Notes under the pieces: model-generated
Databases searched by the model: none
What the model was told of the DNA's origin: nothing
What the model saw: the letters and a program-made list of their open reading frames with translations, nothing else
Part shown: positions 1 to 64,000 of the stretch, piece after piece
Position numbering within the stretch: position 1 is the stretch's first letter
Layout of the letters: every line of letters starts with the position of its first letter
Position numbers and translations under genes: made by a program
Assembly: GCF_020164435.1 (NCBI RefSeq)
Contig: NZ_JAIUDQ010000022.1
Span: 1-64,000 of the forward strand
Source: Phyllobacterium lublinensis
GTDB lineage: Bacteria > Pseudomonadota > Alphaproteobacteria > Rhizobiales > Rhizobiaceae
Reading direction: 5' to 3'
Length of the DNA: 64,000 nt

Positions 1-212
1 TAGGGCGCATTCAGCAACCGCCAGCGGCGCCCCGCCCTCGTTGTGTCGGTATATAGACCCCACCAAACAAACCTGTCAACGACCAATTCCAACTTTTTCA
101 AAACTTTTTCATTTCAACTCAAACCCCTGGGGATAAGTCTTTCGGATTAGCCCGTTTTGCTGACATTTGCGCTGCCGGCAAACAATCTGCAGGCAAAACA
201 GCGGACCCCGAT
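1..212. other. Non-coding left edge, AT-rich with T-tract direct repeat
   Basis: No open frame with coding character is visible. The stretch has a tandem T-tract repeat (aactttttca repeated near 91-110) and the short palindrome CCCCTGGGG near 126-134. It lies downstream of the deacetylase gene that ends at 213 on the minus strand, so it may hold its transcript end, but no convincing stem plus T-run was found. It does not fold as a tRNA by eye. Confidence 0.4.
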
Positions 213-1238
213 CTAGATCCGGGACCCGAAGCCGGTGAGAAATGAAGTGAGGTTGTCGCCGAGTTCATCGCAGAGATAGCCCCCCTCCTGCACGATCACC
301 GACGGCAGGCGCAAGGCAGCGATCGCGCCGGCAATACGCGCAAAGCCGGCGGTCGAGACCGAAAGCCCGCCAAAGGGATCGCCTTCGAAAGCATCGAGGC
401 CAAGTGCCACGACCAGCGCCTCGGGCGCGAACCCCTCGATTCGCCGGCATGCAGCGCCCAGCGCGTCAAGAAACACCGCATCGCCCGACTTGCGCCCGAG
501 TGGCAAGTTGAAGTTGTAGCCATGCCCGGGCCCCTCGCCGCGCTCATCCGCATAACCCCAGAAAAACGGATAGAAGCGCACCGGATCGGCGTGGATGGAA
601 ACGGTCAGCACGTCGGGCCGCGCATAGAAAATGCCCTGCGTGCCATTGCCGTGATGCAGATCCACGTCGAGGATCGCGACGCGGGCCGCGCTCCTGCGCA
701 ACCGCTGCGCCGCAACGGCGGAATTGTTAATGAAGCAAAAGCCGCCGGCGACATCGGCAAAGGCATGATGGCCAGGCGGGCGGCACAGGGCATAGGCAGA
801 AGCTTCGCCGGACAGGACCGCTTCGGCGGCTGCGACGGCGCTGAACGCACTCCAGCGGGCACTGTCGAAGGTTTCCGCCGATATCGGGCAAGCCGTATCG
901 GCCATATGGTAACCCGCCTGCCCCACGGCAGACGCCGGATAGCTGCCGGTCCGGCTGAGCGGATGGATGTTCGGGACTACCTCTGGCGAAGCGCCCGGAA
1001 TCAACTGCCAGCGCCGATAGATATTCTGCAGGAACTCCAGATATTCCGGCGTATGCACCGCAGCGATCGGGCCAAGCCCATAATCTTGCGGGCGATGGAT
1101 CGAGCAGCCCGCCATGCGTGCACCGGCAAGCAGTCGCTCCACGCGTGCCGGCTGTTCCGGATTGGGTTGCGGTGCACCGCTGGACAGGAAGCCTTTCGGA
1201 TCGTGACTTCTCTGTTCCTCAGCAAAGTATGTTTTCAT
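213..1238 (-). CDS. Histone deacetylase family / acetylpolyamine amidohydrolase-like protein
   Basis: Zinc-dependent deacetylase of the arginase/HDAC fold, 341 aa. Visible family landmarks are PPGHH (the catalytic His pair) near residue 154, DVDLHHGNG (zinc ligands Asp and His) near 191-199, LGLDAFEGDP (third zinc Asp) near 278 and the late EGGY (catalytic Tyr) near 318. Bacterial members remove acetyl groups from acetylated polyamines or other small amines, so a cytosolic acetyl-amine hydrolase is the likely role; a protein-deacetylase role cannot be excluded. Its ATG overlaps the stop of the acetyltransferase gene by one base (TGATG), so the two are translationally coupled. It is the last gene of a four-gene minus-strand operon with a GNAT, a BKACE enzyme and a class III aminotransferase. 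Confidence 0.87.
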   Translation of the reverse strand: MKTYFAEEQRSHDPKGFLSSGAPQPNPEQPARVERLLAGARMAGCSIHRPQDYGLGPIAAVHTPEYLEFLQNIYRRWQLIPGASPEVVPNIHPLSRTGSYPASAVGQAGYHMADTACPISAETFDSARWSAFSAVAAAEAVLSGEASAYALCRPPGHHAFADVAGGFCFINNSAVAAQRLRRSAARVAILDVDLHHGNGTQGIFYARPDVLTVSIHADPVRFYPFFWGYADERGEGPGHGYNFNLPLGRKSGDAVFLDALGAACRRIEGFAPEALVVALGLDAFEGDPFGGLSVSTAGFARIAGAIAALRLPSVIVQEGGYLCDELGDNLTSFLTGFGSRI

Positions 1239-1735
1239 CAGCGTTCCTGCTCATTTAACCGTGCGGCAAGCGCGGTAAAGGCGTCCCCGTAAATGCCGTG
1301 GATCCTTTCCGACTGCGACCATTCGATACCGAGATGTGTATAAAAGCCCTGCGCACTGGGATTGTCCGCCTCAACAGAGAGGCGAAGATAGGCGGCTCCC
1401 AGCCCAACGCCTCGCTGCGCCGTCGCCTGCAGGAGACGCTCGCCGATCCTCTCGCCGCGAAACCGTTCCTCGACAAAAATATCCTGCACATAAATGCCGG
1501 GTTTGCCGCGCCATGTGGAGAAGCTCGGAAAATATAGACACATGCCGGCGAAGAAACCATCAGCCTCGGCAATCAGCGCCTCGAATGCCGGCCTGTCTCC
1601 AAAGCCATGCCGGCGCAGATCGTCCGGCGTGCTCCTTATCCTCTCCATAGCACCCATGTGCCGTGCAAGCTTCACGATCGCCGCGTGCAACAACGCTGTG
1701 TCCTCGATCGTGGCTTGCCTGATCGCGATGGACAT
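1238..1735 (-). CDS. GNAT family N-acetyltransferase
   Basis: Small acetyl-CoA-dependent N-acetyltransferase, 165 aa, of normal GNAT length. The region around residues 84-107 (VQDIFVEERFRGERIGERLL) matches GNAT motif A with the R/Q-x-x-G-x-G/A pyrophosphate loop, and the C-terminal NPSAQGFYTHLGI matches motif B. The closest general type is the amine acetyltransferase group (spermidine/diamine acetyltransferase-like or RimI-like); substrate is not readable from sequence. The start ATG overlaps the upstream BKACE stop (TGATG) and the stop overlaps the deacetylase start, so an acetylase and a deacetylase are made from the same message. Context points to an amine substrate shared with the flanking enzymes. 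Confidence 0.83.
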   Translation of the reverse strand: MSIAIRQATIEDTALLHAAIVKLARHMGAMERIRSTPDDLRRHGFGDRPAFEALIAEADGFFAGMCLYFPSFSTWRGKPGIYVQDIFVEERFRGERIGERLLQATAQRGVGLGAAYLRLSVEADNPSAQGFYTHLGIEWSQSERIHGIYGDAFTALAARLNEQER

Positions 1736-2667
1736 CAGAATGCAACCGCATCGCTGCCCTTGAGGGCAAGCATGGCGCGGGCATCGGCCGGCGTCGCAAT
1801 CTCAAGCGACAGAGCCTCGAGCACCGTGCGGATGCGCCGGACCTGATCGGCATTGGATTTTGCCAGCTCGCCGCGGCCGAGCATCAGGCTGTCTTCCAGT
1901 CCGACACGGACATTCCCGCCCATGGCGGCCGCCATGGTGGTCATCTGCATTTGCTGCCGGCCGGCTGCCAGCACCGAAAACCTGTAGCTGTCGCCAAACA
2001 GCTTGTCGGCGATCCGCTTCATGTGGGTAAGGTTTTCCGGATCGGCGCCAATCCCACCGAGGACGCCGAAGACGAACTGGATGAACAGGGGGCCCGAAAC
2101 AAGGCCGCGGTCACGAAAATGCGCCAGCGTGTAGAGATGGCCGACATCGTAACATTCAAACTCGAAACGGGTGCCACAGCCCTGACCGAGCTGCACCAGG
2201 ATGGCTTCGATATCGGCAAAGGTATTCCTGAAGATGGAACTGCGGGTCGCTTCCAGGAGTTGCGGCTCCCATGCATGATTCCACTCCGAGTAACGGTCGA
2301 GCGCCGGATAGAGCCCGAAATTCATTGAGCCCATATTGAGCGAGCACATTTCCGGTTCGGCCCGAACCGCAGCGGCAAGCCGGTCGTCGAGCGCCATCAG
2401 CGAACTGCCGCCGGTCGAAATGTTGATGACGGCGTCGCTGGCCTGCTTGATTCGCGGCAGAAACTGCATGAACACATCCGGATCGGCCGAGGGCCGGCCG
2501 TTCTCGGGATCGCGCGCATGCAGATGGAGGATGGACGCCCCGGCCTCTGCGGCTGCGATCGCCTCTGCCGCAATCTGGTCCGGAGTGACCGGCAGATACG
2601 GGCTCATCGTGGGCGTGTGGACGGAACCGGTGACCGCGCACGTGATGATGACTTTCTGGCGCGCCAT
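1735..2667 (-). CDS. 3-keto-5-aminohexanoate cleavage protein (BKACE family)
   Basis: BKACE family (formerly DUF849) beta-keto acid cleavage enzyme, 310 aa. These zinc enzymes condense a beta-keto acid with acetyl-CoA to give acetoacetate and a new CoA ester; Kce of lysine fermentation is the founding member. The N-terminus carries the TIM-barrel strand with ITCAVTG and the zinc motif HLHARDP near residues 48-54. The family is known to be diverse in substrate, and the operon partners (aminotransferase upstream, GNAT and deacetylase downstream) suggest a beta-keto acid derived from an amino-containing compound, which is inference. Nine bases separate it from the aminotransferase stop. Confidence 0.88.
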   Translation of the reverse strand: MARQKVIITCAVTGSVHTPTMSPYLPVTPDQIAAEAIAAAEAGASILHLHARDPENGRPSADPDVFMQFLPRIKQASDAVINISTGGSSLMALDDRLAAAVRAEPEMCSLNMGSMNFGLYPALDRYSEWNHAWEPQLLEATRSSIFRNTFADIEAILVQLGQGCGTRFEFECYDVGHLYTLAHFRDRGLVSGPLFIQFVFGVLGGIGADPENLTHMKRIADKLFGDSYRFSVLAAGRQQMQMTTMAAAMGGNVRVGLEDSLMLGRGELAKSNADQVRRIRTVLEALSLEIATPADARAMLALKGSDAVAF

Positions 2668-2676
2668 GACGACCCC

Positions 2677-4050
2677 TTACCCGTTCACCGGCAGATCGAG
2701 TTCATTGGCGAGATCCTGCAACGTGTCCGCGAGGATCGCAATGATTTCTCCGACCTGCTCCTGCGTGACGATCATTGGCGGGCAGACGAGGAAATGGTCG
2801 CCTTCGATGCCGCCGCGCGTGCGGCGCGAGTAAATGATCAGGCCCTTGTCATAGGCAATGTCAACGACCCGCTGGAAGGCGTTCTTCTCCTGTGGCAGCG
2901 GCGTCATCGTCGCGGCTTCCCCGACAAACTCCGCTGCCAGCAGCAGCCCCTTGCCGCGGACATCACCGATAAAGGGGAAGCGCTTCGACAGTGCGCCGAG
3001 CTCCTGCCGAAGAACGTCGCCCATCCTAGTTGCATTGCCCATCAAATCCAGCCGTTCGATCTCATCAAGCACGGCGCCGCCGGCAGCGCAGGCCAGCGGG
3101 TTGCCCGCATAGGTATAGCCGTGCTGGAAACCGCCCGCATCGAGAACCGGCTGGACCATGCGTGACGGCGCGACCATCGCGCCGAGCGGACTGTACCCGG
3201 CCCCGAAACCCTTCGACAAAGCAACCAGATCCGGCCGGCAATTCCAGTGATCTCCACCGAGAAATTTCCCCGTCCGGCCGACGCCACTCATGACCTCATC
3301 ATGGATGAGAAGGACGCCATAGCGATTGCAGATCTCGCGGATACGGCCGTAATAGCTGTCCGGGGCGACCAGTGCGCCGGTCGAGGCGCCCCCGATCGGT
3401 TCCATGATGAATGCCAGGACCTGCTCCGCACCCTCGGCGAGAATGGCCTGCTCAAGCCTGTCGGCATGGCGCAGCCCACGCTCCTCCATCGAGAAGTTAT
3501 CCCGGTCAAGATAGGCCGTCGGTGCCGGGATCTGCGGCATTGCCTGCATCATCGGCTTGAAGGGTTCGGTCAGTGCCGCATAACCCGTGACCGCAAGCGC
3601 GCCGAGCGTGCCGCCATGGTAGGACGGAAAACGCGAGATGACCTTCCAGCGCTGCTTCTGGCCAATCGCCACGGCATATTGCCGGGCAAGCTTGAGGCAG
3701 GATTCGACGGCCTCCGAGCCGCCGGACACGAAGAAGACTTTGTCCATGCCGTCGGGCATGTAACCCGCAATGCGGCGGGCAAGGTCCTCGGCCGACTCAT
3801 TCTCGAAATGCAGCCGGTAGGCAAACGTCACCTTGTCCAGCTGCCTTTTCATCGTATCGATGACATGGGGGTTGCCGTGGCCGATATTGACCACCATCGC
3901 GCCGCTCGACCCATCGATGTACCGGTTGCCGTCCACGTCCCAGAGATGGATGCCTTCGGCGCGGTCAACCAGGGGACGGCGCAGGCGCGACTGATAAAAC
4001 AGATGCGACGGTGGGCGCGTGCTTGCGGTCGGCTTGTACGGGAAAGACAT
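2677..4050 (-). CDS. Class III PLP-dependent aminotransferase
   Basis: Fold-type I class III (omega) aminotransferase, 457 aa from the start chosen here. It shows the cofactor-phosphate loop FVSGGSEAVESCLKLAR, the Asp of LLIHDEVMSGVGRTG that contacts the pyridine nitrogen, and the Schiff-base lysine in LSKGFGAGYSPLG. The family moves amino groups between diamines or omega-amino acids and pyruvate or 2-oxoglutarate. I chose the ATG at 4050 because AGGATG lies at suitable spacing; the in-frame ATG at 4086 has no ribosome site and would add 12 residues. It is the first gene of the operon with BKACE, GNAT and deacetylase, so it probably produces the keto acid used by BKACE. Exact substrate unknown. 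Confidence 0.88.
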   Translation of the reverse strand: MSFPYKPTASTRPPSHLFYQSRLRRPLVDRAEGIHLWDVDGNRYIDGSSGAMVVNIGHGNPHVIDTMKRQLDKVTFAYRLHFENESAEDLARRIAGYMPDGMDKVFFVSGGSEAVESCLKLARQYAVAIGQKQRWKVISRFPSYHGGTLGALAVTGYAALTEPFKPMMQAMPQIPAPTAYLDRDNFSMEERGLRHADRLEQAILAEGAEQVLAFIMEPIGGASTGALVAPDSYYGRIREICNRYGVLLIHDEVMSGVGRTGKFLGGDHWNCRPDLVALSKGFGAGYSPLGAMVAPSRMVQPVLDAGGFQHGYTYAGNPLACAAGGAVLDEIERLDLMGNATRMGDVLRQELGALSKRFPFIGDVRGKGLLLAAEFVGEAATMTPLPQEKNAFQRVVDIAYDKGLIIYSRRTRGGIEGDHFLVCPPMIVTQEQVGEIIAILADTLQDLANELDLPVNG

Positions 4051-4132
4051 AAATGGGCATCCTGCTTCGTGGTTGCGAGCATTCATGCATTACGCCGACG
4101 GAGAGTCAAAATGGATTTCGAGAAACAATTTG

Positions 4133-4155
4133 GCCCCGCCTTTGCAAGGCAGGGC
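4133..4155 (-). terminator. Hairpin downstream of the sugar ABC operon
   Basis: Ten-pair stem (one G-U pair on the minus-strand transcript) with a three-base loop, lying 28 bases after the permease stop and before the aminotransferase gene. In the minus transcript it is followed by a moderately T-rich tail. It would separate the sugar transporter operon from the aminotransferase operon. Confidence 0.55.
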
Positions 4156-4182
4156 AAAATCGACATCACCGGAAAAGGGCGA

Positions 4183-5382
4183 TTATGCCTTGTTCTTGTT
4201 GTAAACGTCGAAGATGACGGCTGCGAGGAGCACGAGGCCCTTGATCACCTGCTGCCAGTCAATGTTCACGCCCATGATCGACATGCCGTTGTTCATCACA
4301 CCCATGATGAAGGCACCGATGACCGCGCCCATCACCTGGCCAACACCGCCCATGGCCGATGCGCCGCCGATGAAAACCGCCGCAATCACGTCGAGTTCGA
4401 ATCCGAGGCCAGCCTTGGGCGTCGCCGTATTCAGGCGGGCCGCGAAGATCAACCCGGCCAGCGCAGCAAGAACACCCATGTTGACGAAGGTCAGGAAGGT
4501 CAGGCGTTCCGTCTTGATGCCAGACAATTTGGCCGCCTTTTCATTGCCGCCCATGGCGTAGATGCGCCGGCCAACCGTCATGCGTTTGGTTACGAAGACA
4601 AACAGCGCAATCAGGAGCGACATGACGATCAGGACGTTCGGCAACCCCTTGTAGGATGAAAGCAGGTAGGTGAGGAACAGGACGATGCCGGCAATGATGA
4701 CGTTCTTGGCCACAAACAGCGCAAAGGGTTCGCCTTCATAGCCATGCTTCTCGCGCTTGGCCCGGCCACGCACGCTGAAATAGATCATCAGCGCAACAAG
4801 GATGATGCCGATAAGCATCGATGTGACGTTAAATCCGGGGTAGCCAAAGAAGTCGGGGATGAAGCCGGAGCTGAGCAACTGGAACTGCGGCGGGAACGGC
4901 CCCACGGACTGGCCGCCGAGCAGCCACAACGCCAGTCCCCGGAACACCAGCATTCCGGCAAGAGTGACGATGAAGGAAGGTATCTTGTGGTAGGCAATCC
5001 AATAGCCCTGCGCTGCGCCGATCGCGCCGCCCATGGCAAGGCACAGGATGGTTGCCGGTATGTAGTGAATTTGCCAGCGGACCATCATCACCGCGGCAAG
5101 CCCGCCGATAAAGCCTGATACCGAACCCACCGAAAGGTCGATGTGACCCGCCACGATGACCAGCAGCATGCCGAGCGCCATGATGATGATGTAGCTGTTC
5201 TGCAGGACAAGGTTGGTCAGATTGACCGGCCTGAACAGGACGCCGCTCGTCGTGAACTGGAAGAAGACCATGATAAGGATCAGCGCCAGCACCAGACCAT
5301 ATTCGCGGTAGTTGCCTTTCAGCGCGGAGCCGTCCGCCTTGAAGTCTTTTTTACCTTGGGTTGCTGCGGTTTCGACTGTCAT
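4183..5382 (-). CDS. mmsB: Multiple-monosaccharide ABC transporter permease
   Basis: Inner-membrane permease of the ribose/xylose (BPD_transp_2) class, 399 aa. About ten hydrophobic segments are visible, with the family signature in the [20 protein letters not shown] stretch and a long cytoplasmic linker [15 protein letters not shown] typical of the XylH/GguB type. It works as a dimer with the double ATPase encoded just upstream; the ATG overlaps that gene's TGA by four bases. With ChvE it forms the multiple monosaccharide importer (xylose, glucose, galactose, arabinose in relatives). In Agrobacterium the orthologue is GguB. Confidence 0.9.
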
Positions 5383-6908
5383 GATGCTTTCCCTTCAGCA
5401 CGAATGATGGCGCGCATGATTTTTTCCTGGCTGGCTTCACTGGCCGGCATTTCACCGACGAGCCTGCCCTGGTTCATCACGTAGATCCGGTCGCAAACGC
5501 CGAGCAGCTCTGGCATTTCCGACGAGATCATCAGCACGCTTTTGCCTTCGCTTACCAATTGATTGATGATCGTATAGATTTCGTATTTCGCGCCGACATC
5601 GATCCCCCGCGTCGGCTCATCGAGAATCAGCAGGTCCGGATCGGCGAACAGCCACTTTGACAGCACCACCTTCTGCTGGTTCCCGCCGGAAAGATTGCCG
5701 GTCTTCTGATAGATGCTCGACGAGCGGATGTTGGTCTTGCGCCGGTACTCATTGGCAACCTTGAGCTCGGCCATGTCGTCGATCACGCCACTTTCCGACA
5801 CGCCCTTGAGGTTGACGATCGTCGTATTGTGCTTGATGTGGTCGATGAGGTTGAGGCCATAGGTCTTGCGGTCCTCGGTGACATAGGCAATGCCGTTGTC
5901 GATGGCCTTGCCGATGGTGGAAACATCAACTTGTTTGCCCTTGATGAAAACGTCGCCGCTGATCTTGCGACCATAGGCCTTGCCGAAGACGCTCATGGCA
6001 AATTCCGTACGCCCGGCGCCCATAAGCCCGGCGATCCCGACCACCTCGCCCTTGCGAACGTTCAGGTTGATGCCGTTGATCACCGTCCGGTCGCTGTGGA
6101 TGTGATGGTGGACCACCCAGTCCTTCACCTCGAACACCACCTCGCCAATATTGGGCTCGCGCTGCGGAAAGCGATCGGCCAGCTGGCGTCCGACCATGGA
6201 GGTGACGATCCGATCCTCGGAGATCTCGTTCTTGTCCAGCGTCTCGATCGTGGCGCCGTCGCGCAGTACTGTGATACGGTCGGCAACCTTGCCGACTTCG
6301 TTGAGCTTGTGAGAAATCAGGATCGAGGAAATCCCGTGCGCCTTGAACTCAAGCAGCAGGGCGAGGAGCGCATCGCTGTCCTTCTCGTTGAGGCTGGCGG
6401 TCGGCTCGTCGAGAATGAGGAGCTCGACCTCCTTCGACAGGGCTTTGGCGATCTCCACCAGCTGCTGCTTGCCGACACCCAGATTGGTGATCAATGTCAG
6501 CGGGTCTTCCTTCAGGCCGACTTTCGCCAGAAGTTCGCGGGTGCGGTTTTCCGCGGCGTGCCAATCGATGACACCGAATTTGGCCGGTTCATTGCCAAGG
6601 AAGATATTTTCGGCAATCGACAGCAGCGGGACCAGGGCAAGCTCCTGGTGAATGATGATGATGCCCTGCCTTTCACTGTCGCCAATATCGCGAAAGTGCT
6701 GCTCCTGGCCCTTGTAGATAATCTCGCCCTCGTAGCTGCCATGCGGATAAACGCCGCTCAGCACTTTCATCAGGGTCGATTTACCGGCGCCGTTCTCGCC
6801 CACCAGGGCATGAATTTCGCCTTTGCGTACATCGAGATTGACATTGTTCAGCGCCTTCACACCAGGAAAAGTCTTGGTGATGCTGCGCATTTCGAGGATG
6901 GTTTCCAT
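5379..6908 (-). CDS. mmsA: Multiple-monosaccharide ABC transporter ATP-binding protein
   Basis: Double-domain ABC ATPase of the carbohydrate uptake 2 (CUT2) class, 509 aa. The first domain has a canonical Walker A (GENGAGKST) and Walker B ([11 protein letters not shown]); the second has a degenerate nucleotide site (GLMGAGRTE) with signature LSGGNQQK and [12 protein letters not shown], as usual in this class. I chose the ATG at 6908 because GAGGATC sits upstream; an in-frame ATG at 6920 adds four residues. It overlaps mmsB by four bases. Orthologue of Agrobacterium GguA. A strong hairpin at 7027-7056 lies between it and chvE, suggesting lower expression than the binding protein. Confidence 0.92.
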
Positions 6909-7026
6909 CGAGATCCTCATCGATACCGCGGCGGCAATATGGCTTGCGCGGGTATCGTTTCCTTCTGCAATTTATATTGGGCTCCGGGCCCTTGCGCTAC
7001 CGAAAACATTGTCCGGACAATGACAA

Positions 7027-7056
7027 CGAACCCTGCGCGGGTGAGCGCAGGGTTCG
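7027..7056 (-). terminator. Intra-operon hairpin between chvE and mmsA
   Basis: Perfect 12-bp stem (arms CGAACCCTGCGC and GCGCAGGGTTCG) with a six-base loop, starting 16 bases after the chvE stop on the minus strand. It is likely a partial terminator or an mRNA-stabilising hairpin that keeps the binding protein in excess over the membrane components, a common arrangement for ABC importers. Confidence 0.65.
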
Positions 7057-7071
7057 GACTTGATCGAAAGA

Positions 7072-8133
7072 CTACTTGATCTGATCTTCCGTGTAGTAGC
7101 CGCCACCAATCAGGATTTCTTTCCAGTTGGTCTTGTCCACTTCAACCGGCTTCAACAGGTAGGAAGGAACGACCTTCACACCATTGTTGTAGGTCTTGGT
7201 GTCGTTGATTTCCGGCTCTTCACCCTTGAGAACCTTGTCAATGAGGTTGGCCGTAACCTTGGCCAGTTCACGGGTGTCCTTGTAGATCGTCGAGTACTGC
7301 TCGCCGGCAATGATCGACTTGACCGACGGCACTTCGGCGTCCTGTCCGGAAACGAACGGGAATGGCTGGTCGGCAGTACCGTATCCTACACCGCGCAGTG
7401 ACGAGAGAATGCCGATCGACAAACCGTCATAGGGCGAAAGAACGGCATTGACCTTCTTGTCGGTGTAATAGGCCGAAAGCAGGTTATCCATACGCGCCTG
7501 GGCAACAGCACCATCCCAACGGAGCGTGCCGACCTTGTCCATGCCGGTCTGGCCCGACTGAACGACGAGCTTGCCGCTGTCAATCAGAGGCTGCAGGACG
7601 GACATGGCGCCGTCATAGAAGAAGAAGGCGTTGTTGTCGTCGGGAGAACCGCCAAAGAGTTCGATATTGAACGGACCCTTTGCGTCCGGAAGACCGAGAG
7701 CCTTTACCAGCGATCCCGCCTGCAGAACGCCGACCTGGAAGTTGTCGAAGGTCGTGTAGTAGTCGACATTGCCCGAATCACGAATCAGGCGATCATAAGA
7801 AATGACCTTGATACCTGCATCATGCGCCTGCTGCAGTACGTTCGACAGCGTCGTGCCGTCGATGGCCGCAATCACGAGAACTTTGACGCCCTTGGTGACC
7901 ATGTTCTCGATCTGGGCGAGTTGGTTTGGAATATCGTCTTCCGCATATTGCAGATCGGTCTCGTAGCCGCGTTCCTTCAGCGCCTTGACCATGTTGTCGC
8001 CGTCGGCAATCCAGCGAGCTGAGGACTTGGTCGGCATCGATATGCCGACAGTGCCCTTTTCCTGAGCAAAGGCCTGCGCACCCATCACACCAAGTGCGAT
8101 CAGTCCCGCGGCAAATAGTTTGAGCATTTTCAC
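7072..8133 (-). CDS. chvE: Periplasmic multiple-sugar-binding protein ChvE-like
   Basis: Periplasmic sugar-binding protein of the type I (ribose/galactose) fold, 353 aa, with an N-terminal Sec signal peptide ([19 protein letters not shown], cleavage after AFA). The mature start [20 protein letters not shown] and the later IAAIDGTTL are typical of ChvE/XylF proteins. Start codon is GTG at 8133, placed seven bases after GGGAGG. It feeds the MmsAB transporter encoded downstream and in plant-associated relatives also presents sugars to the VirA sensor; there is no sign of that system here. It is divergent from araD1 across a region with a candidate GntR operator. Confidence 0.92.
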
Positions 8134-8434
8134 GTCACTTCCTCCCAGTTTTCAATCCTGTTGACTGCAATTGTACCGGCATCCAACCGGCCATCTTGCC
8201 ATCTAACCATTTCTCCCAGAGCGGGTCGCTCCAACATCTATCCGAAAAGTATGACTTTTGGAATAGGGCTTTCGCCCTCCGAAAAAATTGTCTCGCTCCC
8301 GCTTGGCACGGCCCTGCGAGCCTTCGCCGCCGGCGCCGTTTACATCGATATAATACTATTATAATATTTTTTGAAAAGAGTGGTTCGCGTGCTAATGCCG
8401 TAAACTCTTATATCAAACATCCGGGAGGAAAGCC
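8134..8434. promoter_or_regulatory. Divergent promoter region chvE / araD1
   Basis: Gene-free 301 bases between two genes reading outward. The half near araD1 is AT-rich and has two overlapping TATAAT-like hexamers (8349-8354 and 8360-8365) inside a palindromic block. The part near chvE contains no clear hairpin. I see no small gene in it. Confidence 0.6.
8357..8367. promoter_or_regulatory. Candidate GntR operator, copy 1
   Basis: TATTATAATAT, whose first ten bases are a perfect palindrome. The same 11 bases occur at 10372-10382 upstream of the nearby GntR gene. The copy overlaps a -10-like TATAAT for araD1, so bound repressor would block transcription. Assignment to this regulator is inference from the shared motif. 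Confidence 0.5.
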
Positions 8435-9427
8435 GTGAATCTGGTTCAATTGATAAATGCCAATGGAAAGCGGCAGGTGGCAACACGCGTGGGCGATGAA
8501 TTCCGTCAGGTGAAGCGCACGCGTTCCGTGCTGGAGCTGGCCCATGCCGCGATCGACGCGAATACCAGCATCGCGGGCATTGTCGAAAGCCGTGGTCTTG
8601 GCAAGAAGCTGGACGTGGCAGCTGCCTATGCAGAGGGCCGCCTGCTTCCACCGGTCGACGCGCACGACCCGGCGCACATCCATCTGACGGGCACGGGCCT
8701 CACGCATCTTGGCTCGGCGGCAGCGCGCGATGCGATGCACCGCAAGATCGGTGACGCCAAGGACGATACCCTGACTGATTCGATGAAGATGTTTCGCATG
8801 GGACTGGAAAACGGCAAGCCCAAGAAGGGAGAGACCGGCGTACAGCCCGAATGGTTCTACAAGGGCAATGGCTCGGTTCTGACTGCACCCGGACAGCCCC
8901 TGCTCTCCCCGGCCTTTGCCGATGACGCCGGCGAGGAGCCGGAAATCGCGGGCATCTATGTAATCGGCCCGGACGGTACGCCATTCCGGATCGGCTTCGC
9001 GCTGGCCAACGAATTTTCCGACCACGTGATGGAACGCGTCAACTATCTCTATCTCGCCCATTCCAAGCTGCGGCCATGCTCGGTCGGCCCGGAGTTGATC
9101 ACCGGCGATCTGCCTGCCGATATCAGGGGAACGTCTCGCATCCTGCGCAAGAACAAGACCGTCTGGGAAAAGCCGTTCCTGTCAGGTGAGGACAACATGT
9201 CCCATACCATCGCGAATCTGGAACATCACCACTTCAAATATGGCGTGTTCCGCCAGCCAGGCGACATCCACGTGCACATGTTCGGCACTGCGACGCTTTC
9301 CTTTGCCGATGGCATCAAGGTGGAAAATGGCGATGTGTTCGAGATCGAAGCGCCTGCTTTTGGCTTGCCCCTGCGCAATCCCCTGAAGACTGAAAAACCG
9401 TCGAAAGTGAAGATGACCGTGCTTTAA
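8435..9427 (+). CDS. AraD1 family protein (GguC-like)
   Basis: Fumarylacetoacetase-fold protein of the AraD1/GguC family, 330 aa. Members sit beside ChvE-type sugar transporters and act on pentonate-derived intermediates (2-keto-3-deoxy-L-arabonate dehydratase is the best studied). The C-terminal half has the FAH-like stretch GDIHVHMFGTATLSFADG and the middle has EPEIAGIYVIGPDG, both conserved in the family. GTG start at 8435 follows GGGAGG by six bases. It is divergent from chvE and convergent with the GntR gene. It would handle an acid form of a sugar imported by the ChvE system, but no other pathway gene is present nearby. Confidence 0.83.
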   Translation: MNLVQLINANGKRQVATRVGDEFRQVKRTRSVLELAHAAIDANTSIAGIVESRGLGKKLDVAAAYAEGRLLPPVDAHDPAHIHLTGTGLTHLGSAAARDAMHRKIGDAKDDTLTDSMKMFRMGLENGKPKKGETGVQPEWFYKGNGSVLTAPGQPLLSPAFADDAGEEPEIAGIYVIGPDGTPFRIGFALANEFSDHVMERVNYLYLAHSKLRPCSVGPELITGDLPADIRGTSRILRKNKTVWEKPFLSGEDNMSHTIANLEHHHFKYGVFRQPGDIHVHMFGTATLSFADGIKVENGDVFEIEAPAFGLPLRNPLKTEKPSKVKMTVL

Positions 9428-9443
9428 GGCGGTCTGCGGAGCA

Positions 9444-9475
9444 GCGTGTCGCCACGTGATATCAACGCGACACGC
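9444..9475. terminator. Hairpin between convergent araD1 and gntR
   Basis: Nine-bp perfect stem (GCGTGTCGC / GCGACACGC) with a 14-base loop in the gap between two convergent genes. No T-run follows, so it may be a weak or Rho-assisted bidirectional end. Confidence 0.45.
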
Positions 9476-9504
9476 CGACCACCCTTGGGTGTGCGGTGCT
9501 GTAA

Positions 9505-10257
9505 TCAGACGTCGCCCGCATGGGCGGAAGTCACGACGCGTTCCGCGCCCTCGCGGATGACGACGCGCATAGCTTCCTTGGCTGCCTCGGCATCGCCTGC
9601 CCTGATGGCATCGGCGATCGCCGCGTGCCTTGCGACCGAACGAATGTGGCTTTCGGAATTCGGTATCGGCGAACTGATCGTGAAGGTGGTAACGAGCGCC
9701 ACTTCGATCAGAGCGCTGATGGATCGCATGAACGGATTTCCCGACGCATCGGCGATCGCGATGTGAAACTGCAAGTCGCTATAGACGAATTCCTGCGCGG
9801 ATTCCCGGGCGCTGCCCATTCGTCCAACCCAGTGGTACAGCTTCTCAAGCTGCGCCTCGGTCCGGCGAAGCGCCGCGAGACCCGCAGCTTCCGGCTCCAG
9901 GGCCAAACGCATTTCGACAATACTCGACAGAAAATGCGCGCTTGCTCCCGCCTCGAAATGCCAGACAAGAATATCCGGATCGAACAGATTCCAGTGCGAA
10001 CGTTCGAGCACGCGTGTTCCGATTTTTGCCTTGGGCTGGATCAGCCCCTTGGCTGCAAGCGTTTTCAAGGCTTCGCGCAGAACAGTCCTCGACACGCCGA
10101 ACCGTTCGAGCAACTCGGCATCGCCGGGCAGGATGGAGTTTTCCGGATAGGCGCCGCTGATGATCTTGAGCCCGAGATCGCGCATGACATGCCCATGATG
10201 CGTGCGCGATTGGCCCGCCGTGCGAAAATCATAATTGATGAGCTCGTTGCCTGACAA
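9505..10257 (-). CDS. FadR/GntR family transcriptional regulator
   Basis: DNA-binding repressor of the FadR subfamily, 250 aa. The winged helix is at about residues 25-90 (LPGDAELLERFGVSRTVLREALKTL and a wing GLIQPKAKIGTRV); the all-helical ligand-binding FCD domain fills the rest, with the metal/acid-binding His pattern in DLQFHIAIADASGN and SVARHAAIADAI. It resembles DgoR-type regulators of sugar-acid genes. The start is TTG at 10257; no in-frame ATG lies upstream, and the alternative ATG at 10185 would cut into the region before the winged helix. The motif TATTATAATAT upstream of it and upstream of araD1 suggests autoregulation and control of araD1/chvE. Confidence 0.85.
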   Translation of the reverse strand: MSGNELINYDFRTAGQSRTHHGHVMRDLGLKIISGAYPENSILPGDAELLERFGVSRTVLREALKTLAAKGLIQPKAKIGTRVLERSHWNLFDPDILVWHFEAGASAHFLSSIVEMRLALEPEAAGLAALRRTEAQLEKLYHWVGRMGSARESAQEFVYSDLQFHIAIADASGNPFMRSISALIEVALVTTFTISSPIPNSESHIRSVARHAAIADAIRAGDAEAAKEAMRVVIREGAERVVTSAHAGDV

Positions 10258-10655
10258 ATCCTGGCCTGCTATCCGCTTGCATGTGGGGACTCGGCCAACA
10301 AATTGCCGTTGCTATGCGCGAACGGTTCTGCCTCCCTGCCGGTTCTCCCTTCCTCTCCAATCTATTTATAATATTATAATATCAATCACAATGCGCAAAG
10401 CGATCCGGGACTAAGATTAAGCCGATCACTTGCCCCGGTTTGGCGAAGCCAATGCCTGTAATTCGGAAGAAGCCGGCCGCGACGGATCCGGGCCAAATTC
10501 GCCCCGCTCTCGAGTTTCTGGCTGGCGGACATCCACTTTGTCAGCTAGCTTCGCACGATGAACCACATTCGGCTCGTCATCTTCCGCGTGGACTGTCTCG
10601 CCATCCGGAAAACCGGACCGCGCCAGTATTGTCGCCCGAAGCTCTAAGTCGCCCC
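10258..10655. promoter_or_regulatory. Divergent region gntR / lysR
   Basis: Gene-free 398 bases between outward-reading regulators. It contains the AT-rich operator-like block at 10366-10385. A 78-codon minus frame across 10426-10662 has no ribosome site or recognisable protein and I do not call it. Nothing else stands out. Confidence 0.5.
10372..10382. promoter_or_regulatory. Candidate GntR operator, copy 2
   Basis: Second copy of TATTATAATAT, about 115 bases upstream of the gntR start, flanked by more AT sequence (TTTATAA before it). Together with 8357-8367 it suggests a repressor that controls its own gene and the chvE/araD1 pair. Confidence 0.5.
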
Positions 10656-11564
10656 ATGGCATTCACACTCCGTCAGTTGCAATATTTCGTCGCCGTTGCC
10701 GAACAGGGTTCGATCACGCGGGCAGCCCAGGGTCTTTCGATTTCGCAATCCTCGATCACCGAAGCAGTGAAGGAACTGGAAAGCGATCTCGGCGTCGAAC
10801 TGTTCGAACGACACCCGAGGGGCTTGGACATCACCTACAACGGTCATCAGTTTCTGCGCCATGCGACAAAGATCCTGGCCGACGTCTCGGACGCGCGAAG
10901 GTCTTTTTCAGCGGAGGCGCCGAAACAGGCGGGAAAGTTGCACCTTGGTGTCACCTCGCTCGTCGCCGGATATGTGCTTTCCGATCTCCTCGCCCGTTTT
11001 CGCAGAGCCAGCCCCGGTGTCGAGGTAAGCGCCATCGAGGATAATGGATCCTATCTCGAGCATCTGCTGGTTGGCGGAGAGCTCGACGTCGCCGTCATGG
11101 TGATCTCAAACCTGCGCGACCGGATGGCCTTGCAGGCGGAGATCATCGAGACATCCCCCTACAGGCTGTGGCTGCCGCTGGGCCATCCGCTGGTCAGTGC
11201 CGACATTATTTCCGTCAACGATATCACCCGTGAACCGCTGATCATGCTGACCGTCGATGAAATTGAAGAGAATACGGGCAAGCTGCTGACCGCTTTGGGC
11301 GCACGCCCGCATGTCGCGTTCCGCACGCGTTCGGTGGAGGCGGTCCGCAGCCTCGTAGCGACAGGCGCCGGCATTGCGCTCTTGCCGGACCTTGTATACC
11401 GGCCCTGGTCACTCGAAGGCGATCGAATCGAAAGCCGGGACGTCTCGGGTGCACTGCCTGTCGTACAGGTGGGCATGGTCTGGCGCAAAGGTTCCAGCCT
11501 GCCCCAGGCGGCACGCGATTTCGTAGGAATCGCGGAAGCGCTGCGCAGCGGTCGCGGGCGATGA
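10656..11564 (+). CDS. LysR family transcriptional regulator (polyamine operon)
   Basis: LysR-type regulator, 302 aa, with the N-terminal winged helix (LRQLQYFVAVAEQGSITRAAQ, then SQSSITEAVKELESDLGVELFERH) and a periplasmic-binding-like effector domain. I chose the ATG at 10656 because the HTH begins right after it; a longer in-frame start at 10440 would add 72 residues with no family similarity. It precedes, in the same direction, a ydcSTUV-patD-like operon, and a 21-bp palindrome with a T-N11-A core lies between it and that operon, so it is most likely the operon's activator. In E. coli the equivalent operon has a MocR-type regulator (YdcR) instead. Confidence 0.85.
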   Translation: MAFTLRQLQYFVAVAEQGSITRAAQGLSISQSSITEAVKELESDLGVELFERHPRGLDITYNGHQFLRHATKILADVSDARRSFSAEAPKQAGKLHLGVTSLVAGYVLSDLLARFRRASPGVEVSAIEDNGSYLEHLLVGGELDVAVMVISNLRDRMALQAEIIETSPYRLWLPLGHPLVSADIISVNDITREPLIMLTVDEIEENTGKLLTALGARPHVAFRTRSVEAVRSLVATGAGIALLPDLVYRPWSLEGDRIESRDVSGALPVVQVGMVWRKGSSLPQAARDFVGIAEALRSGRGR

Positions 11565-11572
11565 GCAGTTGA

Positions 11573-11593
11573 GATATCGGAAATTCCGATATC
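11573..11593. promoter_or_regulatory. LysR-type operator in front of polyamine operon
   Basis: Perfect dyad: GATATCGGAA and TTCCGATATC around a single central A at 11583. Its core TCGGAAATTCCGA (11577-11589) fits the LysR T-N11-A box exactly. It begins eight bases after the lysR stop and about 100 bases before the binding-protein gene; a -10-like TAAAAT lies at 11625-11630. A one-base loop makes it a poor RNA hairpin, so a protein-binding site is the better reading. Confidence 0.65.
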
Positions 11594-11689
11594 GCCCTTC
11601 TCATAAATGAATTTGCGAATACGGTAAAATCTGGGCACTCTGCATCCTGGGAACACAGGCCGAAAATGCGGCCCAACGGGAGAATTGAG

Positions 11690-12850
11690 ATGAAGCAGAT
11701 TCTGAAATCCTGCACCGCGCTGACACTTTCCCTCGCCTTCACGACACAGGTACTCGCGCAGGAAGCGTTGAAGGAACTCGGCAAGGGCGAAGGCGAACTC
11801 TCCATCGTTGCCTGGCCCGGCTATATTGAACGCGGGGAGACCGACAAGAGCTATGACTGGGTGACGGCGTTCGAGAAAGAAAGCGGATGCAAGGTCAATG
11901 TGAAGACCGCTGCAACCTCAGACGAAATGGTCGCGCTGATGAATGAGGGTGACTTCGACCTTGTTACCGCATCGGGTGACGCTTCGCTGCGTCTCGTTGC
12001 AGGCAAGCGTGTTCAGCCGATCAATACGGACCTCATTCCAAGCTGGAAAACCATCGACGAGCATCTGCAGGATGCACCCTGGCACACGGTGAAGGGGGTC
12101 CACTACGGCACACCCTATGTCTGGGGTCCCAATGTCCTGATGTACAATACGGAGGCTTTCAAGGACAAGCCGCCGGCAAGCTGGAATGTTGTGTTCGAAG
12201 AAATGACGCTCCCCGATGGCAAGTCGAACAAGGGGCGCATCCAGGCCTATGATGGTCCGATCCACATTGCCGACGCAGCCAATTACCTGATGGCTCACAA
12301 GCCGGACCTCGGCATAAAGAGTCCCTATGAACTGAATGAAGACCAGTACAAGGCAGCGCTGGATCTTTTGCGCGTGCAGCGGACGCTTGCTGGGCGCTAT
12401 TGGCACGATGCGATGATCCAGATCGATGATTTCAAGAATGAAGGCGTTGTCGCGTCCGGGTCTTGGCCGTTCCAGGTCAACCTGCTGAAGGCCGAGAATA
12501 AGCCGATTGCATCGGTTGTCCCTGAGGAAGGCGCGACAGGATGGTCGGACACGACCATGCTGCATGTCGACAGTGCGCATCCGAACTGCGCATACATGTG
12601 GATGGAACATTCGCTCTCGCCCAAGGTACAGGGTGATGTCTCGGCCTGGTTCGGCGCAAACCCGTCGGTCGGCGCTGCCTGCAAGGGCAACGAACTTCTG
12701 ACGGACGAGGGTTGCGCTACCAACGGCTATAACGACTTCGACAAGATCAAGTTCTGGAGAACACCGGTCTCGAAGTGCGAAAGCCAGAGCGAGTGCGTGC
12801 CGTATCATCGCTGGGTTTCCGATTATATCGGCGTGATCGGCGGGCGCTGA
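11690..12850 (+). CDS. Polyamine ABC transporter substrate-binding protein (YdcS-like)
   Basis: Periplasmic binding protein of the spermidine/putrescine (PotD) class, 386 aa, with a Sec signal (MKQILKSCTALTLSLAFTTQVLAQ). The stretch LSIVAWPGYIERG near the mature start and the paired-Cys C-terminal part are as in YdcS-type proteins. ATG at 11690 follows GGGAG; an in-frame ATG at 11666 would put charged residues before the signal peptide. It is the first gene of a binding protein, ATPase, two-permease and aldehyde dehydrogenase operon. A repeat element lies between it and the ATPase gene. Confidence 0.87.
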   Translation: MKQILKSCTALTLSLAFTTQVLAQEALKELGKGEGELSIVAWPGYIERGETDKSYDWVTAFEKESGCKVNVKTAATSDEMVALMNEGDFDLVTASGDASLRLVAGKRVQPINTDLIPSWKTIDEHLQDAPWHTVKGVHYGTPYVWGPNVLMYNTEAFKDKPPASWNVVFEEMTLPDGKSNKGRIQAYDGPIHIADAANYLMAHKPDLGIKSPYELNEDQYKAALDLLRVQRTLAGRYWHDAMIQIDDFKNEGVVASGSWPFQVNLLKAENKPIASVVPEEGATGWSDTTMLHVDSAHPNCAYMWMEHSLSPKVQGDVSAWFGANPSVGAACKGNELLTDEGCATNGYNDFDKIKFWRTPVSKCESQSECVPYHRWVSDYIGVIGGR

Positions 12851-12873
12851 GTTCTACGAATTGCAATGACGTA

Positions 12874-13014
12874 GTGCGTGGTTCGACGGGCTCACCATGA
12901 GGGGAGTTGTCTGATTGCAGGACTATGCCCACCCAGGTAGGTCGAATGTCGATAACGTTCTTGGCTCCTGCAAGGCACCACCTCCCTCATGGTGAGCCCC
13001 GTCGAACCACGCAC
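12874..13014. repeat. Intergenic inverted-repeat element
   Basis: Two arms of about 30 bases, 12874-12903 and 12984-13014, are reverse complements except for one extra C; each contains GTGCGTGGTTCGAC (or its complement) and CTCACCATGAGG. About 80 unrelated bases lie between. A smaller hairpin with the same arm sequence is at 18715-18756. This is a typical intergenic palindromic repeat (MITE- or REP-like) of unknown mobility. It sits inside the polyamine operon between the binding protein and ATPase genes, so it will form a large hairpin in the message. Confidence 0.75.
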
Positions 13015-13053
13015 CGCCAACCTGCAACAAGACGTCAACCCCGGAGCAAGCCA

Positions 13054-14055
13054 ATGACAGCCGCTGTCCTATTCGAAAATGTGTCGCGTCATTTCGGTGC
13101 GGTGCGGGCCGTCGACGCGGTCAACCTGGCCATCGCCGAAGGCGAATTCTTTGCGATGCTCGGACCGTCCGGCTCTGGAAAGACGACGTGCCTGCGCCTG
13201 ATGGCAGGCTTCGAGCAGCCGACGAGCGGGCATATCGAAATATTCGGGGAAACTGCCGAGGGCGTTCCACCCTATCGGCGCAGCGTCAATACGGTGTTTC
13301 AGGACTATGCTCTCTTCCCGCATCTCAGCATTCTGGAAAATGTCGCCTATGGGCTCATGGTCAAGGGTATCGGCAAGCAAGAGCGCCTCAAGGCAGCCGA
13401 AGACGCGCTCGCCATGGTCAAGTTGCCAGGATATGGCGCCCGTCGCCCGGGCCAGCTTTCCGGAGGCCAACGGCAACGCGTGGCACTCGCCCGCGCACTG
13501 GTCAACAAACCAAAGGTTTTGCTTCTGGATGAACCGCTCGGCGCCCTCGACCTCAAGCTTCGCGAGCAGATGCAGGAGGAACTCAAGTCCCTGCAGAAGA
13601 CCTTGGGCATCACCTTCGTCTTCGTGACGCATGACCAGGGCGAGGCATTGTCCATGGCGGACCGCATCGCCGTCTTCAACGACGGCCGCATTCAGCAGCT
13701 CGGCACGCCGGAAGAGGTCTACAAGCAGCCAAAGACCCGTTTCGTCGCCGATTTCGTCGGCTCCTCCAATGTCCTGCCGCCCGAATTCGTAAAGCACTTG
13801 GGCGCAGCAAACCAATATGCAAGCCTGCGGCCCGAAGCGATCACGCTCGGCGGCAGTGGCGACGGCAGGCTTACCCTTGATGGAACTGTTTTATCACGCA
13901 GTTTCCTCGGCGCGGCCAATCGTGTGCTGGTCAGCGTCAATGGCACGAAGATCAATGTCATGAGTCCCGCAGCGGCATCGATCCCGGCCGAAGGTGAGCC
14001 GGTAAGACTGTGCTTCGACCGTGCAGATCTTCATCTTATGGACGCGGCGTCATGA
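13054..14055 (+). CDS. Polyamine ABC transporter ATP-binding protein (YdcT/PotA-like)
   Basis: ABC ATPase of the spermidine/putrescine class, 333 aa. Walker A GPSGSGKTT, Q-loop TVFQDYALFPHL, signature LSGGQRQR, Walker B VLLLDEPLGALD and switch His in VTHDQGEA are all intact, followed by a C-terminal TOBE-like regulatory domain. I chose the ATG at 13054, where homology begins; a longer in-frame start at 12907 would lie inside the inverted-repeat element. Its stop overlaps the next permease start (ATGA). Confidence 0.9.
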   Translation: MTAAVLFENVSRHFGAVRAVDAVNLAIAEGEFFAMLGPSGSGKTTCLRLMAGFEQPTSGHIEIFGETAEGVPPYRRSVNTVFQDYALFPHLSILENVAYGLMVKGIGKQERLKAAEDALAMVKLPGYGARRPGQLSGGQRQRVALARALVNKPKVLLLDEPLGALDLKLREQMQEELKSLQKTLGITFVFVTHDQGEALSMADRIAVFNDGRIQQLGTPEEVYKQPKTRFVADFVGSSNVLPPEFVKHLGAANQYASLRPEAITLGGSGDGRLTLDGTVLSRSFLGAANRVLVSVNGTKINVMSPAAASIPAEGEPVRLCFDRADLHLMDAAS

Positions 14056-15005
14056 GCGCCATCGCGCATCAGCAACCCATTGTTCCCGAGCGCAGCACAC
14101 TGACGAGCCGCGTCTCGGACTTCCTGTGGAAGCATCCCCATGTGCTGCTTGCGATACTGCTGGCGCCGCCGCTGCTCTGGCTCGGCATCATCTATCTCGG
14201 CTCGCTTATCGCACTGCTGCTGCAAAGCTTCTTCTCCATCGACGACTATTCCGGCCTGATCAACTACGAGTTCACGCTCGCAACCTACCGCCAGCTCCTG
14301 AACGAGGCCAATTTCGACATCATCGTGCGGACGGTGCTGATGGCTGCGATCGTGACGCTGGTTTCGGCAGTCATCGCCTTTCCCATCGCCTATTATGCGG
14401 CGCGCTACGCCAGGGGAAAGTGGAAGGTGTTCTTCTATCTCGGCGTGATGCTGCCGCTCTGGTCAAGCTATCTCGTCAAGATCTATGCCTGGAAACTCAT
14501 CCTTGCCAAGGAAGGCATCCTGACCTGGTTTCTGACAAAGCTGAACCTGCTCTGGGTCCTCGACACGTGGCTCTCGCTTCCGGTCATCGGCGGCAATTCG
14601 CTTTCGGTGAGTTACACGGGAACGTTCATAGTCTTCGTCTATGTCTGGATGCCGTTCATGATCCTTCCAATCCAGGCGGCACTGGAGCGCGTACCAGCCA
14701 ACCTGATCGAAGCTTCGTCCGATCTCGGCGGCACGCCGCAACAGACATTCCGGCATGTGCTGTTTCCGCTGGCATTGCCCGGCATCGTCGCCGGGTCGAT
14801 CTTCACGTTTTCGCTGACTCTTGGCGATTACATCATTCCCCAGATCATCGGTTCATCGCGCCTGTTCATCGGACAGGCGGTCTATGCCCAGCAAGGGACG
14901 GCTGGCAACATTCCGCTTGCCGCGGCATTCACGGTGGTTCCCATCGTTATCATGGGGTTCTATCTGTGGATGGCCCGGCGCATGGGAGCATTCGATGCGC
15001 TCTGA
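14052..15005 (+). CDS. Polyamine ABC transporter permease (YdcU/PotB-like)
   Basis: Inner-membrane permease of the BPD_transp_1 class, 317 aa, with six hydrophobic segments. The EAA loop is [25 protein letters not shown], matching the consensus EAA-x3-G-x9-I-x-LP. The first segment starts near residue 35 after a short cytoplasmic tail. ATG overlaps the ATPase stop by four bases. It pairs with the next permease to form the channel. Confidence 0.88.
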
Positions 15006-15810
15006 CCGTTCTAAGAAAGCGCCACTCGGCCTGAAAATCGCCGCCGCCGCCGGTCTGCTCTTCCTGCACTTGCCGCTGCTCCTGATCTTCCTTTATGCTT
15101 TCACCACCGAGGACAAGAGCTATCAGTTTCCGCCGCCCGGCCTCACCCTGAAATGGTTTGCCGTGACTTGGGAGCGGCCTGACGTGTGGCAGGCTCTCTG
15201 GCTCTCCGTGCGGGTTGCAGCAATTTCGACCCTTATTGCGCTGGTCCTTGGAACCCTGTGTGCCGCGGCAGTCAGCCAGACGCGCTTCTTTGGCCGCGAG
15301 ACGATCTCTCTTCTGGTGATCCTGCCGATCGCCCTTCCGGGGATCATCACCGGCATTGCGCTGCGCTCGGCCTTCAGCCTGGCGGACATCCCGTTCTCGT
15401 TCTGGACGATCGTGCTTGGTCACGCCACGTTTTGTATCGTCGTGGTCTACAACAATGCGGTGGCGCGCTTCCGCCGGGTGTCCGGCTCTTTGATGGAGGC
15501 CTCGATGGATCTTGGCGCCAACGGCTTCCAGACCTTCCGCTACATCATCCTGCCCAATATCGGCACGGCCCTGCTGGCGGGCGGCATGCTGGCCTTTGCC
15601 TTATCGTTCGACGAGGTCATCGTGACGACGTTCACCGGTGGCCAGCAGTCGACCCTGCCGATCTGGATGCTGCAGGAACTCATCCGGCCGCGCCAGAGAC
15701 CCGTGACCAATGTCGTGGCCATGGTCGTTGTGATCGTAACGTTCCTGCCAATCCTCGCTGCCTATTACCTCACCCGCGACGGCGACCAGATCGCCGGTTC
15801 CGGCAAATAA
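14995..15810 (+). CDS. Polyamine ABC transporter permease (YdcV/PotC-like)
   Basis: Second permease, 271 aa, six membrane segments, EAA loop [22 protein letters not shown]. Start at 14995 (MRSDRSKK) gives an 11-base overlap with the previous gene and a positive cytoplasmic N-terminus; an upstream in-frame start would run far into the neighbour. Together with the preceding genes it forms a type I importer for putrescine or a related polyamine. Confidence 0.88.
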
Positions 15811-15833
15811 GTTTGAATATGGGAGAACACATC

Positions 15834-17261
15834 ATGGATACGAAACTGCTGATCGGGTCAAAGTTCGAAGCCGGAACAGAAGTGGAGGAACACATTCTCA
15901 ACCCGAAGACCGGCGCAAAGATCATCGACCTTGCCGAAGCCTCCCACAGCCAGATTGATGCCGCCGTCGAGGCGGCAGAACGTGCATTCGGCAGCTGGTC
16001 GCGCACCACGCCCGCCGAACGCTCCGGCTACCTCCTGAAGATCGCCGATGCCATCGAGAACCAGGCGGACGATTTCGCCGCGCTCGAAGCACTCAATTGC
16101 GGCAAGCCGATCAATGCGGTGCGCAATGACGAATTGCCCGCGATCATCGATTGCTGGCGCTTCTTTGCCGGTGCCGTACGGACGCTCACCTCTCCAGTCT
16201 CCGGGGAATACCTTGCGGGCCATACATCCATGATACGCCGCGATGCCATCGGTATTGTCGGGTCGATAGCGCCCTGGAACTATCCGCTGATGATGATGGC
16301 GTGGAAGCTGGCGCCTGCTATCGCCGGCGGCAACACGGTGGTATTCAAGCCGTCAGAGCAGACACCGCTGACCGCACTGAAAATGGCGCGGCTGCTGGCC
16401 GGCATTCTTCCCGAAGGTGTCGTCAACATCATTCTCGGGCGCGGCGAAACCGTCGGCAATACGCTGATCAACCATCCGAAGATTGCGATGGTCTCGATCA
16501 CCGGAGATATCGCCACAGGCAAGAAAGTACTGCAGGCTGCAGCAAAGACCGTTAAACGCACCCATCTCGAACTGGGCGGAAAAGCTCCCGTACTTGTCTA
16601 TAATGACGCCGATCTCGGGGCCGTGGTCAGCGGCATCCGCACATTCGGTTATTACAATGCCGGCCAGGATTGCACTGCCGCCTGCCGGATCTACGCCCAG
16701 GACGCGATCTATGAGAAGCTGGTCGCGGATCTCACATCTGCTGTTGCCACCATCCGCTACAATGAGAAGGACGATACCGTCAACGAAATCGGGCCGCTGA
16801 TTTCGGGACGGCAGCGGGACCGGGTCGCGAGCTTTGTCGAACGGGCGACCGAGCAGAAACATATCGAGATCACCACCGGCGGCAGTGCTGGCAGCAAGGA
16901 CGGCTTCTTTTTCCAGCCAACCGTCGTCGCCGGAGCGACGCAGGAAGACGAGATCGTGCGGCGCGAAGTCTTCGGCCCGGTCGTCTCGGTGACACGCTTC
17001 AAGGACGATGACCAGGCGGTTACCTGGGCCAATGACAGCGACTACGGTCTCGCCTCGTCCGTGTGGACCCGGGACATTTCCAAGGCGATGAATGCTGCCT
17101 CGCGCCTGCAATATGGCTGCACATGGATCAACACGCACTTCATGTTGACCAACGAGATGCCGCACGGGGGCGTCAAGCAATCCGGCTATGGCAAGGACAT
17201 GTCGGTGTATGCGCTCGAGGATTATACCGCGATACGCCACATCATGATCAACCACGGGTAG
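15834..17261 (+). CDS. patD: Gamma-aminobutyraldehyde dehydrogenase
   Basis: NAD(P)-dependent aldehyde dehydrogenase, 475 aa. Visible motifs: substrate channel [14 protein letters not shown], catalytic Glu in LELGGKAP and catalytic Cys in GQDCTAACR. The alternative start at 15819 would add five residues, but GGGAG at 15821 suits the ATG at 15834. Sequence style and its place after four polyamine transporter genes match YdcW/PatD, which oxidises 4-aminobutyraldehyde to GABA in putrescine breakdown. The aminotransferase that would form the aldehyde is not in this operon; the class III enzyme at 2677-4050 is a candidate. Confidence 0.85.
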
Positions 17262-17324
17262 CGTGCAATCACCCTTGGCGAGAACACCCGCCTGTGGTTG
17301 TATAGGTCCAGGAGTGCTCTAGCC

Positions 17325-17930
17325 ATGACGACACGCGGTTTTACCGGCCGGCGGCAGCCGCCGGAAGTGAATGATCGTATACCTCCCGGCCAGTCGCTGA
17401 CGGACGACTTTCCGGTTCTGTCCGCTGGTCCGACGCCGCGCATTCGGCTCGAGGATTGGACCTTCACATTGAAGGTCGGCCCAAAGCCCATTGTCAAATG
17501 GAGTTGGGCCGAGTTCAACGCGCTGCCGCAAACGAAGATGACGCGCGATATCCATTGTGTGACAGCCTGGTCTAAGCTCAATACCCCGTGGCAGGGCGTG
17601 CTGGTCGATGATGTCCTAGCGGAAGCTGGCATGGAGCCGCCAACTGAGTTCACGCTGGCACATTCCTATGACGGCTATTCCACGAACGTGCCTGCAAAGG
17701 ACCTTCTCGATGGCAAGGCGATGATCGCGACGCATTATGCAGGCAAGCCACTGACGCCGGATCACGGCGGACCGGCCCGGCTGTTCGTCCCGCATCTCTA
17801 CTTCTGGAAGTCCGCAAAGTGGATCAACGGCCTGCAGTTCACGACGCGCGATGAACCCGGCTTCTGGGAACTTCGCGGCTATCACATCTATGGCGACCCG
17901 TGGCGCGAGCAGCGCTATACCGGCGATTGA
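17325..17930 (+). CDS. Sulfite oxidase-like molybdopterin oxidoreductase
   Basis: Protein of the sulfite-oxidase/YedY molybdopterin fold, 201 aa, without signal peptide or Tat motif, so cytoplasmic. The Mo-ligating Cys is in RDIHCVTAWSKL near residue 77, and PLTPDHGGPARLFVPHLY and the late FWKSAKWINGLQF are the conserved cofactor and fold segments. The short form resembles YuiH-type proteins of unknown substrate. AGGAG precedes the ATG at 17325. A flavin reductase gene follows after two bases, so it probably supplies or takes electrons. Located downstream of patD but 63 bases away. Confidence 0.82.
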   Translation: MTTRGFTGRRQPPEVNDRIPPGQSLTDDFPVLSAGPTPRIRLEDWTFTLKVGPKPIVKWSWAEFNALPQTKMTRDIHCVTAWSKLNTPWQGVLVDDVLAEAGMEPPTEFTLAHSYDGYSTNVPAKDLLDGKAMIATHYAGKPLTPDHGGPARLFVPHLYFWKSAKWINGLQFTTRDEPGFWELRGYHIYGDPWREQRYTGD

Positions 17931-17932
17931 GG

Positions 17933-18682
17933 ATGCGGGAGCAGATAGTCGCCACGCAGGCGAAATGGCAAAAGGCTACCATTACCGGGAGCGTAAGGCG
18001 GACGCCGCGCGTTATCAGCTTCTTCTTCAAGCCTGCGTTTCCCTTCGCCTACCTGCCGGGCCAGCACGTCGACGTTCGCCTGACCGCGCCGGACGGCTAT
18101 CAAGTGCAGCGCAGTTATTCGATTGCCTCGGCACCGGATTCCGGCGACATCATTGAGCTTGCCATCGAGCGCCTGGACGAAGGCGAGGTCTCCACATATT
18201 TTCACGATGTCGCAACGCCCGGTGATGAGATCGAGCTGCGGGGGCCTGTCGGCGGGCATTTCATCTGGACCATCGCTGACGGCGGACCGATCCTGTTGAT
18301 CGGCGGCGGCTCGGGTGTTGCACCGCTCGTTTCGATGCTGCGCCACCGCACGGCACAGGGCGCTTCCACCCCGACGCTGCTGCTTTATTCCGCCCGAACC
18401 TGGGATGAGCTGATTTTCCGCGACGAATTGCTCGACCTCAAGCGGAAGAGCAACGGCTTCGATCTGGCGCTGACCCTCACCCGGGAGCACCAGAGCCATG
18501 ACGCCGATTATAACCGGCGTATTGATCCCGCGATGGTCGCGGAACTTCTGCCCCGCATGCCTGCATCAGCCAAAACGGCCTATGTCTGCGGCTCAAACGC
18601 GTTTGTTTCGGCAGCGGCGGACGCATTGATCGCGGTGGGTATCGCCGCCGCCATCATCCGTACGGAACGCTATGGGGTATAA
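17933..18682 (+). CDS. Ferredoxin-NADP reductase-like flavoprotein
   Basis: FAD/NAD(P)H oxidoreductase of the ferredoxin reductase fold, 249 aa. The FAD motif RSYSIASAP near residues 63-71, the ILLIGGGSGVAPLVSML nucleotide-binding loop and a late CGSNAF segment are in order. No [2Fe-2S] domain is attached. ATG at 17933 comes two bases after the stop of the molybdoprotein; an in-frame ATG at 17900 would overlap it by 31 bases. It is the likely redox partner of that protein. Confidence 0.82.
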   Translation: MREQIVATQAKWQKATITGSVRRTPRVISFFFKPAFPFAYLPGQHVDVRLTAPDGYQVQRSYSIASAPDSGDIIELAIERLDEGEVSTYFHDVATPGDEIELRGPVGGHFIWTIADGGPILLIGGGSGVAPLVSMLRHRTAQGASTPTLLLYSARTWDELIFRDELLDLKRKSNGFDLALTLTREHQSHDADYNRRIDPAMVAELLPRMPASAKTAYVCGSNAFVSAAADALIAVGIAAAIIRTERYGV

Positions 18683-18714
18683 CCACTGTCGGCTTCGTCC
18701 ACCCCATCGCGCTG

Positions 18715-18756
18715 TGCGTGGTTCGACAAGCTCATGGTAAGTTGTCGAACCACGCA
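18715..18756. repeat. Short hairpin copy of the TGCGTGGTTCGAC repeat
   Basis: Perfect 15-bp arms TGCGTGGTTCGACAA (18715-18729) and its complement (18742-18756) with a 12-base loop. Arm sequence matches the outer part of the element at 12874-13014. It lies between convergent genes and could serve as a bidirectional terminator. Confidence 0.7.
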
Positions 18757-18795
18757 TAGCACCAATTGCAGCCAATATCAGCGCTGTCCCGACAG

Positions 18796-19845
18796 TTAGG
18801 CCGCTCTCGCACCCGTCTGTGTATCGAAAAGGTGACTGACATGGGCATCAATGCCGACGCGGATAGTCTCACCTGGTCGGATCGAAAGCCGCTCACGGAA
18901 AAGGCAGGAAATCTCCTGACCACCGATCTTGCCAACCACCATGATCTCCGAACCGGTCGGCTCGACCACGTCGACCTTTACCGGAATTCCCTGATCGGCG
19001 ATCCTGATATGCTCAGGGCGAATCCCGTAGGTGGCCTCGGCCGTTGATCCCAAGGCTGCCGACAACGGCAGCTTTATGCCATCCGGCGTCACGAACGCGC
19101 CATTGTCGACCTTTCCCTTGATGAAATTCATCGCAGGCGAGCCGATGAAGCCGGCAACGAACAAGTTGGCCGGATAGTCATAAAGGTCGAGCGGCGTCCC
19201 GATCTGTTCAACAAGGCCGTCCTTCATGACCACGATCTTGTCCGCCATGGTCATGGCTTCAATCTGGTCGTGGGTGACATAGACGATCGTCGTGCCCAGC
19301 CGCTGGTGCAGCCCCTTGATCTCGCTGCGCATCTGCACGCGCAGCTTAGCATCAAGATTGGACAGTGGTTCGTCGAACAGGAACACTTGCGGATCGCGCA
19401 CAATGGCACGGCCCATGGCGACGCGCTGGCGCTGGCCGCCGGAAAGCTGGCGCGGAAACCGGTCGAGGAGTTTTTCCAGACCGAGGATCTCCGCAGCGCG
19501 TCCGACCCGGCTCGCCTTCTCCTGCTTGGATGCATTCTTCAGCATGAGTGCGAAACCCATGTTGTCTGCCACCGTCATATGCGGGTAGAGGGCGTAGTTC
19601 TGGAACACCATGGCGATGTCGCGTTCCTTCGCCGGTAGGTCGTTGACCACGCGGCTGCCGATGGCGATCTCACCGCCGGTGATTTCTTCCAGACCCGCGA
19701 TCATGCGCAACAGAGTCGATTTTCCGCATCCGGAAGGTCCGACCAGAATGACGAACTCGCCGTCTTCGATATCGACCGAAACGCCATGCATGACGTTGAC
19801 ATTGCCGTAAGTCTTGGTGACGTCCCTGATTGAGACCGAGGCCAT
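18796..19845 (-). CDS. Carbohydrate ABC transporter ATP-binding protein (UgpC/MalK-like)
   Basis: ABC ATPase of the CUT1 class, 349 aa. Walker A GPSGCGKST, Q-loop MVFQNYALYPHM, signature LSGGQRQR, Walker B VFLFDEPLSNLD and VTHDQIEA are intact, followed by the MalK-type regulatory domain (ATYGIRPEHI near residue 287). GGGAGGG precedes the ATG. It is the last gene of a minus-strand catabolic operon with two permeases and a Tat-exported binding protein. Confidence 0.9.
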   Translation of the reverse strand: MASVSIRDVTKTYGNVNVMHGVSVDIEDGEFVILVGPSGCGKSTLLRMIAGLEEITGGEIAIGSRVVNDLPAKERDIAMVFQNYALYPHMTVADNMGFALMLKNASKQEKASRVGRAAEILGLEKLLDRFPRQLSGGQRQRVAMGRAIVRDPQVFLFDEPLSNLDAKLRVQMRSEIKGLHQRLGTTIVYVTHDQIEAMTMADKIVVMKDGLVEQIGTPLDLYDYPANLFVAGFIGSPAMNFIKGKVDNGAFVTPDGIKLPLSAALGSTAEATYGIRPEHIRIADQGIPVKVDVVEPTGSEIMVVGKIGGQEISCLFRERLSIRPGETIRVGIDAHVSHLFDTQTGARAA

Positions 19846-19866
19846 ATGACCCTCCCTATAGCTGAA

Positions 19867-20691
19867 TTAGCCGCCCTTGACGGCACCGGCCGTGAGCCCG
19901 GCAATGATTTGGCGTTGTGCGAAAACGGTGAGGAGCAGGACAGGCAGCGTTACCACGAAAGCGGCAGCGGCGAGAGGTCCCCAGCTGACCTGTTCGAATG
20001 ACAGCATGTTATAGACCGCGACCGGCAATGTCCGCGTCTCCCGGCTGGCAAGTACAATGCCGAAAACGAAATTGTTCCAGGAGAAGATGACCGCCAGGAT
20101 CAACGACACAACGATGCCGGGCTTGGCGATCGGCAGGGCGACCATGCGGAATACCTGCCAGGACGTCGCGCCATCGATCATCGCGGCTTCCTCAAGTTCC
20201 ATCGGCGTGGTCTCGAAATAGCCGATCATGATCCAGATGACGATTGGCACCGTCACCACGAGATGAATGATGATCTGCGGCCAGAGCGTGCCCAGGAGGC
20301 CAAGTGTCTGGAACAGCAGGAACAGCGGAATGAGATAGGAAAGGCCCGGCGTCATGCGTGCGATCATGATGACGATCGCCGACTTGTCTGCACGCAAACG
20401 CGCAATTCCATAGCCCGCGGGAACGCCGACGAGCAAGGCAAGCAATGTTGCCGTTCCTGTCACCAGCAGACTGTTCCAGAAATAGTGCAGGAAGTCGTTG
20501 GTGGCAAAGATCTCGGTATAGTTCGACCAGGCGAAATTCTCAGGTATGAAGATCGGCGGATAGGCACCATTGTCGATCTCGTATTTCAGCGAGAGTGACA
20601 GCATCCACAGGAAGAAGAATATTGCCGGCGAGACGATGACGAATACGACCAGGGCCGTGCCAAGCGATTTCAATAATTTGCGACGGGTCAT
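19867..20691 (-). CDS. Carbohydrate ABC transporter permease (MalG-like)
   Basis: CUT1 inner permease, 274 aa, six membrane segments, EAA loop EEAAMIDGATSWQVFRMVALPIAKPG. The start at 20691 (MTRRKLL) follows GGGGAAGAA; an in-frame ATG at 20715 would overlap the upstream permease gene. It forms a heterodimer with the neighbouring MalF-like protein. Confidence 0.88.
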   Translation of the reverse strand: MTRRKLLKSLGTALVVFVIVSPAIFFFLWMLSLSLKYEIDNGAYPPIFIPENFAWSNYTEIFATNDFLHYFWNSLLVTGTATLLALLVGVPAGYGIARLRADKSAIVIMIARMTPGLSYLIPLFLLFQTLGLLGTLWPQIIIHLVVTVPIVIWIMIGYFETTPMELEEAAMIDGATSWQVFRMVALPIAKPGIVVSLILAVIFSWNNFVFGIVLASRETRTLPVAVYNMLSFEQVSWGPLAAAAFVVTLPVLLLTVFAQRQIIAGLTAGAVKGG

Positions 20692-20702
20692 CTTTCTTCC
20701 CC

Positions 20703-21632
20703 TCAACTGTTCCACTTGGTCCGCTGGCGCAGGTAAAGCAGCGCGAGCGACATGGTGATGATGACGATGAAGAAAACGACGGCGAGTGCCGAGCCATAGC
20801 CGATGTCGTAATAGGCGAAGGCTACGTTGTAGAGATAAATGTTGATCGTCTCGGACGCGGTGCCTGGCCCGCCCTGGGTCATCGCGAAGATAATGTCGAA
20901 GCTCTTGAGGGCGTCGATGGAGCGTATGATGACGGCGACCATCATGAAGGGGAGGATCATCGGCAAGGTGATGTAGCGGAACTTCTGCCAGCCATTGGCG
21001 CCATCAATCTCAGCGCTCTCGAAAGGATCGCGCGGCATCGCCGCCAATCCTCCGAGCACGATCAGCATGACGAGTGGCGTCCATTGCCAGGTCTCGACCA
21101 GCACCAGCGAGGGAATTACAGTGTTCTGGTTGAATATCCATTCCTGCGGGCCAATTCCAATGAACGACAGCAGGTAGTTGAGCACCCCAAGCTGCGGGTG
21201 GAACATCATTGTCCAGACAAGCGCAATAGCCACGGGCGTTGCCATCATTGGCATGACGAAGATCCCTCGCAGCAAACCGCGCATCGGCAGTTTGCTGTCA
21301 AAGACAAGGGCCGCAATCGTGCCGAACAACAGGGGAGCGACAACGGAAAGGACCGTATAGAGGATCGTGTGGCTCATCGATTCCCAGAACCGCTGGTCGC
21401 CGGCCAGCCTGGTGAAATTCGCGAGGCCGACAAAGCTCTTCTCACCGCCGAGATGCCATTCGTTCACGCTCATCCACAGCGTGAACGCCCACGGGAAAAT
21501 GATCACCGCCCCAACGATGACCAGAGCCGGAATGACGAATGGCCAATAGCTTGGCTTCAAGCGGCTCTTGCCCGCTTTCATTCCGGCATTCCGTTGTTCA
21601 CTGGTCATGGTGGTCGGGGCGGTGATTGTCAT
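20703..21632 (-). CDS. Carbohydrate ABC transporter permease (MalF-like)
   Basis: CUT1 permease, 309 aa, with an N-terminal cytoplasmic tail and six membrane segments; EAA loop FESAEIDGANGWQKFRYITLPMI. It lies 17 bases after the binding-protein gene and 11 before the MalG-like gene. Substrate unknown. Confidence 0.88.
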   Translation of the reverse strand: MTITAPTTMTSEQRNAGMKAGKSRLKPSYWPFVIPALVIVGAVIIFPWAFTLWMSVNEWHLGGEKSFVGLANFTRLAGDQRFWESMSHTILYTVLSVVAPLLFGTIAALVFDSKLPMRGLLRGIFVMPMMATPVAIALVWTMMFHPQLGVLNYLLSFIGIGPQEWIFNQNTVIPSLVLVETWQWTPLVMLIVLGGLAAMPRDPFESAEIDGANGWQKFRYITLPMILPFMMVAVIIRSIDALKSFDIIFAMTQGGPGTASETINIYLYNVAFAYYDIGYGSALAVVFFIVIITMSLALLYLRQRTKWNS

Positions 21633-21649
21633 CGGATTACACTCGATCC

Positions 21650-22978
21650 TCAGCTCTCGCTTTTGGCCAGGACGGGACGGAATTCTTCCGTCGCCCGCTT
21701 CATTTCCGTCGCCGGATCAGCTCCACCAAGGAGATTGGTCAATCCAACACCCATCACGTCACGGAATTCGGTGACGGGGACAATGACCGGCAGGCAAAGC
21801 TGACTGATCGGCGCCGATTCGGACAGCACCTTGGCCCATTCGACTGGCATCGTCACGCCCTTGAGCACTTCGGGATCGTTGAGGATCGAATTGCGGAACG
21901 GAACGCCGGAACCTGACTGCAGAAGCCGAGCGCCCATCTCCTTCGAGATCGCCCATTGGCAATAGAGATAAGCTGCCTCCTTCTTCGACGAGCCCTCGGT
22001 CACGCCGATGCCGTCGCCGAATGTCGGAGCTGCCTGTGCGGCCGGGCCTTTCGGCATGACTCCGTAGCCGACCTTGCCGACAACGCGGGACTTCTGCGGA
22101 TTCTCCAGTGGCGGGGCGAACCCGATACCATCAAGCCACATCGCCACCTTGCCCTGCAGGAAGCTCGACTGGCATTCGGCCCAGTTGAAGCCGGTGACAC
22201 CAGGAGGTGCCGATTTCGTCATCAGGCGCTGGTAGAGAGTTGCCGCCTCAATGGCTTCGGGCGTATCCGTCTGCAGCTTGCCATCCTCGACGGTGCTCTT
22301 GCCGTAGCCCAGCATCAGGCTCGCCCATACGGGCGTATTGGCATTCTTCATGCCGCGGGCGACGAAGCCATAGACGCCGTTGTCCTTGTCGGTCAGTTTT
22401 TCCGCTGCCGCGACCAGTTCTTCGAAGGTCTTCGGATATTCGACACCCTTGGCGGCAAAGAGTTCCTTGTTCCAGTAGACGATCCAGTAGTCCACCGAGA
22501 AGGGAAGCCCGCCGAAACGGCCGTTCTTGTCCTTCGCGAATGCAAGGCCAGCCTCGGCGAAATCGCTCTCAGTGAGCGAGGAATCAGTCAGGCTGGGGTC
22601 TTTGAGGAACGGCGTCAGGTCAGCCAGCCAGCCGCCTTTTTCAAACTGCCGCTTCTGCACATGGTAGCTGATGTGAATGACGTCGAAGCTCGGCTTGCCC
22701 GATGTCAACTCGATCACGGCCTTCTGCCGCTGCTGCTGTTCGGGGGTCTGTTCCGAATTGACCGTTATACCGGTGAGCTCCTCAAACTCCTTCTGGTATT
22801 TCTGCAGGATGTCGCCACGCGGGCTCTTGATCAGATTGACCTCGAGTGTCGTGCCCGCATATTTCTTCCAGTCGACATTTGCAAACGCCGGCTTCATTCC
22901 CGTGATGCTTGCGGCACCCAGTGCCGCCGACCCGGCCAGGAACTGGCGGCGTGTCGGTTTGATGAAGTTCATGCTCAT
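21650..22978 (-). CDS. Carbohydrate ABC transporter substrate-binding protein, Tat-exported
   Basis: Extracellular binding protein family 1, 442 aa. The N-terminus TRRQFLAGSAALGAASITG is a twin-arginine signal, so it is exported folded. The stretch FDVIHISYHVQKRQFEKGGWLADL and the DNGVYGFVARG segment are typical of CUT1 sugar-binding proteins. The ATG at 22978 is preceded by GAGGAAAC; a longer frame to 23020 has no ribosome site. Ligand is not readable from sequence, but the linked kinase and DapA-type lyase suggest a sugar or sugar acid. Confidence 0.87.
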   Translation of the reverse strand: MSMNFIKPTRRQFLAGSAALGAASITGMKPAFANVDWKKYAGTTLEVNLIKSPRGDILQKYQKEFEELTGITVNSEQTPEQQQRQKAVIELTSGKPSFDVIHISYHVQKRQFEKGGWLADLTPFLKDPSLTDSSLTESDFAEAGLAFAKDKNGRFGGLPFSVDYWIVYWNKELFAAKGVEYPKTFEELVAAAEKLTDKDNGVYGFVARGMKNANTPVWASLMLGYGKSTVEDGKLQTDTPEAIEAATLYQRLMTKSAPPGVTGFNWAECQSSFLQGKVAMWLDGIGFAPPLENPQKSRVVGKVGYGVMPKGPAAQAAPTFGDGIGVTEGSSKKEAAYLYCQWAISKEMGARLLQSGSGVPFRNSILNDPEVLKGVTMPVEWAKVLSESAPISQLCLPVIVPVTEFRDVMGVGLTNLLGGADPATEMKRATEEFRPVLAKSES

Positions 22979-23037
22979 TGTTTCCTCCTCGTGTGACTGA
23001 TCCGGAATGGCAGCTCCCACTGCCGGTTGCGGGCCAT

Positions 23038-23697
23038 TTAAAGCTTCAGTGCCAAATTCCTTGCATTGTTGATATGCACGGCGATGGCATCCATTGCCGA
23101 CTGCGGGTCGCGGGTTTCGATGGCAGCAAGCACCGCGAGGTGCTCGCGCATGACCGGGACCACGCGGCCAGTGATGCGGAACCGCTCCTGGTTGATCAGG
23201 CGCATCTTGATCGCATTGATCCGGTAAGCCCTGGCAATGATCTCGTTCCCGAGGGAATCGATGATCGTTTCATGCAGGTTCCAATCAATGGTCTGCGCGC
23301 GCTGCTCGAGTTCGGGTGTTTCCTTGCCCTGCAGTGCTTCCTCAAGCGCTTCCTCATGCTCACTGCGCAATTTCGCCAGCATTTCATCGGAGGCGGATTG
23401 GCAGAAAAGAGCGATTGCCTCCTTTTCCATGAACAGGCGGAACTGAAACGCCTCACGGATCAGGTTCAGATCGATATGAGCGATCTGTATGCCGCGTTGC
23501 GGGATGGTCTTCACCAGCCCCTCCGCCTCGAGACGGGGAACCAGCTCACGAATGGCCCCGAGCGGCATGCCGGTCATTGCGACGAGCTGGCGCTGCGAAA
23601 CGAACTGCCCCGGACTGATGTCACGGGCCAGAAGGTGTTCCGTGAAGCTTGCATAGGCCTTCTCTCGCAGTCTTACAGGCTCGTTGCCATCATCCAT
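23038..23697 (-). CDS. GntR family transcriptional regulator (FCD type)
   Basis: FadR-type regulator, 219 aa: winged helix at residues 15-75 (SPGQFVSQRQLVAMTGMPLGAIRELVPRLEAEG) and a helical effector domain with the DWNLHETIIDSLGN and MREHLAVLAAI metal-site His residues. I chose the ATG at 23697 because AGGGAGA lies seven bases upstream; a start at 23736 has no ribosome site. It sits between the DapA-like gene and the transporter genes and is the probable regulator of the operon. A palindrome upstream of the DapA gene is its best candidate operator. Confidence 0.86.
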   Translation of the reverse strand: MDDGNEPVRLREKAYASFTEHLLARDISPGQFVSQRQLVAMTGMPLGAIRELVPRLEAEGLVKTIPQRGIQIAHIDLNLIREAFQFRLFMEKEAIALFCQSASDEMLAKLRSEHEEALEEALQGKETPELEQRAQTIDWNLHETIIDSLGNEIIARAYRINAIKMRLINQERFRITGRVVPVMREHLAVLAAIETRDPQSAMDAIAVHINNARNLALKL

Positions 23698-23735
23698 GCC
23701 AGATCTCCCTGACGCGTTGTTTCGCCTCTCCTTCA

Positions 23736-24623
23736 CTAGGCGGCGGCCGCCACGAACAAACGGTCGAAGATACTCGTTACGCGGCTGAAATCGCTGTCCG
23801 GCAACGCCTGTAGCGGAGCGCGCGTGCGGCGCCAGCCTTCGTCGCCGGTATGGTGTGCAACCAGAGCCTTCACGGCGGGCACGACCGGAAACTTCAGAAG
23901 TTCCCTGACCGCCTCAACCATGGCCGGGTCATCACGACCCTCATTGATCATTGGCAACAGGCGGTTCGCATAGAGATTGGCCATGCCCGAAATCGCACCC
24001 TGGCCACCGCGCCTCACACCGGCAGCAAGGTCACGCTCGTCACCAATCAGAATCGCCAGATCCTTGTGTTCGGCCAACAGTCTTTCGGTATAGGCCCAAT
24101 TGCCGGACGAGTCCTTGACCCCCGAAACCACCCACGGGAAGGCTTCACGCAGGCGGCTTACAAGCTCCACCGATATCTCGACGGCCGTTACTGACGGTAT
24201 GTTATAGACGATGATATCCCTTGCTGATGCACCGATCTGCGCGAATACCGCAGAGAACCATGCGAACAGTCCACCGTCACTGACATTCTTGAAATAGGAA
24301 GGCGGTGCAAGCAGCACAGCGCGGCAGCCCACCTCCAGTGCTGCGCTGGCCTGCGCCGCCGCTTCCAGATAGGAGTTGGCCATCACGCCCACGACGATTT
24401 GCTGGGGCTCTATCCCCGCATCGAGAAATCCCTTGAGGACGGCCTCACGCTCATTATCCCCGATTGAGGATCCCTCACCCGTCGTTCCGAACAGAGTGAC
24501 ACTGCTGCACCCACTATTGAGGCAATGCCGGGCATGAGAGATAGCCTTTGGTACGTCGACACCCATCTCGGCATCGAAAGGCGTGGTTAGCGCAGCGGAA
24601 AGTCCAAACCGATCCCGAGACAA
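23736..24623 (-). CDS. Dihydrodipicolinate synthase (DapA) family lyase/aldolase
   Basis: TIM-barrel class I aldolase of the DapA superfamily, 295 aa. It has the LFGTTGEGSSIGDNE pyruvate-binding loop, the Tyr of IIVYNIPS and the Schiff-base Lys of VSGVKDSSGN. Housekeeping DapA is normally elsewhere; operon context with a sugar kinase, GntR regulator and sugar importer suggests a catabolic 2-keto-3-deoxy acid aldolase or dehydratase. I prefer the TTG start at 24623, which has GAGAGGGAG six bases upstream. The in-frame ATG at 24656 touches the promoter palindrome, lies on the -10 and has no ribosome site. Confidence 0.82.
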   Translation of the reverse strand: MSRDRFGLSAALTTPFDAEMGVDVPKAISHARHCLNSGCSSVTLFGTTGEGSSIGDNEREAVLKGFLDAGIEPQQIVVGVMANSYLEAAAQASAALEVGCRAVLLAPPSYFKNVSDGGLFAWFSAVFAQIGASARDIIVYNIPSVTAVEISVELVSRLREAFPWVVSGVKDSSGNWAYTERLLAEHKDLAILIGDERDLAAGVRRGGQGAISGMANLYANRLLPMINEGRDDPAMVEAVRELLKFPVVPAVKALVAHHTGDEGWRRTRAPLQALPDSDFSRVTSIFDRLFVAAAA

Positions 24624-24651
24624 TTGCTTCTCCCTCTCATTTACGACTAAA

Positions 24652-24680
24652 TGCATACTAACATGTTAGTCGAAAGTCAA
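24652..24680 (-). promoter_or_regulatory. Promoter of DapA-family gene
   Basis: On the minus strand a -35 TTGACT (plus 24675-24680) and a -10-like TATGCA (plus 24652-24657) are exactly 17 bases apart, 28 bases before the preferred TTG start. The 17-base spacer is largely filled by a 14-bp palindrome. Confidence 0.55.
24657..24670. promoter_or_regulatory. Candidate GntR operator in promoter spacer
   Basis: Perfect palindrome ACTAACATGTTAGT between the -35 and -10 of the DapA-gene promoter. A further pair of arms CGACTAA (24644-24650) and TTAGTCG (24666-24672) makes a second overlapping dyad. Position and symmetry fit repression by the GntR protein encoded two genes downstream; that link is inference. 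Confidence 0.6.
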
Positions 24681-24727
24681 TGCGTCATCACTGACTTTTC
24701 AGCGGAATGAGCATAATCGTGAATGCA

Positions 24728-25651
24728 CTATCGGGTCAGGAATGCATCGACTTCGGCTTTTGTCGGCGCCCCGCGTCTTCCGCCGAAGCGGGAGCACTTG
24801 ATGGCGGCCGCAGCGCTGGCAAAGCGCATGATCTGATAGATTGGATACCCGCGAGCGAGACCCCAGGCGAAGGTTCCATGGAAGACATCCCCAGCCGCGA
24901 GCGTATCTACAGCATCCACCACGAAAGCCGGCATGTGGCGCACGTCGCCTTCCAGTCCGTCATACCAGAAACATCCCCGCTCACCGCCCGTAACGGCGAT
25001 GAAAGCACCATCGCGGCCGTAGAGCGCCGCAAGGGCGACGGTTGCCCGTTCCGGATCGCTCTCGCCGGTAACACGCTCGGCTGCCGGTTCGGACGCGACG
25101 ATATGCGAAGCGAGAGGCAGAAGCATCTCGAGCGTTTCGAGCGATGCTGTGTCGGCATCAAGCACCCCGTCTACATTGGCGTCTCGCGCCGCCTTGAGGG
25201 CCACGGCGGCAGCAAGGGGCCAGCGCACATCGGTCATGACAACGTCGAACTGACCATCGGCAATGGGCGGCATAAGCTGTGGGGCCGACAGCAATGCGGG
25301 TTCATAAAACGGTACGATCATTCGCTCTCCCGCGGCATCAACAAGGATGGAGGAGAAAGCAGACCTCGCACCCTCGATGCGGCGGACATGCGTGCAATCC
25401 ACCCCTTCGGCAGTCAATTCGGCGACGACCCTTCGTCCGATGTCGTCATCGCCAACCGACGCCCAGAGCGCAACATCACCGCCCAGACGCGCAATGGTGG
25501 CAGCCGCGCTGGAAGCCATGCCGGCGGCTATCTCGACAGCCTCGATGGGGATGAATTTCCCGGGACCGGCGGGCAAGCGGTCCAACCGGAAAATCGTATC
25601 CATCGTCAGCGCACCGACGCATAGGATTCGCTGTTTTTTTTCGCTGGGCAT
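24728..25651 (-). CDS. PfkB family carbohydrate kinase
   Basis: Ribokinase/PfkB family sugar kinase, 307 aa. The N-terminal GALTMDTIFRLDRLP, the GGDVALWASVGDDDIGRRV stretch and the C-terminal signature DTLAAGDVFHGTFAWGL with catalytic Asp are present. Two in-frame ATGs exist (25666 and 25651); the second has GGAAG eight bases upstream, so I prefer it, but the difference is only five residues. It is the first gene of the operon with the DapA-like lyase and ABC importer and may phosphorylate the imported compound or a keto-deoxy acid made from it. Confidence 0.85.
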   Translation of the reverse strand: MPSEKKQRILCVGALTMDTIFRLDRLPAGPGKFIPIEAVEIAAGMASSAAATIARLGGDVALWASVGDDDIGRRVVAELTAEGVDCTHVRRIEGARSAFSSILVDAAGERMIVPFYEPALLSAPQLMPPIADGQFDVVMTDVRWPLAAAVALKAARDANVDGVLDADTASLETLEMLLPLASHIVASEPAAERVTGESDPERATVALAALYGRDGAFIAVTGGERGCFWYDGLEGDVRHMPAFVVDAVDTLAAGDVFHGTFAWGLARGYPIYQIMRFASAAAAIKCSRFGGRRGAPTKAEVDAFLTR

Positions 25652-25825
25652 GATTCGAGCTTCCATTGGCTGCGGAGGATCACGGGCGGGCAGGCTCCAG
25701 TTAGCGTCGCCAACCGACCCTTTGCAAGTGCGGTCCGATGCAATTTTCGTAATGATTTCGCATCGATTGACATCACGGACGAAATCCGGAGAGAGTGACG
25801 CTCAGTTTCAGTCGGGGACGCACAA

Positions 25826-26716
25826 ATGATAGAAGCCGCCATAAGGCCGGACGTTCATGCTTTTTTCGACAAGCGGACAAGCTCCGTGCAATATGTGGTT
25901 TCCGATCCGGGGACCAGACACTGTGCCGTCATTGATCCGGTCCTGGATTTCGACGAAAAATCCGGCGCCACGGCGACATGGAATGCAGACCAGATTCTGG
26001 AGCACATCGGCGCAAATGGCCTCACTCTGAAGTGGATTCTCGACACTCATCCGCACGCCGATCACTTTTCCGCCGCGCATTACCTCCAGTCGAAGACAGG
26101 CGCTCCCACCGCGATCGGCAGCCACATCGTCGAGGTCCAGGCGCTTTGGAAAAAACTCTACAACTGGCCGGATTTCAGAGCCGACGGTTCGCAATGGGAC
26201 AGGCTTTTCAAACCCGGTGACCGCTTCAGCATCGGCGATCTCGATGCGACCGTGATGTTTTCACCCGGACACACCCTCGCGTCGATAACCTATATCATTG
26301 GAGATGCAGCTTTCGTCCACGACACGATGTTCATGCCGGACGGTGGCACGGCGCGCACTGATTTTCCGGGTGGAAGTGCGCAGCGGCTGTGGCAGTCAAT
26401 GGAAGCCATCCTCGCCTTGCCGGACGAGACGCGAATATTTGTCGGCCATGACTATCAGCCCGGAGGTCGCGAGCCGAGGTGGGAAAGCACGGTCGGCGAA
26501 CAGAAATCAAGCAATATTCATTTGTCGCAATGCACCACCGAAACGGAGTTCGTCGCCCTGAGGCAGGCCCGGGACAAGACGTTGCCGATGCCGATGCTGA
26601 TACTGGCCGCACTGCAGGTCAACATCAATGGCGGGCGCTTGCCGGAGAAGGAAAGCAACGGACAGCGTTATCTGAAGATTCCGCTCAACGCCCTCGGCAC
26701 TCCGAAATGGGATTGA
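25826..26716 (+). CDS. MBL-fold metallo-hydrolase (Blh / persulfide dioxygenase-like)
   Basis: Metallo-beta-lactamase-fold enzyme, 296 aa, of the group that includes the beta-lactamase hydrolase-like (Blh) and ETHE1-like sulfur dioxygenases. The motif DTHPHADHFSAAHYLQ gives H-x-H-x-D-H, followed by FSPGHTLASITYIIG (His ligand) and DTMFMPDGGTARTDFPGG (bridging Asp and D-F-P-G-G). The DFPGG and FVGHDYQPGGR segments are shared with ETHE1/Blh. No rhodanese domain is fused. It stands alone, divergent from the kinase operon and convergent with glxR, so its role is uncertain; sulfide or persulfide handling is the best guess. Confidence 0.82.
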   Translation: MIEAAIRPDVHAFFDKRTSSVQYVVSDPGTRHCAVIDPVLDFDEKSGATATWNADQILEHIGANGLTLKWILDTHPHADHFSAAHYLQSKTGAPTAIGSHIVEVQALWKKLYNWPDFRADGSQWDRLFKPGDRFSIGDLDATVMFSPGHTLASITYIIGDAAFVHDTMFMPDGGTARTDFPGGSAQRLWQSMEAILALPDETRIFVGHDYQPGGREPRWESTVGEQKSSNIHLSQCTTETEFVALRQARDKTLPMPMLILAALQVNINGGRLPEKESNGQRYLKIPLNALGTPKWD

Positions 26717-26736
26717 CCGTCCAGTCCATGGCAGAA

Positions 26737-26758
26737 GGGTTGCCGGCATTGGCAACCC
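26737..26758. terminator. Bidirectional hairpin between MBL gene and glxR
   Basis: Perfect eight-bp stem GGGTTGCC / GGCAACCC with a six-base loop in the 60-base gap between two convergent genes. No strong T-run on either side. Confidence 0.55.
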
Positions 26759-26776
26759 CTCCGTCCGATTGAACGC

Positions 26777-27661
26777 TCAGGCCACTTCGTGGTTGGCAAT
26801 GCGCTCGAGTGCGCGCACCAGGCCGGAGTGATCGAGACCACTGTCACCATTGGCCGCACAGCTGTTGAACAGTTCCTGTGTCGAGGCGGTGTTCGGCAGC
26901 GAAACGCCCAATGTTTTTGCGCTCTGGAGCGCGAGGTTCAGATCTTTCTGATGCAGCGATATGCGGAAGCCCGGCTCGAATGTCCGCTTGATCATGCGGT
27001 CACCGTGCAGCTCAAGGATGCGCGACGACGCGAATCCACCCATCAGGGCTTCCCGCACACGCGCGGGGTTTGCACCCGCCTTTGAAGCAAGGACGAGGGC
27101 CTCCGAGATCGCTTCGATCGTCAGGGCAACGATGATCTGGTTAGCAACCTTCGTCACCTGGCCATCGCCGCAATCACCGACCAGCGTAATGTTTTTGCCC
27201 ATCAGTTTGAACAGGGGCAGCGCGCGGTCGAAAGCGCTCTGTGTGCCACCTGCCATGATGCTGAGGGACGCATTCTTGGCACCAACCTCACCACCCGAGA
27301 CGGGTGCATCAATATATTCGCTACCGGTTTCGCGGACCTTCTTGGCAAATTCCTTGGTATCGATTGGCGAGATCGAGCTCATGTCGATGACGAGCTTCCC
27401 CGGCTTAAGCCCGAACACGACGCCGTTCTCGCCAAAAAGCACATCTTTCACTTCCGGCGTGTCTGGTAGCATCAGGATGATGATGTCGGTCTTTTCCGCC
27501 AGGGCTTTCGGGCTTTCGACGATCTTCAGACCGTTGTCGATAAGCTCCTGCTTGGGTGCGATGAAGAATTTCGACGTGTACACGTCGTGCCCCGCATCCT
27601 GCAGGTGACGCGCCATGGGCGTGCCCATGATCCCCAGCCCAATGAAACCAATATCCGCCAT
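26777..27661 (-). CDS. glxR: 2-hydroxy-3-oxopropionate (tartronate semialdehyde) reductase
   Basis: NAD(P)H-dependent beta-hydroxyacid dehydrogenase, 294 aa, that reduces tartronate semialdehyde to D-glycerate. The Rossmann start IGFIGLGIMGTPMARHL, the substrate motif DAPVSGGEVGA and the catalytic Lys in GDGQVTKVANQIIVA are present. It follows hyi by three bases and closes the gcl-hyi-glxR glyoxylate operon. The nearby purine genes supply glyoxylate from ureidoglycolate. Confidence 0.92.
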   Translation of the reverse strand: MADIGFIGLGIMGTPMARHLQDAGHDVYTSKFFIAPKQELIDNGLKIVESPKALAEKTDIIILMLPDTPEVKDVLFGENGVVFGLKPGKLVIDMSSISPIDTKEFAKKVRETGSEYIDAPVSGGEVGAKNASLSIMAGGTQSAFDRALPLFKLMGKNITLVGDCGDGQVTKVANQIIVALTIEAISEALVLASKAGANPARVREALMGGFASSRILELHGDRMIKRTFEPGFRISLHQKDLNLALQSAKTLGVSLPNTASTQELFNSCAANGDSGLDHSGLVRALERIANHEVA

Positions 27662-27664
27662 GTT

Positions 27665-28480
27665 CTATCTCCTGATCCTGATAATGTCCGCATGCTTTTG
27701 CGTTGTCGAAGCTTCATTCAGCCATCCAAGCCCGCTTTGCGTTTCTGCTTTTGGTTTGTATTCGCAGCCGATCCAGCCTTCGTAACCAGCACGGTCCAGC
27801 GCGGCGAAGACAAACGGATAGTTGATCTCGCCCGTACCGGGCTCGTGCCGCCCCGGATTGTCGGCTAGCTGGATATGGGCGATGCGTTGCCGGTGCCGCT
27901 CGAACGTGGCGATGAGCTCGCCGCCTGTACGCTGCTGATGGTAAAGATCGTACTGGATGTACAGGTTGTCGCTGCCGACCTCGTCTATGATCGAGGCTGC
28001 CTGTTCGACCGAGTTCAGATAGAACCCTGGAATGTCGTGATTGTTGATGGGTTCGATCAGCAGGCGGATGCCGTACTTGGCCAGTTCCTGCGCCGCAAGC
28101 TTCAGATTGTGGACGAAGGTCGTGCGCAGAATGTCCGCCGACAGTCCCTTCGGAGCGATGCCTGCAAGGCAATTGATCTGCGTGCATCCGAGTGCGGTCG
28201 CATAGTCGATTGCCTTGGCAACACCGCGCCGGAACTCGTCGATGCGATCCGGCAAAATGGCAATGCCGCGCTCGCCCGCGCCCCAATTGCCGGCGGGGAG
28301 ATTGTGGAGCACCTGAACAAGGTTGTTCTCGCTGAGCTCCCGCTTCAATTCGTCGGGGTTGTAATCATATGGAAAGAGATATTCGACCGCTTCAAACCCT
28401 GCTTCGCTTGCAAGAGCAAAACGCTCAAGGAACTGAACTTCGTTGAAAAGCATCGTCAAATTGGCGGCAAATCTGGGCAT
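27665..28480 (-). CDS. hyi: Hydroxypyruvate isomerase
   Basis: TIM-barrel isomerase of the Hyi family, 271 aa, interconverting hydroxypyruvate and tartronate semialdehyde. The start PRFAANLTMLFNEVQFLERFALA, the metal/base Glu in LLIEPINNHDIPGF and the late IGCEYKP are characteristic. The ATG at 28480 is used because homology begins there; the frame extends to 28534 but with unrelated sequence running into a hairpin. Second gene of the glyoxylate operon. Confidence 0.9.
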   Translation of the reverse strand: MPRFAANLTMLFNEVQFLERFALASEAGFEAVEYLFPYDYNPDELKRELSENNLVQVLHNLPAGNWGAGERGIAILPDRIDEFRRGVAKAIDYATALGCTQINCLAGIAPKGLSADILRTTFVHNLKLAAQELAKYGIRLLIEPINNHDIPGFYLNSVEQAASIIDEVGSDNLYIQYDLYHQQRTGGELIATFERHRQRIAHIQLADNPGRHEPGTGEINYPFVFAALDRAGYEGWIGCEYKPKAETQSGLGWLNEASTTQKHADIIRIRR

Positions 28481-28520
28481 GCGTGACTCCCGGAATGGGT
28501 TGAGTATTTGTTCTGAGGCG

Positions 28521-28552
28521 CTCCAGGAAAACATTTCACGGTTTTCCTGGAG
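28521..28552 (-). terminator. Hairpin between gcl and hyi
   Basis: Perfect 12-bp stem CTCCAGGAAAAC / GTTTTCCTGGAG with an eight-base loop, 13 bases after the gcl stop on the minus strand. There is no T-run after it, so a partial terminator or a message-processing or stabilising hairpin is likelier than a full stop. Confidence 0.5.
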
Positions 28553-28564
28553 TTGCTCTGGATT

Positions 28565-30349
28565 TCAGTCGAGGAAAGCAGCGACGGCGGTCGGCGCATC
28601 TTCGTTGCGTTCGGCCAGGTCCTCGAATTCCACCACCGCATTGATGTCTGCACCCATGGCGACATTCGTGACGCGCTCCAGGATGAACTCGACAACGACC
28701 GGTACCTTGTGTTCCTCCATCAGAACCTTTGCCTGCGCAAATGCGTCGGCGAACTGGTTTGGGCTACGTACGCGGATCGCCTTGCAGCCAAGTCCTTCGG
28801 CAACCGCAACGTGGTCGACGCCATAACCCTTCTCCGCATCTCCCGATGCATTGATGTTGTCGAAGGCCAGACTTACTTCGAAATCCATCTCGAAACCGCG
28901 CTGCGCCTGCCTGATCAAACCGAGATAGGAATTGTTCACCACGACGTGCAGGTAGGGCAACTTGTGCTGGGCACCAACGGCGAGTTCTTCAATCATGAAC
29001 TGGAAGTCGTAGTCCCCTGAAAGGGCAACGATTGGCCGGTCCGGATCGGCGGCGCGAACACCCAGTGCCGCCGGCAAGGTCCAGCCAAGTGGCCCGGCCT
29101 GGCCGCAATTGATCCAGTTGCGGGGCTTGTAGACATGCAGGAACTGTGCACCGGCAATCTGGCTCAGGCCAATCGTCGTCACGTAGCAGGTTTCACGACC
29201 GAAAACCTTGTTCATCTCTTCGTAGACGCGCTGGGGCTTCAACGGTGTCTGGTCAAAGTGTGTCTTGCGCAACATTGTCCGTTTGCGTTCGCGGCATTCC
29301 TCCGCCCAGTTGGACCAGTCGCGCAGTTTGCCAGCTGTCTTCCACTCGGTCGCGACATCGAGGAAAAGCTTCAAGGCCTTCCCGGCGTCCGACACGATGC
29401 CGAAATCCGGCGCAAAGACACGGCCTATCTGGGTTGGTTCGATATCGACGTGAACGAACTTCCGGCCTTCGGTATAGGTTGCGACATTGCCGGTGTGGCG
29501 GTTGGCCCAGCGATTACCAATGCCAAGAACAAAGTCGGAGGCCAGGAGGGTCGCATTGCCATAGCGATGCGATGTCTGCAGGCCGCACATCCCGGCCATC
29601 AGACGATGGTCGTCGGGGATCGTCCCCCAGCCCATCAATGTGGGGATAACCGGCACGCCGGTGATCTCGGCAAATTCAACCAGAAGGTCGGAGGCGTCGG
29701 CATTGATGATGCCGCCGCCGGCAACGATCAGCGGCCGCTCCGCCTGGTTGAGCATTGTCAACGCCTTTTCAACCTGAGCCCGCGTGGCAGCCGGCTTGTA
29801 GGCTTCGAGCGGTTCATAGGTGTCCGGATCGAACTCGATCTCCGCCAGCTGCACGTCAAGCGGCAGGTCGATCAGCACTGGACCCGGGCGGCCCGAACGC
29901 ATGATGTGAAAGGCCTTCTGGAAAACAAAGGGTACGAGACCGGGCTCCATGACGGTAAGCGCCCATTTGGTTACCGGCTTGGCAATCGATGCAATGTCGA
30001 CCGCCTGAAAGTCTTCCTTGTCGAGACGTGCCCGCGGTGCCTGGCCGGTGATGCACAGGATCGGGATGGAATCGGCGGACGCGGAATAGAGCCCGGTGAT
30101 CATATCCGTGCCGGCCGGCCCAGACGTTCCGATGCAGACACCGATGTTGCCGTGATTGGCGCGGGTATAGCCTTCGGCCATGTGCGAGGCCCCCTCGACG
30201 TGACGCGCGAGGATATGACGGACTGAGCCTCGGGCCTTCAGGGCCGAGTAAAACGGATTGATGGCAGCACCGGGTACGCCAAAAGCACAATCAATCCCTT
30301 CCTTCTCCAGGATACGGACTGCAGCATCAACGGCACGCATTTTGGTCAT
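28565..30349 (-). CDS. gcl: Glyoxylate carboligase (tartronate semialdehyde synthase)
   Basis: Thiamine-diphosphate enzyme joining two glyoxylates into tartronate semialdehyde plus CO2; 594 aa, the length of E. coli Gcl. N-terminal Pyr domain ([29 protein letters not shown], with the E-to-V active-site difference typical of Gcl) and C-terminal PP domain with the GDYDFQF and [10 protein letters not shown] diphosphate/Mg motif. ATG at 30349 lies seven bases after GGAGGA. First gene of gcl-hyi-glxR, divergent from an IclR regulator with an operator-like palindrome between. Confidence 0.94.
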
Positions 30350-30408
30350 GAACATTCCTCCAGATTTAATGAGAGCATAATCCATCGGCCCAACTTCACA
30401 ACAATAAA

Positions 30409-30436
30409 ATGGAAATCATTCCCATTATATGGAAAT
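30409..30436. promoter_or_regulatory. Candidate IclR/AllR-type operator for gcl
   Basis: ATGGAAATCATTCCCAT at 30409-30425 is a 17-bp dyad with seven of eight pairs, followed by a repeat of its half-site ATGGAAAT at 30429-30436. It lies 60-90 bases upstream of gcl and about 80 bases before the iclR start. Resemblance to AllR-type sites with TGGAAA half-sites is from memory; binding by the adjacent IclR protein is inference. Confidence 0.55.
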
Positions 30437-30515
30437 AAAGATTTTCAACAAAACTGGTAAAATCAACGCGACGCCGCTATGCCATTGAGAGGCAGATCAA
30501 CAGGATAAACTAATC

Positions 30516-31346
30516 ATGGTTTCCGAATCGGCATCACTGAAAGGGAAACGGGGACGCAAGGCCAGCGAGAACGCTGCGCCGTCCTCGGTGCAGGTTCTCG
30601 ATCGCAGCCTCAATCTGCTCAGCATCATTGCGGACAATGACGGGTCGACCCTGACGGACCTCGCCGACCATACCGGCATGGCGCCGTCGACGGTCCACCG
30701 GCTCCTGAACTCGCTCGCCAACCATGGAATGCTGATGCACGATACGGAGTCCGGAGAATGGACAATCGGCGTGCGCGCCTTCGAAATCGGCAATGCCTTC
30801 TTGCGCTATCGCAAGCTCGGAACGATCAGCCGTCCCTTCCTCAAACGGCTGATGGACGAATGTGGCGAGACGGCGAATGTGGCCATTGAGGATGAAGGCG
30901 ATGTGGTCTTCATCTCGCAGATCGAAAGCCATGCACCGATGCGGGCGTTCTTCCGTCCGGGGCGGCGTGGCCCGATCCACGCATCGGGCATTGGCAAGGC
31001 CATCCTCTCGACCTGGTCCGATACGGCGATCGGCCAGACGCTCGGCGGCCGCACATTGACCCATTTCACCGATCATACCCTCGACACGCTGCCGGCATTG
31101 CTGAACGACATCCAGAAGATCCGCACACGCGGCTGGTCGATCGATGATGAGGAGCATACGCTGGGCATGCGCTGCATCGCTGCCCCGCTCTTCAACGAGC
31201 ATGGCGAAGCGATTGCCGGAATATCGGTCTCCGGTCCTGCTGTCCGCCTGCCAAAGGAAAAGCTGGGGGTTTTGGGACCCGTCATCCGTCGCACTGCTGA
31301 CGAGCTGACCGCGGCGATGGGAGGCCGGCGGCCTGACGAACTCTAA
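30516..31346 (+). CDS. IclR family regulator (AllR-like)
   Basis: IclR-type regulator, 276 aa. Winged helix at about residues 25-85 (VLDRSLNLLSIIADNDGSTLTDLADHTG... TVHRLLNSLANHG) and a GAF-like effector domain (MRAFFRPGRRGPIHASGIGKAILS; GMRCIAAPLFNEHGEAIAGISVSGP). An N-terminal basic tail GKRGRKA precedes the HTH. Divergent from gcl; E. coli AllR, the glyoxylate- and allantoin-responsive repressor of gcl, is the functional analogue. Confidence 0.88.
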   Translation: MVSESASLKGKRGRKASENAAPSSVQVLDRSLNLLSIIADNDGSTLTDLADHTGMAPSTVHRLLNSLANHGMLMHDTESGEWTIGVRAFEIGNAFLRYRKLGTISRPFLKRLMDECGETANVAIEDEGDVVFISQIESHAPMRAFFRPGRRGPIHASGIGKAILSTWSDTAIGQTLGGRTLTHFTDHTLDTLPALLNDIQKIRTRGWSIDDEEHTLGMRCIAAPLFNEHGEAIAGISVSGPAVRLPKEKLGVLGPVIRRTADELTAAMGGRRPDEL

Positions 31347-31350
31347 TGAA

Positions 31351-31374
31351 AAAGGGGAGCGAATGCTCCCCTTT
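31351..31374. terminator. Bidirectional terminator between iclR and guaD
   Basis: Perfect ten-bp stem AAAGGGGAGC / GCTCCCCTTT with GAAT loop; A-run on one side and T-run on the other serve both convergent genes. Confidence 0.8.
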
Positions 31375-31380
31375 CCACTC

Positions 31381-32733
31381 CTAGGCGGTCTGCAATTCCG
31401 CGATTGACCGTGACCGCGGGGATTCTGCCTGTGGGCGGTCGAGCCCGCGCTTCATCGGCTTGCCGGCGACGTAGACTTCCGCCACGGACCGGTCGTCACC
31501 CATGGTCTGGAGAATAAACAATTCTTCGGCCAGCGTCGTTGCCGTGCGCATGCGCAGCTCCATCGCCGGCTTGGCGCGGCTATCGAGGATGGTTATGTCG
31601 GCATCTGCGCCCGCATGCAACGAGCCGATACGGTCCTCCAGACCGAGGGCGCGGGCATTGCCGAGCGTCATCATGTAGTAGGATGCGAATGGCGACAGCC
31701 GCTGCCCCTGCACATGCAGCACCTTATAGGCCTCGCTCATTGTCTCTAGCATGGAGAAGCTTGTCCCGCCGCCCACATCGGTCGCGACGGCCGTGCGTGC
31801 ACCCAACCTGTTGAAGCGGTCACGATCGAAGAGCCCGCTGCCGAGAAACAGGTTTGAGGTCGGACAGAAGACGGCGACTGAACCTGTCTCCGCCAAAGCA
31901 GAGATTTCCCGGTCTGAAAGAAAGATGCAGTGGCCAAGGAGCGTCCTGGAACCGAGCAGCCCATAGCCGGCATAAATGTCGGTATAGTCCTTCGCCGAGG
32001 GATAGAGTGAAGTCGCAAAGGCGATTTCATCCTTGTTCTCCGACAGATGCGTCTGCACGTAGCATTCCGGATGTTCACTCACGAGCGCCCGGCTCAGTTC
32101 CATCTGTTCCGGCGTGGATGTGATGGCAAAGCGTGGGCTGATCGCGTAATGAGCGCGGCCACGGCCGTGCCATTTGGCGATCAACGCCTTGGTATCGTCA
32201 TAGCCGGACTGCGGCGTGTCGCGCAGCGCATCCGGAGCATTGCGATCCATCATGACCTTGCCGCCGATCATCAGCATGTTGCGTTTTTCAGCGGCGGCAA
32301 AATAGGCGTCGACGCTGGTCCGATGAACGGCACAATACGCAACAGCCGACGTCGTGCCGTTGCGCAGCAGTTCATCCATAAAGCGGCCGGCGATGAAATC
32401 GGCATGGGCCGAGGACGAGAATTTCTGCTCTTCCACGAAAATATAAGTGTTCAGCCACTCCATGAGCTGAGCGCCGTAGGAGGCGATCGCCTGCGTCTGA
32501 GGGAAATGCAGGTGCGTGTCGATGAAGCCCGGCAGGATCAGGTGCGGACGATGGTCCACCACCTCGGCCTGTGGAATGCCGGAAAGCGCCGCATATTCCC
32601 CGGCTTCGACGACCTTGCCGTTCTCAACCAGTACTGCACCGTCCTCGAAATAGCTGTAGGCCGACTGATCGTCGATGCTTTTCGGCTCATCCACGAAAGT
32701 CAGCACGCGTCCGCGCAGAAGCAATTTGCTCAT
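31381..32733 (-). CDS. guaD: Guanine deaminase
   Basis: Amidohydrolase-superfamily guanine deaminase, 450 aa, guanine to xanthine. The zinc site DTHLHFPQTQAIASYG, the segment YVQTHLSENKDEI (ligand His and the SENK motif) and ATDVGGGTSFSMLETM are diagnostic of GuaD. ATG overlaps the TGA of puuD by four bases, so the two are coupled. Xanthine formed would enter the xanthine dehydrogenase encoded at 35922-39750. Confidence 0.93.
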   Translation of the reverse strand: MSKLLLRGRVLTFVDEPKSIDDQSAYSYFEDGAVLVENGKVVEAGEYAALSGIPQAEVVDHRPHLILPGFIDTHLHFPQTQAIASYGAQLMEWLNTYIFVEEQKFSSSAHADFIAGRFMDELLRNGTTSAVAYCAVHRTSVDAYFAAAEKRNMLMIGGKVMMDRNAPDALRDTPQSGYDDTKALIAKWHGRGRAHYAISPRFAITSTPEQMELSRALVSEHPECYVQTHLSENKDEIAFATSLYPSAKDYTDIYAGYGLLGSRTLLGHCIFLSDREISALAETGSVAVFCPTSNLFLGSGLFDRDRFNRLGARTAVATDVGGGTSFSMLETMSEAYKVLHVQGQRLSPFASYYMMTLGNARALGLEDRIGSLHAGADADITILDSRAKPAMELRMRTATTLAEELFILQTMGDDRSVAEVYVAGKPMKRGLDRPQAESPRSRSIAELQTA

Positions 32734-33971
32734 TGGACTGTTCCTCCCTGAACTGTAGTTTCATACCAGCTGGCAAGCAGGCGCCGCTCCTCGTCGGTGA
32801 TGCCGCTGACATTGGCCGGCGGCATTGCATGTGAGCGTCCGGCCTGCAGGTAGATCTCGCGGGCATGCGCGGCGATCTCCCGGTCGGTCTCGAGCACGAC
32901 ACCCTTGGGCGGCGCGATGATGCCCTCCCATCCAGGCTCCTTGGCGTGGCACATCGAACAGCGTCCGAGGATGGTGTCCTTCACCTTGGGAAAGGCCTCT
33001 GCGGAAACGAATGGCTGCTGGACCGCGGAGACCTTCTCCTCCGCCCCGTCACCCGAAAGGATCTTCGGTACTGTCGAGAGCCACATGATGATGATGAAGA
33101 GGATTGCCGTCACCAGCCATGTCCAGGTCGGATCGCCCTTGCGGGCATGACGGGTATTGAACCAATGGCGAATCGTGACACCCATCAGGAACACCAGCGA
33201 GGCGATGATCCAGTTGTACTTCGTGCCGAATGCCAGCGGATAATGGTTCGACAGCATAAGGAACAGAACAGGCAGGGTCAGGTAGTTGTTGTGCGTGGAG
33301 CGCTGCTTGGCCTGCTTGCCGAGTGCGGGATCCGGCACCTTGCCCGCAATCAGGGCGGCAACGACCTTCTTCTGGTTGGGGATGATGATCATGAACACGT
33401 TGGCAGACATGATCGTCGCGGTGAACGCGCCAAGATGAAGGAATGCTGCCCGCCCGGTGAAGAGCTGCGTATAGCCCCAGGCCATGCCTACCAGGACGAA
33501 ATAAAGCAGCACCATCAGCTGGGTGTCATTTCTTCCGAGGGGTGATTTGCAGATGGTGTCGTAGATGATCCAGCCGCCGAATATCGAGGCGAGCGAGATC
33601 ACTATAGCCACTGGCCGCGACACGTCGAGCACATGCGGATCGATCAAATAGAGATCTGCGCCCGCATAATAGACGATGCAGAGCATGGCAAAGCCCGAGA
33701 GCCAGGTGGCATAGGATTCCCACTTGAACCAGGTCAGGTGTTCCGGCATCTGCTCGGGAGCCACGAGATACTTCTGGATATGATAGAAACCGCCGCCGTG
33801 GACCTGCCACTCCTCGCCATAGGCTCCCACGGGGAGGCCCGGGCGCTGGCGCAGACCCAGATCGAGCGCGACGAAGTAGAAGGACGACCCGATCCAGGCA
33901 ATACCGGTGATGACATGCAACCAGCGGACGGCAAAACTCATCCAGTCCCAGGCTATGGCAAATTCGTACAT
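32730..33971 (-). CDS. puuD: Membrane urate oxidase PuuD with cytochrome c domain
   Basis: Urate hydroxylase of the integral-membrane PuuD type, 413 aa. Around eight hydrophobic segments occupy residues 10-310 (first: FAVRWLHVITGIAWIGSSFYFVAL), followed by a C-terminal class I cytochrome c domain with the haem motif CSMCH near residue 333 and a late Met in HAMPPANVSG. It converts urate to 5-hydroxyisourate and passes electrons to the respiratory chain rather than making peroxide. ATG at 33971 follows AAAGGGAGAG; a longer frame to 34007 lacks a site. First gene of a puuD-guaD operon. Confidence 0.92.
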   Translation of the reverse strand: MYEFAIAWDWMSFAVRWLHVITGIAWIGSSFYFVALDLGLRQRPGLPVGAYGEEWQVHGGGFYHIQKYLVAPEQMPEHLTWFKWESYATWLSGFAMLCIVYYAGADLYLIDPHVLDVSRPVAIVISLASIFGGWIIYDTICKSPLGRNDTQLMVLLYFVLVGMAWGYTQLFTGRAAFLHLGAFTATIMSANVFMIIIPNQKKVVAALIAGKVPDPALGKQAKQRSTHNNYLTLPVLFLMLSNHYPLAFGTKYNWIIASLVFLMGVTIRHWFNTRHARKGDPTWTWLVTAILFIIIMWLSTVPKILSGDGAEEKVSAVQQPFVSAEAFPKVKDTILGRCSMCHAKEPGWEGIIAPPKGVVLETDREIAAHAREIYLQAGRSHAMPPANVSGITDEERRLLASWYETTVQGGTVQ

Positions 33972-34105
33972 GCGGCTCTCCCTTTTATTACAGAGAGTAT
34001 GTGCCAAAGCCTATGCAAAGGGGAAACAGGCTAATCCTCCCATCTCTTTCAAAAAAAACTTTAAAATGCTAGATCATTAGACAGTGTAAGCGGTTAAGCG
34101 AAACC

Positions 34106-35020
34106 ATGTCATACCTTGATAATCTTCGTGTTTTCGTTCGTGTCGTCGAACTTGGAAACCTTTCCGCAGCCGGACGCGATCAGCGCGCCTCTCCGGCCGT
34201 TGCGAGCAATCGCATCAAGGAACTGGAACGCCATCTGGGCGTACGGCTTTTCAACAGGACAACGCGCAAGCTGACACCGACGGAACATGGACGCGTCTTC
34301 TATGAGGGCGCCGTCAAGATCATCGAGGCAATCAACGAGGCCGAGGCCGCGATTGCCGATCTAGCCAAGAAGCCAAAGGGGGCGATCCGCATCACCGCGC
34401 CGCTCGGCATCGGCCGGCGGCTGATCGCATCCGGTATCCCGGAATTCCACGACAAGTACCCGGATATCGAGGTCCGCCTGCGATTGTCCGATCACAATAT
34501 CGACATCATGAGCGAGGGCGTCGATGTCGCCTTCAAACTGGGTATTCTCGAGGATTCAAATCTGCGCATGCGCGGAATCATGAATTGCCAGCGGGTTATA
34601 TGCGCCTCCCCGGACTATCTGGAACGACGCGGAACGCCCGCCACGCCGGACGAACTGATCTCCGAACACCATGACTGCCTGCTTCTGCGTTACCCGGGTT
34701 CCAAGGAGTATTTCTGGACATTGCAGATGCCGGACGGTCCGCGGAAACTGGAAGTCAGCGGACCTTACGATTCAGACGACGGGGATGTGCTGACACAGTG
34801 GGCACTGGAGGGCCGCGGCATCATCAACAAGCCGTTGTTCGAAGTCAAAAGCTATCTGAACGAGGGAACGCTGCGCGCAATCCTTGAGGACACGCCGCCG
34901 GCGAGCATCCAGCTTGCGGCAATCTACCCGCACAAGCGGTTCCAGGACCCGAAGGTGCGTTTGATGATCGACTTCATGACCGAGCGCTGCCAACGCCTTG
35001 TCAGCGCGATGTTGGCGTAG
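34106..35020 (+). CDS. LysR family transcriptional regulator
   Basis: LysR-type regulator, 304 aa, with the winged helix YLDNLRVFVRVVELGNLSAAG ... VASNRIKELERHLGVRLFNRTTRKL and an effector domain. It looks like the DsdC/GcvA-like large subgroup. Divergent from puuD-guaD and convergent with xdhC, so it probably controls purine breakdown genes. The 134-base gap to puuD would hold the shared promoter. Confidence 0.85.
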   Translation: MSYLDNLRVFVRVVELGNLSAAGRDQRASPAVASNRIKELERHLGVRLFNRTTRKLTPTEHGRVFYEGAVKIIEAINEAEAAIADLAKKPKGAIRITAPLGIGRRLIASGIPEFHDKYPDIEVRLRLSDHNIDIMSEGVDVAFKLGILEDSNLRMRGIMNCQRVICASPDYLERRGTPATPDELISEHHDCLLLRYPGSKEYFWTLQMPDGPRKLEVSGPYDSDDGDVLTQWALEGRGIINKPLFEVKSYLNEGTLRAILEDTPPASIQLAAIYPHKRFQDPKVRLMIDFMTERCQRLVSAMLA

Positions 35021-35056
35021 GAAACCCCAGGAACTGCAACAATCTAATCCAGTTGC

Positions 35057-35914
35057 TCAAGCCGGAACGCCCTTGCGCTGCTTACAGGCAGCAACCGGCC
35101 TGTGCCGATAATTTAGCGACGCGGTCATGATTTCAGCGGCGGCGAGTGCCGCGATCACGCAAGGGCGCTTGTCCTTGACGGCAGTTCCGCCGACCGGGCA
35201 CACCAGCCTGTCAAAGATTTCCGGCCGCCCGACTTCGCGCGTCAACCAATTGCGGAAAGTTGCCCGCTTCGTCTTGGAACCGATCATGCCGACATAGGAC
35301 GCATCATCCCTCGCGAGCGCTTCCGCGGTTATCAGGAAATCAAGGGCGTGGTCATGGGTCAGGACCACAAAGGCGCTACCCGACGGCGCGTCGCGGACAA
35401 CCGCTTCCGGCATGGCGGTAAGGCAGGTCTCGATGCCCGGCACCTGGGTCGCGGAAAGCTCCTGTTCGCGGGTATCGACGAGGATGATGCGCAGCGGTAC
35501 CAGCGACAGCGACATGGCGAGGGCATCACCAACATGCCCCGCTCCGAAGATGTAGACGTGCGGGCGCCGGGCGATTTCAAGGTCCACCTTCTCGATCAAT
35601 GTCATGGCAACACCCCGATCAACGCGTTTGAACACCAGCGCAACCCGCCCCCCGCAACACTGTCCGATTTCCGGACCGAGCGGGATGGTCATCTCCCCTG
35701 CATCGGTCCTGTTCTGCAGGGACCTGCGCGCATGATCGATCGCCATGTACTCGAGTTGGCCGCCACCGATAGTGCCGAAGATGCAGTCCTCGGCCACAAG
35801 CATCCATGCGCCGGCATCGCGCGGCGTGGAGCCGTCGGCCGCCTTGACGTCGACCACCACGACCTGCTTGCGCCGGTTCAGAAAATCCCTGATGTCGTCG
35901 CGGTTGGTTGGCAT
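35057..35914 (-). CDS. xdhC: Xanthine dehydrogenase accessory protein
   Basis: XdhC-type molybdenum-cofactor insertion chaperone, 285 aa. N-terminal XdhC/CoxI domain (KAADGSTPRDAGAWMLVAEDCIFGTIGGGQLEYMAI; CCGGRVALVF) and C-terminal Rossmann domain (RPHVYIFGAGHVGDALAM; YVGMIGSKTKR). It binds and sulfurates Moco before insertion into XdhB. Follows xdhB by seven bases; GGGGGAG precedes the ATG. Confidence 0.93.
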   Translation of the reverse strand: MPTNRDDIRDFLNRRKQVVVVDVKAADGSTPRDAGAWMLVAEDCIFGTIGGGQLEYMAIDHARRSLQNRTDAGEMTIPLGPEIGQCCGGRVALVFKRVDRGVAMTLIEKVDLEIARRPHVYIFGAGHVGDALAMSLSLVPLRIILVDTREQELSATQVPGIETCLTAMPEAVVRDAPSGSAFVVLTHDHALDFLITAEALARDDASYVGMIGSKTKRATFRNWLTREVGRPEIFDRLVCPVGGTAVKDKRPCVIAALAAAEIMTASLNYRHRPVAACKQRKGVPA

Positions 35915-35921
35915 GTCAGGT

Positions 35922-38258
35922 TCACTCCCCCGACGCGGTCGATCTCAGCCGCTCGATTGCCATCAACACGCGTTCAGGTGTCGCTGGCGCGTCGACACGG
36001 GGCGAAATGCGGTATTCGGCGACGCTGGCAACCGCCATCGAGATCGCTTCAAGCACGGAAATCGCCAGCATGAATGGCGGTTCGCCCACTGCCTTGGAGC
36101 GGCGGATCGTTTCCTCACGGTTGACCGACCAGCTGGCGAGATTGACGTTGAACGTGCGCGGACGATCCGACGCCAGCGGAATCTTGTAGGTGGACGGCGC
36201 ATGCGTGCGCAACCGGCCCTTGGCGTCCCACCACAATTCTTCCGTCGTCAGCCAGCCCATGCCCTGCACGAAGGCACCTTCGACCTGACCAAGGTCCAGG
36301 GCTGGATTGAGCGACCGGCCAACGTCGTGGAGTACATCCGTCCGGTCGACCTGATACTCGCCGGTCAGCGTATCGATGCTGACCTCCGATACGGAAGCAC
36401 CATAGGCGAAGTAGTAGAATGGGCGACCCCGGCCCTCGGCACGACTCCAGTGGATCTTGGGTGTCTTGTAGAAACCCGCCGCCGAGAGCTGTATGCGCGC
36501 GCCGTAGGCGATTTTGATGAACTCGGGAAACGGGATGAGCCGGTCACCGACCCGCACCATGTTGGGTTCAAAGACAACCTGTTCCCTGGCCACGCCGTAG
36601 TGCTCGACGGCGAATTCAACAAGCCGCGCCTTGATCTGCTGAGCCGCATTGGCAGCGGCCATGCCGTTCAGATCGGAACCCGACGAAGCCGCGGTCGCGG
36701 ATGTATTCGGAACCTTCGCCGTCGTTGTTGCAGTAACCTTGATCCGTTCGAGATCGACCTGGAACTCATCGGCAACCACTTGGGCCACTTTCGTGTAGAG
36801 ACCTTGGCCCATCTCGGTTCCGCCATGGTTCAGATGGATCGAACCGTCCGTATAGACGTGAACCAGAGCACCAGCCTGATTATATTCGGTTTTCGTGAAG
36901 GAAATGCCGAACTTGACCGGCGTCAGCGCTATGCCGCGCTTGATGATCCGGCTGTGGCGATTGAAATTGAGGATTGCCCCGCGCCGCGCCGCATAATCGG
37001 ACGTTTCCTCTAGCTCCGCAATGATCTGCGGGATGATATTGTCTTCGACAGTCTGGTGATATGGCGTCAGATTGCGGCCTTCACCCCCGTAGAAATTGGC
37101 TTTGCGGATTTCCAGTGGATCCTTGCCGAGCGCATAGGCGATCTCTTCGATCATACGCTCGCCGCCCACCATGCCTTGGGGTCCGCCGAAGCCGCGGAAG
37201 GCGGTGTTGGAAACCGTATTGGTTTTCAACGGCCGCGACCGAAGCCGGACATTGGGATAGAAGTAGCAATTGTCGGCGTGGAAGAGCGCACGGTCCGTCA
37301 CTGGGCCGGAGAGGTCAGCCGAGAATCCGCAGCGCGCCGAGAACGTCGCATCGACGGCCTCTATGCGCCCCTGTTCGTCGAACCCGAGCTCGTAGGCAAC
37401 GTGGAAATCGTGACGCTTGCCCGTTGCGACCATGTCGTCGTCGCGATCCGGCCTGATCTTTACTGCCCTGCGATACTTCTTGGCTGCGACGGCCGCTACC
37501 GCCGCAAAGAGATTGGCCTGCGTTTCCTTGCCGCCGAAAGCGCCACCCATCCGCCGGACATTGACGGTCACGGCATTGGACGGAATGCCCAGAACATGGC
37601 CGACCATGTGCTGCGTTTCGCTGGGATGCTGTGTGGAAGAAAAGACTGTCACCTCGTCATCCTCACCGGGGATGGCAAAGGCGATATGGCCTTCGAGGTA
37701 GAAGTGGTCCTGTCCGCCGATACGCATCTCACCGCTCAGGCGGTTCTTCGCCTTGGCAAGACCTTGAGCAATATCGCCGCGCTCAAGCTTCAAGGGATCG
37801 ATGACCAGCGGGTAGTTGGCCTCTTGGGCTTCCAGTACATCGGTGACATGATCAAGTTCGCGGTATTCGATCTTGACCTTGGCGGCGGCCTGGCGCGCTT
37901 CCTGGCGCGATTCCGCGATCACGGCGAAGATCGGCTGCCCGTGGAATTCGACCTTGCCTGTTGCGAAGACCGGATCGTCATGTTTACCTGCGGGGCTCAC
38001 GTCATTGTGGCCCGGAATGTCGTCGACAGTCAGGACCCCGATAACACCGGTACTCGCCTTCACAGCCTCAAAATCAATGGACAGGATTTCAGCGTGTGCG
38101 CGCTGCGACAAGCCGAGATAGGCATGCAGCGTATCGTCAGGCTCTGGCATGTCGTCAATATATTCGGCGGTTCCGGAAACATGTTTGTGACCCGAGTCGT
38201 GCGGCTGTTTTTCATGAACGCCGCCGCGAATGCGGGTAATCGGTTGAATGGAATTCAT
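35922..38258 (-). CDS. xdhB: Xanthine dehydrogenase, molybdopterin-binding large subunit
   Basis: Moco subunit of two-subunit bacterial xanthine dehydrogenase, 778 aa. N-terminal a/b hammerhead domain (KHVSGTAEYIDD, PAGKHDDPVF), then the Moco domains with VNVRRMGGAFGGKE and RGFGGPQG and the late GVGEPP-like segment AVGEPPFMLA containing the catalytic Glu. ATG at 38258 follows GAGGAG; the frame extends to 38288 over the xdhA stop. It oxidises hypoxanthine/xanthine to urate with XdhA and is matured by XdhC. Confidence 0.94.
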   Translation of the reverse strand: MNSIQPITRIRGGVHEKQPHDSGHKHVSGTAEYIDDMPEPDDTLHAYLGLSQRAHAEILSIDFEAVKASTGVIGVLTVDDIPGHNDVSPAGKHDDPVFATGKVEFHGQPIFAVIAESRQEARQAAAKVKIEYRELDHVTDVLEAQEANYPLVIDPLKLERGDIAQGLAKAKNRLSGEMRIGGQDHFYLEGHIAFAIPGEDDEVTVFSSTQHPSETQHMVGHVLGIPSNAVTVNVRRMGGAFGGKETQANLFAAVAAVAAKKYRRAVKIRPDRDDDMVATGKRHDFHVAYELGFDEQGRIEAVDATFSARCGFSADLSGPVTDRALFHADNCYFYPNVRLRSRPLKTNTVSNTAFRGFGGPQGMVGGERMIEEIAYALGKDPLEIRKANFYGGEGRNLTPYHQTVEDNIIPQIIAELEETSDYAARRGAILNFNRHSRIIKRGIALTPVKFGISFTKTEYNQAGALVHVYTDGSIHLNHGGTEMGQGLYTKVAQVVADEFQVDLERIKVTATTTAKVPNTSATAASSGSDLNGMAAANAAQQIKARLVEFAVEHYGVAREQVVFEPNMVRVGDRLIPFPEFIKIAYGARIQLSAAGFYKTPKIHWSRAEGRGRPFYYFAYGASVSEVSIDTLTGEYQVDRTDVLHDVGRSLNPALDLGQVEGAFVQGMGWLTTEELWWDAKGRLRTHAPSTYKIPLASDRPRTFNVNLASWSVNREETIRRSKAVGEPPFMLAISVLEAISMAVASVAEYRISPRVDAPATPERVLMAIERLRSTASGE

Positions 38259-38268
38259 CGCACGCTCC

Positions 38269-39750
38269 TCACCCAAATACCGTTTCATAGCGGTTCAGCC
38301 GCACAGGCTTCTCTCCGCCCGTCTCAAGGTAGAAGCGCCGCAACAGGTTCTTCGCGACCAGCATGCGATAGTCCGCCGAGGCCCGCCAATCGGTCAGTGG
38401 CGTATAATCATTGGAAAACGCCGCCACAGCCTTTTCAATCGCCCCCTCGTCCCAAACCGCGCCCGTCAGTGCCTGTTCGACCGCGCTGGCGCGCTTGGGC
38501 GTTCCGGCCATCCCGCCAAAGGCGACAACGGCGTGCTTGACCCTGCCTCGCTCATCGAGAACGACGCGGAATGCGCCGCAGACAGATGAAATGTCTTCAT
38601 CAAGCCGCTTGGATATCTTGTAGACTCCGTAAAGGTCATCGACATTGAGATAAGGGATATGGATCGCCTCGACGAATTCACCCGGTGCGCGATCCTGCCT
38701 TCCGTACGCGATGAAGTAGTTCTCGAGGCGCACCGATCGCCGGCTTTTGCCTTTGCGCAATATGACAACCGCACCAAGGCCGATCAAAGCGGGGGGTGTG
38801 TCGCCGATCGGCGAACCATTGGCGATATTGCCGCCGACGGTACCCATGTTGCGAACCTGCTCACCGCCAATGCGATTCCACAGTTCGGTCAACTGCGGAA
38901 AATGGCGAATGATGACCGGGTAAGCCTCCGTGTAGCTTACGCCTGCACCGAGTGTCAGGCCATCATCGCCTTCGGATATCAGCCGCAATTCATCCAGGTG
39001 CGACAGGAACACAACCGGCCCGATTTCGCGCATGAACTTCGTCACCCAAAGCCCGACATCGGTCGAGCCTGCGACGATCGTCGCACCCGGATCGCTTTCC
39101 AGGACCTCGGCGAAATCATCCACATCGGCGGGAAGCACGAGGCGCTGCCTGCCCTCGCCGATGACGACGCGCTTTCCATCCTTCAGCGCCTGCAATTGCG
39201 CGATAACCCGGGCTCGCTCCGATACAAGCGGATCCTTCTTCAGGTCGCCGATAGAAGACACGCTTTCCGCCGCCCTGATGATGGCAGCATAGCCTGTGCA
39301 ACGGCAAAGGTTGCCCTGGAGAGCTTTTTCGATTTGTTGGGTATCCGGCTGCGGATTCTGCATCCACAGACCATAGAGCGACATGACGAAGCCCGGCGTG
39401 CAAAACCCGCACTGCGAGGCATGGGTATCGACCATCGCCTGCTGAACGGGGTGCAGCGTTCCATCAGTTCCGGCCAGCGCTTCGACGGTAACGACGTGAC
39501 ACCCGTCGAGCGAGCCGACAAAGCGGATGCAGGCATTGACCGATTCATACTTGAGACTACCGTCGAGCAAGCGTCCGACGAGCACGGTGCAGGCACCACA
39601 ATCGCCCTCGGCACATCCCTCCTTGGTGCCGCGCAGTTTGCGGCTCAGCCGCAGAAAATCGAGAAGCGTTTCCGTCGGGGAAACATCCGTACGCTCGACA
39701 ACCTTGTCGTTGAGCAGAAAACGGATGCTGTTGCGTATTAGGGGTTCCAT
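38269..39750 (-). CDS. xdhA: Xanthine dehydrogenase, FeS/FAD small subunit
   Basis: Small subunit, 493 aa. N-terminal plant-type [2Fe-2S] site (CAEGDCGACTVLVG), second [2Fe-2S] site (CGFCTPGFVMSLY ... CRCTGY), then the FAD domain (IVAGSTDVGLWV; NMGTVGGNIANGSPIGD) and C-terminal CO-dehydrogenase flavoprotein domain. It passes electrons from the Moco site to NAD. Followed by xdhB after ten bases and preceded by uraH. Confidence 0.94.
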   Translation of the reverse strand: MEPLIRNSIRFLLNDKVVERTDVSPTETLLDFLRLSRKLRGTKEGCAEGDCGACTVLVGRLLDGSLKYESVNACIRFVGSLDGCHVVTVEALAGTDGTLHPVQQAMVDTHASQCGFCTPGFVMSLYGLWMQNPQPDTQQIEKALQGNLCRCTGYAAIIRAAESVSSIGDLKKDPLVSERARVIAQLQALKDGKRVVIGEGRQRLVLPADVDDFAEVLESDPGATIVAGSTDVGLWVTKFMREIGPVVFLSHLDELRLISEGDDGLTLGAGVSYTEAYPVIIRHFPQLTELWNRIGGEQVRNMGTVGGNIANGSPIGDTPPALIGLGAVVILRKGKSRRSVRLENYFIAYGRQDRAPGEFVEAIHIPYLNVDDLYGVYKISKRLDEDISSVCGAFRVVLDERGRVKHAVVAFGGMAGTPKRASAVEQALTGAVWDEGAIEKAVAAFSNDYTPLTDWRASADYRMLVAKNLLRRFYLETGGEKPVRLNRYETVFG

Positions 39751-39756
39751 ATCGGT

Positions 39757-40128
39757 TCAGCTCCCGCGATAGGTAGAATAGCCAAAGGGAGCGACGAGCA
39801 GCGGCACATGATAGTGCGTGTTTCCGTCGTCGATGCCAAAGCGGATCGGCACCACGTCGAGAAACGGTGCCTGGCCCTTGGACGGCTGATTGCCAAAGTA
39901 GTCACCCACGTGAAAGCGCAGCTCATAGGCGCCGGGGCGCATGTCGGCTCCCGTCAACAGCGGATCGTTGCAACGCCCGTCATCATTGGTGCGCGTGCTG
40001 TGCAAGGGCATGAGGCGATCGCCTTCGACGCGAAACAAGTCGACCCGCAACCGGGCGGCGGGTCTGCCGCTGGCCGTGTCGAGCACGTGGGTCGTCAGGC
40101 GGCCGGCTGTTTCATCGTGAGAACTCAT
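39757..40128 (-). CDS. uraH: 5-hydroxyisourate hydrolase
   Basis: Transthyretin-like HIU hydrolase, 123 aa, forming OHCU. Start [14 protein letters not shown] and the C-terminal YSTYRGS signature are diagnostic. ATG at 40128; longer frame to 40257 is not supported and overlaps the promoter region. First gene of the uraH-xdhABC operon, divergent from puuE-uraD. Confidence 0.93.
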
Positions 40129-40289
40129 GAGTGTTCCTCCCTCCCGCGGAGTACTTTTCCATTTTTCAGCGTTCAATTTGCCTGTTGGACCGCTCCGGGG
40201 GTAGGCCGCGACTGATTGCAGGACTTTCAAAATTTTCTGGGGGAATGCATCGCCCATTTATTGATTATTCAAGGGGATGACTGAGCACC

Positions 40290-40307
40290 CCGTCTAAGGA
40301 GGGACGG
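40290..40307 (+). promoter_or_regulatory. Ribosome-binding site in hairpin loop before puuE-uraD
   Basis: Five-bp stem CCGTC / GACGG encloses TAAGGAGG in its loop. The strong ribosome site is exposed in a loop just before the ATG at 40313. May be incidental. Confidence 0.35.
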
Positions 40308-40312
40308 CATTC

Positions 40313-41731
40313 ATGAAATATCCCCGCGACATGCATGGTTATGGACCAACCCCGCCGCAAGCCAACTGGCCGGACGCTGCACGCATCGCCGTCCAGTTCG
40401 TCGTCAACTATGAGGAGGGCGGCGAGAACTCGATCCTGCACGGCGACGCAGCCTCCGAAGCGTTCCTCTCGGAAATCGTCGGGGCCCAGGCCTGGCCGGG
40501 TCAACGGCATTGGAACATGGAGTCTATCTACGAGTATGGCGCGCGTGCCGGTTTCTGGCGGCTGCATCGCCTTCTCACGGCGAAGTCGGTGCCCGTCACG
40601 GTGTACGGCGTTGCAACGGCGCTGCAGCGTTCACCGGCGCAGGTGCGTGCCATGCTCGACGCCGACTGGGAGATTGCCTCTCACGGTCTGAAATGGATCG
40701 ACTACAAGGACTACACTGCCGAAGCCGAACGCGAGCACATGCTCGAAGCCATCCGCATCCACACCGCCGTTACCGGTGAACGTCCGCGCGGCTGGTATAC
40801 CGGCCGTTGCTCGGTACATACGGTGGATCTCGTCACGCAGGAAGGCGGCTTCGATTACGTCTCCGATTCCTATGCCGACGATCTCCCCTACTGGCATGAG
40901 TGCGGCGGCAGGCAGCAGCTCGTTGTGCCCTATACGCTCGATGCCAACGATATGCGTTTCGCCACACCGCAAGGATTCAATGCTGGCGAACAGTTCTTTT
41001 CCTACCTGAAGGACAGTTTCGACACGCTCTATGCGGAGGGCAAGGCTGGCCTGCCAAGAATGATGAGCATCGGTCTGCATTGCCGCCTCGTCGGACGGCC
41101 TGGCCGCGTTGCGGCCCTCGCCCGCTTCATCGATTACGTGCAAAGCCACGAAAAGGTTTGGCTTGCCCGTCGCATCGATATCGCCCGCCACTGGGCAGCA
41201 AACCATCCTCATGTCGCGCCTGCGCTCCGACCGTCGGCTCTCGACGAAGCGGCCTTCATCGAGCATTTTGGCGGTGTCTTCGAACATTCCGACTGGATCC
41301 CCCGGCGTGCTCTCCGCTCGGAGCTTTCTGTTGCGAATGACACCGCGACCGGACTTCATGCTGCGTTGGCAAATGTGTTTCGCAGCGCGTCGGAAGAGGA
41401 ACGCCTGGGTGTCTTGACTGCCCACCCGGATCTCGCCGGCAAGCTCGCCCGGGCGAAGCGCCTGACGGAAAGCTCGACCCTGGAACAGGCGTCGGCCGGC
41501 CTCGATGCGTTGACCGACAGCGAACGCGCAGAATTCACGGCGCTCAATGCGCAATACGTCGAAACGTTCGGATTTCCGTTCATCATCGCAGTCAAGGGCC
41601 GCAGCAAGGAGGAAATCCTTGCGGCCTTCAAGACCCGTATCGCCAATGACCGACCGACCGAATTCAACACAGCGTGCCAGCAGGTGGAGCGGATTGCGCT
41701 GCTCCGGCTTCAGGCGATGCTGCCAAACTGA
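40313..41731 (+). CDS. Bifunctional allantoinase (PuuE) - OHCU decarboxylase (UraD)
   Basis: Fusion of two urate-pathway enzymes, 472 aa. Residues 1-300 are a polysaccharide-deacetylase-fold allantoinase (YPRDMHGYGPTPP, FVVNYEEGGENSI, EIASHGLKWIDY, MMSIGLHCRLVGRPGR). Residues 305-472 are OHCU decarboxylase (FGGVFEHSDWIPRRA, VLTAHPDLAGKLA, FGFPFIIAVKG, R-late), which makes S-allantoin. The fusion brings consecutive steps together: decarboxylation then ring opening to allantoate. First gene of a plus-strand operon with alc and allA. Confidence 0.93.
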   Translation: MKYPRDMHGYGPTPPQANWPDAARIAVQFVVNYEEGGENSILHGDAASEAFLSEIVGAQAWPGQRHWNMESIYEYGARAGFWRLHRLLTAKSVPVTVYGVATALQRSPAQVRAMLDADWEIASHGLKWIDYKDYTAEAEREHMLEAIRIHTAVTGERPRGWYTGRCSVHTVDLVTQEGGFDYVSDSYADDLPYWHECGGRQQLVVPYTLDANDMRFATPQGFNAGEQFFSYLKDSFDTLYAEGKAGLPRMMSIGLHCRLVGRPGRVAALARFIDYVQSHEKVWLARRIDIARHWAANHPHVAPALRPSALDEAAFIEHFGGVFEHSDWIPRRALRSELSVANDTATGLHAALANVFRSASEEERLGVLTAHPDLAGKLARAKRLTESSTLEQASAGLDALTDSERAEFTALNAQYVETFGFPFIIAVKGRSKEEILAAFKTRIANDRPTEFNTACQQVERIALLRLQAMLPN

Positions 41732-41740
41732 GGAGACAAA

Positions 41741-42754
41741 ATGTCGATACCCGTAGAAGAGCTGCCTGCATTCGCAAGGAACTCGATCAATCTCGCCTCG
41801 GCCGGACTGGGCGCCAGGCCGCTGTTTGCGACCGATGAATTCTTTGCGCCGCTGGAGCGGATGCTGAATGATGAGCCCGCCATTTTCTACCCCGAGAAAT
41901 TCGATGATCACGGCAAGTGGATGGACGGCTGGGAAACGCGCCGCCGCCGCAGCAATGGTCATGACTTTGCGATCATCCAACTCGCTGCACCCGGGACCAT
42001 TGCCGGTTTCGATGTCGACACGGCTCATTTCACCGGCAACTATCCGCCGGCCTGCCGCATCGAAGCATGCAATTCCACGCGGAAACCGGACGAAGCGACC
42101 GAATGGACTGAAGTCCTCGGCCTGAGCCAGCTGGGACCAAGCGCTCATCATTACTTCGCCTGTGCGTCGGGCGCCGTCTGGACACATGTCCGTTTGCACA
42201 TTCACCCGGATGGCGGTGTTGCGCGCCTGCGCGTTTTCGGCCAGCCTTCGCTCGACACCGGCAGCATCAACGGTTCCGCCATCGATCTCGCCTCATCGCT
42301 GCTTGGTGGCCGCATCGTCGCAATGTCTAACGCTCACTATGGCCATCAGCGCCTGTTGGCACCAGGCCGCGGCGTGAACATGGGCGACGGATGGGAAACC
42401 CGCCGCCGCCGCGAACCCGGCAATGACTGGATCATCATCAAGCTTGCCGCACGGGGCACGATCGAAAGCGCGATCGTCGATACAGCGCATTTCAAGGGCA
42501 ATTACCCGTACGCTTGCTCGATCCAGGTTGCCGATCTCGGCAATGCGGGTGAAAGCCTGGATGAACTGGTGGTGGCTTCGTCAATGTTCTGGGAAGAGAT
42601 CCTCCCGCAGCAGAAGCTTGCCGCCGATACCATCCATGAATACGGCCCCAACCAGATCAGGCAGAATGGTGCCATCACGCACGCCCGCTTCAACATCTAC
42701 CCCGATGGCGGTGTCAGCCGGCTGCGTCTGCTCGGCAAGCTTGCGCGCGGTTAA
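41741..42754 (+). CDS. alc: Allantoicase
   Basis: Allantoate amidinohydrolase, 337 aa, giving ureidoglycolate and urea. It is an internal duplication: DGWETRRRR ... DTAHFTGNYPPACRIEA at about residues 65-110 repeats as DGWETRRRR ... DTAHFKGNYPYACSIQV at about 216-262, the hallmark of the family. Follows puuE-uraD by nine bases and precedes allA by three. Confidence 0.95.
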   Translation: MSIPVEELPAFARNSINLASAGLGARPLFATDEFFAPLERMLNDEPAIFYPEKFDDHGKWMDGWETRRRRSNGHDFAIIQLAAPGTIAGFDVDTAHFTGNYPPACRIEACNSTRKPDEATEWTEVLGLSQLGPSAHHYFACASGAVWTHVRLHIHPDGGVARLRVFGQPSLDTGSINGSAIDLASSLLGGRIVAMSNAHYGHQRLLAPGRGVNMGDGWETRRRREPGNDWIIIKLAARGTIESAIVDTAHFKGNYPYACSIQVADLGNAGESLDELVVASSMFWEEILPQQKLAADTIHEYGPNQIRQNGAITHARFNIYPDGGVSRLRLLGKLARG

Positions 42755-42757
42755 GGC

Positions 42758-43243
42758 ATGCGAGAGATCATCATTCAACCCTTGACCCGGGAGGCCTTCC
42801 GGCCTTTCGGGGACGTCATCGAGACGGACGGCGCACAGAGCTTCCCGATCAACCAGGGCATGTGCATGCGCTATCACGACCTGGCAAAGGTCGAGACAAC
42901 CGGCGACAACGCCCGTACTCTCATCAGCCTGCTGCGCGGCAAGCCCTACGAATTGCCGCTTAGACTTGAAATGGTCGAACGTCATCCCTTTGGCAGTCAG
43001 GCCTTCGTGCCCCTGTCACAAAATCCGTTTCTCGTGGTTGCCGCGCTCGACCAGCCGGACGGTCCTGGCGACCCTGTCGCTTTCTTGACCAAACCCGGCC
43101 AGGGTGTCAACATTCATCGCAATGTCTGGCACGGGATTCTGACGCCGCTCAACGGTGTATCCGACTTCGTGGTCATTGATCGCAGTGGCGATGGTGTCAA
43201 CTTGCAAGAGCATTTCTATCGCGAGGCGTTTCTCATACGCTGA
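42758..43243 (+). CDS. allA: Ureidoglycolate lyase
   Basis: Ureidoglycolate lyase, 161 aa, cupin-fold enzyme cleaving ureidoglycolate to glyoxylate and urea. Typical start IIIQPLTREAFRPFGDVIE, metal/substrate segment VERHPFGSQAF and GVNIHRNVWHG. Three bases after alc. Its product is consumed by the Gcl-Hyi-GlxR operon; the urea has no urease in the window. Confidence 0.94.
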   Translation: MREIIIQPLTREAFRPFGDVIETDGAQSFPINQGMCMRYHDLAKVETTGDNARTLISLLRGKPYELPLRLEMVERHPFGSQAFVPLSQNPFLVVAALDQPDGPGDPVAFLTKPGQGVNIHRNVWHGILTPLNGVSDFVVIDRSGDGVNLQEHFYREAFLIR

Positions 43244-43257
43244 CGTGCAAAAGCAAA

Positions 43258-43282
43258 GGCCGCCCTCTTCCGGAGGGCGGCC
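43258..43282. terminator. Terminator between allA and deaminase gene
   Basis: Perfect ten-bp GC-rich stem GGCCGCCCTC / GAGGGCGGCC with a five-base loop between convergent genes, with short A- and T-rich flanks. Confidence 0.8.
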
Positions 43283-43302
43283 TCCTTCATGGCGTTACTC
43301 AT

Positions 43303-43908
43303 TCAATTGAGGGGAATTGAATTCCTGTCCTTGCCGGCCTGATATTGTTCCGACAGTTCAGCATATTTCGCACTGATCGCATCAACGCGCTTTTCCAGCC
43401 GTTCCCGATCCTGTTGCGGGAGATCCCCAATCAGCTTGCGGATGGAATAGCTCTTCCAGAACGCGTTCTCGCGATTGTAGCCGCCCGGTTCGAGCGTAAA
43501 GACTTCCTTGAGTATTTTCAGATCGTGCGGGATGGCAAATGCGTCGCGCGAATCCTCATGGCTGAAAAAGTAGTAGAAGTTGTCGAAGCCTGCCCAGGTA
43601 ATCGCGGACAGGCACATCGAGCAGGGCTCGTGCGTCGACAGGAAGATCAGTTCGCGCGGATCCGGACGCTTGCCTTCGTCAACCTCGTAGAACCGCTTCA
43701 ATGTATGCACTTCGCCGTGCCAGAGCGGGTTTTCAGTCTCATTGTTGGTTTCTGCGAGTACCACCGACAGATCGGATTTGCGCAGTACGGCCGCGCCAAA
43801 GATCTTGTTGCCGTGCGCAACGCCTTTTTCCGTCATCGGAATAATCTGATGTTCCATGGCATCGAGCAGCGCATTAAGAACGACAGCAGGAGAGGATTGG
43901 TTAGTCAT
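43303..43908 (-). CDS. Cytidine-deaminase-fold nucleobase/nucleoside deaminase
   Basis: Zinc deaminase of the CDA/dCMP superfamily, 201 aa. The zinc site is LWHGEVHTLKRF (H-x-E) plus STHEPCSMCLSA (P-C-x-x-C). Downstream SHEDSRDAFAIPHDL is not typical of cytidine deaminases or TadA. It lies inside the purine locus next to a purine permease, so a purine base substrate is plausible, but guanine deamination is already covered by GuaD. Substrate unknown. Confidence 0.83.
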   Translation of the reverse strand: MTNQSSPAVVLNALLDAMEHQIIPMTEKGVAHGNKIFGAAVLRKSDLSVVLAETNNETENPLWHGEVHTLKRFYEVDEGKRPDPRELIFLSTHEPCSMCLSAITWAGFDNFYYFFSHEDSRDAFAIPHDLKILKEVFTLEPGGYNRENAFWKSYSIRKLIGDLPQQDRERLEKRVDAISAKYAELSEQYQAGKDRNSIPLN

Positions 43909-43993
43909 GTCATTGGCCTACTTTCTACGGACAAGTCCCTTGGGAAGATTGACGGATGCGGCTCACATGCCGCATCCGTCCTGATGGTTTCCC

Positions 43994-45286
43994 TTAATGC
44001 GGAAACAAGGCAAACCGGAGGACGAAGAGGATCGCAACCAGCCACGTCGCGGGATGGATGCCACTAATCCGGCCCGTGAATGTCTTGAGCACCACATAGC
44101 TGATGAAGCCGAACGCCAGACCATTGGCGATCGAATAGGTGAACGGAATCATCAGGGCCGTCAGGGCTGCGGGCGTGGATTCGGTGATGTCGCTCCATTC
44201 GATGTCGACGAGTTCATGCATCATCAGGCCGGCGACATAGAGCAATGCCGGGGCGGTTGCATAGCCGGGCACTGAGGCTGCCAGCGGAGCAATGAACAGT
44301 GCGGCCAGAAACAGGACCGCAATGGTCAGCGCGGTCAACCCTGTACGCCCGCCCGCCTGGACCCCGGATGCGCTTTCCACATAGGCCGTGGTGCTGCTGG
44401 TGCCGAGCAGTGAGCCCGCGACAATCGCCGTGCTGTCGGCGAACAAGGCGCGGCCGAGATTGTTCGGCTTACCCTCCTGGATGAGGCCAGCCCGCTTGCT
44501 CACGCCGATCAACGTTCCGGTCGCGTCGAACACTTCAACCAGCACGAATACCAGGATGACCTGCAGGATTCCGGTATGCAGGGCGCCCATCAGGTCAAGC
44601 TGCATGAAAGTTGGTGCCAGGCTGGGCGGCGCTGAGAATATACCCTTGAATTCACTGACCCCGAAGATCACAGAAAGGACCGTGACGACCAAAATGCCGA
44701 TCAGGATCGATCCGCGTACCTTGAGGGCATCGAGCGCAGCAATGACGAAGAAGCCGAGAATTGCCAGCAAGGTGCCGGTGCCGCCGAGATTGCCCAATCC
44801 GACAAATGTCGCAGGATTGGCCACGACTATGCCCGATGTCTTCAAGGCAATGAATGCAAGGAAGAGGCCGATACCAGCCGCGATCGCGCTGCGCAGTGAC
44901 CTGGGGATTCCCGCGACAAGCCAGCTGCGGACGCCTGTTACGGTAAGCAGCAGGAAGATACATCCGGAAACGAACACTGCGCCGAGTGCCTGCTGCCAGG
45001 TGAAGCCCATGGCCCCCACAACGGTGAAGGCAAAGAAGGCGTTGAGACCCATGCCAGGGGCCATGCCGATGGGCCAGTTGGCAACCATCGCCATGACGGC
45101 CGACCCGAGTGCTGCCGCGATACAGGTCGCGACGAAGACGGCATTCCGATCCATGCCCGTGGAGGACAAAATCTCCGGATTGACAAAAATGATGTACGAC
45201 ATCGTCAGGAATGTCGTTATACCCGCCAACACCTCGGTACGCACAGATGTGTTGTGGTCGCTAAGCTTGAACAGCTTTTCGAACAT
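43994..45286 (-). CDS. NCS2 family purine permease (AzgA-like)
   Basis: Nucleobase:cation symporter-2, AzgA/GhxP branch, 430 aa, about 12-14 membrane segments. Diagnostic parts are TEVLAGITTFLTMSYIIFVNP at the N-terminus, GMGLNAFFAFTVV and the segment SSTTAYVESASGVQAGGRTG. Start ATG at 45286 follows GGGAGG; the frame continues upstream to 45496 without family similarity. It would import hypoxanthine, guanine or adenine for the linked pathway. Confidence 0.9.
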   Translation of the reverse strand: MFEKLFKLSDHNTSVRTEVLAGITTFLTMSYIIFVNPEILSSTGMDRNAVFVATCIAAALGSAVMAMVANWPIGMAPGMGLNAFFAFTVVGAMGFTWQQALGAVFVSGCIFLLLTVTGVRSWLVAGIPRSLRSAIAAGIGLFLAFIALKTSGIVVANPATFVGLGNLGGTGTLLAILGFFVIAALDALKVRGSILIGILVVTVLSVIFGVSEFKGIFSAPPSLAPTFMQLDLMGALHTGILQVILVFVLVEVFDATGTLIGVSKRAGLIQEGKPNNLGRALFADSTAIVAGSLLGTSSTTAYVESASGVQAGGRTGLTALTIAVLFLAALFIAPLAASVPGYATAPALLYVAGLMMHELVDIEWSDITESTPAALTALMIPFTYSIANGLAFGFISYVVLKTFTGRISGIHPATWLVAILFVLRFALFPH

Positions 45287-45574
45287 GGTTCCTCCCTTGG
45301 CAAAGCCCAAGTCTTTCGTTGCCGCGCGCGCTTCAAACACGATCCCGCAGGCATCCGGTTTTGCGTTTTCGATAATTCTCTTATCAAGAGGTGACGGGCA
45401 CACACTCCTCCGCATGCCGGTCAGCTCTTCAGTGTCGCCACTGCATATTTGATTGTGCTTCTTTAACTTCGGTGATGCTAGGCACCCATTGCGCATTCAT
45501 TTGCGAAACAGCTTCAATATTTTATTGACTTTGAACGGCAGCGAATATCGCCGCAAAGATGGAAATGGCTCATA
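45287..45574. promoter_or_regulatory. Leader and promoter region of the purine permease
   Basis: Gene-free 288 bases. On the minus strand the leader contains the hairpin CTCTT-GAT-AAGAG (plus 45379-45391) after a G/C-rich run GTGTGTGCCCGTCACC. No match to the guanine-riboswitch core is visible to me. The part near the methyltransferase stop is AT-rich. Confidence 0.4.
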
Positions 45575-46351
45575 TTACCTGGTTGCTACAATGAAAAGGC
45601 GAGGAAATGGCAACAATACAATGCCATCATGCAAAGGTTGGTAGGATCGGGCAAGGATATCCTTGTACTTCTCAAGAAACAGCGAACGCTCTTCTGCGTC
45701 AAGCACTGAAAGATAGGGACGCAGACCCGAACCCTTGAACCACTCTACAATACCATCAAGGCCCTGCAACGGGTGGTGGTAGGTGGTCCGCCAGATGTCG
45801 ACACGCCGCCCATGTGATCGCAGCAGTTCGAAATAGAAAGAAGCGCTCCCGACCTGCGAGCGGGACGAATCCGCCTTCGCCATCCGCGCCGCCCAGATTT
45901 CATCCCTTGCCACGTCGCGCATGGCCGCGTGAGTGGGCTCGTCCAGATTGTCCGGCATCTGGATTGCCAATGATCCGCCGGTGTTGAGGAAGCCCATCAA
46001 CCTGGGAAACAGTTTTCCATGATCCGGCAGCCATTGCATGACGGCATTGGCGTAAAGGAGGTCAGCGTTCCGATCCGGTCGCCAGCTGTCGATACCGGCC
46101 GTCATGAAATCGCATGCCGGCAGCCGTGCTTTGGCGTCCTTTATCATTTCCGCTGATGAATCGATCCCCTGGACGACGGCCTGTGGAAAGCGCCGTACAA
46201 TCAGCTCCGTCGAATTGGCGGGTCCGCAGCCGAGATCAACTGCGAATTTCACATCCTCGCTGGGCACTGCAGCCAGAAGATCGCTTGCAGGTCGTGTGCG
46301 TTCATCCTCGAATTTCAGATATTGTTCTGGAGACCACGCAGGTTTTGTCAT
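45575..46351 (-). CDS. tam: Trans-aconitate 2-methyltransferase
   Basis: SAM-dependent methyltransferase, 258 aa, of the Tam type that detoxifies trans-aconitate. Motif I is FAVDLGCGPANSTELI; the N-terminal WSPEQYLKFEDERTRPASDLLA and the TTYHHPLQGLDGIVEWFKGSGLRPYL stretch match Tam. ATG at 46351 with GAGAG upstream; a TTG at 46357 would add two residues. Monocistronic by position. Confidence 0.9.
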   Translation of the reverse strand: MTKPAWSPEQYLKFEDERTRPASDLLAAVPSEDVKFAVDLGCGPANSTELIVRRFPQAVVQGIDSSAEMIKDAKARLPACDFMTAGIDSWRPDRNADLLYANAVMQWLPDHGKLFPRLMGFLNTGGSLAIQMPDNLDEPTHAAMRDVARDEIWAARMAKADSSRSQVGSASFYFELLRSHGRRVDIWRTTYHHPLQGLDGIVEWFKGSGLRPYLSVLDAEERSLFLEKYKDILARSYQPLHDGIVLLPFPRLFIVATR

Positions 46352-46397
46352 CGTCAATCTCTCACGCCCTCAAACGGGCAAATCTCAAGGCGAACCA

Positions 46398-47594
46398 TCA
46401 TTCGATTCGCCTCAGAATATCCGATGTGATCATTCTGACAATGTTTTCCGGCGTGAGCATGCCCGCGCTGGCGCGCTGGGCATCCGTGCCGGGTGGTAGA
46501 GCTTTAAAATCAGTTACCTTCGTTTCAACCGGGAAGAACGCCGGTCCGACGATCCTGACGTTGCGTGCTTCTGCCAGGTCCCCGGCATCCCGTTGTGCTG
46601 GTTCTCGTGCCGGAACCGCCGCGACCACGCCCGGGTCCGTGCCCTCCCCGGCAAGGACTGGTTTGTCCGATAACTGCGGATCGGAAACCAGTAGCTCCGG
46701 CTGGGATGCCGGTCTGGCGTGACAGCTGCACCCCGGCACTGCCCTGAGGCCAGCGATACGATAGTCGAACGCGTTCGGCAGCTCTCTGTAGGGCTTTTTG
46801 TCGGCAACAGAGATCATGTCGTCGGATTCCTGTTCAGGCACCGCATGAAAATACAGCTGCGCGTTTCCGTTTGGACACATGGCGGTGCAAGCGTTCTGAT
46901 CGCGGGCGAAATGCCGTGGCTGGCTCGAGAAGGAGATAGGGAAATAATAGCCGTCGCATGTGCGCACGCAAAGCGTGCGGTAACTGCCCTTCTTCACGAT
47001 TACATTGCCGTCGGGATCGGTTCCTTCATAGCTGGTTGCCAGCGTGTCGGGAGCAGACAGTCGGCTATTGCGCTGCACCAGGCGTTCGTCAGCCGAGTGT
47101 CTCGCTCGCGATAAGGGCGACGCATTTTCACCACCAAAGAGAACTTCGAAGAGAGACTTGCGGCGGATGTTCGAAGGCGGATCGTTGCGTGCGGACACGC
47201 TATCGCTGCAGCCGTTTGCGGACATCGATGCGAGGACCTGCTGGCGCGAAGGACCGCCTGTTCGATCACTGGCTGCCTTCAGCCTCGCCAGCCTGGCGGA
47301 CATTGTTGCAATGGACTGGGCATAGCGTCTGCACAGGGACGGGTCACCGCGCGAAAGGAGGAAGCCGCCACAGCCTTCCTTGCTGGCTTTTGCCCGCATC
47401 TGTTGCAACTGCAAAGACTGTTGCTGAACGTTCCGGCTGGACTTGACGCCTCTCCCGCTCGACACAGCTACAAGTTGCTTCTTCAACGAGTCGCAAATGT
47501 TTGAAGCGGCATGAACCTCGATGGGACCAACAGGTGAAACTGCCAGCAACAACCCAACCGCGACTGATACTCGAGGAACAAGAACAACGCGCAT
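46398..47594 (-). CDS. Exported DUF2865 domain protein
   Basis: Protein of unknown function, 398 aa, with a signal peptide (VVLVPRVSVAVGLLLAVSPVGPIEVHA). The central part RTLCVRTCDGYYFPISFSSQPRHFARDQNACTAMCPNGNAQLYFHAVP carries the spaced cysteines of DUF2865, common in Rhizobiales envelopes. The N-terminal part has a coiled-coil-like stretch (VQQQSLQLQQMRAKA). ATG at 47594 follows AAGGATG. No operon partner. Confidence 0.85.
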   Translation of the reverse strand: MRVVLVPRVSVAVGLLLAVSPVGPIEVHAASNICDSLKKQLVAVSSGRGVKSSRNVQQQSLQLQQMRAKASKEGCGGFLLSRGDPSLCRRYAQSIATMSARLARLKAASDRTGGPSRQQVLASMSANGCSDSVSARNDPPSNIRRKSLFEVLFGGENASPLSRARHSADERLVQRNSRLSAPDTLATSYEGTDPDGNVIVKKGSYRTLCVRTCDGYYFPISFSSQPRHFARDQNACTAMCPNGNAQLYFHAVPEQESDDMISVADKKPYRELPNAFDYRIAGLRAVPGCSCHARPASQPELLVSDPQLSDKPVLAGEGTDPGVVAAVPAREPAQRDAGDLAEARNVRIVGPAFFPVETKVTDFKALPPGTDAQRASAGMLTPENIVRMITSDILRRIE

Positions 47595-48175
47595 GACACA
47601 GCATCCTTCAAGAGGTTGCCTTAGGATGGAATAGGGGAAAATGTTACCTGTCAAAATCCTGCCAGCGTCTGGCGAAGAGCCCCTCCGATCCTAAGATTAA
47701 TCCATTTCTTGAAAGATGTAATCCTAATTCATTATTTATCACATTAATGTCAACATCTGATCGCTCACGCAATATTTGCGAGAATATGATTTCTAGATGG
47801 AATTGTAGCCGACTACATCCACTTAAACTTTATCAACAATTACTATATCGTATTCGACAAGAAAAGAATTTTTCAACATTGCATGGCATAACGTTATAAC
47901 AAAAAATAATTAGTACTGCAATTTATTCGAATATAACTCAGAACTGCCAAGTATTCATGCCAGAAACTGATACCATGATCATTTATAAGTTTCGGTTTTT
48001 GCTTCGACAGGCTCCGAAACGGTACCGTGTCAGCACTTCCTAGAACCGTACAACCCACGGCCGCAACGTTACTCCACGCTCCTCTGGCGATCGGATCATG
48101 ACCCCAACATTTTTCTCGACCCCGTGTCGGGATTGGCGATACTGGATCGTCATCATGTGAAGAGGATCGATCCGG
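47595..48175. other. Gene-free AT-rich intergenic stretch
   Basis: 581 bases without a supported gene. From about 47690 to 47990 the base composition is strikingly A+T-rich compared with everything around. A ten-base palindrome ACGGTACCGT lies at 48019-48028, and the ECF-type promoter of the next operon is at 48125-48151. A 170-codon minus frame over 47894-48406 is an antisense shadow of the YCII gene. Confidence 0.6.
48125..48151 (+). promoter_or_regulatory. ECF-type promoter P1 (TGTCGG-N17-CGTC)
   Basis: -35 TGTCGG (48125-48130), 17-base spacer, -10 CGTC (48148-48151), 24 bases before the YCII start. An identical pattern with the same spacing precedes the AHSA1 gene. It fits the ECF42 target motif as I recall it (TGTCGA in -35; CGTC or CGAC in -10), so the sigma operon is probably autoregulated. 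Confidence 0.65.
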
Positions 48176-48550
48176 ATGCTTTACGCCATACTTTGTTATA
48201 ATCCCGAAGACGTCGTTGGCTCCTGGAGCAAGGAGGAGGATGACGCCGTGATGGCGCGCCTTGGTGTTGTCCAGGACAAGCTGCGGGAACAGGGGAGGCT
48301 CGGTCCCGTCGCTCGGCTGCTTCCGACGACTGCAGCAACGACACTGCGCAAAGGCCGCGACGAACCTATCATCATTGACGGTCCCTTCGCCGAAACCAAG
48401 GAACAACTCCTCGGATTCTACGTGGTCGAATGCGCATCGCTCGACGAAGCCATAGAAACCGCGCGTGACCTCGCGCGAGCCAACCCCGGCACAGGTTCCT
48501 ATGAAATCAGGCCTGTAGGGATATTCAGGCCTGGATCGGACCTTTCATGA
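48176..48550 (+). CDS. YCII-related DGPF protein (ECF42 partner)
   Basis: Small dimeric ferredoxin-like-fold protein, 124 aa, of the YCII/DGPF family. The name-giving motif is in IIIDGPFAETKEQLLGFYVVE near residues 64-84. Such proteins are the constant genetic partner of ECF42 sigma factors and their role (sensor, enzyme or target) is not settled. Its stop overlaps the sigma factor ATG by four bases. Confidence 0.9.
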   Translation: MLYAILCYNPEDVVGSWSKEEDDAVMARLGVVQDKLREQGRLGPVARLLPTTAATTLRKGRDEPIIIDGPFAETKEQLLGFYVVECASLDEAIETARDLARANPGTGSYEIRPVGIFRPGSDLS

Positions 48551-49788
48551 GCGAAGCCGCCTGGATCGAAGCAGCCCTTACAGCCGCCCGCCCCCAGGCA
48601 GTTGGCGCACTGCTTCGTTACTTCCGCAATCTTGATATTGCCGAGGAAGCGTTTCAGGAGGCATGCCTGCGCGCGCTGAAGAACTGGCCAAAGAACGGTC
48701 CGCCCCGGGATCCGACTGCCTGGCTGATCTTCGTCGGTCGCAACAGTGCGATCGATGGGGTCCGACGCCAGGCCAAGCAGCAACCGCTGCCTCCGGAAGA
48801 GATATTGTCTGATCTGGAGGACACCGAAACCGCCATCGCCGAGAAAATCGACGGCTCCGATTATCGAGACGACATCCTGCGGCTGCTGTTCATTTGCTGT
48901 CATCCCGACCTTCCGGCCACGCAACAGATCCCTCTGGCACTGCGTATCGTATCGGGTCTTTCCGTAAGGCAGATCGCGCGCGCCTTTCTCGTCGGCGAGA
49001 GCGCCATGGAACAGCGCATAACGCGGGCAAAAAGCCGAATCGGGGCTGGGGGTATCCCGTTCGAGACACCCGATGCCATCGAACGGGCGGAGCGTCTCGC
49101 CACTGTGGCAGCCATGATTTATCTGATCTTCAACGAAGGATACTCCGCCGGCCCCGCCGAGCAGCAAGCCCGTTTTCCCCTGTGCGAAGAGGCCATAAGA
49201 CTGGCAAGGCTGCTGCTGCGCATCTTTCCGACAGAGCCCGAAATAATGGGGTTGGCCGCGCTTTTGCTGCTGCAGAATGCGCGCGCCGGCGCGCGCTTTA
49301 ATGCTGAAGGCTCGGTCATATTGCTTGAGGACCAGGACCGGAGCCTGTGGAACCGGAAGATGATCAATGAGGGGCTTGCCCTGGTCGACAAGGCCGTCCG
49401 TCACAGGAGACCCGGACCCTACCAGATCCAGGCGGCCATCGCAGCGCTCCATGCACGGGCGGTGCGCGCGGAAGATACGGACTGGTTGGAAATCGATCTG
49501 CTCTACGCGGCACTGGAACGGTTGACGCCATCGCCGGTGATCACGCTCAACCGCGCCGTCGCGGTGGCGAAGGTGCGAGGGCCCGCGGAAGCTCTGGCCC
49601 TGATCGAGCCACTGGAAGACCGGCTCTCCGGCTATTTCCATTATTTCGGCGTCAAAGGCGGCCTGCTGATGAAAATCGGCCGTACGTGCGAAGCGCGCGA
49701 AGCATTCAACCGGGCCATTTCCCTTGCCAATACAGCTGCCGAAGCGGCCCATATTCGCATGCATCTCGACAGCCTGGGCCGGGGCTGA
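48547..49788 (+). CDS. ECF RNA polymerase sigma factor, ECF42 group
   Basis: Sigma-70 family ECF factor, 413 aa, about twice the usual ECF length. Residues 10-80 are sigma region 2 (VGALLRYFRNLDIAEEAFQEACLRALKNWP; PTAWLIFVGRNSAIDGVRR), residues 115-165 region 4 (IPLALRIVSGLSVRQIARAFLVGESAMEQRITRAKSRI), and the long C-terminal part is the TPR-like extension of ECF42 (LIFNEGYSAG; PGPYQIQAAIAALHA; LNRAVAVAKVRGPAEAL; ARTCEAREAFNRAI). No anti-sigma factor is near; the extension is thought to control activity. Confidence 0.92.
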   Translation: MSEAAWIEAALTAARPQAVGALLRYFRNLDIAEEAFQEACLRALKNWPKNGPPRDPTAWLIFVGRNSAIDGVRRQAKQQPLPPEEILSDLEDTETAIAEKIDGSDYRDDILRLLFICCHPDLPATQQIPLALRIVSGLSVRQIARAFLVGESAMEQRITRAKSRIGAGGIPFETPDAIERAERLATVAAMIYLIFNEGYSAGPAEQQARFPLCEEAIRLARLLLRIFPTEPEIMGLAALLLLQNARAGARFNAEGSVILLEDQDRSLWNRKMINEGLALVDKAVRHRRPGPYQIQAAIAALHARAVRAEDTDWLEIDLLYAALERLTPSPVITLNRAVAVAKVRGPAEALALIEPLEDRLSGYFHYFGVKGGLLMKIGRTCEAREAFNRAISLANTAAEAAHIRMHLDSLGRG

Positions 49789-49829
49789 ACTTCGGCCAAC
49801 CCGTTCTCTTCGAAAAAAATCAGTTGCTG

Positions 49830-49856
49830 TGTCGGATCGCGGGCCACCCGTTCGTC
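49830..49856 (+). promoter_or_regulatory. ECF-type promoter P2 (TGTCGG-N17-CGTC)
   Basis: -35 TGTCGG (49830-49835), 17-base spacer, -10 CGTC (49853-49856), 34 bases before the AHSA1 start. Sequence and spacing match P1 at 48125-48151 exactly in the fixed bases, with unrelated spacers. Confidence 0.65.
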
Positions 49857-49890
49857 CTTGGATCGGAAACCATCAAACCCGGAGCTGATC

Positions 49891-50367
49891 ATGAGCCATG
49901 ACATAACCCCGAATTCCGACCGCGATCTGGTCCTTACCCGCATCATCGATGCGCCACGCGAACACGTGTTCAAGGCATGGACCAATGCCGAACTGTTAAA
50001 GCAATGGTTTGCACCGCTGCCCTATACGACGCCGCATGCGGAACTCGACGTGCGCGTCGGGGGCGCTAATCTCATCGTCATGCGGGGACCGGACGGCACA
50101 GAATTCCCCAACCGCGGAGTCTACCTCGAGGTGGTAGAGAACGAGCGGCTCGTGGTTACGGATGCTTTCACGGCCGCTTGGGAGCCTTCCGAGAAACCGT
50201 TCATGACGGTAATCCTGACGTTCGAGGAACATGAGGGAAAAACCAGGTATAAGGCGCTGGTGCGTCATTGGACCGCCGCTGATCGCGAAGCTCACGAGAA
50301 CATGGGTTTCCACGAAGGTTGGGGCAAATGCACCGATCAACTCGAAGCCCTCGCTTCGAAGCTCTGA
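49891..50367 (+). CDS. SRPBCC / AHSA1-domain protein
   Basis: START-like (SRPBCC) domain protein of the AHSA1 (activator of Hsp90 ATPase homologue 1-like) family, 158 aa. Start LVLTRIIDAPREHVFKAWTNAELLKQWFAP and the late HENMGFHEGWGKCTDQLEALA are characteristic. Such genes often sit next to ECF42 or YCII genes; function is a putative ligand-binding or stress protein. ATG at 49891. Thirteen bases before the SnoaL-like gene. Confidence 0.87.
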   Translation: MSHDITPNSDRDLVLTRIIDAPREHVFKAWTNAELLKQWFAPLPYTTPHAELDVRVGGANLIVMRGPDGTEFPNRGVYLEVVENERLVVTDAFTAAWEPSEKPFMTVILTFEEHEGKTRYKALVRHWTAADREAHENMGFHEGWGKCTDQLEALASKL

Positions 50368-50380
50368 CAGGGAGATTGCC

Positions 50381-50818
50381 ATGTCTGACACGAATCTCAA
50401 TGAGCAAGCCGCCGTTACGGCGGTTATTGCAGACTGGTCGAACGCAATCGGCGCAAAGGAGGCCGCGAGGGTCAAGTCACATCTGACAGACGATGTGGTG
50501 CAGTTCACCCTCGCGCCACCATTGCAGCACAAGGGCAAGGAGGCCGAAGACCTGCAGGCGTGGTTTGCCACGTGGAAGGGCCCGATCGGCGCTGAGGCGC
50601 GAGACGTCGAGGTAAGCGTTGGCGGTGATGTCGCCTTTGCACGGAGCCTCGTGCGCATGACTGGCACCAAGACAGACGGGTACGAAGTGGATCTCTGGTT
50701 CCGGCAGACCCTCGGACTGGTCCGGCAAGCTGGCACATGGCGCATTGCGCACGCACACACCTCCGTGCCGTTCTACATGGACGGCAGCTTCAAGGGTGCG
50801 TTCGATCTCACTCCATGA
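50381..50818 (+). CDS. SnoaL-like / DUF4440 (NTF2-fold) protein
   Basis: Cone-fold NTF2-like protein, 145 aa, of the SnoaL/ketosteroid-isomerase group. AAVTAVIADWSNAIGAKEAARVKSHLTDDVVQFTLAPPLQHKG and the C-terminal GTWRIAHAHTSVPFYMDG are typical. GGGAG precedes the ATG. Probably co-transcribed with the AHSA1 gene from P2. Enzymatic role unknown. Confidence 0.86.
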   Translation: MSDTNLNEQAAVTAVIADWSNAIGAKEAARVKSHLTDDVVQFTLAPPLQHKGKEAEDLQAWFATWKGPIGAEARDVEVSVGGDVAFARSLVRMTGTKTDGYEVDLWFRQTLGLVRQAGTWRIAHAHTSVPFYMDGSFKGAFDLTP

Positions 50819-50838
50819 TTGCGCGGCAGATCTGAGGA

Positions 50839-52467
50839 TCAGGACATGTCGATCGGCGTCTTGTGAGCAGCGATGTCGTGCGGCAGGATTGTCTGCCGCT
50901 CGATCATGCGATGCACCCTCGGATCGGCAGCGCCGCGATGGAGCTCGCGGATGCGGTCCCCGATCGCCGCATCGGCCTGCGTCCTGCGTTGATTGTGGCG
51001 CACATATTCGACCCAGGTGGGCGTGTGATAGCTCTCGGTCCACATCTCGGGATTTTCGAGGTCGCGCATCAGCGCCCAGTGCCCTGCCCCGTCTCGGATG
51101 CGCACACGCCGCCTGGCAGCCATGGCCGCTAGGAATTCCGGCACGTCCTCCTCGGCGATGATGTAATCGATCATGATGACGATCGGTCCGCTTCGCGGCT
51201 TGAGGTCCAGCGCGAGAAGCGGCTCGCTGAACCGGTTGAGCGGATCGAGGTTGAGCGACTTGAATTCGGGAAGCGCGTAACGGAGCCCGATCACGGCACC
51301 AAGAAGCATGACTGCGCTTGAGGCGAATAATGCCTTATCCGCACCATATTCGGCAGCCGCCAGACCCCACATCCAGCTGCCTCCCGCAATGCCGCCAAAG
51401 GTCGTTGTTTGATACAGCGACAAGGCACGCCCAACCACCCAGCGGGGCGTGGAAAGTTGTACCGTCATGTTGAACAGGGACAGGGCAAGCACCCAGCAGG
51501 CACCGGCAGAAAGCAAAGCGGCATTCGTTGGCCAGACGTTCCGGCTCAACCCCGCGATCGTGGCGCTGACGGCAAAGCCGGCAAAGGCGATCCGCACAAT
51601 AGCTTCGCTGGACAGGAAATCCCGCAGCCGCGCACTCAGAAGGGCACCGCCTATGGCGCCGATACCGAATGAACCAAGCATGGTGCCATAGACAAACGGT
51701 CCGCCCCTGACAAGGTCGCGTGCCACCAGGGGCAGGAGCGCCAGCACCGCGCTGGCGGAAAGTCCGAACACGAAACCGCGAAAGATGACTTTGCCAATAT
51801 TTGGCGACATCGCCACGTAACGCAGCCCGGCCGATACAGCACGTCCAAGCGTTTCGCGCGGCAAGGGGTTGGGGTCGTATTTGGGCTGCCAGCGAAGCAG
51901 GGCGAAGATCAGAGCCAAATAACTGACTGCATTGACTGCGAAGGCTGCCGCCGCTCCCGCCACGGCGACAATCAGGCCGCCGATGGCCGGTCCAACGCTG
52001 CGGGTAATATTGAAACCCATGCTGTTGAGCGCCACGGCCCCCGGCAGATCGTCGCGTGGAACCATGTCACCGACAGAGGCCTGCCATGAGGGGTTGTTCA
52101 ATGCCGTTCCACAACCGAGGAGAAAGGTGAAGCCAAGGAGAAGCCAGGGCGTGACGAGGCCCAAATAGGCGAAGAGCGACAGCAACACCGAGACGGACAG
52201 CATGAAGAACTGCGCGACCAGCATGACCCTGCGCCGGTTGAAATTGTCCGCCAGCGCGCCCGAGAGGAGGGAAAATAGCATGATGGGCAGGGCGGTGGAG
52301 GCCTGCACCAGGGCGACCATGTCGACCGAGTTGGAAATGGTCGTCATCATCCAGGCCGCCCCAACCGCCTGGATCAGAGAACCGAAATTCGAAGAAAGGC
52401 TTGCAATCCAGATGGTGCGGAAGGTCTCGTGCCTGAATGGAGCGAGTGGCGATTTTCGGTCTGTCAC
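50839..52467 (-). CDS. MFS exporter (EntS-like) with C-terminal ABM-like domain
   Basis: Major facilitator of the MFS_3 (EntS/transmembrane secretion effector) group, 542 aa. Twelve hydrophobic segments occupy residues 15-400, with NFNRRRVMLVAQF as the loop 2-3 motif. Residues 425-530 form an extra soluble domain (VIMIDYIIAEEDVPEFLAAMAARRRVRIRDGAGHWALMRD) that resembles a dimeric ABM fold. Start is GTG at 52467 after AGGAAAG. It is convergent with the SnoaL gene and not preceded by the ECF-type motif. Confidence 0.86.
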   Translation of the reverse strand: MTDRKSPLAPFRHETFRTIWIASLSSNFGSLIQAVGAAWMMTTISNSVDMVALVQASTALPIMLFSLLSGALADNFNRRRVMLVAQFFMLSVSVLLSLFAYLGLVTPWLLLGFTFLLGCGTALNNPSWQASVGDMVPRDDLPGAVALNSMGFNITRSVGPAIGGLIVAVAGAAAAFAVNAVSYLALIFALLRWQPKYDPNPLPRETLGRAVSAGLRYVAMSPNIGKVIFRGFVFGLSASAVLALLPLVARDLVRGGPFVYGTMLGSFGIGAIGGALLSARLRDFLSSEAIVRIAFAGFAVSATIAGLSRNVWPTNAALLSAGACWVLALSLFNMTVQLSTPRWVVGRALSLYQTTTFGGIAGGSWMWGLAAAEYGADKALFASSAVMLLGAVIGLRYALPEFKSLNLDPLNRFSEPLLALDLKPRSGPIVIMIDYIIAEEDVPEFLAAMAARRRVRIRDGAGHWALMRDLENPEMWTESYHTPTWVEYVRHNQRRTQADAAIGDRIRELHRGAADPRVHRMIERQTILPHDIAAHKTPIDMS

Positions 52468-52700
52468 CTCATCAACTTTCCTGTTGGGGCAAGGGCGAGC
52501 AAGGATAGAATCCCGTTATAAGCGAGCCGATCCGGAATGCCAGAACCAGTTGCATTCAACTTACGTTTTCAATCTTAAGGAACCGTGGGAAAGCGTTCTT
52601 CCCAGTCACACGGCTCTACGGGAATAGTTTTTGAACAATTGAACCGTCGAAAGACCCCGGACCACTAACGGCGCGGCCAACAAGAGGGCGATGAATTGAA

Positions 52701-53516
52701 CTAGCGACCGCGCCTGAACAGAACCTCGCCCTTGCCCGATACGGCATTGTCGCCGCCGTATCGGCCCGGCCTTTGACCGAGCAATGGCCGCGTCATGATA
52801 TTCTCGTCGATGAGAAACCGGTCGAACAGACCCGAGAATGCGATGTCCGGTTGGCCGCACGGCATGAAGGTCGGCACGAGATGTTCCGGATGGCGGTCAA
52901 ACAGCAGCGATCCGCGTTTCATGAGATAGCCTGGCATGGCGCCAACACCTCCGGTCACCACGATCGTCCCCGCAATCATGCGATAACCGGCATAGTCGCC
53001 ACACCCCTTGAGGATGGCGATGGTTCCGCGGCGAAGCCGGTCCCCCGCATAATTGCCGGCCTTGCCACGAATGATCAGGATGCCGCCCTGCATGCCGATG
53101 ATCTCACCGGCGAGTGGCGCACCTGCATTGTCCGCAGCATTTCCCCTGATCTCGATGCGGCCGCCGATCATGCCGGAACCCGCATGGTCGCCGGCATTGC
53201 CTTCAATGTGCAATGATCCGCCGGACATACTCCTGCCGGCCTGGTGGCCCACGTTGCCCGTTACCCGGATCGAACCGCCGCCAAGCCCGGAGCCGACCCT
53301 GTCAAGGCGCGAACTGCTGCCCTCGATGATCACGCTGTCGGCATCCTTTCCGGTAATCTTGAAGACGTCGCCAGCGAGCACTGGATCGCGGCCGGTCCCG
53401 ACCCGCAGCCTGGCGATCTGCAGCGCTGTCAACCCCGCCAAGGAAGCTGGGGCAAGCCCCGACAGGTCCAGGCGCTCCTCGGGTTCGGCAAGCAGCGAGA
53501 AGGTCAGCGCTTTCAT
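52701..53516 (-). CDS. fhcC: Formyltransferase/hydrolase complex subunit C
   Basis: Subunit C of the Fhc complex (homologue of formylmethanofuran dehydrogenase C), 271 aa. It is a right-handed beta-helix built from GxxxGxxM-type repeats (about residues 80-215: AGRSMSGGSLHIEGNAGDHAG, AGSGMIGGRIEIRGNAADNAG and so on). The complex transfers the formyl group from H4MPT to methylofuran and hydrolyses it to formate. ATG overlaps the fhcD stop by four bases; last gene of fhcBADC. Confidence 0.93.
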   Translation of the reverse strand: MKALTFSLLAEPEERLDLSGLAPASLAGLTALQIARLRVGTGRDPVLAGDVFKITGKDADSVIIEGSSSRLDRVGSGLGGGSIRVTGNVGHQAGRSMSGGSLHIEGNAGDHAGSGMIGGRIEIRGNAADNAGAPLAGEIIGMQGGILIIRGKAGNYAGDRLRRGTIAILKGCGDYAGYRMIAGTIVVTGGVGAMPGYLMKRGSLLFDRHPEHLVPTFMPCGQPDIAFSGLFDRFLIDENIMTRPLLGQRPGRYGGDNAVSGKGEVLFRRGR

Positions 53517-54421
53517 GGCAGCAAATCCTTCAGGTGATAGTGAAACTTGCCGAGCTTGCCGCCATAATTGCCGGCGCTGATGCGCAGGGCTCCACGCTTC
53601 GGGCCGAGATCTATGACGGCTTTCAACCCTGCGCGCATGGCGGCGGCAACGGCATCGCTGGTTTCCCCGTCAATAACGACTTCCAGCACCGCATTGATGT
53701 CAGGCGTCAGTGCACTGTCGACCACACCACGCAATGTCGGCGCAAAGGCGTCATTCGTCGATGCCATCATGCCCTTGTACTTGCCTCCGACCTTCGAACC
53801 CGAGCGGACCACGCCGCCTGGAAATGGCATGATGGCTCCCGGCACCCTCTCGATAGCGGCGACGGCACGCTCGGCGGCAAGCAGGGCCTTGGCATTATCG
53901 GCGGCAAGGAACAGAAGGTTACCGCCGCCGACGGCGTTCTTGGTCAGGCCTGTCGTGGCTTCGCACAGGAACTCCCCATCCATGACAGGGACTCGCCAGT
54001 AATGCCTGCCGCCAAATTTCTTCGATATCTGCCAGCCATCGCCGAAATAGCGGAGCGAATTACCGAGATCGAGTGGCGCAGAACCCTCCAGTCCCGCAAA
54101 ACAGGCGCTGCCAGGCGACGTCAGGACACATTGCCCGAGCCGGATCTTCAACTGTTTCTGCAATTCATCCGTTCCCATGGCAAAGATCATGACACGGCAA
54201 CCGGGGCGGCCGTCCGGGGTCCTGGTTTCCGGCAGTTCAACGTCGATGGCGGCCTCGCAACCGCAACCGATCACGGATGTCGCGAAGCCGGTCATGGTCA
54301 CGGCCGCCTGCCGCGCCCATTTCAGTGTCGGGGCGGTAATGATAATCGCGGTCGCCCGCATGCCGAATGCTTCGGCAAAAGTATCATCGATCAGGACGCC
54401 ATTGCAGGTCAGCTGTTGCAT
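53513..54421 (-). CDS. fhcD: Formyl-MFR:H4MPT formyltransferase
   Basis: Formylmethanofuran-tetrahydromethanopterin N-formyltransferase (Ftr), 302 aa. Start LTCNGVLIDDTFAEAFGMRATAIIITA, middle GRPGCRVMIFAMGTDELQKQL, and late GGKYKGMMASTNDAFAPTLR are conserved Ftr blocks. It transfers the formyl group from formyl-H4MPT to methylofuran. ATG at 54421 overlaps fhcA by 13 bases; an upstream frame to 54988 only covers fhcA antisense to its reading. Confidence 0.95.
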   Translation of the reverse strand: MQQLTCNGVLIDDTFAEAFGMRATAIIITAPTLKWARQAAVTMTGFATSVIGCGCEAAIDVELPETRTPDGRPGCRVMIFAMGTDELQKQLKIRLGQCVLTSPGSACFAGLEGSAPLDLGNSLRYFGDGWQISKKFGGRHYWRVPVMDGEFLCEATTGLTKNAVGGGNLLFLAADNAKALLAAERAVAAIERVPGAIMPFPGGVVRSGSKVGGKYKGMMASTNDAFAPTLRGVVDSALTPDINAVLEVVIDGETSDAVAAAMRAGLKAVIDLGPKRGALRISAGNYGGKLGKFHYHLKDLLP

Positions 54422-56043
54422 GAAACCTCCGCGAACGGTTCCGGCCGCTGGATGGCTGACTCGGGGAAGGTGAACCAGTCGAGAGACAGGCCATACCGCT
54501 CTTCGTGGTAATCCTTCATGCGCTTGATCATCGCTTTGTCCGGCGGCGGGTTGAGCCGCAAGGCCTTGCCCCAACGATAGTGCGTTACCTTGCCGTTCTT
54601 CACCACGAGGTCGCCATTCTTGAAGACCAGCGCCGCCTCCCGGAACATCTTGGCGATGTCCCGGCCCTTGCGATAGACGGCCACATCGGCAATTGCCCCG
54701 GCGCCAAGATGACCGCGGTCCTTGAGACCGAGCAACCGGGCCGGCGCGGCACGGGTCATGATCGCTATTTCCTCGAGCGTATATTCGCGGCGCACAGAGC
54801 CGAGCGTCGTCAGCCCCAGCGCCGTGGCGTTCAATTCGGTCGATTTTGCATCGCGGGCATCGCTGCTCATCAGCAATTCGAACAGTTCCGGATAGGCGGT
54901 GAAAGGGGCGCCGTTCGGATGATCGGTGGTGAAATACACGCGCCATGGATCGTTGATCAGCAGGAACAGTTCGAGTCCCACCGCCCACTGCAGCGAGCCG
55001 TAATAATCCTGCTTGTAGCGGTACGGAACGATACCGCCGCCGCCATTGCCGTCGCCGTCCATGATGACAGTCTTCTTCGGACTGGCATTGCCGATCGCCG
55101 AAAACTGCCGCATGACATCGGACGAGATCGTCACGGTCTGGCCGAACATCACCTGGCCGATGTCGATAGAGACATCCGGATTGGCGTTGACGAGTTCAGC
55201 GAGACGCGCCGCCTCGGAAGAAAATTTGCGCTTTCCCTCGGTTCCATAGCCATAGAACTGCAGGTGGGCGAGATGCAGCGGAACACCTTCGGTCGCCGCG
55301 ATGGTCTCGGCCGCCGTGTCGGCACTGCCGGCAATGCCGAGATTGTTGGCGTGGACGTGCAAGGGATGCGGTATGCCGAGTCGGGTGACCGATGCCTGCA
55401 GCGACTTGACGATCTTGCGCGAACTGACACCATATTCCGGCACAGTATCATCCAGCGAAAAGGACCGCACATTTTCCTTGAACGCCGCGGCGGCGCCGGC
55501 ATTGATGACCTTAACGCCGAGGGCCCTGGTCGAGCCCACGACCCAGGCGACATAGTCATCCAGCATTGCCGATGACTTGCCGTTGCGCAGCAGCGACAGG
55601 GTGAAATCGTCATTGCCGAGAATGGCGAGCGCGGCCTTGTCGATGATCGGGATATCGGCAAGTTCGAGGTGGGTATGGAGTGCCGTATAGGGCGCCATGG
55701 CTGGCTCGACGACCGTGGTAAAGCCCATCTGCGCATAGAGACAACCCGTCTGGAAGGTTGACCAGCCGGCGTTGGAAAGCGGTGTATTGGCCGGACGCGG
55801 CAGATGCGCCGCGTGCTGTTCAGGTAGCAAGAGCCGGGCCGTATTTACATTACCGCCGCCGATGTGGGAATGGATGTCGATGGCACCGGCCATGACAATG
55901 CAACCTGAGACATCGTGCGTTTCGTTAGCGCCCTCCCCCGATGGCGGGTCGACCAGTAGCCCGTCCTTGATCCAGACATCGCGCTGGCTGGTATCGCCAT
56001 TGATGGGGTCGATCACGTCTCCTCCAACAAGCCGGATCAGCAT
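54409..56043 (-). CDS. fhcA: Formyltransferase/hydrolase complex subunit A
   Basis: Zinc amidohydrolase subunit, 544 aa, that hydrolyses formylmethylofuran to formate. The metal site starts with IDIHSHIGG (H-x-H) near residue 57; others are in LHVHANNLG, MDGDGNGGGGIVPYRYKQDYYG and FTTDHPNGAPF. Length and order match FhcA/FwdA. ATG at 56043 lies eight bases after AGGAAGG and overlaps fhcB by seven bases. Confidence 0.95.
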   Translation of the reverse strand: MLIRLVGGDVIDPINGDTSQRDVWIKDGLLVDPPSGEGANETHDVSGCIVMAGAIDIHSHIGGGNVNTARLLLPEQHAAHLPRPANTPLSNAGWSTFQTGCLYAQMGFTTVVEPAMAPYTALHTHLELADIPIIDKAALAILGNDDFTLSLLRNGKSSAMLDDYVAWVVGSTRALGVKVINAGAAAAFKENVRSFSLDDTVPEYGVSSRKIVKSLQASVTRLGIPHPLHVHANNLGIAGSADTAAETIAATEGVPLHLAHLQFYGYGTEGKRKFSSEAARLAELVNANPDVSIDIGQVMFGQTVTISSDVMRQFSAIGNASPKKTVIMDGDGNGGGGIVPYRYKQDYYGSLQWAVGLELFLLINDPWRVYFTTDHPNGAPFTAYPELFELLMSSDARDAKSTELNATALGLTTLGSVRREYTLEEIAIMTRAAPARLLGLKDRGHLGAGAIADVAVYRKGRDIAKMFREAALVFKNGDLVVKNGKVTHYRWGKALRLNPPPDKAMIKRMKDYHEERYGLSLDWFTFPESAIQRPEPFAEVSCNS

Positions 56044-57125
56044 GGCAAAGCCTTCCTGCCTGGCAAGGCGCCGGCCAGTTGCTGCACGATGCTGCAAACA
56101 CTTGGCAGCAGCGATGGCGCGGTGGCAGCGATCGCATGGAATGTTCCCACCCGGCTCGAATAGGCAACACCGTCATGGTCGACGCCGGCCTTGCCAACCG
56201 CAATGGTAACTGCCGCTCCGGCGGCTGGGGCTTCAGTGCAGCTCAGGCAGATCACGGTGACCTTCCCCCCCTTGGGGGGAGTTTCACAGCCCCTCGCAGA
56301 CACCCAGACGTGAAGATCCGCTTCCTTGTCTCGGATCATCCGCTGGACGTCCCATCGCACCGGGTCATAGCTTGGGAGGCTATTCGAGAAACCTGTTCTG
56401 GGTGGAAATCCGGTCATCCAAAGCGAGGTAAGGGCCGCGCCCCAGGCATCGTCATCGGCCGGCAGGAACACGCTGCTGGCGCGACCGGTCTTGTTCAAAT
56501 CGGCAACCAGGCCCTGCAGCATGGCGAGGCTTGGCGCATCGCCGGAATCTCCGGAAAAGACAAAGACCGGAAACCGGCTTCTGGCGAGAGCCTTTCTCAA
56601 CTGCGCGGTATTGGCGAGCGACACCCCCGCCTGCCGGCCCTGCAATTCGGCACGCAGCACGGCAAGTGCACCGCTGAGCGACAAGTCTTCTGCGCCGAGC
56701 GCCACGGCCTTCAATTGCCGCGCAAGCTTGGTAACGCCCGCTTCGCCATGAATGTGGAACCATGTACGCTTGCCGCGATCGCCGAGGTCGGGTTGCGATG
56801 CGGCCCAGGCCTGCAACAGGTCGTGATGTGCCGCAGGAATTTCACCGACGAGCACGATGAGGCCAGACCGCCGCCTTGCCTCGCCCGGCGTCGTAAACAT
56901 CCCGCCACTGTTGCTGTATAGCGCTATCTCCCTGGCAAGTACCTCACCCATCCTGTGGTCGTATGCACCCCTCAGCCTTTCGGCCAAGGCAATGGCACTG
57001 CGTGTACCATGCACATCCGTATCGAGGGTGAAGACTGGACAGCGGCTTGATGCCAGAAGCTTCGCAGCATTCCGGATCGCATCCATCAAAGAAACCGGCT
57101 GGCTGCCTATCCATGCAACCGACAT
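56037..57125 (-). CDS. fhcB: Formyltransferase/hydrolase complex subunit B (cofactor-less type)
   Basis: Homologue of formylmethanofuran dehydrogenase B, 362 aa. The N-terminal CxxC-type [4Fe-4S] motif and the metal-binding Cys/Sec region of archaeal FwdB/FmdB are not visible; it begins SVAWIGSQPVSLMDAIRNAAKLLASSRCPVFTLDTDVHGTRSAIALA. This fits the bacterial Fhc complex, where hydrolysis replaces redox chemistry and FhcB is structural. The start at 57125 is chosen over 57134 by homology. First gene of fhcBADC. Confidence 0.9.
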   Translation of the reverse strand: MSVAWIGSQPVSLMDAIRNAAKLLASSRCPVFTLDTDVHGTRSAIALAERLRGAYDHRMGEVLAREIALYSNSGGMFTTPGEARRRSGLIVLVGEIPAAHHDLLQAWAASQPDLGDRGKRTWFHIHGEAGVTKLARQLKAVALGAEDLSLSGALAVLRAELQGRQAGVSLANTAQLRKALARSRFPVFVFSGDSGDAPSLAMLQGLVADLNKTGRASSVFLPADDDAWGAALTSLWMTGFPPRTGFSNSLPSYDPVRWDVQRMIRDKEADLHVWVSARGCETPPKGGKVTVICLSCTEAPAAGAAVTIAVGKAGVDHDGVAYSSRVGTFHAIAATAPSLLPSVCSIVQQLAGALPGRKALPC

Positions 57126-57208
57126 ATTCCGCAACTTTCTGGTGCCTAGGTTAGCTTAGCCACTTCTTTTTCGATTGTGAACCCTGTCACCAGGCAAAAA
57201 TCATGCGC

Positions 57209-57607
57209 TCAATCGTCGTACTTGACATACGCAAAGCGCTGGTCGGATTGCGGCGTTCCCTCCAACGATCCCGCCTCCTTGCCCGGCTGCCACTGAACGA
57301 CACTTTCGATCTTGCTGGCGAGCTCGAAATCCCTGTCGGTGATTCCCTTGGCATCATGGCTCATCAGGATGACCTCGACCCAGGCATAGGATGCCTTGAT
57401 ATCCGGGTGGTGCCAAGCGGCCTCGGCCAAATGCCCGATCGTGTTGATGACCATCAGTGTCGACTTCCAGCCATGCGTCTTGTACTTGCGGCGAATCCAG
57501 CCGTTTTCATAGCGCCAGTGCGGCAGGTCCTCTTGCAGTTTTGCGACGATTTCACTTTCGGAATAAACCTTCCGCTTGGGTGCAGCGTTTTTCGTTTCGT
57601 CGGTCAT
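57209..57607 (-). CDS. 4a-hydroxytetrahydrobiopterin dehydratase-like protein
   Basis: Pterin-4a-carbinolamine dehydratase (PCD/PhhB) family protein, 132 aa. The signature EAAWHHPDIKASYAWVEVILMSHDAKGITDRD matches the family pattern with its HHP. The ends are longer than in PhhB, with an extra lysine-rich N-terminus and a C-terminal tail. Between fhc and mptG, a role with H4MPT pterins rather than phenylalanine hydroxylation is likely, but the reaction is not proven. Gene lies 83 bases before fhcB in the same direction. Confidence 0.85.
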   Translation of the reverse strand: MTDETKNAAPKRKVYSESEIVAKLQEDLPHWRYENGWIRRKYKTHGWKSTLMVINTIGHLAEAAWHHPDIKASYAWVEVILMSHDAKGITDRDFELASKIESVVQWQPGKEAGSLEGTPQSDQRFAYVKYDD

Positions 57608-57711
57608 CTCGCATTACTCTCCGTTTCTTCGCGCATCGCGCTTGCACCTCGTTTGAAAGACGATATCATAGTGCAGGGCCCGATTTTTGAGATTATGTAA
57701 AGAATACGCAA
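57608..57711. promoter_or_regulatory. Divergent promoter region of the two C1 operons
   Basis: 104 bases between the minus-strand pcd/fhc genes and plus-strand mptG genes; must hold at least one promoter pair. It has a short GATATC dyad but no clear operator. Confidence 0.4.
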
Positions 57712-58677
57712 ATGTCGGAATCCGTCACGATTAAAGTCCCGGCCCGCCTTCACCTTGGCTTTCTTGATATACCACGCTCCAGTCGCGACCGCTTCGGAAG
57801 CGTCGGTCTTCCCATTGAAGGCATTGCGACGGAGCTGACGGTTTCCCGGGCAGCGGAAACCCAGGTTCACGGTGGAGACCAAGAGCGTATCCTGCGCCAT
57901 GCGGCCACGCTTTGCGCGCATCTCGGCATCAAGGCACAGCACCGGATCACAGTCCAAAGCGCCATTCCAAGCCATGTCGGCCTGGGTTCGGGTACCCAGA
58001 TTGCACTGGCCGTTGCGGCCGCCCTGCGAACGCTGCACTCCCTGCCGCTGGACGTAACCCATGATGCTGCCCTGCTCGGACGCGGATCGCGGTCGGGGAT
58101 CGGCATGGCCGCGTTCGAAGAAGGAGGCGTCATTGTCGATGCAGGCAAGGGGAATGGTGGCGGTGCGCCAACCGTGATCTCGCGCATTCCATTTCCGGAA
58201 GATTGGCGCATCATTCTCGTGCTCGACACGTTTACCCAAGGCATTCATGGCGAGGCCGAGATCGAGGCATTCCGGAATCTGGCACCTTTCCCGGTTGCGA
58301 CCTCGGCTATAATCTGCCGCCAAGTGCTGTTGAACATGATGCCCGCACTCATCGAACAGGATATTGCCGCTTTCGGCAGTGCGGTCGAGGCTATCCAAAC
58401 GGAGATCGGCAATTACTTTGCACCGGCACAGGGCGGCATATTCGCCAGCAGGCCGGTCGAGGCGACGTTGCATCGCCTGGCGAAGGCAGGCGCTTTTGGC
58501 ATCGGCCAGAGTTCCTGGGGCCCGACCGGCTTTGCTTTTGCAGCATCTCAGGCCGATGCGGAGCGCATCGCCGACGGGATCGGGGGCCGGTCCCCCGGCA
58601 CAATGATCCAGATTGTCTCGGGCAGAAATGCGGGTGCGGATATCGCGCATACCGCCCTGAACCTAGTCAGGGCCTAG
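57712..58677 (+). CDS. mptG: Beta-ribofuranosylaminobenzene 5'-phosphate synthase
   Basis: GHMP-fold beta-RFAP synthase, 321 aa, joining p-hydroxybenzoate or p-aminobenzoate with PRPP in the first committed step of (dephospho)-H4MPT. Start VTIKVPARLHLGFLDI, the GHMP-type loop SHVGLGSGTQIALAVAAAL, then GRGSRSGIGMAAFEEGGVIVDAGKG and GIGQSSWGPTGFAF. First gene of the plus-strand C1 operon; 39 bases before mtdB. Confidence 0.94.
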   Translation: MSESVTIKVPARLHLGFLDIPRSSRDRFGSVGLPIEGIATELTVSRAAETQVHGGDQERILRHAATLCAHLGIKAQHRITVQSAIPSHVGLGSGTQIALAVAAALRTLHSLPLDVTHDAALLGRGSRSGIGMAAFEEGGVIVDAGKGNGGGAPTVISRIPFPEDWRIILVLDTFTQGIHGEAEIEAFRNLAPFPVATSAIICRQVLLNMMPALIEQDIAAFGSAVEAIQTEIGNYFAPAQGGIFASRPVEATLHRLAKAGAFGIGQSSWGPTGFAFAASQADAERIADGIGGRSPGTMIQIVSGRNAGADIAHTALNLVRA

Positions 58678-58716
58678 GTCGTGAATTCATAAATATGTTC
58701 AAAAGGAGCGGATAAA

Positions 58717-59613
58717 ATGAGCCGCAAAACGATCCTTCATATGCTGACACCGCTCAAGCACATGAGCCCGTTCGACGTCAACATGGCGCTTGATGCGGGT
58801 TATGACGCGGTCATTCCCTATACGGATGTCGGCCTTGCCGATGTCGGTAACCTCGTTCAGGACGCCATCTTTTCACGTCCGCCGGATGCGGGTGTCGCCA
58901 CCGGTATCTTCCTTGCGGGCAAGGATGCACCGCTCGCGCTCGACATGCTGGCCGCCGCGAAGAAATCCATGGTCCCGCCCTTTGAGATCTCGGTGTTTGC
59001 CGATCCGGCCGGCTCGTTCACCACGGCAGCAGCAATGGTTGCCAAGGTGGAGAAGGCCCTGATCAAGCACCACGACCGCGGGTTGGACGGGACATCGGTG
59101 ACCATCTTCGGCGCAACCGGTGTCGTCGGTTACTGTACCGCCGTGATTGCCGCCGGAGAAGGCGCCAAGGTCACGATCGTCGGGCATAACGGCATCGAGC
59201 GCGTCCGGGATATCGCCGCCTCCATGAAGGATCGGTTCGATGTATCGGTGGAACCGGCCGACGGTTCGACCGAGTCTGAGAAAACCGCCTTGATCAGGGA
59301 CTCGGAAGTGGTCCTGACGGCCGCAAAGGCCGGTGTGCAGGTTATTTCCAAAGGTCAGCTCGGTTCAGCGGGCGGGCTCCTCGTAGCGGCTGATGTGAAT
59401 GCTGTTCCACCTGCCGGCATCGAAGGACTGAAGGTCAATGCCAATGGCGAGACACTTGATGCGACACAGGCCGTCGGCATTGGTCCGCTGTCGATCGGCA
59501 ACGTCAAATACAAGACGCAGGCTGGTTTGTTCGAACAGATGATCAAGGCAGAAAAGGCCGTAATGTTTGACTTTCGGGACGCTTTTACCCTTGCCCGCAC
59601 TATCGCAAAATAA
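58717..59613 (+). CDS. mtdB: NAD(P)-dependent methylene-H4MPT dehydrogenase
   Basis: MtdB-type dehydrogenase, 298 aa, methylene-H4MPT to methenyl-H4MPT. N-terminal LTPLKHMSPFDVNMALDAGYDAVIPYTDV is diagnostic of MtdA/MtdB, and the Rossmann loop is TIFGATGVVGYCTAVIAA. The context (H4MPT genes, no folate genes) favours MtdB over MtdA. AAGGAG with ideal spacing. The next gene overlaps its end. Confidence 0.93.
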   Translation: MSRKTILHMLTPLKHMSPFDVNMALDAGYDAVIPYTDVGLADVGNLVQDAIFSRPPDAGVATGIFLAGKDAPLALDMLAAAKKSMVPPFEISVFADPAGSFTTAAAMVAKVEKALIKHHDRGLDGTSVTIFGATGVVGYCTAVIAAGEGAKVTIVGHNGIERVRDIAASMKDRFDVSVEPADGSTESEKTALIRDSEVVLTAAKAGVQVISKGQLGSAGGLLVAADVNAVPPAGIEGLKVNANGETLDATQAVGIGPLSIGNVKYKTQAGLFEQMIKAEKAVMFDFRDAFTLARTIAK

Positions 59614-60718
59614 GCCGGCGCTGCTGATCGCCGCGATTTCGGGCCGTTCGCTTGCCGCCGCCGCGCGGCGGGCGGGTTTCCGGCCGCTCGTCGCCGACCT
59701 GTTCAACGATGCGGACACACTGGCGCTGGCTGAGCGGGCAGTCAAACTTGCGGGGGCCCTGCAGAGCGGCATCGACGCCCATCGCATTGTCCCGCAACTC
59801 ACCCGGCTTGCGGGTGATGATCAGCCGATCGCCCTAATTTACGGATCCGGGTTCGAGCGAAACCCCGCAATTATCGACGCGGTCGCGCAAGAGTTTTCCA
59901 TTGCCGGCAACAGTGCAGAAACGATCCGTCTGGTGAAAGACCCTGTCAGTCTTGCACGACTTTGCACTGAACTTCGAATTCCGCGTCCGGACATTCGCTT
60001 CGACATCCCCGATCAGCGGCAAGAGTGGCTGACAAAGATCGCCGGCGGGGCCGGCGGCTCGCATGTAAAGCGAGCCGATAGTGATGCCAGCGGCGACGGG
60101 CGTTATTTCCAGCGCTTCGTTCCAGGCAGAAACCTGTCGGCGCTTTTTCTTGCCGACAGGACCAACGCCCACATCGTCGGTTTCAGCCGTCAGTGGGCCT
60201 CACCCTCCAGGGAAGCGCCGTTTCGTTATGGCGGGGCGGTCCGGCTGAAGCGGTACGACAGGAAAAATTCAGGACGAATAGAGGAGTGGCTGACGGCGCT
60301 GACGAAGCGCACCGGTCTTTGCGGTCTTTGCAGCGCCGATTTTGTCGATAGCGGCCCCAACCTTCATCTCATTGAGATCAATCCACGTCCGGGCGCAACG
60401 CTGGATATTTTCGACAATGAAACAACGCCACTCATTCGAGAGCATCTGCGCGCGGTTACCGGCACCTCCGTTTCCGTTCCAGCCTATGCCGACTCAAAGG
60501 CATCGGCGATCGCCTATACGGCCAGGGCCATCAGCGCTTTTCCGAGGGTCGTATGGCCAGCTCAAACCGCCGATCATCAGATGCCGGGCACGTCGCTGGA
60601 AGCTGGCGATCCTGTCTGCACGGTTTTCGCCACCGCAGATTCTGCTACAGGCGCCATGAGAGCTGTCAAAGGCCGCGTCAAGGAGCTCGCAGTCCATTGG
60701 AGGGAGGATTTCCGATGA
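59567..60718 (+). CDS. ATP-grasp protein of the H4MPT cluster (COG2232-like)
   Basis: ATP-grasp ligase-fold protein, up to 383 aa. An early nucleotide-type SLAAAARRAGFRPLVADLFNDADT stretch is followed by an ATP-grasp domain with KDPVSLARLCTELRIPRPD and the Mg/ATP site HLIEINPRPGATLDIFDN. Start is uncertain: TTG at 59567 overlaps mtdB by 47 bases and has AAGG upstream; a second TTG at 59591 is possible. I recall the Methylobacterium counterpart as orf17, required for C1 growth but with no proven reaction. Stop overlaps mch (ATGA). Confidence 0.82.
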   Translation: MTFGTLLPLPALSQNKPALLIAAISGRSLAAAARRAGFRPLVADLFNDADTLALAERAVKLAGALQSGIDAHRIVPQLTRLAGDDQPIALIYGSGFERNPAIIDAVAQEFSIAGNSAETIRLVKDPVSLARLCTELRIPRPDIRFDIPDQRQEWLTKIAGGAGGSHVKRADSDASGDGRYFQRFVPGRNLSALFLADRTNAHIVGFSRQWASPSREAPFRYGGAVRLKRYDRKNSGRIEEWLTALTKRTGLCGLCSADFVDSGPNLHLIEINPRPGATLDIFDNETTPLIREHLRAVTGTSVSVPAYADSKASAIAYTARAISAFPRVVWPAQTADHQMPGTSLEAGDPVCTVFATADSATGAMRAVKGRVKELAVHWREDFR

Positions 60719-61668
60719 GGGATGGTCATGCCTATTTGAACCGAAGCGCGCAGCAAATTGCTGATGCCATGATCGCGGATGCGGACCGGTTTGGTATCGG
60801 TCACAGCCGCGGCAGTCTTGGCGAACATCTGATCGACGCCGGTGCAAACCATCGCGGCGGCATCGAGGCCGGGACCCGTATCGTGGAGATCTGCATGGGC
60901 GGATTGGGTAAGGTATCAACCGCCCTTGGTACAGGAAAATGGCCCTATACCGTCGACGTACGCACGTCGCAGCCGGTTCTCGCCTGCCTCGCCAGCCAGT
61001 ACGCCGGGTGGAACCTTTCGCACGAGAAATATTTTGCAATGGGCTCCGGTCCGGTTCGGGCGCTCGCGCGCGTCGAACCGCTATTCGAAGAGATCGCCTA
61101 TCGGGAGCCAGACGCCGAGTCGTCGGTCATTGTGCTCGAGACATCAACGCCGCCGCCCGCGGCAATCGTTGAAAAAGTATCGAATGCCACGGGGCTCAAG
61201 CCTGAAAAACTGACGTTCATCTATGCCCCGACACAGAGCCTGACTGGATCCATGCAGATCGTGGGCCGTGTTCTCGAGGTGGCGCTGCACAAGGCGCACG
61301 ACCTGAAGTTTCCGCTGGATGCGATCGTCGACGGTGCTGGACGGGCACCCATTCCAGCGCCGCATCCCGACTTCCTGACCGCCATGGGACGAACGAACGA
61401 CGCCATCATCTATGGCGGGCTCGTCCAGCTTTATGTGCGGGGGAGCGCTGAAGCAGCCCGCGATCTGGCGGAAAAGTTGCCCAGCCGGACATCACGCGAT
61501 CACGGGCAACCCTTCGCCGACATCTTCAAGGCGTTCAAGGGCGATTTCTATGCCATCGACCCGCATCTTTTCAGCCCTGCAGAAGTGATCGTCACGGCAA
61601 TTGAAACCGGCGACACATTTCGCAGTGGCAGTGCACACAATGCCATGCTGGAACTATCCCTGGGGTGA
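60715..61668 (+). CDS. mch: Methenyl-H4MPT cyclohydrolase
   Basis: Mch, 317 aa, hydrolyses methenyl-H4MPT to formyl-H4MPT. LNRSAQQIADAMIADADRFGI at the start, GGIEAGTRIVEICMGGLGKV and HEKYFAMGSGPVRALAR, and DAIVDGAGRAPIPAPHPDF are conserved blocks. ATG at 60715 follows GGAGGG; the frame is open upstream to 60553 but that part lies in the preceding gene. Confidence 0.96.
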   Translation: MRDGHAYLNRSAQQIADAMIADADRFGIGHSRGSLGEHLIDAGANHRGGIEAGTRIVEICMGGLGKVSTALGTGKWPYTVDVRTSQPVLACLASQYAGWNLSHEKYFAMGSGPVRALARVEPLFEEIAYREPDAESSVIVLETSTPPPAAIVEKVSNATGLKPEKLTFIYAPTQSLTGSMQIVGRVLEVALHKAHDLKFPLDAIVDGAGRAPIPAPHPDFLTAMGRTNDAIIYGGLVQLYVRGSAEAARDLAEKLPSRTSRDHGQPFADIFKAFKGDFYAIDPHLFSPAEVIVTAIETGDTFRSGSAHNAMLELSLG

Positions 61669-61677
61669 AAATCAACG

Positions 61678-62592
61678 ATGCCTGAACCGATCCTGATCCT
61701 TTCCGACCGGCCTGATCGTCAGGTGCGCCAGCTTCAATCCTCATTCCGGGCACTTGGCTTCGAAGTCATTGCGATGCCGCTGGCGGATGTAGGTTTCGAC
61801 ACCCGATACCCATCCGGCATTGCCATTCCGGGGATGGCGGGCGCCTTGCCTGCCGCGGTGATCGTGCGGTCCATTTCATCGGGGACTTTTGAGGCCATTA
61901 CCCGGCGCCTTGGCATATTGCATGCCTTTGCCCACCTTGGTGTACCCGTCTGGAATTCGGCAAAGGCGATCGAACGCTGCGTGGACAAGTCGACCACGAC
62001 ATTTTTTCTGGCCCAGGCCGGGCTACCCACCCCGGAAACCTTTGCTGTCGAAAGCCTTGTGAATGCGAGGGAGGTTGCCGAACGCGAACTTGTCCATGGT
62101 CCGCTGGTATTGAAGCCGTTGTTCGGTTCGCAGGGCAAGGGTATCCGGCTTGTCCGGCGCATCGACGATCTGCCTTCGCCGGATGAAATCGATGATGTCT
62201 ATTACCTGCAGCGTTTCGTAGCGCATTCGGGCCCTCCCTTTTCAGACTACCGCGTGTTCACCTGCGCCGGCGAAGTGCTCGGCATGATCACCCGGCGTGC
62301 CGAAGGATGGATCACGAATATCGCCAAGGGCGCGAAAGCCGAGCCTGTCGCGGGCCCGTTGCGCAGCAAACTTGAAACCCTCGCGCTTGCGGCGTCGGCA
62401 GCGATCGGCACGGACTTTGCCGGTATCGATATCGTTCCCGCGGTCGACGGCAGGCTACTCGTTCTCGAGGTCAACAGCATGCCGGCTTGGACTGGACTGC
62501 AGTCTGTCGTTCCGGTCAGGATCGCCGATTGCATTGCCAATGCCTTGGCCGCGCGGATCATGCCGGATCTGGATGAGAGACCCGCGGCGTGA
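61678..62592 (+). CDS. RimK-like ATP-grasp ligase of the H4MPT cluster
   Basis: ATP-grasp peptide/amide ligase of the RimK/MptN type, 304 aa. ATP-binding PLVLKPLFGSQGKGIRLV and the metal site GIDIVPAVDGRLLVLEVNSMPAW are present. Relatives add glutamate to ribosomal protein S6, coenzyme F420 or H4MPT. Bacterial methylofuran carries a long polyglutamate chain, so this enzyme is a candidate for its assembly; this is inference. I recall the Methylobacterium counterpart as orf5. Confidence 0.85.
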   Translation: MPEPILILSDRPDRQVRQLQSSFRALGFEVIAMPLADVGFDTRYPSGIAIPGMAGALPAAVIVRSISSGTFEAITRRLGILHAFAHLGVPVWNSAKAIERCVDKSTTTFFLAQAGLPTPETFAVESLVNAREVAERELVHGPLVLKPLFGSQGKGIRLVRRIDDLPSPDEIDDVYYLQRFVAHSGPPFSDYRVFTCAGEVLGMITRRAEGWITNIAKGAKAEPVAGPLRSKLETLALAASAAIGTDFAGIDIVPAVDGRLLVLEVNSMPAWTGLQSVVPVRIADCIANALAARIMPDLDERPAA

Positions 62593-63449
62593 CACCGACT
62601 CGCGAGCAGATCCGCCGTGCCTATATCGACGCCTGCTATCAGGAGATCGAAGCGCTGAAGCCAGGCAATGTCCATCGCTTTGCCGACGGCCACCGCATGA
62701 GTGCCGAGCAGTTCTTTGAGAGTGCGCAAGTATCATCTCATGCGGTGTGCGATCCAACGCTGTCCATCGGCCAACGCATTCTTGCGGCCGTGAGCGCGAC
62801 CCGGACCAAAATCGGGACCAACACCAATCTCGGCATCCTCCTTCTCTGTGTGCCCTTGGCCAAGGCTGCCGGGGATGGCGGCGACCTGCAGACCGATCTT
62901 GCCGCGGCGCTCGATCAGCTGGACCTCGAAGATGCGCGCAACGTATTCGCCGCAATCATGCTCGCGCAACCAGGTGGACTTGGATCGGCGCCAAAGCATG
63001 ACGTATCGAGTGCGCCCGAAGTTCCGCTGCTGGAGGCGATGCACGCGGCGGCCGATCGTGACATGATTGCCCGCCAGTATGTGACGGGATTTGACGACAT
63101 CTTTGCAGGCGGGTTTGGCGCACACGCAGCCGCCATCGCCGGCGGCGAACTCAAAATGTGGCCCGCCGTTTTCACCTATCTGCATTTCCTGTCGGAGTTT
63201 GCGGACAGCCATATTGTGCGCAAGCACGGCAATGCCGTTGCCGATGAGACGCAAAGGCAAGCCAGGCAAATTCTGGCACGCGTCGAAGCTTTGAAGGACG
63301 GAAAAGAGCGCGAAAAACTGCTGCTTGCTTTCGATGCCGAGTTGAAAGCCCGCAGTATCAATCCGGGGACTTCGGCAGACCTCACAGTTGCAACCCTTTT
63401 TGCTTTAAAGCTCAACTGGGTCTTGCATAATGGCGAGGTAAATGCTTGA
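62589..63449 (+). CDS. CitG/MdcB-like triphosphoribosyl-dephospho-CoA synthase family protein
   Basis: Family protein of CitG/MdcB, 286 aa. The motif EALKPGNVHRFADGHRMS and the GTNTNLGILLLCVPLAKAA segment match. CitG makes the citrate lyase prosthetic group precursor from ATP and dephospho-CoA, but no citrate or malonate genes are here; the gene is a regular member of bacterial H4MPT clusters (orf7 in Methylobacterium as I recall) and should act in cofactor synthesis. GTG start overlaps the previous stop (GTGA). Confidence 0.85.
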   Translation: MTPTREQIRRAYIDACYQEIEALKPGNVHRFADGHRMSAEQFFESAQVSSHAVCDPTLSIGQRILAAVSATRTKIGTNTNLGILLLCVPLAKAAGDGGDLQTDLAAALDQLDLEDARNVFAAIMLAQPGGLGSAPKHDVSSAPEVPLLEAMHAAADRDMIARQYVTGFDDIFAGGFGAHAAAIAGGELKMWPAVFTYLHFLSEFADSHIVRKHGNAVADETQRQARQILARVEALKDGKEREKLLLAFDAELKARSINPGTSADLTVATLFALKLNWVLHNGEVNA

Positions 63450-63457
63450 ATTTCACG

Positions 63458-63474
63458 AGCGGATTTCATCCGCT
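63458..63474 (+). terminator. Hairpin after the CitG-like gene
   Basis: Perfect seven-bp stem AGCGGAT / ATCCGCT with a TTC loop, nine bases after the stop codon. It may end or attenuate the mptG operon before fae; no clear T-run follows. Confidence 0.5.
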
Positions 63475-63605
63475 GCTATCTGGCCAACCGACCCCCAACT
63501 CAAGGGTGCTGCGAACAAGGATAGCTGTCCATCGAGCGTCGTGTCTCGAGAGGTACGGCGTCTTTGGACAAACCATTTGGGACCGCTATAGGGAGGAATG
63601 AGGCC

Positions 63606-64000
63606 GTGGCGAAAATCAATAAAGTTATGGTTGGCGAGTCGCTTGTTGGCGACGGAAATGAAGTTGCGCACATCGATCTTCTGATCGGACCACGTGGCAG
63701 CGCTGTCGAGACTGCGTTCTGCAACGCGTTGACGAACAACAAGGACGGGTTCACATCCCTTCTTGCCGTTATCGCACCCAATCTCGCATGCAAACCCAAC
63801 ACGATCCTGTTCAACAAGGTCACAATCAAGGGCGCCAAGCAGGCGGTCCAGATGTTCGGGCCCGCGCAGCACGCCGTTGCCAAGGCGGTTCAGGACAGTG
63901 TCGCCGATGGTACGATTCCGGCGGACGAAGCCGACGATATCTTCATCTGCGTCGGCGTCTTCATCCATTGGGAGGCGGAGAGCGATGCGAAGATTCAGGA
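63606..64000 (+). CDS. fae: Formaldehyde-activating enzyme (3' end outside window)
   Basis: Fae condenses formaldehyde with H4MPT to methylene-H4MPT. Start is GTG at 63606, nine bases after GGGAGG (63591-63596). About 131 codons are visible, reading [18 protein letters not shown] then [47 protein letters not shown] and [15 protein letters not shown]. These are near-identical to known Fae; the catalytic His is in VAHIDLL. The gene runs past the window end, where about 35-40 more codons are expected. It has its own leader of 156 bases after the CitG-like gene. Confidence 0.95.

Follow-up and report, generated by a model that had tools for sequence, protein, structure and literature searches.

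Results

Genes and promoter motifs of the locus

The window analysed in this study, a stretch of 64,000 nucleotides from Phyllobacterium lublinensis, contains the following genes and promoter features, all on the plus strand.

48106-48115, plus: A/T-rich tract upstream of P1 (-19 to -10; 8 of 10 bases A/T), at a distance conserved in relatives
48116-48143, plus: putative housekeeping-type promoter overlapping P1, TCGACC (48116-48121), N16, GATACT (48138-48143), suggested by TA.T conservation peculiar to P1
48125-48151, plus: P1, TGTCGG-N17-CGTC, predicted ECF42 promoter upstream of the YCII-sigma operon (motif match, relatives, profile R1)
48176-48550, plus: YCII-domain protein, 124 aa (Pfam PF03795, E 2.3e-20)
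48547-49788, plus: ECF42-type sigma factor, 413 aa, with regions 2 and 4, DUF6596 and a helical C-terminal extension (Pfam, structure model)
49811-49820, plus: A/T-rich tract upstream of P2 (-19 to -10; 8 of 10 bases A/T)
49830-49856, plus: P2, TGTCGG-N17-CGTC followed by CTTGGA, predicted ECF42 promoter upstream of the AHSA1-SnoaL pair (motif match, profile R1, tracking of its genes in close relatives)
49891-50367, plus: AHSA1/SRPBCC-fold protein, 158 aa (Pfam PF08327, E 1.3e-34)
50381-50818, plus: SnoaL_3-domain protein, 145 aa (Pfam PF13474, E 1.6e-18)

As first described, both motifs have a 17-base spacer and lie 24 bases (YCII, ATG at 48176) and 34 bases (AHSA1, ATG at 49891) before a start codon. 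The two spacers are indeed unrelated to each other, but the spacer of P1 is not neutral, as its GATACT belongs to an element conserved only at P1.

ECF42 sigma factors form a widespread group, whose C-terminal extension spans about 200 residues and bears TPR repeats. The sigma factor in the window has regions 2 and 4 only (Sigma70_r2, E 2.9e-12; Sigma70_r4_2, E 2.6e-8; Pfam), its gene overlaps the adjacent YCII gene by four bases within one operon, and a promoter of the TGTCGG/A ... CGTC/CGAC type precedes the YCII gene; these are features expected of ECF42, and the predicted ECF42-type identity is supported. It is the sole match to DUF6596 in the genome. In the structure model, the C-terminal extension contains DUF6596 at residues 183-283, followed by helices at 270-412. 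Pfam returned no TPR model in the sigma factor at E 1e-3; the best Foldseek matches of the extension were mostly TPR proteins (E from 3.8e-4), with a TM score by query of about 0.35 and an rmsd of 11-25 Å, and the best match in a PDB sequence search was weak (E 0.026). No anti-sigma gene lies beside the sigma gene, where the annotated neighbours are the YCII, AHSA1 and SnoaL_3 genes and an opposite-strand MFS_3 gene; an upstream ORF (46398-47654) falls outside the annotation. The YCII-domain protein carries a DGPF motif at residue 68, and PA1349 (1s7i; E 8.3e-12) is a relative with a solved structure.

Frequency of the motif and its conservation in relatives

The original prediction argued that two such motifs would rarely be met by chance in the window. 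This argument proved weak, because window shuffles and genome-wide counts both sit near chance. The minus strand has a third match at 39493-39520, whose spacer is 18 bases long; by chance, 0.80 matches to the N16-18 form are expected in a window, and three were reached in 8 of 100 shuffles. Across the 4.53 Mb genome the N16-18 motif has 79 matches, 14 of them exact N17 copies, against 49 for the reversed control, and counting of the bare motif was rejected as uninformative. Eight of the 14 N17 copies fall inside ORFs of at least 169 aa (the ORF at L128 is doubtful). These copies, and the shuffles that reach three matches, would suit a reading of both motifs as chance matches, which was rejected on the grounds of conservation in relatives. 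Of 80 relatives, 69 have the exact core in the position of P1 (in the other 11 it is not exact), and 34 have it in the position of P2. An A/T tract (at least 7 of 10 bases at -19 to -10) accompanies 66 of 69 P1 sites and 28 of 34 P2 sites of the relatives, compared with 4% of random 10-mers from the same loci. Among 16 close loci, P2 is exact in 10 of the 11 with an intact AHSA1 or SnoaL gene, is one mismatch off in the eleventh (L066), and is exact in none of the five without these genes. The conserved core, the A/T tract and the tracking of AHSA1/SnoaL by P2 thus make P1 and P2 more than chance, and the three promoters listed for RpoE10 of Sinorhizobium meliloti, itself an ECF42 sigma factor, have exactly the form TGTCGG-N17-CGTC (PMC6180224). 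Chance matching at both sites retains practically no probability. The motif as a predicted promoter of the ECF42 sigma factor is supported, as is the proposed control of the AHSA1-SnoaL pair.

Related sites elsewhere in the genome and in the family

Profile R1 was trained on relatives without this genome and on P2-type and distal sites only. In the scan of the own genome, 150 of 2113 candidates were scored, giving 13 matches at E up to 10. The top ranks were C13, P2, C8, C44, C1, C8:97798 and P1 (E 5.1e-9 to 0.015), and the next match had an E of 0.245. Four extra strong sites precede two PhnB/VOC genes, one AHSA1 gene and one DoxX_2 gene; a weaker site precedes a DUF6958 gene. None of the eight dropped in-ORF sites was among these 13 matches, and the YCII paralogue loci L129 and L130 had no R1 match. 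ORF cover alone cannot sort the sites, because mechanical ORFs also span three retained far sites (L117, L118 and L127), and neither can the A/T tract alone, because the AHSA1 site on C1 (L127) was retained with 4 of 10 A/T bases at -19 to -10 and the in-ORF site L120 was dropped with 7 of 10. The genome-wide scan proposed earlier stayed near chance as a bare count, whereas the trained profile tied strong sites to the same kinds of genes.

The description of the regulon as self-contained was not supported, because the same kinds of genes are preceded by four additional strong sites elsewhere in the genome. P1 and P2 do flank the sigma gene and are both conserved, and the far sites are predicted promoters; nevertheless, it is very unlikely that the sigma factor drives P1 and P2 only, as the four far sites match P2-type scores under a profile that excluded this genome and precede the same gene families. 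In S. meliloti, moreover, the SMb20475-74 operon, on another replicon judging by its name, is given as responding to RpoE10 (PMC6180224).

The family sample comprised 61 genomes, 30 with a DUF6596 sigma factor and 31 without; 93 candidates were scored per genome for most genomes, and the site counts are lower bounds. Sites were found in at least 22 of the 30 genomes with the sigma factor and in at least 1 of the 31 without it. Eight of the 30 had no site at E 1e-3 among the candidates scored, and many sigma factors of such genomes come from other clades. The training loci partly overlap the family genomes, with two loci recognised in both. The first genes downstream of 58 sites in the other family genomes included AHSA1 (15), Glyoxalase (9), DUF1428 (7), 3-dmu-9_3-mt (5), YCII (5) and RibD_C (4), and the gene kinds that follow the promoter across the family are AHSA1, VOC, DUF1428, YCII, RibD_C, alpha/beta-hydrolase, DoxX and SnoaL. 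The TGTCGA form is present at other ECF42 clades among the loci compared. In the ECF42 tree, rows L056, L087 and L088 were disregarded (very long branch, judged to be in a wrong frame).

A second element in P1

The bases TA.T occur at +15 to +18 in the spacer of 54 of 70 P1 sites and in none of 78 other sites. The element was noticed post hoc; in newly sampled YCII promoters it was found in 5 of 15, compared with 0 of 52 in the comparison set. The -35-like box is weaker than TA.T: 36 of the 70 P1 sites have at least four of the five bases of TTGAC, and the Shinella P1 sites have no such box. The P1 hexamers of the window match the E. coli consensus at 8 of 12 bases, and match the alphaproteobacterial housekeeping consensus CTTGAC-N17-CTATAT, as given in PMC2873474, only partially. 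We infer that TA.T may serve as the -10 box in a housekeeping-type promoter that overlaps P1. The alternative that TA.T binds a different regulator, or reflects a preference of the ECF42 holoenzyme confined to P1, is a serious contender at somewhat below an even chance: the -35-like box is uneven, and a strict consensus promoter scan of the window did not flag the second element. The persistence of TA.T in 7 of the 11 loci with a non-exact ECF42 core argues against a holoenzyme preference, and the SMc01151 sequence listed for S. meliloti, a species without TA.T, ends at +26, where the start would be expected for a -10 box at +13 to +18, which argues against a non-promoter role.

That the sigma factor drives its own operon is less certain than first proposed, because P1 has a far lower score (17.5 bits, compared with 31.2 for P2, under a profile trained on P2-type and distal sites), lacks the CTTGG stretch that follows the -10 element in P2, has the second element, and is inexact in the 11 relatives noted above. 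It is also less sure because RpoE10 overexpression is reported to have left SMc01151, the YCII gene of S. meliloti, unraised (PMC6180224), a result that the P1 element could explain. P1 may be a hybrid, with an ECF42 promoter laid over a housekeeping-type promoter for the basal level and with weak, dispensable autoregulation; we hold this to be an evenly balanced possibility.

Discussion

Taken as a whole, the locus is very probably the core of an ECF42 regulon, whose sigma factor would read TGTCGG-N17-CGTC sites here and elsewhere in the genome. In line with reviews of the group, control of the sigma factor would depend on its C-terminal extension, and perhaps on the YCII partner, instead of an anti-sigma factor. 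The sigma factor would recognise TGTCGG-N17-CGTC, in most cases preceded by an A/T tract, and transcription would start about 9 bases downstream of CGTC, a distance taken from S. meliloti (PMC6180224). From P2 it would transcribe the AHSA1-SnoaL pair, and from distant sites small-protein genes of the PhnB/VOC (two), AHSA1 and DoxX_2 (one each) and probably DUF6958 (one) families; the housekeeping-type part of P1 may set the basal level of the sigma factor. The recurring target families across the family would suit a regulon that responds to reactive or hydrophobic small molecules.

A broader, more tentative proposal is that in a large rhizobial ECF42 clade the promoter of the sigma factor is a conserved hybrid, with a housekeeping -10 box in the ECF42 spacer, at which the holoenzymes compete with starts about 9 bases apart. 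The housekeeping part would be selected at least as strongly as the ECF42 part, and autoregulation could therefore be lost while the dispersed regulon for small-molecule handling stays under the sigma factor. Sister clades would avoid cross-talk through one-base changes (TGTCGG/CGTC versus TGTCGA with CGAC or CGTC). This proposal falls a little short of an even chance.

In sum, the regulon is probably dispersed and P1 possibly hybrid. The promoter profile, applied genome by genome, can give predicted regulons for the ECF42 group, and the recurring families (AHSA1, VOC/PhnB, DUF1428, YCII, RibD_C, DoxX, SnoaL and hydrolase) narrow the guess on the ECF42 stimulus.

Comparison with known systems

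The closest parallel is RpoE10 of S. meliloti, where the YCII gene likewise precedes the sigma gene and the promoters share the TGTCGG-N17-CGTC form. Its regulon is also dispersed and includes genes for hydrophobic-ligand and glyoxalase-like domains; six genes are listed as responding, four of them at least two-fold (PMC6180224). By contrast, the predicted targets here include DoxX_2, SnoaL and DUF6958 genes, and P1 contains TA.T, which is absent from the listed S. meliloti sequence. The consensus given in the original prediction agrees with S. meliloti and is one base off the TGTCGA form of Streptomyces. The ECF42 sigma factors of Streptomyces venezuelae (Sven_0747 and others), the subject of Liu et al. 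2018, are said to have a promoter consensus of the TGTCGA type, unlike TGTCGG here, and the target set here extends beyond the DGPF gene. A TPR-type C-terminal extension is described for those proteins, which resemble the present sigma factor in having an extension and share the YCII/DGPF partner gene (PMC8999054). The proposed control through a C-terminal extension, with no anti-sigma factor, is a likeness to ECF41 sigma factors; in ECF41, however, a SnoaL extension is fused to the sigma factor, whereas here SnoaL is encoded by a separate predicted target gene and the sigma factor itself carries DUF6596 and a helical extension.

Locus layout

The window, contig C15 in an assembly of 4.53 Mb, carries two short operons at 48176-50818, YCII plus a sigma factor and then AHSA1 plus SnoaL_3.

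Features of the locus (forward-strand coordinates)
48125-48151: P1, TGTCGG-N17-CGTC, 24 bases upstream of the start codon
First operon, YCII protein: 124 aa with a DGPF motif; the gene overlaps the sigma gene
First operon, sigma factor: 413 aa; regions 2 and 4 plus DUF6596, with a helical extension at the C terminus
49830-49856: P2, TGTCGG-N17-CGTC, 34 bases upstream of the start codon

The sigma factor has its nearest relatives in Phyllobacterium (93% identity) and is the sole DUF6596 match in its genome, which is 88% complete. The intergenic stretch 5' of P1 (47655-48090) is AT-rich, with a GC content of 0.39 (0.31 at 47700-47960) versus 0.59 for the window. Of 16 loci in close relatives, 9 also carry the convergent MFS_3 transporter gene seen here (50839-52467, minus strand, E 8.8e-224).

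Conservation of the motif

The original prediction placed matching motifs before the two operons, and both were found, at 48125 and 49830; its argument from rarity is weak, since the genome holds 14 exact copies of TGTCGG-N17-CGTC and the bare motif is thus not rare. Among 80 relatives, the exact core occurs 69 times in the P1 place, 34 times in the P2 place and 43 times elsewhere in the same loci (distal sites). An A/T tract (at least seven of ten A/T bases at -19 to -10) accompanies 66/69, 28/34 and 37/43 of these, respectively, compared with 4% of random 10-mers, and P2 and distal sites share a CCTTGG-like stretch from CGTC onward. Of 16 close loci, 11 have intact AHSA1 or SnoaL, and 10 of these carry an exact P2 (the other, L066, has one mismatch). 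The five lacking both intact genes have no exact P2; a 30-residue piece of AHSA1 persists in one of them (L049). In some Phyllobacterium loci (L039, L041 and L043, versus L037, L040, L044 and L053), SnoaL directly follows P2 with no AHSA1 match, suggesting that genes were gained or lost behind a retained promoter.

Sites beyond the locus

Of the 14 N17 sites, four other than P1 and P2 precede genes of target-like families. A promoter profile (R1) was trained on 51 sites from relatives, P2 and distal (the 65 with an A/T tract, minus near-copies); each lies no more than 5 kb from a sigma gene, so the profile's scores for far sites are not circular.

Sites ranked by R1 in the own genome (P2's score is partly circular, as P2 of close relatives is among the training sites)
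C13, E 5.1e-9: PhnB gene 37 bases downstream; A/T tract
P2, E 6.5e-7
C8:101741, E 3.1e-5: DoxX_2 gene 51 bases downstream; A/T tract
C44, E 2.7e-4: PhnB/Glyoxalase gene 32 bases downstream; A/T tract
C1, E 6.4e-4: AHSA1 gene 39 bases downstream; no A/T tract
C8:97798, E 0.009: variant TGTAGG-N17-CGTCCTTGG; DUF6958 gene (L136:1171-1464, minus) 37 bases downstream
P1, E 0.015
Next match, E 0.245

The DUF6958 gene is a candidate regulon member; some 4 kb separate its variant site from that of DoxX_2.

R1 sites at E <=1e-3 were found in 23 of 61 family genomes, 22 of which have the sigma factor; DUF6596 itself occurs in 30 of the 61, own genome included. Sites were thus present in 22/30 genomes with sigma versus 1/31 without (Fisher p 5e-9); the family genomes overlap the training relatives in part (two loci recognised), and the genomes without sigma are the cleaner control. 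The lone exception, G043, is 76% complete. All 60 sites outside the own genome were retrieved: the core is exact in 56, and 58 are followed by a first gene, at a median distance of 37 bases. Pfam matches among these 58 are AHSA1 (15), Glyoxalase (9), DUF1428 (7), 3-dmu-9_3-mt (5), YCII (5), RibD_C (4), alpha/beta-hydrolase (3), and one each of DoxX, DoxX_2, SnoaL_3, DUF899, SDR and BNR. The 80 relatives together hold 77 non-P1 sites; 73 of these have a first gene, including AHSA1 (32), Glyoxalase (15), DoxX_2 (6), YCII (4), SnoaL_3 (4), RibD_C (3) and Polyketide_cyc2 (3). As first genes were chosen by length among ATG frames, some (a few) are spurious.

Two promoter codes

Several family genomes encode two DUF6596 sigmas, and the locus of the second one has TGTCGA-N17-CGAC or -CGTC at variable distance. 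The DUF6596 sigma loci with these forms in family genomes are L209, L211, L213, L214, L216, L218, L236, L238 and L243. The Streptomyces venezuelae ECF42 promoter consensus is reportedly TGTCGA. The two forms associate with different sigma clades: a tree built from 58 sigmas places 36 of 38 TGTCGG rows in one clade (support 100/100; 39 rows, three without a site), which includes the window's sigma, and all nine TGTCGA rows outside it. The two off-clade TGTCGG rows (L087, L088) were judged misread frames. By the site filter, G029, G040, G051 and G059 have one sigma of each code.

A second element in P1

Counted from the first T of TGTCGG, TA.T occurs at +15 to +18 in 54 of 70 P1 sites (window included) but in 0/35 P2 and 0/43 distal sites; at any other spacer offset it never exceeds two sites in these sets. 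A box with at least four of the five TTGAC bases, at N16-19, occurs in 36/70 P1 sites versus 7/78 others. Where the P1 core is inexact (11 loci, with the core unrecognisable in L056 and L084), TA.T is retained in seven, and each of these seven loci also carries an exact core at another place; the loci are related, so independent events are fewer than the TA.T counts. In newly sampled genera, TA.T was found in 5 of 15 YCII promoters, which confines it to some lineages, and in 0/52 other exact-core targets. A literature search of limited depth returned no report of this second P1 element.

Discussion

P1 may be a hybrid of an ECF42 promoter and an embedded second promoter. Besides the P1-only conservation of TA.T, this reading draws on the YCII gene SMc01151 of Sinorhizobium meliloti, with start positions read from sequence ends in a text of PMC6180224 without bold type. 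The SMc01151 sequence listed there stops at the final C of CGTC (+26), and those of two other promoters at +35. These ends were taken as starts because the SMc01149 sequence ends in a lower-case start mark and the SMc01151 motif is stated to overlap the transcription start. A -10 element at +13 to +18 would initiate at +26, which fits the SMc01151 start. Against this, the hexamers of the window's P1 match at 8/12 positions, and a strict promoter scan of the window did not flag its second element.

The locus belongs to a known kind of ECF42 locus. That part of the original prediction stands; its claim of a self-contained regulon does not, as R1 ranks highly the four further sites before DoxX_2, PhnB, PhnB/Glyoxalase and AHSA1 genes. 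The site comparisons establish, at the level of predicted promoters, one sigma, one promoter form and several target sites. Basal YCII-sigma expression may come from the promoter embedded in P1, and a signal may be relayed via the sigma's C-terminal extension, perhaps also via YCII. The sigma would then transcribe dispersed genes for small proteins, whose ligands or substrates may be small hydrophobic or reactive compounds.

The closest comparison is S. meliloti RpoE10, an ECF42 sigma for which PMC6180224 lists three promoters of the exact TGTCGG-N17-CGTC form, before SMb20475, SMc01151 and SMc01149. Unlike most P1 sites, the SMc01151 promoter listed there has no TA.T at +15 to +18. As reported there, RpoE10 overexpression left the SMc01151 level unchanged and raised the SMc01149-48 and SMb20475-74 operons at least two-fold.
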